Shown: positions 1-33,073 of the stretch, piece by piece
Numbering within the stretch: the stretch's first letter is position 1
Layout: the number at the start of each line of letters is the position of its first letter
Assembly: GCA_025352045.1 (NCBI GenBank)
Contig: JANXUD010000024.1
Coordinates: 1 to 33,073, forward strand
Length of the DNA stretch: 33,073 bases
Source of the DNA: Gammaproteobacteria bacterium
Lineage (GTDB): Bacteria > Pseudomonadota > Gammaproteobacteria > Xanthomonadales > Xanthomonadaceae
Direction: 5' to 3'
Position numbers and translations under genes: made by a program
Notes under the pieces: model-generated
What the model was told of the DNA's origin: nothing
Databases searched by the model: none
The model's input: the letters and a program-made list of their open reading frames with translations, nothing else

Positions 1-31
1 TAGCCGCGCCCTCGCCGTACATCACACCCGC

Positions 32-910
32 TCAGTACACGGGCTGCGAGCCGGGCGGCCGAGTCTTGAAGCGTCTGTGCACCCAGAGGTACTGGGACGG
101 ATACCGCCGCACGAACGCCTCGAGTGCATCCATGTAGATGGTCGCCGCGCGCGTCGGCTCGGCGTCGATCCAGTCGGGCCAGGCCGGTGCCAGTTCGATG
201 CGATAGCGGCCACCGGCGTCGCGGTGGAAAAAGAAGGCCAGCATCACCGCGCCGGCGCGACGCACCAGTTCCGGCGTGGTGGTGAGCGTCGCGGCCGGGA
301 TGCCGAAGAATCGCACGAAGCTGTGCTGGTAGTTGAAGTCCTGGTCTGCCGAATACGCCACCGGCCGGCCCGCGCGCAGTTCGCGCAGCAGGCCGCGCAC
401 GTCCTTCTTCCCCAGCAACGCGCCGAACACCCGGGCGCGCGCCGCGGCGAAGGCCGACTCCAGGCAGGCGGAATTGTTTGGCCGCACGACCACGCCGATG
501 GGCGCGTCCAATGCGCGCTCGAGCAGGCGCACGGCCAGTTCGGTGTGGGTGAAGTGCCCGGTCAGCAGCAGCACGCCGCGCCCCGAGGCCAGCGCCTCGC
601 GCAGGTACGCCAGGCCGTCCACGCTGGCCAGGCCCTCGAGCGCCGCGTCCGGCGCGTACCAGGCGCGCAGCAGTTCCAGCGCGCCTTGCACCGTCGCTCG
701 CTGGTTGGCCCGCAGCAGCGCCAGGCGTTCGCGATCGTCGAGCTCGGGGAAGCAAAGCGCCAGGTTCGCCCGGGCGATCCGCCGCCGCCGGCCCAACCAG
801 GGCCAAAGCGCGACGGCAAGCAGCCTGCCCAGGCCGAGGAAGGCCGGTTGCGGCAGGCGCGCGATGCCGCGCGCGAGCCAGACAAGCGGCGGGATCGCCA
901 CGCAACGCAT
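32..910 (-). CDS. Lipid A biosynthesis acyltransferase (LpxL/LpxM/HtrB type)
   Basis: This 292-residue protein looks like an inner-membrane acyltransferase that transfers a secondary acyl chain onto a lipid A precursor. The N-terminus has a hydrophobic stretch at about residues 20-40 followed by a basic patch (GRRRRIARANL), typical of the family. The catalytic H-x4-D/E motif is present as H119-F-T-H-T-E124. Downstream, RFFGIPAATLTT and the C-terminal YLWVHRRFKTRPP block are also characteristic. An open frame continues upstream, but the ATG at 910 gives the usual family length and overlaps the TGA of the upstream glycosyltransferase by one base (TGATG), which points to translational coupling. 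It is the last gene of the minus-strand glycan/LPS operon. The exact acyl position and substrate cannot be told from sequence. Confidence 0.9.
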   Translation of the reverse strand: MRCVAIPPLVWLARGIARLPQPAFLGLGRLLAVALWPWLGRRRRIARANLALCFPELDDRERLALLRANQRATVQGALELLRAWYAPDAALEGLASVDGLAYLREALASGRGVLLLTGHFTHTELAVRLLERALDAPIGVVVRPNNSACLESAFAAARARVFGALLGKKDVRGLLRELRAGRPVAYSADQDFNYQHSFVRFFGIPAATLTTTPELVRRAGAVMLAFFFHRDAGGRYRIELAPAWPDWIDAEPTRAATIYMDALEAFVRRYPSQYLWVHRRFKTRPPGSQPVY

Positions 911-1668
911 CACTGCCCGCGCTCCTGGCGCCCTGCCTCGAGCACCTTGGCGTACTTCAGGAAGGCGTAGAAGGACATGCTGCGCGCCGCCATGTAACCG
1001 GCCCAGCCATTGAGGAAATAACGCTGGCCGACATAGAAGCGCAGGAAGGCCAGCGGCGGGTACAGCACCATGCGCAGGCCGAGAAAACGCGGCGCCTGCG
1101 CGCGCTTGTGCGCCATCATGCCGGTCGAGTACCGGTTGACCTTGTCCACGCGCACCGCCAGCGAGGCCTCGCCGTGGTGCAGGAATTCGGCAGCGAGCCG
1201 GCGCACCCGGCCCTGGACTTCTGGCGCGGCGTGCACCGGCACGTCGTTGAGCCGGCCGCGGCTGCGCCGGAACAGGCGCAGGTGCCAGTTGGGCCGGGTC
1301 AGCGGATGCGGCCAGCGCCAGAACAGCCATTCGCGGCGCGCGATGCGATAACCGTCGGCGTCGGGTTCGCGCAGCACGGCCTGGATCGTCGCACTTGCGC
1401 CGGGCGCCAGTTCCTCGTCGGCATCCAGCAGCAGCACCCAGTCGTGGCTGGCCTTGTCCACGGCGCTCTGCTTCTGCGGGCCGTAGCCCTTGAAGGACTC
1501 GACCGACCAGCGCGCGCCATGCGCCCGCGCGATCGCTTCCGTCCCATCGACCGAACCGGAGTCGAGAACCACCAGTTCATCACAGAAGGCCAGGCTGTCG
1601 AGGCAAGCGCCGAGCGTCGCGGCATTGTCGAGCGTGGTGACGACGGCGGTGACGGGCAGGCGCGCCAT
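910..1668 (-). CDS. Family 2 glycosyltransferase, WaaE/KdtX-like
   Basis: This 252-residue protein is a GT-A fold family 2 glycosyltransferase. The N-terminus VTAVVTTLDNAATLGACLDSL and LDSGSVDGTEAIARAHGA form the nucleotide-sugar binding half, and LLLDADEEL supplies the metal-binding D-x-D-like acidic motif. The GYGPQKQSAVD segment and the C-terminal membrane-associating stretch (YPPLAFLRFYVGQRYFLNGWAGYMAARSMS, split here across about residues 200-235) match the WaaE/KdtX group, which adds a beta-1,4-glucose to inner-core LPS. It starts 9 nt after the O-antigen ligase stop and overlaps the acyltransferase by one base. A role in LPS core assembly is inferred from family and context; the sugar is not known. 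Confidence 0.88.
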   Translation of the reverse strand: MARLPVTAVVTTLDNAATLGACLDSLAFCDELVVLDSGSVDGTEAIARAHGARWSVESFKGYGPQKQSAVDKASHDWVLLLDADEELAPGASATIQAVLREPDADGYRIARREWLFWRWPHPLTRPNWHLRLFRRSRGRLNDVPVHAAPEVQGRVRRLAAEFLHHGEASLAVRVDKVNRYSTGMMAHKRAQAPRFLGLRMVLYPPLAFLRFYVGQRYFLNGWAGYMAARSMSFYAFLKYAKVLEAGRQERGQ

Positions 1669-1677
1669 CGTCGCGGC

Positions 1678-2955
1678 TCAGGGGGCGGGCAGCGGCGGTT
1701 CGCGCGGCGTCGCCGGCACGGCGTCGTCCTCCAGCGCGAACAGCGAGCCCGCGAACAGGGCCAGCAGGAGCAGGAAGGCGCCGCCCCAGAACGTCGAATA
1801 GAAGGCCAGGCTGGTATTGAGCGGGAAGGTCGTGACCACCAGGGCGAGCGCCGGCACCCGCGCGCGCCGCCGTGCGGCGGGCAGCGACCAGCGCCAGGCG
1901 CGGATCGCCAGCGCCAGTCCCATCAGCCAGAGCAGCAATCCGACCAGGCCCGTTTCGCTGAGGATCTCGAGCACGATCTGGTGCGCGTGCAGGGCACCCT
2001 TCTGCCCGTGCGCGAGCCAGAAATCATCCTTTGCCGCGTACTGCGCATATGCGTCGCGGAAGCCGCGGATGCCCACGCCATTGACCGGATGCGCGTCGAT
2101 CATGCCCAGCGCGGCATGCCAGATGCTCAGGCGGCCCGACAAGGCCTGGTCCAGGCCGGCACGATCACCGTTGAAGGCGGCCAGGCTGCGCTCGATGCGA
2201 CTCTGGAACTGCGGCGACACCGCCAGCGCCAGTCCGCCGGCCAGCACCGCGCCGGCGATCATCACGATCGCCAGGCGCTTGCGCCCGATCCGCCGCCAGC
2301 CGCTGAAAAGCAGGACCAGGCCGAACATCACCCAGGAACCGCGCGATCCGGCCAGCAGGATGACCACGCCGAACACGCCGGCGGCGACGATCCAGCCGGC
2401 GGCGTGGAAGCGCTCCGCGGCGGCTTCGAGCGCGAACGGCGACAGGGCCGCCAGCACCAGGCCCAGCTTGAGGTTGCTGGCGCCGAAGATGCCGCTCAGG
2501 CGGTCGGAGGAGTTCGCACCGCCCAGGCTCCAGCCGGTGAGCGCCTGCATCGTGGCGTCGATGGCCCAGGCCGCTGCGATCACGCCCAGCCCGGTGAAGA
2601 CGATGCGCCGCCCGCGCAGCGGCGCCACGGCCATCGCCGTCAGCCACAGGAAGGGCAAATAGCGCAGGTCCAGCAACACCTCGCGCCAGGCGCGCGCCCG
2701 GTCGACGGCATCGATTGCGGAAAACAGTTCCGGCAGCCAGTAGCAGAAGAACAGGGCCGTGATCAGGGCCCAGGCCTCGCGACTGAGCAGGGAGGTGCCA
2801 CCGTGGAAACGCCGCCAGGCCAGCAGGGCCAGGCTGGCGATCGCGCCCAGGCTGAGCACCGCCTCGGCCGGCCCGACCGTCGGCCAGAGCGCAACGAAGG
2901 CCAGCACCACCCAGGGCGTCCAGCGGAAGCCGGGCTCAGCCTGCAACTGATTCAT
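1678..2955 (-). CDS. O-antigen ligase / Wzy-type polymerase family membrane protein
   Basis: This 425-residue polytopic inner-membrane protein has about ten to twelve hydrophobic segments. The family signature lies in the large periplasmic loop near the C-terminus: ALHAHQIVLEILSETGLVG, with the conserved His-rich start and E.G..G ending of Wzy_C/WaaL proteins. Another conserved element is AGSRGSW in the middle. Members join O-antigen to lipid A-core (WaaL) or polymerise or transfer glycans to proteins. Flanking LPS genes favour a ligase, but polymerase cannot be excluded. The ATG at 2955 is chosen because GGAGG lies three bases upstream; a longer open frame exists but runs through the upstream gene. 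Its start overlaps the end of the GT4 gene by 20 nt. Confidence 0.88.
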   Translation of the reverse strand: MNQLQAEPGFRWTPWVVLAFVALWPTVGPAEAVLSLGAIASLALLAWRRFHGGTSLLSREAWALITALFFCYWLPELFSAIDAVDRARAWREVLLDLRYLPFLWLTAMAVAPLRGRRIVFTGLGVIAAAWAIDATMQALTGWSLGGANSSDRLSGIFGASNLKLGLVLAALSPFALEAAAERFHAAGWIVAAGVFGVVILLAGSRGSWVMFGLVLLFSGWRRIGRKRLAIVMIAGAVLAGGLALAVSPQFQSRIERSLAAFNGDRAGLDQALSGRLSIWHAALGMIDAHPVNGVGIRGFRDAYAQYAAKDDFWLAHGQKGALHAHQIVLEILSETGLVGLLLWLMGLALAIRAWRWSLPAARRRARVPALALVVTTFPLNTSLAFYSTFWGGAFLLLLALFAGSLFALEDDAVPATPREPPLPAP

Positions 2956-4051
2956 AGACCTCCAATGTCTCGTGCTGCATCGCCGCCAGCGGTCGCGCCT
3001 GCAGCGGGCCGGGCCGGCGTCCGTCGGCCAGCAGCCGCAGTGTAGTGTCCCGCAGCGCGTCGGCGTCGAAGGGCGCGACCCGGCCTTCGGGAAAATACCG
3101 GCCGAGCAGTTCGCCCACGCCGCCCAGGTCCCAGCCGACCACGGGCCTGCCCACCGACAGCGCCTCCAGCACGGTGCGGCCGAAGCTCTCGGGCTTGCGT
3201 GACAGCTGCAGGACGATGTCGCTGTCGCGATAGGCCGCGACGATGTCGTCCAACGGCGCGTCGATGCGTAGGCGGTCGGCCACGCCGAGCGCCAGCGCCT
3301 GCTGCGCCAGTTCGTCCAGGTAGCGCTCCCGGCCGGGCTCGCGCGCGCCGAGCAGGCGCAGTTCGGCGTCGAAGCCCGCGCGCACCAGCGCCGCGAGCAG
3401 GTCGATCGCGGCGGCATGGCCCTTCAATCGCGTCCCGCGGCCTGGCAGGAGCAGGCGCACCCGCCGCGTGCCCGGCGGCGCCACGGATGCGGCGTCGTGC
3501 GTCTCCGGTAGCGCACGCGGGAACCGGAGCGGATCGATGCCGTTCTCCACCAGGCGCAGGCGCGGCGCGCAGCGCGGCCAGTGCGCGAGCACATGGTCGC
3601 GCACGGTCGCCGAGACACAGATCACCTGCTCGCCGCGGGTGAGCACGCCCGAATACCCGCCAGGCGAATTCAGGCCGTGCACGCTGGTGACGAAGTGCGG
3701 CCGCGGCATCGGCAGCGTGTGCAGCGCCGCCCAAGCCAGCCAGGCCGGCAGGCGCGAGCGCGCGTGCACGATGTCGGGCCCTTCCCGCGCGAACAGGCCG
3801 CGCAGGCTGGCGACGTGGCGAAGGGTCGCCAGCGACTTGCGCCCGATGTCGAGCGTGACGTGCGTGCTGCCCCCGCGCTCCAGCTCGCCAACCAGGCGGC
3901 CGCCGGCGGAGACGACGATGGACCGGTGCCCCGCGGCGACCAGCGCCGCGGCGATTTCCAGCGTCGCGCGCTCGACGCCGCCGCCGGCGAGCGCCGGCAG
4001 CAACTGGATCACGGTCAGCCGGCGCAGGGGCCGGGAAGCAGGATTCGACAA
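2936..4051 (-). CDS. Family 4 glycosyltransferase
   Basis: This 371-residue GT-B fold retaining glycosyltransferase has an N-terminal acceptor domain starting VIQLLPALAGGGVERATLEIAAAL, a common GT4 beginning. The C-terminal donor-binding domain has the E-x7-E motif in KPESFGRTVLEALSVGRPVV followed by GWDLGGVGELL. The start is a TTG at 4051 (no ATG sits at the right place); it lies 19 nt after the stop of the zinc-ribbon gene, so the start is only moderately certain. The end overlaps the O-antigen ligase gene. It probably adds a sugar to LPS core or another surface glycan, which is inferred from its neighbours. Confidence 0.88.
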   Translation of the reverse strand: MSNPASRPLRRLTVIQLLPALAGGGVERATLEIAAALVAAGHRSIVVSAGGRLVGELERGGSTHVTLDIGRKSLATLRHVASLRGLFAREGPDIVHARSRLPAWLAWAALHTLPMPRPHFVTSVHGLNSPGGYSGVLTRGEQVICVSATVRDHVLAHWPRCAPRLRLVENGIDPLRFPRALPETHDAASVAPPGTRRVRLLLPGRGTRLKGHAAAIDLLAALVRAGFDAELRLLGAREPGRERYLDELAQQALALGVADRLRIDAPLDDIVAAYRDSDIVLQLSRKPESFGRTVLEALSVGRPVVGWDLGGVGELLGRYFPEGRVAPFDADALRDTTLRLLADGRRPGPLQARPLAAMQHETLEVYESVAG

Positions 4052-4070
4052 GCGGGCCGCGACGCCGCGC

Positions 4071-4262
4071 TCAGTCCGCGAGGACGAACAGTGCGCCGCA
4101 ATACGGGCACTTGGCCGAGCCCGTGGCTTCGATCGGCAGGTAGACCCGCGGATGCGAGTTCCACACGGCCATCGCCGGCGTCGGGCAGCTCAGCGGCAGC
4201 TCGGCGCGGGTGACGCTGTAACGGCGCTCGGTGTTGGCCGGGAGGAGCTCGGTGGCGGACAT
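4071..4262 (-). CDS. Small zinc-ribbon protein (zf-CHCC type)
   Basis: This 63-residue protein has the C...H...C..C arrangement of the zf-CHCC family: LSCPTP, NSHPRVYLP, and AKCPYCGALFVL at the C-terminus. The mitochondrial relative is the zinc-binding NDUFS6 subunit of complex I; bacterial stand-alone members have no settled function. The ATG at 4262 has AGGGA eight bases upstream. It is the promoter-proximal gene of the five-gene minus-strand glycan operon. Whether it serves the operon or is simply co-transcribed is unknown. Confidence 0.88.
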   Translation of the reverse strand: MSATELLPANTERRYSVTRAELPLSCPTPAMAVWNSHPRVYLPIEATGSAKCPYCGALFVLAD

Positions 4263-4342
4263 GGGAAGTCCCTGGAGGGCGGGCTGCCCATTTTAGCCCA
4301 TTCGCCGCCGGTCACCCGGCGACGCAGGGGCTCCGGGGCGGT

Positions 4343-4996
4343 TCAGCCCTTGGTGGCAGGGGTCGCGGGGGCGGTCGGTGCGGCCGGTGCCGCGCCCGGT
4401 GCCGCGCCCGGCATGGCCGCCGGATCCTTGCGCACGCCCGCTTCCATGCTGATCGACAGGGCCACTTCGTCGCCCACGCCCGGCAGCATGAAGCTCACGC
4501 CGAAGTCGGAACGCTTGATCTTGGCGTGCGCATCGAAGCCCGCCGCCGGCATCTTGCGCATCGGGTTCGGGGCGGTGCTGTTGACGTGCACGTCGAACAC
4601 TACCGGCCTGGTCACGCCGTGGATGGTCAGGTCGCCGGCCACGCCCAGGTGGTCCTTGCCCAGCACGGTGACCTTGCTGCTCTTGAAGGTCGCGGTCGGG
4701 AACTGCGCCGCGTCGAGCATGTCGGCGCTGGCGATGTGGGTGTCCAGCCGCGGTACGCCAGTGCTCAGGCTGCTGATCGGCAGGCTGACCTCGATCGAGG
4801 ACTTGGCCGGGTTGGCCGGATCGAAGTCGAAGCTGCCGGTGACCTGGTTGAAACGCGCGCTCAGGTGCGAATAACCATTGTGGTCATAGGTGAAGAACAC
4901 CTGGGTGTGGTTGGCGTCGATCGTGTAGTTGGCCGCGGACGCGGCGCCGCTGGCGCAGGCGAGGCAGAGCAGGAGCGAGGGCAGCAGGCGATTCAT
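4343..4996 (-). CDS. YceI family periplasmic protein
   Basis: This 217-residue protein starts with a clear signal peptide (MNRLLPSLLLCLACASGAASA). The mature part is a YceI lipocalin-like beta barrel: NYTIDANHTQVFFTYDHNGYS at the start, the VTGSFDFDP segment, and VAGDLTIHGVTRPVVFDV in the middle. YceI proteins bind isoprenoid or other lipid ligands in the periplasm. After the barrel there is an added low-complexity tail of about 30 residues built from Ala, Pro and Gly, not part of the core fold. GGAG lies seven bases before the ATG at 4996. It is divergent from the ELM1 gene across 125 nt. Confidence 0.93.
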   Translation of the reverse strand: MNRLLPSLLLCLACASGAASAANYTIDANHTQVFFTYDHNGYSHLSARFNQVTGSFDFDPANPAKSSIEVSLPISSLSTGVPRLDTHIASADMLDAAQFPTATFKSSKVTVLGKDHLGVAGDLTIHGVTRPVVFDVHVNSTAPNPMRKMPAAGFDAHAKIKRSDFGVSFMLPGVGDEVALSISMEAGVRKDPAAMPGAAPGAAPAAPTAPATPATKG

Positions 4997-5121
4997 GCAG
5001 GACTCCGGTAGGGATGCGATGGCCGGGGGACGGCCTGGAAGGTGGGAATGCGGTGGCGGGGTTCAAGTTCCCGGCAATGGTAGTCTGCCGCGTCTCCGAC
5101 CGGTGCCTGCGCCTCTCCCCG

Positions 5122-6084
5122 ATGCCCACGTCCCCTCCCCCGGCCAGTTGGGTGCTGCACGACGGTGCCGCCGGCAACCGACGCCAGGCGCTGGCCCTTG
5201 CCGACGCGCTGGACCTGCCGGGCAACGAGACGCAGCTGGAGCACAACCGCCTGGCGCGGCTGCTCGCGCCGCACGTGTTTCCAGGCGCCGCGCGCCTGCT
5301 CGGCGACGACTTTTCCCAGCGATTGCGCCAGCCAGGCCCGCAGCTGGCGATCGGCTGCGGCCGCTTGGCGGCACTGGCGACGCGGCTGGCGCGCGGCGCC
5401 GGCCACCGCGCGGTACAGATCCTCGATCCGCGGCTGGATCCCGCGCACTGGGACCTGGTGGTCGCGCCCGAACACGACGGCCTGCGCGGCGCCAACGTGA
5501 TCGCGCTGCTCGGCAGCCTGCATCCGGTGGACGACGACTGGCTGGCCGGCATGCGTTCGCACTTCGCCAGCATCGGCGACCTGCCCGGGCCGCGCACGGC
5601 CGTCCTGCTTGGCGGGCCGACGCGCGCCACGCGCTTCAACCGCGGGGCGCTTGAGGTGCTGCTGGCCAAGCTCGAATTCCAGCTCGCGCGCGACGGCGGC
5701 AGCCTGGTGCTCTGCGGGTCGCGGCGCACGCCGCCGGCCTGGGCACCCCTGTTGCGCGCGCGCTATGCGGCCGACGGCCACCGCACCTGGTTCGACGCCA
5801 GCGATGGCGAAAACCCCTATGCCGGCGCGCTGGCCTGGGCCGATCGCATCGTCGTCTCGCCCGATTCGGTGAACATGGTCTCGGAAGCCTGTGCCACCGC
5901 GGCACCGGTATTCGTGGCCGAGCCGGACCGTGCGACCGGGCGGGTGCATCGCTTCCTGCGCTCGCTGCAGGCACGGGGACGGATCCGGGCGCAGCAACGC
6001 GAGCTGGACGATTTCAGCGTCACGCCGCTGCGCGAAACCGCGCGCGTGGCGGCGCGGGTGCGCGAGCGGCTCGGACTGGACTGA
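5122..6084 (+). CDS. Mitochondrial fission ELM1 family protein
   Basis: This 320-residue protein begins SWVLHDGAAGNRRQALALADAL, the conserved opening of the ELM1 family (COG3660). Further family elements are HWDLVVAPEHDGLRGANVIALLGSLHPV, LLGGPTRATRF and the C-terminal IVVSPDSVNMVSEACATAAPV, which resembles the donor-binding part of GT-B glycosyltransferases. The plant relative acts in mitochondrial fission; bacterial members are of unknown function and may be glycosyltransferase-like. I chose ATG 5122 because the frame upstream of it (from 5014) has no family similarity. It is convergent with glnE, 49 nt apart. Confidence 0.85.
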   Translation: MPTSPPPASWVLHDGAAGNRRQALALADALDLPGNETQLEHNRLARLLAPHVFPGAARLLGDDFSQRLRQPGPQLAIGCGRLAALATRLARGAGHRAVQILDPRLDPAHWDLVVAPEHDGLRGANVIALLGSLHPVDDDWLAGMRSHFASIGDLPGPRTAVLLGGPTRATRFNRGALEVLLAKLEFQLARDGGSLVLCGSRRTPPAWAPLLRARYAADGHRTWFDASDGENPYAGALAWADRIVVSPDSVNMVSEACATAAPVFVAEPDRATGRVHRFLRSLQARGRIRAQQRELDDFSVTPLRETARVAARVRERLGLD

Positions 6085-6133
6085 GGCGCGGCGGCGGCGC
6101 GGCGGCGCGCGCCTGCGACGCGATACGGCATCG

Positions 6134-8923
6134 TCAGCCGGCGGAAAAATCCAGGCCCTGCTGCGCGCAGGCCGTGCGGATGGCCTGCCTCGCGTCGGCG
6201 AGCGCCGGGTCTTCCTGCACCAGCCGGGGCCGCCGGTCGAGCGTGCATTCCAGGCCGCGCGCCAGCAGCAGGCCGTGCGCATCGGCCAGCGCGGCCGACT
6301 GCGCGCGGTCCAGCGCACCCGCTTCCGCCAGCGCCCGCAACAGGGACGGTGTGTCGCGCGGCACGCACAGCGCAGGCGCCGTCGCGGCATGCGCGAGCAC
6401 GGCGGCCTGCACCAGGAATTCCAGGTCAACCAGTCCGCCCTCGCCCTGCTTGAGGTCGAAGCGCAGGCCCTGGCTGCGGTCCAGCTCGGCACGCATGCGC
6501 CGGCGCATCGCGACGACGTCATCGCGCAGCTTCGCCGGGTCGCGCGCGGCCGCCAGCACGTCGCGGCGCAGCGCCTCGAAGGCCGCGCAGACGCCGGCGT
6601 CGCCCGCCGTCGCGCGCGCGCGCACCAGGGCCTGCTGCTCCCAGGTCCAGGCGCGGCCGTGCTGGTAGTCGCCGAAGCTGGCCAGGCTCGAGACCAGCAC
6701 GCCTTTTGCGCCATCCGGCCGCAGGCGGACGTCGACCTCGTACAGGCGGCCAGCGGCGGTCAGGGTCGACAGGAAGCCGGTGAGCTTCTGCGCCAGCCGC
6801 GCCAGGTAGCGCGGCGCATCGAGCGGGCGCGCGCCGTCGGATACTTCATCGCCGCGCGCGTCGTGCAGGAAGACCAGGTCGAGGTCGGAATCAAAGCCCA
6901 GCTCGCGGCCGCCCACGCTGCCGTAGGCAATCACGGCGAAGCCGACCCCGGTCAGGTCGCCATGCGCGCGCAGCAACTCCGCGCGCGCCAGGGACAGCAC
7001 CGAGCGCAGCACGGCATCGGCCAGCGCCGCCAGTTGCGAGGCGCTGTCCAGCGCCGGCTGGCTTTGCGCCAGCGTGGCCAGGGCGATGCGGAACGCCAGG
7101 CCCTGGCGCAGTTCGTTGAGCGCGAGCAAGGCGGCCTCGGTGTCGATCGCACCCAGGCTGGCGTCGAGTTCGCGGAACGCCGAGGCGATCGCCGCCGGGT
7201 CGGGCCCGCCGGCGACGGCGCGGGTATCGAGCAGCTCGTCAAGCAGCAGCGGGTGCGCGGCCAGGCGCTCGGACAGCAGCGCGCTTCGGGCGATGACATC
7301 GCTCAGGCGCGCCAGCGCGGCGGGTTGTTCGTCGAGCAGGGCCAGGTAGCTGGTGCGCCGGGTGATCGATTGCAGCAGGGCCAGGCCACGCGCCAGCGCG
7401 GCATCGGGGGCGACGCCGGCGGCGCTTGCTTCGAGCAGGGCGGGCAACACGTGGTTGAGCCGCTGGCGCGCGCGTTCGGACAGGCCGCGCACCGCCGGCG
7501 AACCGGCGAAGTCGGCCAGCCGCGCGTGCTGCGCGTCCGCATCGGCGAAGCCAGCCTCCGACAACACCGCCGCATCGCCGCCCTCGGGCAGGGCCTGCCA
7601 GTAGCGCAGCAGCGCGCTGCCCGACGCGCGCTTGCGCCGCGCCTGCAGCAGGCTCTCGAACTCTTCCGCGACGATCGCGCGATGCCGGTCCAGCACCACC
7701 TGCAGGCCGGCGGCATCGACATGGCCCAGCCCACGCGCGATGCGCAATCGGGCCAGCGGCGTTTCGGGCAGGGCATGCACCTGGGCGTCGCCTAGCATCT
7801 GCACGCGATTCTCCAGCTGGCGCAGGAAGCGATAGGCATCGCCCAGCGCCTGCACCGCGGGCGCAGCCAGGTGGCCGGCCGCGCCCAGCGCCCGCAACGC
7901 CGGCAACAGCGAGCGCTCGCGCAGCGCCGGCTCGCGCCCGGCGCGGATCAGTTGCAGCGCCTGCACCAGGAACTCGATCTCGCGGATACCGCCAGGCCCC
8001 AGCTTGAGGTTGTCGGCCAACTCCCGGCGACTGACGTCCGCGTCGATCAGTGCCTTCATCTCGCGCAGGCCGTCGAGTGCGTTGTAGTCCAGGTAACGCC
8101 GGTACACGAAAGGACGCAGCGCCTCGGCCAGCTGCTCGCCCGCGGCGAGGTCGCCGGCCACGGGACGCGCCTTGATCCAGGCATAGCGCTCCCAGTCCCG
8201 TCCTTCGCGCTGGTAGTACTGCTCCATCGCCGGGAAGCTCAGGACCAGGCGGCCCGAGGCGCCGAACGGACGCAAGCGCAAGTCCACGCGATGGCAGAAG
8301 CCGTCCGCCGTCACGTCGCCCAGCAGGCCGGTGAGCCGCTGGCCGACGCGGGTGAAGTAGTCCTCTGCCGCCAGGGGCCGCGCGCCGTCGCTGTGGCCGT
8401 GCGCGGCGAAGGCGTAGATCAGGTCGATGTCGGAACTGAAGTTGAGCTCGCTCCCGCCCAGCTTGCCCAGGCCGAACACCACCAGCGATTGCACCACCCC
8501 GCCCGCGTCACGCAACAGTCCATGCCGCTGCGCGATCCAGTGCTGGGCGGCATCGAGTCCGGCGGCGAGCGCCTGCTCGGCTATGCGGGTGCTACCGGCG
8601 AGCGTGTCCTCGACGCGGTCGATGCCGTGCAGGTCGCGCCAGATGAGGCGAGTGGATTCGCAGGCGCGCCAGCGGCGCAACACGGCAGGGGCCGTGGCGT
8701 CGCCTCCGGCGATTAGGTCGGGCGCCGGCTGCGCCGCCGCGTCCAGCGTCGCGGCCAGCGCAGGCTGGCGCAGCAAGGTATCGATCGCGAAATCGGAAGC
8801 AATGGCGAGCGCGGCAAACCGGTCGCGCGCGCCGGTTGCCGCGAGCGCCGCGGGCGCGCACGCGTCCAGGCGGCGCAGGCTGCGATCCACCAGCGCCTGC
8901 AGGGCGGCATCGGCGTCGGTCAT
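6134..8923 (-). CDS. glnE: Bifunctional glutamine synthetase adenylyltransferase/adenylyl-removing enzyme
   Basis: This 929-residue protein (E. coli GlnE is 946) adenylylates glutamine synthetase to switch it off and deadenylylates it by phosphorolysis, under PII control. Two nucleotidyltransferase domains are visible. The N-terminal adenylyl-removing domain has GKLGGSELNFSSDIDLIY at about residues 153-170. The C-terminal adenylyltransferase domain has GGRELGFDSDLDLVFLHD at about 667-684. Each is followed by a helical regulatory region, including RLRPFGASGRLVLS and RLRPDGAKGVLVSS. In the second domain the usual GKLGG reads GSVGG. The ATG at 8923 directly follows the T-run of the mgtE terminator, with no visible Shine-Dalgarno sequence; a TTG one codon earlier is the only nearby alternative. 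Confidence 0.97.
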   Translation of the reverse strand: MTDADAALQALVDRSLRRLDACAPAALAATGARDRFAALAIASDFAIDTLLRQPALAATLDAAAQPAPDLIAGGDATAPAVLRRWRACESTRLIWRDLHGIDRVEDTLAGSTRIAEQALAAGLDAAQHWIAQRHGLLRDAGGVVQSLVVFGLGKLGGSELNFSSDIDLIYAFAAHGHSDGARPLAAEDYFTRVGQRLTGLLGDVTADGFCHRVDLRLRPFGASGRLVLSFPAMEQYYQREGRDWERYAWIKARPVAGDLAAGEQLAEALRPFVYRRYLDYNALDGLREMKALIDADVSRRELADNLKLGPGGIREIEFLVQALQLIRAGREPALRERSLLPALRALGAAGHLAAPAVQALGDAYRFLRQLENRVQMLGDAQVHALPETPLARLRIARGLGHVDAAGLQVVLDRHRAIVAEEFESLLQARRKRASGSALLRYWQALPEGGDAAVLSEAGFADADAQHARLADFAGSPAVRGLSERARQRLNHVLPALLEASAAGVAPDAALARGLALLQSITRRTSYLALLDEQPAALARLSDVIARSALLSERLAAHPLLLDELLDTRAVAGGPDPAAIASAFRELDASLGAIDTEAALLALNELRQGLAFRIALATLAQSQPALDSASQLAALADAVLRSVLSLARAELLRAHGDLTGVGFAVIAYGSVGGRELGFDSDLDLVFLHDARGDEVSDGARPLDAPRYLARLAQKLTGFLSTLTAAGRLYEVDVRLRPDGAKGVLVSSLASFGDYQHGRAWTWEQQALVRARATAGDAGVCAAFEALRRDVLAAARDPAKLRDDVVAMRRRMRAELDRSQGLRFDLKQGEGGLVDLEFLVQAAVLAHAATAPALCVPRDTPSLLRALAEAGALDRAQSAALADAHGLLLARGLECTLDRRPRLVQEDPALADARQAIRTACAQQGLDFSAG

Positions 8924-8960
8924 CAAAAAGAAAGCCCGCAGCGCATGACGGCTGCGGGCT
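8924..8960 (-). terminator. Rho-independent terminator after mgtE
   Basis: A perfect 10-bp inverted repeat (8933-8942 with 8951-8960, arms AGCCCGCAGC and GCTGCGGGCT, 8-nt loop) is followed on the minus strand by TTCTTTTTG. It lies 77 nt beyond the mgtE stop. The T-run ends one base before the glnE ATG. Confidence 0.85.
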
Positions 8961-9037
8961 CCCCCGCCCTCCCCCTCAGAGTCGGCGCGTGCATCGTGGC
9001 GATGCCGGGGCCCGGGTGCACGTTGCGGCGCAGCAAT

Positions 9038-10258
9038 TCACAGGATCAGCGCGGTCACCAGCGCCAGGAAGGTGCCCATGCTGACCACATCCGTGATCGT
9101 GGTCAGGAAGATGCTGGAGGCGGTGGCCGGGTCGGCGCCAAACCGGCGCAGCACCAGCGGGATCGCGGTGCCGGACACGCCGGCGACGACGCAGGCTCCC
9201 GCCATCGACACCATGGTGATGAAGGCAAGGTAGATGGGTGACCCGTTTTCCGGATGCCGGCCGGCGACGATATACATCGCCACGCCCGCGAGCGCGCCGG
9301 TGACCAGGCCATTCATGAGGCCGAGCATGGCTTCCTTGCCGATCAGCCTGACAATGCTCATGCCGCGCAGCTCGCCCAGGGTCATGCCGCGCAGCACCAC
9401 GGCCAGCGACTGGCAGCCCAGGTTGCCGCTCTGCCCGCCAAGCACCGGCAGGAACATCGCCAGCACCACGATCTTGTCGATGGTTCCCTGGAACATGCCC
9501 ACCACCGCCGCCGTGATGAACACGGTCAGCAAATTGATCTGCAGCCAGGGGTGGCGGAACTTGAAGCTGCGCATCAAGGGCGTGCCAAGCCGCTCCTCGC
9601 GCTCGACGCCGACCATGGCGCCAGCCTGCGCGGAGATCTCAAAGGCCTGCTGCTCGAACAGCGTCTGGCCACGCACCTGTCCGACCAGGGTCCCGTTTTC
9701 CTCGCATACCGGATAGACCGGGTAATGACGGGTGACGACTTCGCGCATCGCCTGCACCAGGGTCATTTCCGGACGCAGGAAGAAGGGCGTGCGCAGCATC
9801 ACCTGGTCCAGGGTCTGGCTGCGGTCGGCATACAGCAGTTCGCGGAAGGCGCACACGCCGATCAGGCGATTGAGCGAGTCCACCACGAACAGGTAGACCA
9901 CCATGCGTTGCCGGATCGTCTCGCGCAGCACGTCGATCGCGGTGGCGACGCTGGTGCCGACCCGGAACACCGCGGGCGGCTCCTCGAGCAGGCGCCCGAC
10001 CGTGCCTTCCGGATAGCGCAGGGCATCGATCCAGCTGCCCGAAGGCGACGCTTCCAGGATGCGGTCCCTGCTTTCCTCCGACATGGCGGACAGGATCGAG
10101 TTGGCGCGGCCCGGCGGCAATGCGGACAACACCCTGGCCGCTGCCGAGGCGTCATGCTGGTCCAGCCGCTCGATCGCCGACTGCGTGTCGAGTCGCGCAA
10201 CCTGGCCGAGCAGGGGATTGGAATCGGGCGCCATGGGGTCGGTCAGCGATCCGCGCAT
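9038..10258 (-). CDS. mgtE: MgtE/SLC41-family magnesium transporter
   Basis: This 406-residue protein has the MgtE layout: an N-terminal helical MgtE_N domain (RVLSALPPGRANSILSAM), a CBS pair that senses cytosolic Mg at about residues 75-205, and a C-terminal five-helix channel domain from about residue 235. The pore shows PVLGGQSGNLGCQSLAVVLRG and TTITDVVSMG; the Asp in the last motif (D390) corresponds to the pore Mg-binding Asp of the family. It is somewhat shorter than the usual ~450 residues. The start could be ATG 10258 or ATG 10234; neither has a good Shine-Dalgarno sequence. Transcription ends at the terminator just before glnE. Confidence 0.93.
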   Translation of the reverse strand: MRGSLTDPMAPDSNPLLGQVARLDTQSAIERLDQHDASAAARVLSALPPGRANSILSAMSEESRDRILEASPSGSWIDALRYPEGTVGRLLEEPPAVFRVGTSVATAIDVLRETIRQRMVVYLFVVDSLNRLIGVCAFRELLYADRSQTLDQVMLRTPFFLRPEMTLVQAMREVVTRHYPVYPVCEENGTLVGQVRGQTLFEQQAFEISAQAGAMVGVEREERLGTPLMRSFKFRHPWLQINLLTVFITAAVVGMFQGTIDKIVVLAMFLPVLGGQSGNLGCQSLAVVLRGMTLGELRGMSIVRLIGKEAMLGLMNGLVTGALAGVAMYIVAGRHPENGSPIYLAFITMVSMAGACVVAGVSGTAIPLVLRRFGADPATASSIFLTTITDVVSMGTFLALVTALIL

Positions 10259-10314
10259 CGGGATGGGCGCGCCTAGGGTAGCCGAACCCGGGTGTGGTGG
10301 CGTGGTTCCCGCGA

Positions 10315-10344
10315 CGAAAAAAGGCCCCGCGCGAGCGGGGCCTT
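10315..10344 (-). terminator. Terminator after the DUF4331 gene
   Basis: A 10-bp stem (10321-10330 AAGGCCCCGC with 10335-10344 GCGGGGCCTT, loop GCGA) is followed on the minus strand by a T-run (TTTTCG). It lies 31 nt past the DUF4331 stop. The stem is symmetrical, but the T-run is better on the minus strand. Confidence 0.85.
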
Positions 10345-10375
10345 CGTTGCTTCCCTGCAGCGTGCCGCGGTGCGA

Positions 10376-11749
10376 TCAGAAGGTGGCGCCCGGGATCGGC
10401 GTGTTGAGGTAGGGGAAGGTGTTGCGGAAATCCGTGCCCTTCACCGTCGCGCCATCCGTATAGGGCAGCTGGCCCGACGGCGCATCGGCCACCGGCAGCA
10501 GCACGCCCATGGCCACGCGCAACTCGATGTCCACCACGTCGTCGCCGGGGCGACGTCCGTTCGGGAAGCCGGCAACGTCGCCAGCCAGGGCGCCCAGGTT
10601 GGCCTGGTCGGCGGCAGCCTTCGGCGCGACCGAGGTGTTGAGCCGCAGCATCTCCGAGGGCACCACGTTGGCCGGCTTGTTCAGGCCGTCCAGGCCGGTC
10701 AGGAAGGCGGCGACCAGGTCCGTGCGCGGGAACAGGTTCGGCGCCTGCACCGGGAACAGGATCTGCAGCAACTCCGGCAAGGTCGGATTGGTCACGTAGG
10801 TCGCGAACTGCGCGTCATCCTTGGGCTGCGAGGCATTGAACTTGTCCTTGTCGCCGAGGCCGATTACCACTTCGTTCACCAGCGGTGCGCCGAGGCGGGA
10901 CAACTGCGTGGTCACGCCATTGGTGGTCTTGCGGGCCGTCGTCCACGCGCCGATGATCGGGCTGCCGCCAGTGGTCAGGCAGGCGATCGGAATCTCGATC
11001 GCGAACGAGGTGATGTTCTTGTCGGCCAGTTCGTTGGGATTGCCGTCCGGCGGGCCAAGCGGGTTGAGGTTGACCAGGTCGAACACCTTGCCCAGCGCCA
11101 CGGCGAAGCCTTCCTTGCGCTGGCCGACGAACACGCGCGCGTCGGTGGCGCAGGTGCGGAAGCGCACGTTGTAGATGTGGCTGTCGGAGTAGGCGGCGTA
11201 GTCGGGGATGGATTTCTGGCCGATGTTGTCGAACGGCTTGCGGAAATTGCGCCCGCCGCCGTCGGCGTTGAGGCCCGGCACCGTCTTGCCCTCGCGGACC
11301 AGGTTGACCTGGTAGGTCTCGATGACGTTCTTGCCGGCGTCGCCCGCGGAGGGCGTGGTGCCGAACTGGCCGATGTTGCTGAGCGGGACCTTCACGTCGA
11401 CGCCGTTGACCGGCACGGTGAGGTTCTGGATCGCGTTGGTGGCGCGGAACTCGAAGCTCAGGTCGGCGACGGCGTCGCCGTTGTTGTCGATGTTGATCGC
11501 GTACACAGCGGCCGGGTCGAGCGCGAAATAGTTCGGGCCGCCGTAGGCATCCTGCAGGGGCACGTAGTTGGCGATGAAGGTGACATAGCCCGAGCGGCCC
11601 GCTTCGTAGCTGCGGAACATGTAGAAGTCGGTGCCGTCGACCTTGGGGGTCTCGGTGATCAGCGGCGCTTCGCGATGGCTGGAGGCCGCCGCGATCGTGC
11701 TGCCCAGCAGCGTGCCGGCGATGGCGATGGCGAGGAAAGTGCGTTTCAT
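10376..11749 (-). CDS. Secreted DUF4331 domain protein
   Basis: This 457-residue protein has a signal peptide (MKRTFLAIAIAGTLLGSTIAAA) followed at once by the DUF4331 hallmark SSHREAPLI and DGTDFYMFRSYE. The family continues with YVTFIANYVPLQ, FEFRATN, VFVGQRKEGFAVALG and a C-terminal RLNTSVAP and PNGRRPGDDVVDIELR. DUF4331 proteins are exported and their biochemical role is unknown. The ATG at 11749 is chosen because it begins the signal peptide and has AAGGA nine bases upstream; the longer open frame has no family similarity. It is divergent from the exported paralogue pair across 333 nt. Confidence 0.92.
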   Translation of the reverse strand: MKRTFLAIAIAGTLLGSTIAAASSHREAPLITETPKVDGTDFYMFRSYEAGRSGYVTFIANYVPLQDAYGGPNYFALDPAAVYAINIDNNGDAVADLSFEFRATNAIQNLTVPVNGVDVKVPLSNIGQFGTTPSAGDAGKNVIETYQVNLVREGKTVPGLNADGGGRNFRKPFDNIGQKSIPDYAAYSDSHIYNVRFRTCATDARVFVGQRKEGFAVALGKVFDLVNLNPLGPPDGNPNELADKNITSFAIEIPIACLTTGGSPIIGAWTTARKTTNGVTTQLSRLGAPLVNEVVIGLGDKDKFNASQPKDDAQFATYVTNPTLPELLQILFPVQAPNLFPRTDLVAAFLTGLDGLNKPANVVPSEMLRLNTSVAPKAAADQANLGALAGDVAGFPNGRRPGDDVVDIELRVAMGVLLPVADAPSGQLPYTDGATVKGTDFRNTFPYLNTPIPGATF

Positions 11750-12082
11750 GGGTCTGTCCTTGACGGTTGGCACAGTGGGGGCGGCGCGAATCCGGCTGTT
11801 TCCCAGGGTCCGTGCCCGTTGCATTGGACGGAGTGCCGCCCAATGCCGCGGAGTTGATCACCGCGGCCGTGTCGGCGGCGTGAACTTTTCCACGTGCGCG
11901 AAGTTCCGCGTTTGACTGAACGGCAGCCTCGCAAGCGGCAGCGCTCTTCGCACCGCATGCACATCGTCCGGCGCTAGGATTCTCGACGGGCAAAGCGCAA
12001 GGAACGCAACGCCCGCCGCGATCCGGCACATCAGGACGCACGAACGGGGCATCCCCGACATCCACCAACAGGGAGAGTTGCA
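11750..12082. other. Divergent intergenic region, 333 nt
   Basis: This gap separates the starts of the DUF4331 gene (minus) and the first six-Cys exported protein (plus). It should hold both promoters. I see ribosome binding sites at its edges (AAGGA near 11760 on the minus strand, GGGAGAG at 12071-12077 on the plus strand) and a TTGACT at 11912-11917 that could be a -35 box, but no convincing -10 partner. No coding sequence, RNA gene or hairpin with a T-run is evident. Confidence 0.5.
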
Positions 12083-13399
12083 GTGAACATTCCACGCAAG
12101 ACCTTCATCGCCGCCGCGCTCAGCGCATGCGCTGCGATCGCAGCCACGTCCGCTTCCGCGCAATCCACCGACGGCTACCACTCGATCCAGGTGTTCCCGG
12201 TGGTGGTCGACTCGGCCAGCTTCACGCAGCGCTTCGTGTTCCGCAATCCGGACCCGGACAACGCCATCACCGTCAATGCCAGCTTTTATCCCGGCACCGG
12301 CACCGCACAGACGACCCCGACCACCTGCCCGGCCTTCAGCATCCCCGCCGATGGCCAGCGCGAGTTCACCAGCCTGCGCAGCCTCTGCCCCGGCATGGTG
12401 GCCGGCAATACTTTTGGCTACCTGTACACGAACGACGCGGACCCGACCAACAAGCCGTTCGCCGCGTTCTCACGGGTGAGCAATAGCGCCGGCGCTGGCT
12501 TCAGCGTCGAAGCCTTCCCGGCGCATACCTTCACCTCGGCCGACGCCGTGGTCACCGGCCTGCGTCGCCTTGCCGCCTCCGGCGCCACGCCGGCGTTCCA
12601 GACCAACTGCTTCATCGGCAACCTGCACGACGTCACCGCGCCGGCCACGCCGACCACCACCGAAGTGTTCTACACGCTGTACGACAGCAACAACGCCCAG
12701 GTCGGAAGCACCACCTCGGTGATGCTCACGCCCGGCAAGCTGACCCGCCTGCTCGACGTGTTCACCACCGCCGGCGCGCCGGCCGGGAATTACGACAACG
12801 TGCGCGTGAAGTTCGAGGAAGTCGGTCCCGACGAGCCTGGCCTGATGACGTACTGCACCGTGCAGGACAACACCAGCTTCGGCGCCGACTTCCGCATCGG
12901 CAAGCAGGAACAAGGTTTCAGCACGCCTTACTCGAGCATCGGCGCGCAGGATGATTCGGTGAGCCGCGACTCGGTGGCGTTCCAGGACCTGTTCCTCTCG
13001 GGCGACGTGAGCCCGCGCCAGTTCGACATCCCGGCCGGCGCGTTCAGCAACACCCACGTCATCTACTTCCGCCATCCGGACCGGATCCAGTGCGAGCTGG
13101 TGAACCCGGCCACCGACGTGCGCCTGACCCCGGACGACAGCCTGGAGATGCGCCTGCTCGATGGCCAGGGCAACCTGGTCGCAGGCGGCAACAACGTGAT
13201 CGGCTTCAGCGAGATCTACCTGGGCGACAAGACCGACCGCAACTTCGGCGCGAATGGCCGCTACTCGATCGAAGTCGAGAGCAGCGGCGCCGGACTGAAC
13301 GTGAACCAGCTGCGTAATTATGGCATCCACTGCCAGAGTGGCAGCGGCCATTCGGTGGCCGACATCGTGCGCTACCACGAGCCCGTGACGCGCTTCTGA
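12083..13399 (+). CDS. Exported six-cysteine protein of unknown function, copy 1
   Basis: I do not recognise the family. The 438-residue product begins with a signal peptide cleaved after ASA at about residue 26 (mature QSTDGYHSIQVFPVVVDS). The start is GTG, supported by GGGAGAG six bases upstream. The mature part appears all-beta, with VFRNPDP, EAFPAHTFTSADAVVTGLRRL, YCTVQDNTSFGADFRIGKQ, THVIYFRHPDRIQC and EIYLGDKTDRNFGANGRYSIE as its strongest blocks. Six cysteines (TCPAF, LCPGM, NCFIG, YCTVQ, QCEL, HCQSG) are conserved in the downstream paralogue, suggesting three disulfides. The EVESSG and RYHEPVTRF ending is shared too. It is followed by a terminator, so the two copies are probably separate transcripts. 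A secreted or outer-surface role is inferred from the signal peptide only. Confidence 0.85.
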   Translation: MNIPRKTFIAAALSACAAIAATSASAQSTDGYHSIQVFPVVVDSASFTQRFVFRNPDPDNAITVNASFYPGTGTAQTTPTTCPAFSIPADGQREFTSLRSLCPGMVAGNTFGYLYTNDADPTNKPFAAFSRVSNSAGAGFSVEAFPAHTFTSADAVVTGLRRLAASGATPAFQTNCFIGNLHDVTAPATPTTTEVFYTLYDSNNAQVGSTTSVMLTPGKLTRLLDVFTTAGAPAGNYDNVRVKFEEVGPDEPGLMTYCTVQDNTSFGADFRIGKQEQGFSTPYSSIGAQDDSVSRDSVAFQDLFLSGDVSPRQFDIPAGAFSNTHVIYFRHPDRIQCELVNPATDVRLTPDDSLEMRLLDGQGNLVAGGNNVIGFSEIYLGDKTDRNFGANGRYSIEVESSGAGLNVNQLRNYGIHCQSGSGHSVADIVRYHEPVTRF

Positions 13400-13418
13400 C
13401 CTGCAACTCCAGGCAACC

Positions 13419-13445
13419 AAAGCCCCGCTCCGGCGGGGCTTTCCT
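13419..13445 (+). terminator. Terminator between the tandem paralogues
   Basis: A perfect 10-bp stem (13419-13428 AAAGCCCCGC with 13433-13442 GCGGGGCTTT, loop TCCG) with a short T-rich 3' end lies 19 nt after the stop of copy 1. Confidence 0.85.
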
Positions 13446-13539
13446 GTCTTCCGTCGACGGAAGTTGGCGCTGCGCGGCCCGCGGTTGGCGATCGCGCCAG
13501 CGCAGGCACACTGCCGACTCCCACTGACGGAGATGACCC

Positions 13540-14859
13540 ATGCCAACCCCCTCCCCGAGCAAGCGCACCTGCCGCGTGATGCCGCTGCTGCTCTGCGCCG
13601 CGGCGGGTGTCGCCGGCGCACAGACGACGGACGGGTATCACACGATCCAGGTCTTCCCTGTCGTGGTGGACAGCGGGAGCTTCACGCAGAAATTCACGTT
13701 CCGCAATCCCGACGCGTCCTTGCCGGTGACGGTGGCGGCGACCTACTACACCGGTGGCAGCGGCGCGGTCTCGACAGCGACGGCGTGCCCGGGTTTCACC
13801 ATGCCGGCTGACGGCCAACGCAGCTTCTCCAGCCTGCGCGCACTCTGCCCGGGCATCGCGGCCGGCAATACCTTCGGCTACCTGTACACGGCGGAGGACA
13901 GCAGCGGAAGCCAGCCCTACGCAGCCTATTCGCGGATCAGCAATCCGCAAGGCAACGGGTTCAGCGTCGAGGCCTTCCCGGCACACACCTTCACGTCCGC
14001 GGACACCGCGGTGACCGGCCTGCGCCGACTGGCCGCAACGCCGGGTTCACCTGCCTTCCAGAGCAACTGCTTCATCGGAAGCCTGAACGACGTGACCCCG
14101 CCCGGCACACCGGTGTCCAACGACATCGTGTATGCGCTGTTCGAGGAGAATGGCACGCCCATCGGCAACCCGGCCCTGGTCACGGTCAAGCCGGGCACGC
14201 TGACGCGTCTGCTCGACGTATTCGCGGCCGTGGGTGCACCCGCGGGCAACTACGACAACGCGCGGATCCAATTCTCCCAGTTCGGCCCGGACTACCCGGG
14301 TGTGATGACGTTCTGCACCGTCCAGGACAACACCAGCTTCGGCGCGGACTTCCGCATCGGCAAGCAGGAGTATGGCTACGGCAGCCTGTATTCGGGCCTG
14401 GCCGCACAGGACGACCACGTCGCCCGGAACAGCGACATCCGCCAGGACGTTTTCTTCAGCGGGCTGGTGTCGCCGCGGGAGTTCGACATCCCGCCCGGCG
14501 CGTACTCCAATACGCACGTCATGTACTTCCGCCACCCGGATCGGGTGCAATGCCTGTTGTACGACCCGCAGACCGGGACGCCGCTGGATGCCAGCGCCGG
14601 GCTGGAGATGCGACTGCTGGACGGCGAGGCCAACGTGATCGCGGGCGGCGACAACATGACCGGATTCGGCGAGATCTACCTCGGCGACAAGACCGACCGG
14701 AATTTCGGTGCCAACGGGCGCTACCTGATCGAGGTGGAGAGCAGCGGCTCTGGCCCGAACCTGGGGAACACGCGCAAGTACGGCCTGCGTTGCCAGAGCG
14801 GCAGCGGCCACAGCGCCGCCGACATGGTTCGCTACCACGAGGCGACGACGCGGTTCTGA
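13540..14859 (+). CDS. Exported six-cysteine protein of unknown function, copy 2
   Basis: This 439-residue protein is a tandem paralogue of the preceding exported protein, collinear over its whole length with well over half of positions identical by eye. The signal peptide (to about VAGA, mature QTTDGYHTIQVFPVVVDS) differs in sequence from that of copy 1, while the mature start is nearly the same. All six cysteines are kept (ACPGF, LCPGI, NCFIG, FCTVQ, QCLL, RCQSG). The blocks SFGADFRIGKQE, THVMYFRHPDRVQC and EIYLGDKTDRNFGANGRY are almost unchanged. GGAG precedes the ATG by eight bases. It is convergent with the amidase gene. The function is unknown; the pair looks like an older duplication under purifying selection. 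Confidence 0.85.
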   Translation: MPTPSPSKRTCRVMPLLLCAAAGVAGAQTTDGYHTIQVFPVVVDSGSFTQKFTFRNPDASLPVTVAATYYTGGSGAVSTATACPGFTMPADGQRSFSSLRALCPGIAAGNTFGYLYTAEDSSGSQPYAAYSRISNPQGNGFSVEAFPAHTFTSADTAVTGLRRLAATPGSPAFQSNCFIGSLNDVTPPGTPVSNDIVYALFEENGTPIGNPALVTVKPGTLTRLLDVFAAVGAPAGNYDNARIQFSQFGPDYPGVMTFCTVQDNTSFGADFRIGKQEYGYGSLYSGLAAQDDHVARNSDIRQDVFFSGLVSPREFDIPPGAYSNTHVMYFRHPDRVQCLLYDPQTGTPLDASAGLEMRLLDGEANVIAGGDNMTGFGEIYLGDKTDRNFGANGRYLIEVESSGSGPNLGNTRKYGLRCQSGSGHSAADMVRYHEATTRF

Positions 14860-14912
14860 CGCCGCCCGGTGCGCCGGTCGCGCGCATCGGACGCGTCGAG
14901 TGCAGCCAGCGA

Positions 14913-16718
14913 TCAGAAGCCGGGCGGGGTTTCTCCCGCGACGTTGGACTTGCGCTCCAGCGCCAGGCCGACGCGGCCAATCGTGCCTTCGTCGAACAGG
15001 CGCCCGATCAGCGTGACGCCGTGCGGCACGCGCCGCGGCGGATCGAAGCGCGGCAGCGGATTGGCCGGGTCCGGCGCCCAGTCGCTGCGCGCTTCACCCA
15101 CGCTGACGAAACCGGTGCGCAGCGTCAGCGAGGGATGGCCGGTGAAGTTGGAGATGGTCATCATCTCGCCGCGTAGCGAGGGCACCAGCAACAGGTCCAC
15201 GCCGGCCATCACCCGCGCCATTTCCATCGCGACCTTGCGCCGCAGTCGATCGGCCTGCACGTAGTCCACCGCCGACAGGAAGCGCGATTGCCGGAACAGG
15301 TTGGGCCAGGCGTCGGGCACCTGCACCTTCAGCTGGTCGTCGGCGCCCGATAGCGTGAGGTCTTCGAACGCAGCAGCGGCTTCGGCGAACAGCAGCAGGT
15401 TCATCGAGTCGTAGGGCCAGTCGGGCAACGAGACTTCGGTCGGTACCAGGCCGAGCGCGCGCAGGGATTCCAGCGCGGCGCGGTCGACGTCGGTCGCGGG
15501 CGCCTCGCGCATCCATCCGGGGAAATAGCCGAGCTTCAACCCGCGCACCTGGGCGGCCGCGTCGAAGTCGAGTTTCGCCGGCACGCTGCCGATGTCACCG
15601 GCATCGGGTCCCGCGATGGCGTGCAACACCAGCAGCGTGTCCTCGACGCAGCGCGCCATCGGCCCGAGCTTGTCCATGGACCAGCACAGGGTCATCGCAC
15701 CGGTGCGCGGCACGCGGCCATAGGTCGGGCGCAGGCCGGTGACGCCGCAGCGCATGCTCGGGGCGATGATGCTGCCCTCGGTCTCGCTGCCGATCGCGAA
15801 GCCGACCAGGCCCGCGGCGACGGCTGCGCCCGGTCCCGCGCTGGATCCGGAGGCGCCCTCTTCCGGCAGCCAGGGATTCATGGTCTGCCCGCCGAACCAG
15901 ATGTCGTTGAGCGCCAGCGCGCCCAGGCTGAGCTTGGCCAGCAGGATCGCGCCGGCCTGCTTCAGGCGCGCGACGACCACGGCATCGCGCGCCGGCACGT
16001 TGTTGCGGAACGGCTCGGCGCCCCAGGTCGTCGCGATGCCGGCACTGTCGAGCAGGTCCTTCACGCCGAAGGGAATGCCATGCAGCGGTCCGCGGTACTT
16101 GCCGGCCGCGATCTCGGCATCGGCCGCGCGCGCCGCGGCCAGTGCCTGCTCCGGCGCCAGCGTGATCACCGCGCGCAGCTGCGGATCGAAGCGGCGGATG
16201 CGCGCGATGTAGATCGACGTGAGACGCTCGGAACTCAGCTTGCGCGCCTCGATCCAGCGCGACAGCCGCCAGGCCGGCGCGTAGGCGATGGCGGCGTCGT
16301 TTGTGGGCAAGGGGCCCGCATCGGTCGTGCCGCGCACGAATCGATCGCGCGCCGGCCCCGCAGACGCGCCCGGCAAGACCGGATTCCATTGGCCCGCGGG
16401 CGCGATGCCGGCTTCGATCGCCAGTTTGCGCGGCCCGGTGCGCCGTTCGTACACCGAGGCGAGCGTGCGTCGCCAGCTGGCCGAGGCCATCTCGCGCTCT
16501 GCCGGCGTCAGCGCCACCTGCACCAGCTTTTCCGCTTCTGCAAACGTGGCCGGCGTGACCTCGGGCCCGACCTGGGGCGCGGTGCCGAAGGCCGGCGGTG
16601 CACCGGGCGGTGGCGCGACCGGCTTGGTGTCGGCCGCTGCGAAGGCCGCGGGGGCGAACACACTCGCGCCCAGCACGCCCAGCGGCGCGGTCAACAGGAA
16701 TTGCCGTCGTGTGTTCAT
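14913..16718 (-). CDS. Exported amidase-signature family hydrolase
   Basis: This 601-residue protein belongs to the amidase-signature family, serine hydrolases that cleave amide bonds with a Ser-cisSer-Lys triad. The Lys is K220 in GIPFGVKDLLDSAG, the cis-Ser is about S292 in ASGSSAGPGAAVAAGL, and the nucleophile is S316 in GSETEGSI. The N-terminus MNTRRQFLLTAPLGVLGASVFAPAAFAA has the twin-arginine form, so the enzyme is probably exported folded through Tat. About 130 residues precede the core, more than in GatA. Lack of the GatA partner and the signal peptide argue against tRNA amidotransferase. GGGGAG lies six bases before the ATG at 16718. The substrate is unknown. Confidence 0.93.
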   Translation of the reverse strand: MNTRRQFLLTAPLGVLGASVFAPAAFAAADTKPVAPPPGAPPAFGTAPQVGPEVTPATFAEAEKLVQVALTPAEREMASASWRRTLASVYERRTGPRKLAIEAGIAPAGQWNPVLPGASAGPARDRFVRGTTDAGPLPTNDAAIAYAPAWRLSRWIEARKLSSERLTSIYIARIRRFDPQLRAVITLAPEQALAAARAADAEIAAGKYRGPLHGIPFGVKDLLDSAGIATTWGAEPFRNNVPARDAVVVARLKQAGAILLAKLSLGALALNDIWFGGQTMNPWLPEEGASGSSAGPGAAVAAGLVGFAIGSETEGSIIAPSMRCGVTGLRPTYGRVPRTGAMTLCWSMDKLGPMARCVEDTLLVLHAIAGPDAGDIGSVPAKLDFDAAAQVRGLKLGYFPGWMREAPATDVDRAALESLRALGLVPTEVSLPDWPYDSMNLLLFAEAAAAFEDLTLSGADDQLKVQVPDAWPNLFRQSRFLSAVDYVQADRLRRKVAMEMARVMAGVDLLLVPSLRGEMMTISNFTGHPSLTLRTGFVSVGEARSDWAPDPANPLPRFDPPRRVPHGVTLIGRLFDEGTIGRVGLALERKSNVAGETPPGF

Positions 16719-16859
16719 CGCTTGCTCCCCGGTGGAATCGCCCGAGTATAGGTCCGTCGCCGTGATGGCCGCCTGCTGCCGGCCCGGGCGTGGCCGGTCG
16801 CGCATGGTCCCCGCGTTGGCGGCCATACGGGCTATCGTCCCGCCCCCGGGGAGACACCG

Positions 16860-17915
16860 ATGGATCCACTGCCCACGGCTGGCCTGGCGCCCAAGCGCCG
16901 GGCCGCCCTCGCCGTTCTGCTGTCCTCAAGCTTCGCCATCGCAGCCACGCTCGCGGCCTCGGCCGCACGGGCTGCCGACCCTGGTCCCTGTCCGCAATGG
17001 CGAGTCCCGGCAAGCTTCACCGTCGCGCAGACGAACGGTCCGCAGGTGCGCTTCGAACTCAGCCAGTCCGGCCCGACCTTGTCGGGCCGCGCCTCCTACG
17101 GATCGGGCGACGAGGCGGTCTCGGGCCGGGTCGAAGGCAGCATCAACGGCACCAGTTTCGCCGCACGCGCCTTCTGGACCGACAGCGGGCAGCAGAGCAT
17201 CGGCAACTATTCCGGCCAGATCCGGCCGCGCACCCTGTACGGCCAGAGTGGTCCCACCACGGTGGCCGATATCTACGATGGCACCACCTATGACGAATAC
17301 GTCACGCCGCACGAACCGGCGGGCTGGACGCTGCATGACCTGACCTGCACCTACCCCGCGCCGGGCAAGGCGCTTGGGCGCGTCAAAGTCCCGGGCAAGG
17401 TCGGCTTTGGCCGTGTCGGCACGGCATCGACGGAGCACCCGCCGATCTGCGATGCGGCGCGCTCGGCGCGCGCGCGCAATTCCCCCGCCGCTCCCGGCCT
17501 GGAGCGGCAGTGCCTGGCCAGCGGCGGGTCGCTGGCGCCGCCGGCAGGCCTTCCACCCCCACCACCGGATCCGCCGCCGCCTGATACCAGCGCGCCCACT
17601 ACCATGCCAACGCTCCCGCCGGCGTCCGCGACTTCCATCGATCCGACCCGGATCGACGGGCTTGCCGCGCTGGGTTCGACCATCGCCGGCCAGGATTCCG
17701 CGCTGGACGACGCGCGCAGCGTCGATCCGGGCGCCGCGTTCCAGCGAGGCTTCGACATCGCCACGGGCCTGTTCGCCGATCCGCGGCTGGGTGCCGAAGG
17801 CCGGCCCGACACGGACCCGGAGGCGGCGGCCATCCGCGCCTCGCTCGGTGTGGATGGACGCCGCGGCTTCGACGCCGCAGCCGCCTACCAATTCGGGAGC
17901 CAGGGTGGCCGCTGA
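16860..17915 (+). CDS. Exported protein A: beta-rich domain plus two short shared modules
   Basis: I do not recognise the family. The 351-residue product has a signal peptide (cleavage near AARA/A, residue 38) and GGGGAG before the ATG. Residues 44-170 form a beta-rich domain opening CPQW and ending YDGTTYDEY...HDLTC; protein C (21116-22129) has the same domain. Next come ALGRV and, at residues 196-224, the element ICDAARSARARNSPAAPG with cysteines C197 and C218. A proline-rich linker (PPPPPDPPPPD) leads to a second module from G297, GFDIATGLFADPRLGA, which closes with another GFDA. It heads a run of six plus-strand genes. Function unknown; a periplasmic or cell-surface location is inferred from the signal peptide and the paired cysteines. 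Confidence 0.85.
   Translation: MDPLPTAGLAPKRRAALAVLLSSSFAIAATLAASAARAADPGPCPQWRVPASFTVAQTNGPQVRFELSQSGPTLSGRASYGSGDEAVSGRVEGSINGTSFAARAFWTDSGQQSIGNYSGQIRPRTLYGQSGPTTVADIYDGTTYDEYVTPHEPAGWTLHDLTCTYPAPGKALGRVKVPGKVGFGRVGTASTEHPPICDAARSARARNSPAAPGLERQCLASGGSLAPPAGLPPPPPDPPPPDTSAPTTMPTLPPASATSIDPTRIDGLAALGSTIAGQDSALDDARSVDPGAAFQRGFDIATGLFADPRLGAEGRPDTDPEAAAIRASLGVDGRRGFDAAAAYQFGSQGGR
17445..17543 (+). repeat. ICD/ARSARAR element, copy in protein A
   Basis: This codes for residues 196-228 of protein A: ICDAARSARAR then NSPAAPGLERQC and LASGGS. The two cysteines are 21 positions apart. The DNA of the second half is almost the same as in the copies at 21653-21751 and 23758-23856. Confidence 0.85.
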
Positions 17916-17956
17916 GGCAGCCGTCCCGACGCGTTGACCACTTGAAGGGGAATGCC

Positions 17957-19378
17957 ATGGATCCGATCCGCCCGCTCACCGCCGCCAGCCGGGCGCGCAG
18001 CCTCTCGTGGCTGGCTGTGTGCTGCGCCGCCCTGGCCGCAAGCAGCACCGCGCAGGCCGGCTTCCTGGATGACCTGGCCTGCCCGCTGTTCGGCTGCGCC
18101 GACGGCCCGCCGCCCAACGGGCAACTGGCCTGCCGTACCTCGGGATTGGTCGGCCAGCCCGATTTCAGCGGCAGGCCGCCGGGCTCGGCCAGTTACCGCA
18201 TTCGCGGCAACTGCTCCAGTCCCGACCATGCGCAGTCGGTGTCCTACGACGTCGATGCAAGCTGGACGCCGTCGGAAACCGATCCCGACCGGCCCAATGC
18301 CACGGAGATCTTCCATATCACCAGCAACGACAACCTGTCGCCCGACACCCGCGCGCAGGAAGGCGGCGAAGGCTATACCGAGCACGTGCTCCTGAGTGCG
18401 CACTGCGATCGCGATCCCTGGCTGTCGCAGGCCACTTGCCGGCGCATCGGCGACAACCTTCCCGACAGCGTCCACGAAACCTGGTCGGTGGTTCCGGCCG
18501 GCCGGTTCCCGACCACGGCGTCGGCGATCGGCCCGATGGATCGCGGTCGCCTGCGCGCCGAATACAACGCCGCCAATGGCGTCGAGGACGACAGCGTCCG
18601 CGAGCGCGTGACCAATGTCCGCCCGCTTCCCGCGACCGGAAGATACGACGAGTCCACCGCCAGCGCGCGCCTCCGCCAGGACGCGGCCACGGGCACCTCC
18701 GGCAGGTTCGACGAAACCACCGCCAGCGCGCGCAGCCGCTACGGCGCCCTGCTGGGCACGGCCGAAGGCGGAGACGATGCCTCCATCCGCATCCGCATCC
18801 GCTATCCGGTGGCGCTGGGTTATCGCGACGCGCATGGCGTGTTCGATCCCAACCCGACCTCCTGCGATGCCTTCCTGGTGTCCGCAGTCCCGGCCAACGC
18901 CAGCCGCGACGACCGCCAGCCCGAACTGATCAAGGTGGCGGCGCGACCGGGCATGCGCCGCGATGGCGACGACTACGTGTGTGACTACGTGGTCTCCTAC
19001 CTCCCGCTCGACACCGACATCCGCGTGCAGGCCAGCATCGGCAGCGGACGGCAACGGTCCACCGAGGCATGGCAAGGCGGCGAGCGGGCCCAGCCGGGGC
19101 TGGGACAATTCCGTTCCGTGCTCGACGGCACGCGGGTGCTGAGCCTGTCCCGCGATCATCCACGCAGCTCGCTGGATTTCCGAATGGACTACGCGGGCGG
19201 CATCGTCAACGGCAACTTCGACCAGCGCGCCCGCGAAAACGCCGGAGCAGTCCTGCGCGCCGCGCGCGCGCCCGACCCGCCGATCTGCGGCTTCGCGCGC
19301 AGCGCCCGCGCGCGCGCCTCGCCCGCCGCGGCCGGCCTGGAAGTGCAATGCCGCGCCGCCGGCGGAACGCCGCGCTAG
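17957..19378 (+). CDS. Exported protein B ending in the ICD/ARSARAR element
   Basis: This 473-residue protein has no family I can name. It begins with a signal peptide (to about STAQA, mature GFLDDLACPLFGC). ATG 17957 is favoured over an upstream TTG because GAAGGGGA sits just before it. Pairs of cysteines occur in ACPLFGC, LACRTS, GNCSS, HCDRDPWLSQATC and CDAFL...VCDYVV. A 21-residue internal repeat lies at residues 228 and 249 (GRYDESTASAR and GRFDETTASAR). The C-terminus, residues 443-473, is a divergent copy of the element in A, C and D (ICGFARSARARASPAAAG, C444 and C465). The second module found in A and C is missing here and is coded instead by the next small gene. It lies 41 nt after gene A. 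Confidence 0.83.
   Translation: MDPIRPLTAASRARSLSWLAVCCAALAASSTAQAGFLDDLACPLFGCADGPPPNGQLACRTSGLVGQPDFSGRPPGSASYRIRGNCSSPDHAQSVSYDVDASWTPSETDPDRPNATEIFHITSNDNLSPDTRAQEGGEGYTEHVLLSAHCDRDPWLSQATCRRIGDNLPDSVHETWSVVPAGRFPTTASAIGPMDRGRLRAEYNAANGVEDDSVRERVTNVRPLPATGRYDESTASARLRQDAATGTSGRFDETTASARSRYGALLGTAEGGDDASIRIRIRYPVALGYRDAHGVFDPNPTSCDAFLVSAVPANASRDDRQPELIKVAARPGMRRDGDDYVCDYVVSYLPLDTDIRVQASIGSGRQRSTEAWQGGERAQPGLGQFRSVLDGTRVLSLSRDHPRSSLDFRMDYAGGIVNGNFDQRARENAGAVLRAARAPDPPICGFARSARARASPAAAGLEVQCRAAGGTPR
19283..19375 (+). repeat. ICD/ARSARAR element, divergent copy at the C-terminus of protein B
   Basis: This codes for ICGFARSARARASPAAAG, then LEVQC and RAAGGTPR at the extreme C-terminus. It keeps both cysteines and their 21-residue offset but differs in about a third of positions from the other three copies. 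Confidence 0.8.
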
Positions 19379-19419
19379 CCGATCCCGCAACACTTCCCGA
19401 CATCGACAAAGGACGCTTC

Positions 19420-19659
19420 ATGCGACCCTTCCCCGTGGCCCGCGCGGAACAGCGCACGTTGCGTGAACCGCTCGGCGAGGCCGAACGCGTCGGCTTCGAC
19501 ATCGCCACCGGCCTGTTCGGCGATCCGGCGCTGGGCGCGGTTGGCAACACGGCGCAGGGCCCCGGTTCGCAGGCGATCCGCAACGCGCTGACGGCGCGCG
19601 CGCAGCCCGGCTTCGATGCCTCCGCTGCCCTCCACCTCCCGCGCCACTACGGACCCTGA
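19420..19659 (+). CDS. 79-residue stand-alone GFDI/TGLF module protein
   Basis: This small open frame has AAAGGA seven bases before its ATG. After 24 lead residues it is almost entirely the module found at the C-termini of proteins A and C: GFDIATGLFGDPALGAVG from residue 25, then GPGSQAIRNAL and a closing GFDASAALHL. There is no signal peptide, so if it is translated alone it should stay in the cytoplasm. It lies 41 nt after B and 8 nt before the M48-like gene. B ends with the first shared element and this product has only the second, so together they restore the A/C arrangement. Either gene fission or a frameshift near 19376 could explain this. Conservation of the module at protein level supports it being coding. 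Confidence 0.72.
   Translation: MRPFPVARAEQRTLREPLGEAERVGFDIATGLFGDPALGAVGNTAQGPGSQAIRNALTARAQPGFDASAALHLPRHYGP
19492..19656 (+). repeat. GFDI/TGLF module, stand-alone copy
   Basis: This is one of three copies; the others are at 17748-17912 (protein A) and 21962-22126 (protein C). The common pattern is GFDI.TGLF.DP.LGA.G, a middle stretch with IR..L, and a second GFDA near the end. Each copy is 55 residues long and C-terminal. Confidence 0.8.
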
Positions 19660-19667
19660 GCCTGCGC

Positions 19668-21119
19668 ATGGCCATCGCCGACACGGGACATCGCCCTGCC
19701 GAAGCGACACTCGCGCCGTTCACGGCGAGCGAGCGCGAGAGCTTCTTCGCCAGCATCGAGCGGCATCGCCGCGCCGCGACGCGCGTCGGCTGGCTGGCCA
19801 ATGCCTGCGCCCTGGTGCTGGCCCTGGTGGTGTCCATGCTGATGGCGCCGCTGTTCTATGCGGTGATCGGCTTGTTGCTGGACCTGGTCAACCTGGCGAT
19901 ACCGACGCCGGACCTGATCGGCAAGGTGACCAACGCGGCCAGCGTCCTGGTCGATCCGCCGGAGCCGGTGCCGCCCTGGAGATATGTCGAATTTGCGCTG
20001 CTCGCCTCGATTCCGGGGCTCTGCGTGTTCTACCTGATCCAGCGCACGCTCGGGCGGCTGATGCGCGAAGCGATGGCCGGCGACGGCTCGACCTTCGCTG
20101 CGCGCGCCGCGAATGCGTCCGACCTCGGCGAGCAACGCTTCGCCAACACCGTGGCGGAGATGGCCATCGCCGCCGCACTGCCGCCGCCGCGGGTCTGGGT
20201 GACGGACAACGACGCGGTGAACGCCGCCGCGTTCGGCGCCGATGCGCGGCACGCCAACGTCATCGTCAGCACCGGTCTGTTGTCGGGCGCCACGCGCGAC
20301 GAATTGCAGGGAGTGGCAGGGCACCTGGTCGCCGAGATCGCCAACGGCGACCTGCGCATCGGCGCGCGGATCGCCACGCAGCTGGGCATGTTCGGGCTGG
20401 TTGGACGTCTCAGCCGATCGATGGCCGATCGCCAGGCGGTGGGCCGCCTGTGGCGCCTGTTGCGCCGAGCGCTGCGACCGGGCAGCAGCCAGGCGGACGG
20501 CGAGCTGGCCATGGCGCTGACCAACCCCTTCGAACAAGAGCCAGGCGCCGCGCACCAGGACGAGCCCGACACCGGCAAGGTTCCGTGGCGCACCCTGGCC
20601 TGGATGCCACTGGCCGGCCCCTTGGTATTCGCCGGCTTCTTCGGTTCTTTGGTCTGCGCGGCGATCCTGGGTCCCGTGCTGGCGATCGGCTGGCGCAGCC
20701 GCAAGTACCAGGCCGACGCCACCGCGGTGCAGTTCACGCGCAACCCGGACACACTCGGCAGCGCCCTGGAGAAGATCCGCGGCGAAGCGGTGGATGGCGC
20801 CTTTGGCGCGTGGATCGCGCACCTGTCGGTGGTGCCCAGCCCGCTGATCGGCACGCGCAGCATCCTCGGCGGTTCCAGCGCACCGATGGCGCCGTCGCTG
20901 GACAAGCGCCTGAAGGCACTCGGCCTGATGGGCGCGCAGGTGACCCCGCATGCCGGCCGCCGCGTGCCGCCGCTGGCCTGGCTCATCCTGGGGCCGGTGC
21001 TCGCGCTGGTCGCGGTGCTCATGGGCATCGTCATCCTCGGCCTGATCTATGTCTCGGCCGCGCTGTCCGGTCTGTTCACCTGGCTTCCGGTCGTGCTAGT
21101 GCACGCGCTGCTTCGATGA
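19668..21119 (+). CDS. Membrane protein of M48 peptidase ancestry lacking catalytic residues
   Basis: This 483-residue protein resembles HtpX/Ste24-type M48 metallopeptidases: hydrophobic helices at about 43-78 and 106-124, then VWVTDNDAVNAAAFGADARH and VSTGLLSGATRDELQGV, helices at 311-341 and a long hydrophobic C-terminus. Where M48 enzymes have HExxH, this protein reads H219-L-V-A-E223, so the catalytic Glu is Leu and the second zinc His is Glu. The third zinc ligand, the Glu in the R-E-Y-x-A-D motif, is Lys (R345-K-Y-Q-A-D350). Only the first His and the structural Asp residues remain. It is therefore probably a pseudo-peptidase, perhaps a binding or scaffolding membrane protein. Its TGA overlaps the ATG of gene C (ATGATGG), implying coupled translation. 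Confidence 0.85.
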   Translation: MAIADTGHRPAEATLAPFTASERESFFASIERHRRAATRVGWLANACALVLALVVSMLMAPLFYAVIGLLLDLVNLAIPTPDLIGKVTNAASVLVDPPEPVPPWRYVEFALLASIPGLCVFYLIQRTLGRLMREAMAGDGSTFAARAANASDLGEQRFANTVAEMAIAAALPPPRVWVTDNDAVNAAAFGADARHANVIVSTGLLSGATRDELQGVAGHLVAEIANGDLRIGARIATQLGMFGLVGRLSRSMADRQAVGRLWRLLRRALRPGSSQADGELAMALTNPFEQEPGAAHQDEPDTGKVPWRTLAWMPLAGPLVFAGFFGSLVCAAILGPVLAIGWRSRKYQADATAVQFTRNPDTLGSALEKIRGEAVDGAFGAWIAHLSVVPSPLIGTRSILGGSSAPMAPSLDKRLKALGLMGAQVTPHAGRRVPPLAWLILGPVLALVAVLMGIVILGLIYVSAALSGLFTWLPVVLVHALLR

Positions 21120-22129
21120 TGGCGCGCCACGCACGCCGGGCAGCAACGGCATTCATGCTGTGCGTGGCAACGGCCAGTCCGGCGACGGCCCAGCGCGTGT
21201 GCACGCAGTGGAAGGCACCTGCGCTGATGAAGGTCACGCAGTCCACCCCAGGCGGACTCGAGGTGGATTTCCAGCTGAAGCAGACCGGCTCGCAGTTGCT
21301 CGGATGGGCCCAGTACCAGACCACGCGCAAGACCGTCATCGGCAACGTGGTCGGCGACATCACCGGCGACGGCATCCACCTGCGCGTGCTGTGGACCTAC
21401 AGCGGCGACCCGAGCATCGGCCGCTACACCGGGACCATCAAGGCGCGCATCGGCGGGATCGTCGGTGACACGCAGTACGGCGAGGTCTTCGCGGGCACGA
21501 CCTACGACGAATACCGCAACCCGCCGGAGTACGTGTACTGGAACGCCTACCACTTCACCTGCCAGCTCGAGCCCTTGCCGCCGCCCGCGCCGCCACGCCC
21601 GACACTGGCGCTGGGCCGCGTTGGCCCCAGGTATTCGGGCCCGCCAGTACCGATCTGCGACGCCGCGCGTTCGGCCAGGGCACGAAATTCGCCCGCCGCC
21701 CCGGGGCTGGAGCGGCAGTGCCTGGCAAGCGGCGGCTCGATGTCGCCGCCGTTGGTGCAGGACACGCTCGAGTCCGCCACGCTCGATCGTTCAAGCCTCG
21801 AACTTGCCGCCAGGGCGGCCCAACCACCCTACGCGCCGGCCGCGCCGGAGGTCAGCGCGGCGCAGGTCGACCAGCTGGCCGCGACGGGCGCGGAGATCGC
21901 GCAGCAGGATCGGGATGTGGCCAGCGCGCGCCTGCGCGAGATCGACCCATCGTATGCGCGCGGTTTCGACATCGGCACCGGCTTGTTCGGCGATCCCGCG
22001 CTGGGGGCCGCCGGGAACACCGCGACCGGCCCGGGTTCGCTGGCCATCCGGGCGACGCTCGATGCGGCGGGCCAGCGTGGCTTCGACGCGTCGGTGGACT
22101 TCCATCTCGCACGCGGTTACCGCCGCTGA
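21116..22129 (+). CDS. Exported protein C: paralogue of protein A
   Basis: This 337-residue protein has a signal peptide (MMARHARRAATAFMLCVATA, cleavage near ATA/Q26) and the same domain order as protein A. The N-terminal beta-rich domain runs from CTQW to AGTTYDEY and HFTC. ALGRVG is followed by ICDAARSARARNSPAAPG at residues 180-208 with C181 and C202, then a variable linker. The C-terminal module starts at G283 (GFDIGTGLFGDPALGAAG and a closing GFDASVDFHLARGYRR). The long open frame upstream (from 19616) is antisense-like shadow within the M48 gene and is rejected; the ATG at 21116 overlaps the M48 stop by 4 nt. Function unknown. Confidence 0.85.
   Translation: MMARHARRAATAFMLCVATASPATAQRVCTQWKAPALMKVTQSTPGGLEVDFQLKQTGSQLLGWAQYQTTRKTVIGNVVGDITGDGIHLRVLWTYSGDPSIGRYTGTIKARIGGIVGDTQYGEVFAGTTYDEYRNPPEYVYWNAYHFTCQLEPLPPPAPPRPTLALGRVGPRYSGPPVPICDAARSARARNSPAAPGLERQCLASGGSMSPPLVQDTLESATLDRSSLELAARAAQPPYAPAAPEVSAAQVDQLAATGAEIAQQDRDVASARLREIDPSYARGFDIGTGLFGDPALGAAGNTATGPGSLAIRATLDAAGQRGFDASVDFHLARGYRR
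21653..21751 (+). repeat. ICD/ARSARAR element, copy in protein C
   Basis: This codes for the same ICDAARSARAR, NSPAAPGLERQC and LASGGS sequence as protein A, identical at every residue up to GGS although the flanking linkers differ. Confidence 0.85.
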
Positions 22130-22149
22130 CTCTCCCGAAGGAACACCAG

Positions 22150-23697
22150 ATGCGCCATGCCGACAGCCCTCCAATCGGACCCCGACACGCACGTGCGCTG
22201 CGCAGCAGCTCCCTGGTCGCGATGGCCCTGCTGGCGGCCGGGTGCAGCAAGCCGGCAGCCGAATCGCAGGACAGCGCCGAGCGTACCTATGGCGAGGGCG
22301 TGCAGCCCAACGCCGCGGTCACCTACCAGCCGGACGTCATCCTGGTGGGCGACGGCGCGAAATCGATCCGCTCCGCCAGCGCCGACGGCCGGGTCTGGAT
22401 CATCGACGGCCATGCGCCGCACGCGCAGGACCTGCGCCCGGGCAAGATCATGCTCGCCACCAGCCGTGCCGCCGGGCGGGTGATGAAGATCGAACCGCAG
22501 GGCGAAGACCTGGCGGTGACCCTGGGCCCGATGCAACTGGGCGACGTGCTGCGCGACGCGGACATCCGCTTCGATACGCCGTTCGATCCGTCCTCCCTGT
22601 CGATCCAGGCAGTTCCCGCCCTGCCCTACATGTATCGCGATTTCGCGGCCCCCGCCGGCTCGCCGCCCCCGCCGGTGCAGGTGGGGCTGGCGCCGCCCGC
22701 CGCTGCGGATCGGGCGGGCGAGTACCTGGTCCAGCTGCTGCCGATCCAGGTCGCTTCCGCGACCGCGGTTCCGATGGACAAGCTGCCGGCGGTTGGAAAG
22801 AGCGCGGGCAAGGTGTCGGTTGGCGACTGGGAAATGGAGTTGGCGGTGAAGACCGACAACCCCCTGGGCGCCAACGGCAGCGACAAGAGCAAGCAGCGGA
22901 TCGCCCTGAAGATCCTGCGCAATTTCACCGGCCCGGGCAAGACCGGGCTGAAGGCAGGCATCGACGTGGTGGTGCACGTGAGCGACCTGCGGCTGAATTC
23001 GCACACCGTCTACCACGGTGGCGAGCTCGATCAACAAGCTTCGAGCATCTCCCTGCAAGGACTGGAAGGTGTCGACGTGGACATCAGCACCGGCATCGCC
23101 GAAGCCGTGGGCGACAACAAGAAGATCCGCATCGAGATCCCCCTCGAGTTTGCAAAACCCTGCCCCGCCTACGGCATCCCGCTCATGTGCCAGGTGAAAT
23201 TCAAGTTCCTGATCGAAACCGCGCTCGGGGGAAAAAACGCGACGCTTTCCGCCGCGAGCAGGTTCAACATGAACGGCGCGTTGGGCGCGGAGGCTGGCAA
23301 GGCCATCGTCCCCAAGGCCAAGGAACGCGGGTCGATCGTCGATTCCATCAAGGGCGTGTCGCTTGGCGTCAGTGGCCTGGTTTTCACCTTCGAGACGCGT
23401 TTCATGACGGGGCTTGGCGTGCCCGCCTTCTTCACCGGCCCCTATGCCAAGTTCATCGCGGCAACCGGGGTCACTCACGCGTCGGCATTGAACATGGGCC
23501 TGATGCAGGACTGCCACGCCACCACCGTCAAGTTCGACGCCGGCGTGGGCTGGGGATTGCAGATGCCGATCCCCGAACTTCAAGCGCTGAAGAGCCTGCT
23601 GAAGGGAAAGAAATTCGAATCGGAGCCGTACGAAGTCTCGCAGACCTTCTACAACAACGACTCCTTCAGCCCCGACGTCCCCGCCTGCCACTTCTGA
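22150..23697 (+). CDS. Predicted lipoprotein of unknown function
   Basis: This 515-residue protein has a lipoprotein signal peptide with lipobox LAAGC (C32), so it is probably lipid-anchored in the envelope. I do not recognise a domain in the rest. A low-complexity Pro/Ala stretch (AAPAGSPPPPVQVGLAPPAAAD) lies at about residues 165-195. The remainder looks beta-rich, with VSVGDWEMELAVKTDNPLG and VDVDISTGIAEAVGDNKK, and there are several cysteines late in the protein (CPAYGIPLMC, DCHATT, ACHF). It does not contain either shared module. AAGGA precedes ATG 22150, 20 nt after gene C; it is the last gene of the six-gene run. The longer open frame upstream (from 21718) overlaps gene C and is rejected. 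Confidence 0.82.
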   Translation: MRHADSPPIGPRHARALRSSSLVAMALLAAGCSKPAAESQDSAERTYGEGVQPNAAVTYQPDVILVGDGAKSIRSASADGRVWIIDGHAPHAQDLRPGKIMLATSRAAGRVMKIEPQGEDLAVTLGPMQLGDVLRDADIRFDTPFDPSSLSIQAVPALPYMYRDFAAPAGSPPPPVQVGLAPPAAADRAGEYLVQLLPIQVASATAVPMDKLPAVGKSAGKVSVGDWEMELAVKTDNPLGANGSDKSKQRIALKILRNFTGPGKTGLKAGIDVVVHVSDLRLNSHTVYHGGELDQQASSISLQGLEGVDVDISTGIAEAVGDNKKIRIEIPLEFAKPCPAYGIPLMCQVKFKFLIETALGGKNATLSAASRFNMNGALGAEAGKAIVPKAKERGSIVDSIKGVSLGVSGLVFTFETRFMTGLGVPAFFTGPYAKFIAATGVTHASALNMGLMQDCHATTVKFDAGVGWGLQMPIPELQALKSLLKGKKFESEPYEVSQTFYNNDSFSPDVPACHF

Positions 23698-23754
23698 TCC
23701 CAGTACCGTCCTGTTGCCAGGGCGATCACCGGCCGAGCCCGGCCAGCGACAGAA

Positions 23755-26118
23755 TCAGGGTGGTGTCATCGAGCCGCCGCTGGCCAGGCATTGCCGCTCC
23801 AGGCCGGGCGCGGCCGGCGAGTTGCGCGCCTTGGCGCTGCGCGCGTAGTCGCAGATCGTCTTGTTTGGATCGCGGGGCGCCGCGGTGCCGACGCGGCCCA
23901 GGGCTTTCGCGGCGGGCTTGGCCGGCGTGAGTGCCTGCAATACCGCGCTGTCCGGACGCTGGTTGTCGACTTCGCTGGCCGCGTCCGACGGAAGGTTCGC
24001 ACGGATGGCGTCGTGCCGGGCTTTCGCTGTCACTTCGTTGTAGCTGTCCGATGCCGCGTAGACCGAATGGGGGAACTGCCCGGTGCACCACGCCGCCGAC
24101 GGGCTCCAGCCGCCGGCATTGCGCGCCCAGTGCGATTGCGCGAAGCGCGAACCGTCGGATTGCCGCACGGTCAGCGTGTTGTTGCCACCGTCGTTCCAGA
24201 TCGCGGCGATGTCGGCCTTGCCATCGCCATTGAAGTCGCCCGACGCCCACTTTGCCTTGTCGATCCAGCCACCGTCCCGCTGGCTCCACTGGCTCCAGTG
24301 GCCGAAGTGGCTGCCGTCCGAGGGATAGACCGCGATGGACGTCGCGTCCGCGTCATGCCACACCGCCGCCAGGTCCAGGTGCCCGTCGCCGTTGTAGTCG
24401 CCGGCAAGCCAGACGGTGGTGGCGATCCAGCCGCCCGCATTGGTGGCCCAGTGCGCGGGCGCAAAGCCCGAGCCCGTGGATTGCCAGACAGTGAGTGTGT
24501 TGCTGCCGCCGTTGTCCCAGATGGCGGCAAGGTCCCACTTGCCATCGCCGTTGAAATCACCCGAGGTCCACTTGGTGTCGTCACCCCAGCCCCCACCGCG
24601 CACGGTCCACTGGACGGGTGCCTGGAACCGGCTGCCGTCGGACAGGTACACGGCGATCGACGTGAGGTCCTGGTCCTTCCACACACCCGCCATGTCCATG
24701 TGGCCGTCGCCGTTGAAATCGCCCGGCAGCCACACGGTGGAGTCGACCCAGGTTCCCGCGCGGATGGCCCAGTGCACGGCAGAAAATCCCCGGGCGGTGG
24801 ATTGCCGGACGGTGAGCGTCGTGCTTCCGGCATCGTCCCAGGCGGCGAGGACATCGGTGTTGCCGTCGCCGGTGAAATCCGCAGCGGCCCACTTCGCGCT
24901 CGGGCTCCATCCGCCATTGCGCTTGCTGGCGTGGAAGGGCGCGGTGAAATGCGCGCCGTCGGAGGGAAACACGGCGATGGACGTCGCGTTGGCGTCGTCC
25001 CAGACCCCGGCCAGGTCGGCGATGCCCTTCGCGCCCGGCGCAGAGGTGCAGGTGTTGGCGCCGAACTGGGACACGAACGGCGCTTCCACGATGAGGCCCG
25101 TGGAGGCCGAAGCCACGGTCTTGCCCAGCTTGAGGCAATCGGCGCTGCTGCCGCTCCTGCAGGCCGAGGCGCTTTCCACGCCATCCGGCACGCCTCCCAG
25201 CGGCGTGCCCTGGGCGGCCTCCTTGCCCAGTGCGATGCAGGCGTCCTTCTTGCCATCGGCGCAGTCCTGGGCATTGCCGAAGAGACCGACGAACTTGCCG
25301 GCATTGATGCCGCTTGCCTCGGAGGCCGCGTCGCCGACGCGCATGCACGCCGCGAAATCATCGTTCGCGCATTTGGCCACGTCCTCGCCAAGCACCAGCT
25401 TGTCCGCGCCGGGGATGTCGAGCCCCGCGATGTTGGCGCCGTGCACGCCGAGCTTGGCGCAGGAGACGACATCGCCATCCAGGCACTGCGGCACCTGCGC
25501 CGCCACCTGGATCGCCTGGCCGACTTCGCCGGGGATTTCCAGCCCGGCCTGGGTCGAGACATCCAGCGCCAGCACCGCGCAGGCGTAGATCTGCCCGTAC
25601 ACGCAGGCGGCCGCAGCCACCGCTTCGCCGACGAACGGCGCAGCCGCGACGAGCCCCTGGCCGACTCCCGTCACGATATGGACGAACTGTTCGCCCAGGG
25701 TGTCGGGGTGGGAGCGGGGCTGGCAACCAATGATCCGCGTCCCGTCCGGGTTGTCGTGGGCGGCCGTATACGCGTCGCGGTCGGCGCAGTACTTCGTGAT
25801 GCCCATGAAATCCAGGCAGACGTCCACGTCATCGTCGTGCGAAGCGCTGCCCCGCGACCATTCGCTGAAGGCCCGGGTGCAAAACCCCGCATTGGGAATC
25901 GCGGGATACAACACATCGTGGCAGGGCCCGGTGACCGCCCCGCGCGAATCGTGCACGCAGACACGCTCGGTATGGGCGGGCTTGTACACGTCCTTGAGCT
26001 CGGCCCGGGCTGGCGCGGACCAGGCCGCCAGCATCACCAGCATCGCCATCGGGAGCGCGAGGACCGCGCGCAGCCGCCGCAATCCCGCCTCGCGGCGAAG
26101 TTGTCCAAGAGCAAGCAT
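23755..26118 (-). CDS. Exported protein D: Cys-x7-Cys repeats, FG-GAP-type repeats and ICD/ARSARAR element
   Basis: This 787-residue protein has a signal peptide (to about APARA, residue 39) and GGGGA before the ATG at 26118. Residues 172-328 hold five Cys-x7-Cys pairs (C172/180, 212/220, 250/258, 286/294, 320/328), each usually followed by a small hydrophobic residue and Gly. The pairing distance resembles that of disulfide-bonded Sel1-like (Hcp) repeats, but the intervening sequence differs. From about 370 to 680 come FG-GAP/VCBS-like units with calcium-binding-type loops: DFTGDGNTD at 414, DFNGDGHMD, DFNGDGKWD, DYNGDGHLD and DFNGDGKAD. The units alternate between two types. The last 33 residues are the ICDYARSAKARNSPAAPG element (C756, C777), preceded by ALGRVG. 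It is convergent with the lipoprotein gene. A large exported binding protein is the likely type; the ligand is unknown. Confidence 0.85.
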   Translation of the reverse strand: MLALGQLRREAGLRRLRAVLALPMAMLVMLAAWSAPARAELKDVYKPAHTERVCVHDSRGAVTGPCHDVLYPAIPNAGFCTRAFSEWSRGSASHDDDVDVCLDFMGITKYCADRDAYTAAHDNPDGTRIIGCQPRSHPDTLGEQFVHIVTGVGQGLVAAAPFVGEAVAAAACVYGQIYACAVLALDVSTQAGLEIPGEVGQAIQVAAQVPQCLDGDVVSCAKLGVHGANIAGLDIPGADKLVLGEDVAKCANDDFAACMRVGDAASEASGINAGKFVGLFGNAQDCADGKKDACIALGKEAAQGTPLGGVPDGVESASACRSGSSADCLKLGKTVASASTGLIVEAPFVSQFGANTCTSAPGAKGIADLAGVWDDANATSIAVFPSDGAHFTAPFHASKRNGGWSPSAKWAAADFTGDGNTDVLAAWDDAGSTTLTVRQSTARGFSAVHWAIRAGTWVDSTVWLPGDFNGDGHMDMAGVWKDQDLTSIAVYLSDGSRFQAPVQWTVRGGGWGDDTKWTSGDFNGDGKWDLAAIWDNGGSNTLTVWQSTGSGFAPAHWATNAGGWIATTVWLAGDYNGDGHLDLAAVWHDADATSIAVYPSDGSHFGHWSQWSQRDGGWIDKAKWASGDFNGDGKADIAAIWNDGGNNTLTVRQSDGSRFAQSHWARNAGGWSPSAAWCTGQFPHSVYAASDSYNEVTAKARHDAIRANLPSDAASEVDNQRPDSAVLQALTPAKPAAKALGRVGTAAPRDPNKTICDYARSAKARNSPAAPGLERQCLASGGSMTPP
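23758..23856 (-). repeat. ICD/ARSARAR element, copy at the C-terminus of protein D
   Basis: This codes for ICDYARSAKAR, NSPAAPGLERQC and LASGGS near the stop codon. Over the second half it differs from the protein A copy at only a few third-codon positions although the hosts are otherwise unrelated. Confidence 0.85.
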
Positions 26119-26244
26119 CGACAATCCCCTGGCTTGGTCGGCCTGGCGTGATCGGCCTGGCGCGGTGGGGCTAGAGTGCTCCGTTCCGCGGCCGGGTGCA
26201 AAGCCATGGCGTGCGCCGTGCCGCACCGGTCATCCGCATCGGGG

Positions 26245-27195
26245 TCAGGGCCGCGGGTCGCGCCTGGCGGCGATCCGGCGCGCGCCGCGGCGCAGGGCCT
26301 GCAACATCCGCCATGCCAGGCTGCCGCGAACCAGGCCGACCGCACGCAGCGTTTCCTCGATCCTGGCCTGCGCGCCCTGCAGGTCGCGGTACAGGCGCTG
26401 GAGATGCCGGTCGCGGTTGCCCAGCAGCGCGCGCAGTTCCTGCAGGTCGCCCTCGGCCAGCACCATGCCCGGTGCGAAACGGTCCGGAAGCGGTGCATCC
26501 ACGTAGACCGTCGAATGGGTCGCGGCGAGTTCTTCCCGGGGTCGGTCGGTCGAATAGAAGTACAGCGCGATCGACTTCCGCGACACGTCCTTCATGCCAT
26601 CCGGCAGGCGGATGGGCGAGAACCCGTGCCAGCTCCACTCCGTGGTCTCGAAGATCACCGCGCGGTTGAACAGCGGCGACAACCGCACGACCTCGTCGTC
26701 GGCCGCACGGGGGTCTCGGTGCAGCTCGAGAGTGCCGCCCCAGTCGTCGTTCCAGCCATGGTTCAGATAGACGATCAGGTTCAGCCGGCGATGCGCATGC
26801 GTGACCGGGTGACGGTTGAAATCCACGTGCGCATCCAGGGCCTGGCCGTCGCGGTTCTCGTGCGTGCCGCCGCCGAGGTAGAGCGGATCGTAGAGCAGGT
26901 CGGCGATGCCGGTGATGCGCGACACCAGCGCGAGGAAACCCGGGATCCGCACCATGTCGTCGAGCGCGGCGTACGCAGGTCCGAGCGCGCGCAACGATTC
27001 GTGCACCGCCTTGTTGCCGACGACGCCGTCCTCGTTGAGCGCGCGCGCGCGCACGAACGGCGGAAACTCCGCCAGCAGCTGCCGCGCGAGCGTGGCCTCG
27101 AGGAAATCCTCGATCACCACGTGCCGGAACGGGGTCGCCGTCGCGAACCGCCGCGCGAGTTCGCTCGCCTCCGCATCCAGCCCATCCCGGAGCAT
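26245..27195 (-). CDS. 2-oxoglutarate/Fe(II)-dependent oxygenase (prolyl 4-hydroxylase-like)
   Basis: This 316-residue cytosolic protein has a double-stranded beta-helix oxygenase core with the Fe-binding triad H123-V-D125 (DAHVDFNRHP) and H190 (EWSWHGFS), and R206 (RKSIALYFY) for the 2-oxoglutarate carboxylate. Such enzymes hydroxylate proteins or small molecules, or act on glycan-linked substrates. After the core (about residue 225) comes a coiled-coil-prone tail (LQELRALLGNRDRHLQRLYRDL) ending SLAWRMLQALRRGARR; a similar W-R...P/A-L-R tail is common on glycosyltransferases and methyltransferases of polysaccharide clusters. ATG 27195 is chosen over GTG 27201 because GGAGG lies seven bases before it. 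It is downstream of no partner on this strand and follows gene D in layout only. Its substrate is unknown. Confidence 0.85.
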   Translation of the reverse strand: MLRDGLDAEASELARRFATATPFRHVVIEDFLEATLARQLLAEFPPFVRARALNEDGVVGNKAVHESLRALGPAYAALDDMVRIPGFLALVSRITGIADLLYDPLYLGGGTHENRDGQALDAHVDFNRHPVTHAHRRLNLIVYLNHGWNDDWGGTLELHRDPRAADDEVVRLSPLFNRAVIFETTEWSWHGFSPIRLPDGMKDVSRKSIALYFYSTDRPREELAATHSTVYVDAPLPDRFAPGMVLAEGDLQELRALLGNRDRHLQRLYRDLQGAQARIEETLRAVGLVRGSLAWRMLQALRRGARRIAARRDPRP

Positions 27196-27396
27196 CGCCA
27201 CCCTCCATCATTCCCGCCGCCGATCATACCCGCGCGGTGCGGCCGTCACCGGAACGCCTTCGCTGCAACATCGCAACAACGAGATCGACCACGTGTGAAA
27301 TATTTGCGCTGGCCGGGTTTGAATTGCGCCAGCGTTGTCCTGTTCGCAGCCGGCATCCTTGCACCACGCATCGATGCGAACCCATGAGGAACCGCC

Positions 27397-30126
27397 ATGT
27401 CGCGCGCACCCAAGCAATCCCAACAACCGCCACCCTCGCTGGCAGCCGTGGACGAAAACGGAATGGCCATCGACACAGTGCACGCTGGTGACGCCCTGCT
27501 TGTCCGGGCGGTGGGCCTGCGCCCGTCGACGCTCTACTCCGTGCTCCTGCGCGACGAAGCCGGGGAGATCGCCAGCCAGTCGGTGATGAGCGATCGCCGT
27601 GGCTTCGTGCGCGATGCGGTGGTCTGGGCGCAACTGGGCATCGACGATCCGCGCGACCCAAAGCCGGTCGCGATCGACAAGATGCGGCGGCGCTGGCAGG
27701 GGCGGCAAATCGGGCTTGCGCTGCTCGACGCGAAGCGCAGGCCGGTGGCCGAGGCCCGGGTCACCGTCTCTTCCGCCGCCAGGCCCCTGGCCGTGGCCAC
27801 CGATCGGCGCGGCCGCCTGCTCAACGGCTTCGAAGCGGGCGAGCACGACGCGCAACTGACCCTGCTCGATTTCGGGAAGGGCCGCGACCTGCGCATCTGG
27901 ATGGTCGCGCGCCAGCACGAATGGCGGCCCGGCGACCGCATTCGCCCGGTCACGCTCGCCCGCGGCCGGCCTGCGGCGGTGGACGTGCGCACGGACGGCG
28001 AGGTCCAGCGCGTGGTGGTCGGCAAGGCGGCCCAGCTCGCGCCGGGCGCCTACGATTTCATCATCCGCGAACTGCGCTACGGCTACGAGGACGACGACCA
28101 CTTCGTGCTGCGCCAGGACGATGTCCTCACCAGCCGCTGGTCGACCGGACTGGTGGTCCGCGAACAGTTCATGCCAAGCAAGGTCATCCGCGGCGGCTGC
28201 ACCAACCTGCAGCAGATTGCCTGCCGGCGCACCCTGGGCGGCATGTGGCCCTACGTGCAGTTCAGCGATACCTTCCAGGTCGGCGAGGACATCTGGGGTA
28301 CCCTGGATCCCAACGCGCTCGACCCGACGCACGCCGGCAAGGCCGCATCGATCTACATCGTGCCGCACAAGTCGGCGGCGCAATGGACGGCCGACAACAG
28401 CCTCAACCACCTGGCCGTGCTCGGCGGCAATGCCGCCACGCAGAAATGGGTCACCCAGACCTGGTGTGCCAATGCCAACCTGCACCTGCTGTGGCCAAGC
28501 GCCACCCAGGTGGGCGACTACGACGTGGTCGTGGATTTTGGCAACAACGCCACCACCCTGGCCGGTTTCGCGCAGGACGACCACTACGACATGCCCCTGG
28601 ACATGATCGATGGCTACATCCTGCCCGGCTTCCGGGTCGTGCCCGATCCGGCGGTGGACACCGCGTTCGGGAACATCGGCGCGTTCTCCTACGACAGCTC
28701 CACCCAGGGCTCGCTCACCGTGTCCGGCTTCACCGTGCCCCTGAACGCCAACGTGCGCTTTCCGGCCGATGCGCCCGGGGCGACCTCGGCGGGCCAGGTC
28801 AGCGCGGCCCAGGCAAACTATCCCGTGGTTGTCCTGGTGCATGGCAACAGCAGCCACCTCGACAGCTACCAGGGCTACGACTACCTGCTGGACCATCTCG
28901 CGCGCAACGGCTTCATCGCCGCCAGCATCCACATGCAGCCAGGCCAGGCGGGCGAGGACCGGGCGCGCGTCCTGCAAGCCCACCTACCGATCCTGTTCGG
29001 CATGTTCGGCAGCCACGCCGCCAACAACATTGGCATCATGGGCCACAGCCGCGGCGGCGAAGCGGTAGTCATCGCCACCCGCCTGAACCAGCAGGAGGCC
29101 TGGGGCTGGAACATCAACGCGGTGGTTTCCCTCGCGCCCACCAACCAGTACACCTTCGAGAATTTCGGCGGCGCCTGGGCCAGGCCCTACCTGGTCATCT
29201 ACGGTTCCCTCGACGGCGACCTGTGCGGCATCGACGACACCGGTTTCGAGCTGTACGACCACGCCAGCGGCATGAAGAAGAGCATGGCCTTCGTGTATCG
29301 GGCCTGCCACGACCGCTTCAACACCGCCTGGGGCGATGACGACCTGTATTTCGGCAACCTGACGCCGGGCGACCAGGCGGCCGTCATGAGCGCCACCGCG
29401 CACCAGGTGATCGCCAAGGGCTACATGACCGCGTTCTTCCGCCAGCACCTGCGCGCGGAAACCCAGTGGGAAGGCATCTTCCGCGGCGAATGGGTGCCGG
29501 CGTCGGTATCGGCCTCCGACGGCAACATGCGGATCTACATGCAGTACGAGGACACCAGCGTGCGCACGGTGGACGATTTCGAAGGCGCGCATACGCCGAC
29601 CAGCTGGCAGGTGGGCAACATCGGCGCGGTGTCGCAGGTCGGCCTGCCGGCCGATCCCCAGGAAAATGACCTGCGCAGCATGGATGCCCAGTCGCCGCAC
29701 CTGACGGCCGGCCTTGCCCTGCGCTGGGACAGCAACGGGGACTCGCTCCACTACGTGGTCCCCGCCGGCCAACGCGATGTCTCCGGCTTCCAGGCCCTGA
29801 GCTTCCGGGTCGGCCAGCGGGTCGGCAGCGGCTCGAATCCGGCGGGCCAACCGCAGGACTTCCGCCTGACGCTCATGGATGGCGGCGGGCATTCGCGCGC
29901 CATCCGCGTGTCCAAGCTCACCGAGATCCCGTTCCCCTACGTGCGCGGCTACGCCGCCCTGGTGATGTCGGCGATGCGCACCGTGCGGATTCCCCTGTCT
30001 GCGTACCACATCCACTGCTTCAACGTGGACCAGGTCGACCTGACCGACATCATCGCCCTGTCCTTCGAGTTCGACGAGAAGCCGACCGGCGAGATCGCGA
30101 TCGACAGCGTCCAGTTCACGAACTAG
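27397..30126 (+). CDS. Large multidomain alpha/beta hydrolase
   Basis: This 909-residue protein contains a central alpha/beta hydrolase domain from about residue 445 to 690. HGNSSHLDS (H482) forms the oxyanion region, S551 in GHSRGGEAV is the nucleophile, D606 in YGSLDGD is the probable acid and H638 in RACHDRF the probable base. This resembles dienelactone-hydrolase/PHB-depolymerase-like enzymes. The N-terminal ~440 residues are beta-rich (VTVSSAARPLAVATD, GNNATTLAGF) with two cysteine pairs (GGCTNLQQIAC, WCANANL). The C-terminal ~200 residues look like a carbohydrate-binding-type beta sandwich (VDDFEGAHTPTSWQV and SVQFTN at the end). No signal peptide is visible, which is odd for this layout. 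GAGGA precedes the ATG. Substrate unknown; polyester or polysaccharide ester is a guess. Confidence 0.85.
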   Translation: MSRAPKQSQQPPPSLAAVDENGMAIDTVHAGDALLVRAVGLRPSTLYSVLLRDEAGEIASQSVMSDRRGFVRDAVVWAQLGIDDPRDPKPVAIDKMRRRWQGRQIGLALLDAKRRPVAEARVTVSSAARPLAVATDRRGRLLNGFEAGEHDAQLTLLDFGKGRDLRIWMVARQHEWRPGDRIRPVTLARGRPAAVDVRTDGEVQRVVVGKAAQLAPGAYDFIIRELRYGYEDDDHFVLRQDDVLTSRWSTGLVVREQFMPSKVIRGGCTNLQQIACRRTLGGMWPYVQFSDTFQVGEDIWGTLDPNALDPTHAGKAASIYIVPHKSAAQWTADNSLNHLAVLGGNAATQKWVTQTWCANANLHLLWPSATQVGDYDVVVDFGNNATTLAGFAQDDHYDMPLDMIDGYILPGFRVVPDPAVDTAFGNIGAFSYDSSTQGSLTVSGFTVPLNANVRFPADAPGATSAGQVSAAQANYPVVVLVHGNSSHLDSYQGYDYLLDHLARNGFIAASIHMQPGQAGEDRARVLQAHLPILFGMFGSHAANNIGIMGHSRGGEAVVIATRLNQQEAWGWNINAVVSLAPTNQYTFENFGGAWARPYLVIYGSLDGDLCGIDDTGFELYDHASGMKKSMAFVYRACHDRFNTAWGDDDLYFGNLTPGDQAAVMSATAHQVIAKGYMTAFFRQHLRAETQWEGIFRGEWVPASVSASDGNMRIYMQYEDTSVRTVDDFEGAHTPTSWQVGNIGAVSQVGLPADPQENDLRSMDAQSPHLTAGLALRWDSNGDSLHYVVPAGQRDVSGFQALSFRVGQRVGSGSNPAGQPQDFRLTLMDGGGHSRAIRVSKLTEIPFPYVRGYAALVMSAMRTVRIPLSAYHIHCFNVDQVDLTDIIALSFEFDEKPTGEIAIDSVQFTN

Positions 30127-30135
30127 GGAGCCACC

Positions 30136-30519
30136 ATGGACATCAGCCAGGTCATCCGCCGTCCCGATCCGCGCAAGAGCGTGCAGGTGGAACTGCGCGA
30201 AGTCGTGCGCGACGTCGGCAACAAGCCCCACGTGTTCATCCGCGCGCGCCTGAGCGGTTGGCATTTCCCGGAGCGCGCGCCGGAGCCATTCGTCGTGATC
30301 GGCAAGGCGGTGTCGAGATTCGTGGTCATCGGGCCCGGTGGCGACACGGCGGACGCCTACTTCAACGTCAGGCCGGCCGCGGCGCGCGAAGTCAGTTTTG
30401 GCTACGGCAAGGCCATCAGCTGGGACTTCGAGGCCCACGTCGATGCACAGGCCCTGCCCAGGCTGGATCGCGCGCGCTTGCCCAAGGGCGTCATCGACCT
30501 GCGGCCGGCGCGGAACTGA
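30136..30519 (+). CDS. Small protein of unknown function, downstream partner of the large hydrolase
   Basis: This 127-residue protein is not one I recognise. It starts 9 nt after the hydrolase stop, with GGGAG before the ATG, so it is almost certainly co-transcribed. The product is basic at the N-terminus (DISQVIRRPDPRKS), then beta-rich (VQVELREVVR, VFIRARLSGW, FVVIGKAVSRFVVIGPGG, ADAYFNV). It has no signal peptide, no cysteines and no obvious catalytic motif. Its end overlaps the convergent esterase gene by 29 nt. It may be an accessory or chaperone-like subunit of the hydrolase; this is inference from gene order. Confidence 0.78.
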   Translation: MDISQVIRRPDPRKSVQVELREVVRDVGNKPHVFIRARLSGWHFPERAPEPFVVIGKAVSRFVVIGPGGDTADAYFNVRPAAAREVSFGYGKAISWDFEAHVDAQALPRLDRARLPKGVIDLRPARN

Positions 30520-31429
30520 GCAGGAAGCGCAGCGCGCGCTCGAAGGCTTGCCCGGTGCGGGCCGTCGGCACGGACGCTTCGAAATGCCCGGCGGCCGGGA
30601 GCGTCGAGATGACGGCGCGATCGCCGGCGCGGGTCGCGGCATCGACGTAGCGGCGCACCGACGCGGGGTCGACGATCGGATCGCGCTCGCCCTGGATGAA
30701 GTATTGCGGCGCGCCGAGCGGCAGGCGCTGCAGGGGCGACGTCTCCGCATAGCGTCGCGGGAATTGGCCCGGGCTGCCGCCAAGCAGCGGGTCGACCGCG
30801 GAGTTGCAGCTGTCCGGCGGCCCGATGCGATAGGTGGACAAGTCGGTGATGGCCGCCAGGCCGAGCACGCCGCGGATCGGCAGGGGATCGCGGCGGAACA
30901 GTTCGCTGTCCGCCGGCAAGCTGCCGCGACTGGCCAGCCAGAGTGCCAGCTGTCCGCCTGCGGAATGCCCGGCCGCGAAACTGCGCGACACATCGATCGG
31001 GTGCGTCCTGGCGACCTGGCGCAGGAAGTCGGCCGCCTGCGCCACGTCGAGGAAGGTTCCCGGCCAGCCGCCGCCCGCGTCGCCAAGCCTGCGATATTCG
31101 ATCGTCCAGCTGGCGACGCCATGCTGCGCGAACCACGCGCCCAGCCGCGTGATGTACACGTAGTCGAAGGCCGACTGCCAACAGCCGCCATGGACCAGCA
31201 CGACCACCGGGAACGGGCCCCTGCCGTGCGGGACGCGCAGCTCGCCGAACTGTTGCGCGCCCGGGCCATAGGCGATGCGTTCGCCGGCTGGCGGCAAGGG
31301 CATGCGCGCCAGTTCGGACCATGCAAGGGTCGGTGCCGGCGCGGCTGGGGGACGCGTTGCCTTGGCACCCGCGGAGCCCATCGCCAGGGCGATCGCCAGT
31401 CCGCATGCCGCCCATCGTCGTGCTGTCAT
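30491..31429 (-). CDS. Exported alpha/beta hydrolase (carboxylesterase-like)
   Basis: This 312-residue protein has a signal peptide-like N-terminus (MTARRWAACGLAIALAMGSAGA) and an alpha/beta hydrolase fold of the hormone-sensitive-lipase/BD-FAE type. It has the oxyanion motif HGGCW (H80), the nucleophile elbow GHSAGG (S156), an acid at D250 or D254 in GERDPIVDP and H282 in AAGHFE. Members hydrolyse esters or act as peptidases on small substrates. The ATG at 31429 is the first one giving a signal peptide; no strong Shine-Dalgarno sequence is seen. It runs convergent to the small partner gene and divergent from the STAS-MBL gene. Substrate unknown. Confidence 0.9.
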   Translation of the reverse strand: MTARRWAACGLAIALAMGSAGAKATRPPAAPAPTLAWSELARMPLPPAGERIAYGPGAQQFGELRVPHGRGPFPVVVLVHGGCWQSAFDYVYITRLGAWFAQHGVASWTIEYRRLGDAGGGWPGTFLDVAQAADFLRQVARTHPIDVSRSFAAGHSAGGQLALWLASRGSLPADSELFRRDPLPIRGVLGLAAITDLSTYRIGPPDSCNSAVDPLLGGSPGQFPRRYAETSPLQRLPLGAPQYFIQGERDPIVDPASVRRYVDAATRAGDRAVISTLPAAGHFEASVPTARTGQAFERALRFLLSSAPAAGR

Positions 31430-31597
31430 TGCAGGAATGGGCCGGATGTCGCTGGAGGAAGGTCGCAGGCTAGCAAATGCCCGGCGCACGCGCTTCGACG
31501 CAATGCCATTCAGGTAATATCGGGGCCTGCAGCATCGCCAGCGCGGAGCGGCGGCGGCCATCGCCGGTCGCGGCGATGCGGCCCACGGGGAGGGCGC

Positions 31598-32944
31598 ATG
31601 GATCTGGTGCAATCGCAACAGGGGGCGGTGAGGGTCCTGGCCGTATCCGGGCGCCTGGACATCGCGACCTCGGACATCTTTCGAGACGCCCTGCTGGCGC
31701 TGGTCGCCGACGGCGCCGGACGCAAGCTGGTGCTCGATCTCAGCGCCGTCAACTACATCTCCAGCGCCGGGCTGCGGGTGTTGATGATCGCGTCCAAGCA
31801 GGCGCGCGCGGCTGGCGTGGCCATCGCCATCGCGGGGCTGCAGCCGCTGGTGGCCGAGATCTTCCAGATCAGCCGCTTCGACACGCTGTTCCCCTGCCAC
31901 CCGACGCTGGAGTCGGCGCTGGCCGACCGACCCGAGGCGCCTGCCGCGCAAGCGCGCACAGGCGGACGGGCCGCGGCGGACAGCGACGGCATCCGCGTGC
32001 GTTTCTGGGGCACGCGCGGATCCCTGCCGACCCCGCTGGGCCTGCCGCAGCTGCGCAGCAAGCTGGCGGCGGCCGTGCAGGCAGGCGCCGGCCTCAACCT
32101 GGACACGCCCGAAAAGGCGCGCGGCTTCGTCGACGCCCTGCCCTTCCACATCGGCGGCACCTACGGCGGCAACTCGGCCTGCCTCGAGCTGGGCGCCGAC
32201 GATGACAACGTCGTGCTGCTCGACATGGGTTCCGGCGCGCGCCAGGCCGGGCACGATGCCCTGCGCCGGCTGGCGGGCCGGCCGGGCACCTTCCACATCT
32301 TCATGTCCCACCTGCACTGGGACCACATCATGGGCTTTCCCTTCTTCGTGCCGGCCTACATCCCCGGCCAGCGCATCCGCATCTACGGTTGCCACGAGCA
32401 GCTCGAACACGCCTTCCGCCGGCAGCAGGCCGAGCCCAGTTTCCCGGTCGACTTTTCCAAGATGGGCGCGAGCATCGAGTTCGTGCGGCTGGAACCCGGG
32501 CAAGTGCGCGAGGTCGCCGGCTATCGGGTGACGGGGATGCTGCAATTGCATGGCGGGGATTCCTACGGTTATCGCTTCGAGCGCAACGGCAAGGTGGTGG
32601 TGTATTCCACCGACGCCGAGCACAAGCCGGAGAACGCCGAAGACGTGCGCCATTTCGTGGAGCTGTTCCAGGACGCCGACCTGGTGGTCTTCGACGCAAT
32701 GTATTCGCTGGCCGACAGCGTATCCATCCGCGAGGACTGGGGCCATTCGAGCAACGTGGTCGGCGTGGAACTGTGCCAGCAGGCGGGCGCCAGGCGCCTG
32801 GCGCTGTTCCACCACGAGCCGATGAACGACGACGCCGCGATCGACCGGCTCTGCCAGGACGCGCGACGCCTCGAGGAAATCACGCGGGTCGGCAAGGGCC
32901 TGGACATCGTGGCCGCCTACGACGGACTGGAAATCGACGCCTGA
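31598..32944 (+). CDS. STAS domain fused to a metallo-beta-lactamase-fold hydrolase
   Basis: This 448-residue cytosolic protein joins two domains. Residues 1-105 form a STAS (anti-sigma-factor antagonist) domain, with LDLSAVNYISSAGLRVLM at about 47-64; S55/S56 sit where SpoIIAA-type proteins are phosphorylated. Residues 127-448 form a metallo-beta-lactamase fold: FWGTRGSLPTP, GGTYGGNSACLEL and the metal motif H238-L-H240-W-D242-H243, then H318, D339 and H405/H406 as further likely ligands. This suggests a phosphodiesterase-like hydrolase switched by, or anchored through, a STAS partner-switch module. GGGGAGGG precedes the ATG, 168 nt from the divergent esterase gene. Partner kinase and substrate are not in the window. 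Confidence 0.9.
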   Translation: MDLVQSQQGAVRVLAVSGRLDIATSDIFRDALLALVADGAGRKLVLDLSAVNYISSAGLRVLMIASKQARAAGVAIAIAGLQPLVAEIFQISRFDTLFPCHPTLESALADRPEAPAAQARTGGRAAADSDGIRVRFWGTRGSLPTPLGLPQLRSKLAAAVQAGAGLNLDTPEKARGFVDALPFHIGGTYGGNSACLELGADDDNVVLLDMGSGARQAGHDALRRLAGRPGTFHIFMSHLHWDHIMGFPFFVPAYIPGQRIRIYGCHEQLEHAFRRQQAEPSFPVDFSKMGASIEFVRLEPGQVREVAGYRVTGMLQLHGGDSYGYRFERNGKVVVYSTDAEHKPENAEDVRHFVELFQDADLVVFDAMYSLADSVSIREDWGHSSNVVGVELCQQAGARRLALFHHEPMNDDAAIDRLCQDARRLEEITRVGKGLDIVAAYDGLEIDA

Positions 32945-33073
32945 CCCGTGCAGACCGCGCCCGGACCGCGACTGGAAGCAACCGCGATGCCGGGCTCCGG
33001 ATGGTTGATGTTACCGCTGTGGAAGACCATGCCTTCGTAGTGCTGCCTGGATAGCGGTCCCGGTATCCGACAG

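Follow-up and report, generated by a model that had tools for sequence, protein, structure and literature searches.

Why do four exported proteins of one locus carry the same short cysteine-pair element? The window, the whole 33,073-nucleotide stretch of DNA analysed here, encodes proteins A to D, each with one 26-residue element whose two cysteines lie exactly 21 positions apart in all four copies (Table 1), as the first-pass annotation had described. Its placement of the element at the C-terminus of B and D and internally in A and C is borne out by the coordinates: 8 residues follow the second cysteine in B and 10 in D, and A and C run on. An ALGRV-type segment, also reported earlier, was recovered upstream of the element in A, C and D as ALGRV or GFGRV and is absent before the copy in B. 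Signal-peptide-like N-termini were read by eye and with a crude script, which misplaced that of C. The resemblance among the copies is not chance: with 50 residues of C as the sole query against its own genome, A, D and B were recovered at E-values of 1.0e-17, 1.8e-17 and 2.5e-8, together with an additional host on contig C35 (E 2.1e-10). Profile E-values for the window copies (4e-14 to 7e-23) are low by construction, because these copies are part of the profile. The earlier description "near-identical" suits A, C and D, with 0–3 differences from the element of C over 26 residues, but not B, with 6. Similarly, the four unrelated hosts it listed reduce to three host types, since A and C are paralogues (42% identity across ~300 residues) that both contain an avidin-like barrel. 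As all four copies lie inside 7 kb, spread of the element is not demonstrable from the window alone.

Table 1. Coordinates of the element copies, associated segments and genes in the window.
Feature	Position	Strand	Description
Protein A	16860..17915	+	Signal peptide, avidin-like barrel, ALGRV/GFGRV, Cys element, GFD helical domain
ALGRV segment of A	17370..17384	+	Second segment, GFGRV, at 17403-17417
Cys element of A	17442..17519	+	Internal
Protein B	17957..19378	+	N-terminal domain without assignment, Cys element at extreme C-terminus
Cys element of B	19280..19357	+	C-terminal
79-aa ORF	19420..19659	+	GFD domain alone, no element
HtpX/M48-like membrane protein	19668..21119	+	Zinc motif lost
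Protein C	21119..22129	+	Paralogue of A, architecture identical to that of A
ALGRV segment of C	21608..21622	+	
Cys element of C	21650..21727	+	Internal; two helices predicted by AlphaFold2, residues 179-188 and 194-203
Lipoprotein of unknown family	22150..23697	+	Adjoins C
Protein D	23755..26118	-	Signal peptide, Cys-rich N-terminal region, FG-GAP repeats, ALGRV, Cys element at extreme C-terminus
Cys element of D	23782..23859	-	C-terminal
ALGRV segment of D	23890..23904	-	

Several other features of the locus were noted. The 79-aa GFD-only ORF is possibly a remnant. The HtpX/M48-like protein, its zinc motif lost, is a probable pseudoprotease, and an orthologue of its gene lies near a C-type gene in Cognatiluteimonas (formerly Lysobacter) profundi. 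The lipoprotein adjoining C has a weak relative in the G073 locus (E 7e-5). The reading frame of D opens at 26226, and FG-GAP matches precede the element both in D and in its relative from genome G005. PADLOC returned no defence-system match for seven window proteins.

The element is found beyond its source genome, a Lysobacter-like bacterium. In total, 20 copies were located in 15 exported host proteins from eight genomes: six in the family of C. profundi, one in another class and one of unstated kinship. These derive from 1,993 genome look-ups (some genomes repeated) and pattern scans over 84,980 species, in which a 43-residue alignment gave zero confirmed loci among genome contigs and a longer C-type alignment gave three; the C-type query matched nothing among viral contigs, plasmids and phages. 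The recurrence anticipated by the first-pass annotation was thus recovered by profile search, in diverse exported proteins of one clade with varied N-terminal domains, and the element is neither restricted to one genome nor variable at its cysteines, both of which are present at spacing 21 in 20/20 copies. Ten weak profile matches (E 3e-4 to 1e-3; G004, G114, G397, G485, G646, G682, G684, G719, G787 and G947) and two weak single-query matches (G036 and G050; E 0.008-0.009) were excluded from these counts. The strict motif, sought in every frame, was absent from all 12 of these loci; in four (L039, L040, L041 and L043) some C-x20-C pair does lie close to the match, though not in a frame with the remaining motif.

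Aligning the 20 copies revealed invariant positions C3, A6, A9, P15, L20, C24 and A26. Positions 10-18 (R-A-R-N-S-P-A-A-P) are kept in 15 to 20 copies, and the polar positions R10, R12, N13, S14, E21 and Q23, which are likely exposed on the hairpin described below, in 16 to 19. A net charge of +1 to +3 was calculated for 18 copies, and of 0 and -1 for one copy each. The searchable motif is C-x2-A-x2-A-x5-P-x-[AT]-x2-L-x3-C-x-A, mostly downstream of ALGRV. In six of seven homologous pairs the element is better conserved than the remainder of the host; in the seventh the two are equal (0.78). For A and C, the element is identical at 25/25 residues versus 41% elsewhere (pS 0.55 and 0.52), and for D and its G005 relative, pN/pS of the element (0.57) is not lower than that of the remainder (0.53). 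AlphaFold2, supplied with 6 alignment rows for the element and 4 for C, predicted for the element alone helices at residues 18-27 and 33-42, with cysteines at 19 and 40 and a mean pLDDT of 90 over residues 21-40; both helices reappeared in full-length C at pLDDT ~65-77. A two-helix hairpin of this kind should apparently place both cysteines together, and we regard the hairpin and its disulfide as predicted features.

No known domain of settled function, a match that would have spoken against the earlier proposal, was detected over the element in Pfam scans of 12 of the 15 hosts (all except G073 B, G606 D and the G005 C35-type protein) or NCBIfam scans of 7 of the 15, among the best stretches listed at E up to 1. 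The PDB contained no sequence match to the element, and Foldseek found none there up to E 10. A literature search located no description of it, sequence-string searching being blind to papers that print no sequence.

The arrangement of the hosts is modular. The element occupies the extreme C-terminus in 8 of the 15 and is internal in the other 7, where it precedes either a GFD or a CARDB-like module; a linker with an ALGRV-like segment leads to it in 13. Host domains differ and are mostly of binding type, including the avidin-like barrel, FG-GAP, jacalin-like and other domains. The element is missing both from relatives of B, in G185 and C. profundi, and from those of the barrel protein, in G606, and therefore behaves as a movable cassette. 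We infer a role in anchoring, sorting or partner binding, and our leading reading, to which we assign a probability of about 0.4, is that the element is a docking or retention module for exported proteins with a putative partner.

A rather unlikely alternative is a structural cap or spacer: a hairpin that ends or separates domains outside the cell and spreads by recombination between tandem paralogues, with no specific partner. Consistent with this, the paralogous loci that encode the hosts are clustered and include what are likely products of recombination, for example a remnant of a barrel-GFD deletion and a host with the barrel and a CARDB-like module that retains ALGRV and lacks the element. 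In addition, five hosts carry a tandem pair of element copies. However, retention of the likely exposed polar positions, and the identity of A and C over 25 residues despite synonymous divergence of ~0.5, argue against a mere cap.

Very unlikely is a processing or sorting signal, in which a protease would cut in or near the ALGRV-hairpin segment and thereby release or attach the protein. The C-terminal copies suit such a signal, as does the invariant cysteine also described for MYXO-CTERM tags (PMC11980579). Against it, the tails after the eight C-terminal copies comprise only 6-13 residues with no hydrophobic stretch apparent by eye, the internal copies misfit a C-terminal sorting signal, and the compared loci share no protease gene except the M48-like one, from which the zinc motif is gone.

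Turning to the barrel of A and C, avidins account for 43 of the 50 Foldseek matches listed for C, none of which reaches E 0.001; the best is 3ew1 (E 2.4e-3, probability 1.00, TM by target ~0.5), and rhizavidin, streptavidin and agroavidin also rank high. The Pfam avidin profile gave no match to the barrel at E up to 1. A shade less probable than processing is that the element is a ligand of this barrel and ties tagged proteins to it, like the bradavidin tail, which PMC5398887 describes as filling the biotin site of a neighbouring subunit. The high ranking of avidins favours this idea, but the predicted folded hairpin is unlike an extended tail, and the barrel was found in five of the eight element genomes, searches having been empty in G005 (97% complete), G185 (100%) and G073 (89%), on which grounds it was rejected as a universal receptor. 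Least probable of all is intermolecular disulfide assembly, with the cysteines cross-linking tagged proteins mutually or to a partner: their complete retention in exported hosts would suit it, but each element holds exactly two, which the predicted hairpin would pair, and cysteines outside the element are even in number in 15/15 hosts (C by hand count), which favours an intramolecular disulfide over the linked assembly suggested earlier, this count being worth fewer than 15 independent cases because the hosts fall into related types.

For the docking reading, the best candidate partner is the DUF3558 lipoprotein of the family loci, a group for which no described function was found in the literature. 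Its gene occurs in 6/6 family genomes with the element and 0/24 controls, which partly bears out the suggestion of one co-occurring partner gene; yet it tracks the locus family rather than the element strictly, and searches of G979 and G1246, the two other element genomes, did not recover it. The partner profile was made from five of the six family genomes, leaving G005 as the sole independent match, a fragment at a contig end. The window locus lacks the gene, which elsewhere adjoins the element-less relatives of B in C. profundi and G185 and lies without a nearby element at G000:C13, G000:C17, G005:C8 (the sole copy in G005) and G028:C13 (914 kb). Being beside element-less hosts and missing at some loci, it may therefore merely travel with the same loci. 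Weak partner matches (E 5e-7 to 9e-4) occur in 14 further family genomes out of 247. Against PF12079, the C35 protein scores 39.8 bits, above the gathering cut-off of 34.1; three further proteins scanned, from G185, G028 (the weak match) and G073 (a second one there), fall short of the cut-off at 25 to 32.8. That the hairpin and this lipoprotein are the tag and receptor halves of a system by which a changeable set of binding proteins, lectin-like ones among them, is displayed at the cell surface is distinctly unlikely. Two other gene products were rejected. The M48-like protein is full-length in only G000 and C. profundi of the eight element genomes, the others giving partial HtpX-type matches, and is thus no universal partner; a 2OG oxygenase upstream of D, considered as a modifying enzyme, has no relative in the compared loci.

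In the docking model that we propose, hosts would be exported by Sec, after which a single predicted disulfide between the two cysteines would form in the periplasm and close the hairpin. The element would be a small, independently folding module of two short helices with S-P-A-A-P as the turn in most copies, shuffled as a cassette among exported proteins with otherwise different domains. A common cell-envelope partner may recognise the mostly positive hairpin, and such docking, which we infer, would hold or assemble different binding proteins at one place.

Known systems offer partial parallels. MYXO-CTERM, PEP-CTERM and GlyGly-CTERM tags form the very C-terminus of their bearers and comprise a transmembrane helix with a basic tail. 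Like these, the element is a short conserved tag, sporadic among genomes, on exported proteins with unrelated N-terminal domains; unlike them, it has two cysteines, lacks both helix and tail, and is often internal. Alpha-hairpinins and CHCH proteins contain two short helices stapled by disulfide, as predicted for the element, which differs in having a single disulfide, in being bacterial and in forming part of larger exported proteins. Avidin C-terminal extensions likewise follow an avidin-type barrel (Brad-tag, PMC5398887; PMC8033661 on extended avidins, which reports extensions of roughly 150 residues, somewhat conserved, with no domain identified), whereas the element is predicted to form a disulfide hairpin and is also present on barrel-less hosts.

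The element is a small searchable module that connects otherwise unrelated hypothetical exported proteins, and it points to a common handling step that is testable in C. profundi. Should it prove to be a docking tag, it would represent a disulfide-hairpin alternative to known C-terminal sorting tags; if the hairpin and DUF3558 do form a tag-receptor pair, this would provide a function for DUF3558 and a form of sorting that relies on a disulfide hairpin rather than a sortase signal.

The four exported proteins A, B, C and D encoded in the window each carry a 26-residue element, whose sequence is PICDAARSARARNSPAAPGLERQCLA in both A and C, TICDYARSAKARNSPAAPGLERQCLA in D and PICGFARSARARASPAAAGLEVQCRA in B; the two cysteines 21 positions apart described in the first-pass annotation are present in every copy. 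Used alone as a query against its own genome, the C element retrieved A (E 1.0e-17), D (1.8e-17) and B (2.5e-8). The annotation's picture of a common element on four dissimilar bearers holds for the element but not for the bearers: A and C are paralogous over their length (42% identity, E 6e-66), leaving three host types in the window. No known domain turned up on the element, with no listed Pfam or NCBIfam stretch over it in the nine window proteins scanned and no match of its profile among PDB sequences, both at E up to 1.

Coordinates of element hosts, their domains and nearby features (window positions unless a locus is named)
Feature	Position	Strand	Remark
Protein A	16860-17915	+	open frame containing element
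Protein B	17957-19378	+	open frame containing element
Protein C	21119-22129	+	open frame containing element
Protein D	23755-26118	-	open frame containing element
N-terminal barrel of A	16983-17351		
N-terminal barrel of C	21194-21565		
Helical GFD domain	17655-17912; 19426-19656; 21869-22126		no family model above cut-off
HtpX/M48-like membrane protein	19668-21119		
2OG-Fe(II) oxygenase-like gene	26245-27201	-	immediately upstream of D, same strand
Tandem exported paralogues	12083-13399; 13540-14859		64% identity
GFD domains in tandem at protein end	L055 4052-4546		Parafilimonas MAG contig
Small ORF, barrel start fused to GFD end	L056 10529-10795		apparently a leftover of internal deletion
Element gene near thiol-disulfide genes (dsbD-like; dsbA-like) and aroQ-accB-accC	L056 1736-7026; L064 4154-12029		loci represent two classes; gene names read from translations; nearness possibly coincidence

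Profile searching, as the first-pass annotation had proposed, found the element beyond this genome. The whole-genome profile was built from 10 and subsequently 16 copies and may miss distant ones; where 299 or more genomes were searched, scoring was confined to the top 18 to 24 candidates in each. The window's own genome (G000) holds six copies, four in the window and a tandem pair in one protein of contig C35. Within the family, 6 of 395 genomes matched below E 1e-13 (G000, G005, G028, G073, G185 and G606), and six more matched at 3e-4 to 1e-3 with the motif absent. The order yielded three element genomes among 299, all belonging to the family, plus three weak hits lacking the motif; the class (369 genomes) gave two weak hits and no credible match apart from G000; and the phylum (398 genomes, E up to 1e-4) gave two, G000 and, from a different class, G1246 (E 1e-16). 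Scanning 84,980 species with a C-type alignment returned three loci: L053, from a proteobacterial MAG (G979), and L054, from Cognatiluteimonas profundi (deposited as Lysobacter profundi; Lysobacteraceae) and matching the G028:C13 locus, both bear the element, and L055, from a Parafilimonas MAG, has the downstream GFD domain only, with the element absent. By way of G028, the family to which the window belongs is taken to be Lysobacteraceae.

In total, 20 copies are distributed over 15 proteins. Barrel and GFD domains occur together in A, C and the L053 and L054 hosts, and a barrel with a CARDB-like module in G1246; "GFD" and "CARDB-like" are labels coined here, neither region having a family model above its cut-off. 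The C35-type host (G000, G005) combines two copies with a CARDB-like module. B-type hosts are B and one in G073; D-type hosts have FG-GAP in D and G005 and lack it in G028 and G606, which carry two copies each; and jacalin-like hosts, below the Pfam cut-off, occur in G073 (two copies) and G185. The element forms the extreme C-terminus of 8 of the 15 hosts and is internal in 7, with an ALGRV-like segment ahead of it in 13. B-type relatives in G185 and C. profundi lack the element, as does a G606 barrel protein that retains ALGRV. Presence, absence and doubling among related hosts is the pattern expected of a cassette.

Element and remainder were compared in seven homologous host pairs; in one of these, G073-G185, a double copy was aligned with a single one, in part wrongly. 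Element identity exceeded that of the remainder in six pairs and equalled it in the G028-G606 D type (0.78 both); in six pairs the element had the lower pN/pS, and in D-G005 it lay marginally above the remainder (0.57 versus 0.53). The A and C elements are identical at 25/25 residues despite a pS of 0.55 (remainder 41%, pS 0.52), so neither is a recent copy of the other. Because these genomes are GC-rich, pS has probably come close to saturating and gives no ages.

Both cysteines proved conserved: a profile search of the fetched loci that imposed no cysteine requirement found 20 distinct copies, and the identical 20 satisfy the strict two-cysteine motif. Invariant throughout are C3, A6, A9, P15, L20, C24 and A26. 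Cysteines outside the element are even in number in all 15 hosts (two in C, counted by hand). AlphaFold2 modelling of the element (six rows) placed helices at 18-27 and 33-42 and cysteines at 19 and 40, with mean pLDDT 90 across residues 21-40; the model of full-length C (four rows, mean pLDDT 67) shows three distinct units, with the barrel at 27-150, the hairpin at 179-188 and 194-203, and GFD helices at 247-333. The element is thus predicted to fold as a one-disulfide helical hairpin, in which the helix 1 alanines, at each third residue, would pack tightly on L20 and C24 of helix 2. The hairpin had no PDB match by Foldseek. Alpha-hairpinins and CTERM tags serve as comparison systems.

The C barrel ranks among avidins in Foldseek (best E 2.4e-3), and the barrels of A and C have no avidin sequence match. 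The HtpX/M48-like protein has HLVAE, and its C. profundi orthologue (70% identity) HLVGS, in place of the HtpX zinc motif HExxH; to judge from sequence, it is therefore probably a conserved pseudoprotease near C-type genes.

A DUF3558-similar lipoprotein could be the element's partner. It is encoded at most two genes from an element host in five loci, and in a sixth by weak match. A co-occurring partner gene, which the first-pass annotation had suggested looking for, was present in the family's element genomes and not found in the other two: a profile of five proteins, sourced from five of the six positive genomes, found the lipoprotein in six of the eight element genomes, all six of the family, and not in G979 or G1246. 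None of 24 controls without a credible element (16 of the same genus, 8 of the family) matched. In a 247-genome family draw, 19 genomes matched at E up to 0.001, those below 1e-19 being G000, G028, G073, G185 and G606, and the next 5e-7. Several points count against a direct tie: the profile's origin in five of those six genomes, the absence of a DUF3558 lipoprotein gene from the 33 kb of the window locus, the position of such a gene beside element-less B relatives, and the lack of any element around the copies at G000:C13, G000:C17, G005:C8 and G028:C13 914 kb. The barrel, for its part, occurs in 5/8 element genomes and 0/24 controls; co-inheritance of one gene cluster would also produce these DUF3558 and barrel figures.

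As to function, the main rival to a docking role, in which the element is a structural cap, appears somewhat less likely than that role. Papers on avidin C-terminal extensions (PMC8033661, PMC5398887) and on MYXO-CTERM tags (PMC11980579) provided comparison. Exported proteins thus share a module that is both conserved and movable and that none of the models searched covers; it may tentatively, with a probability of roughly 0.4, act as a docking or retention tag.
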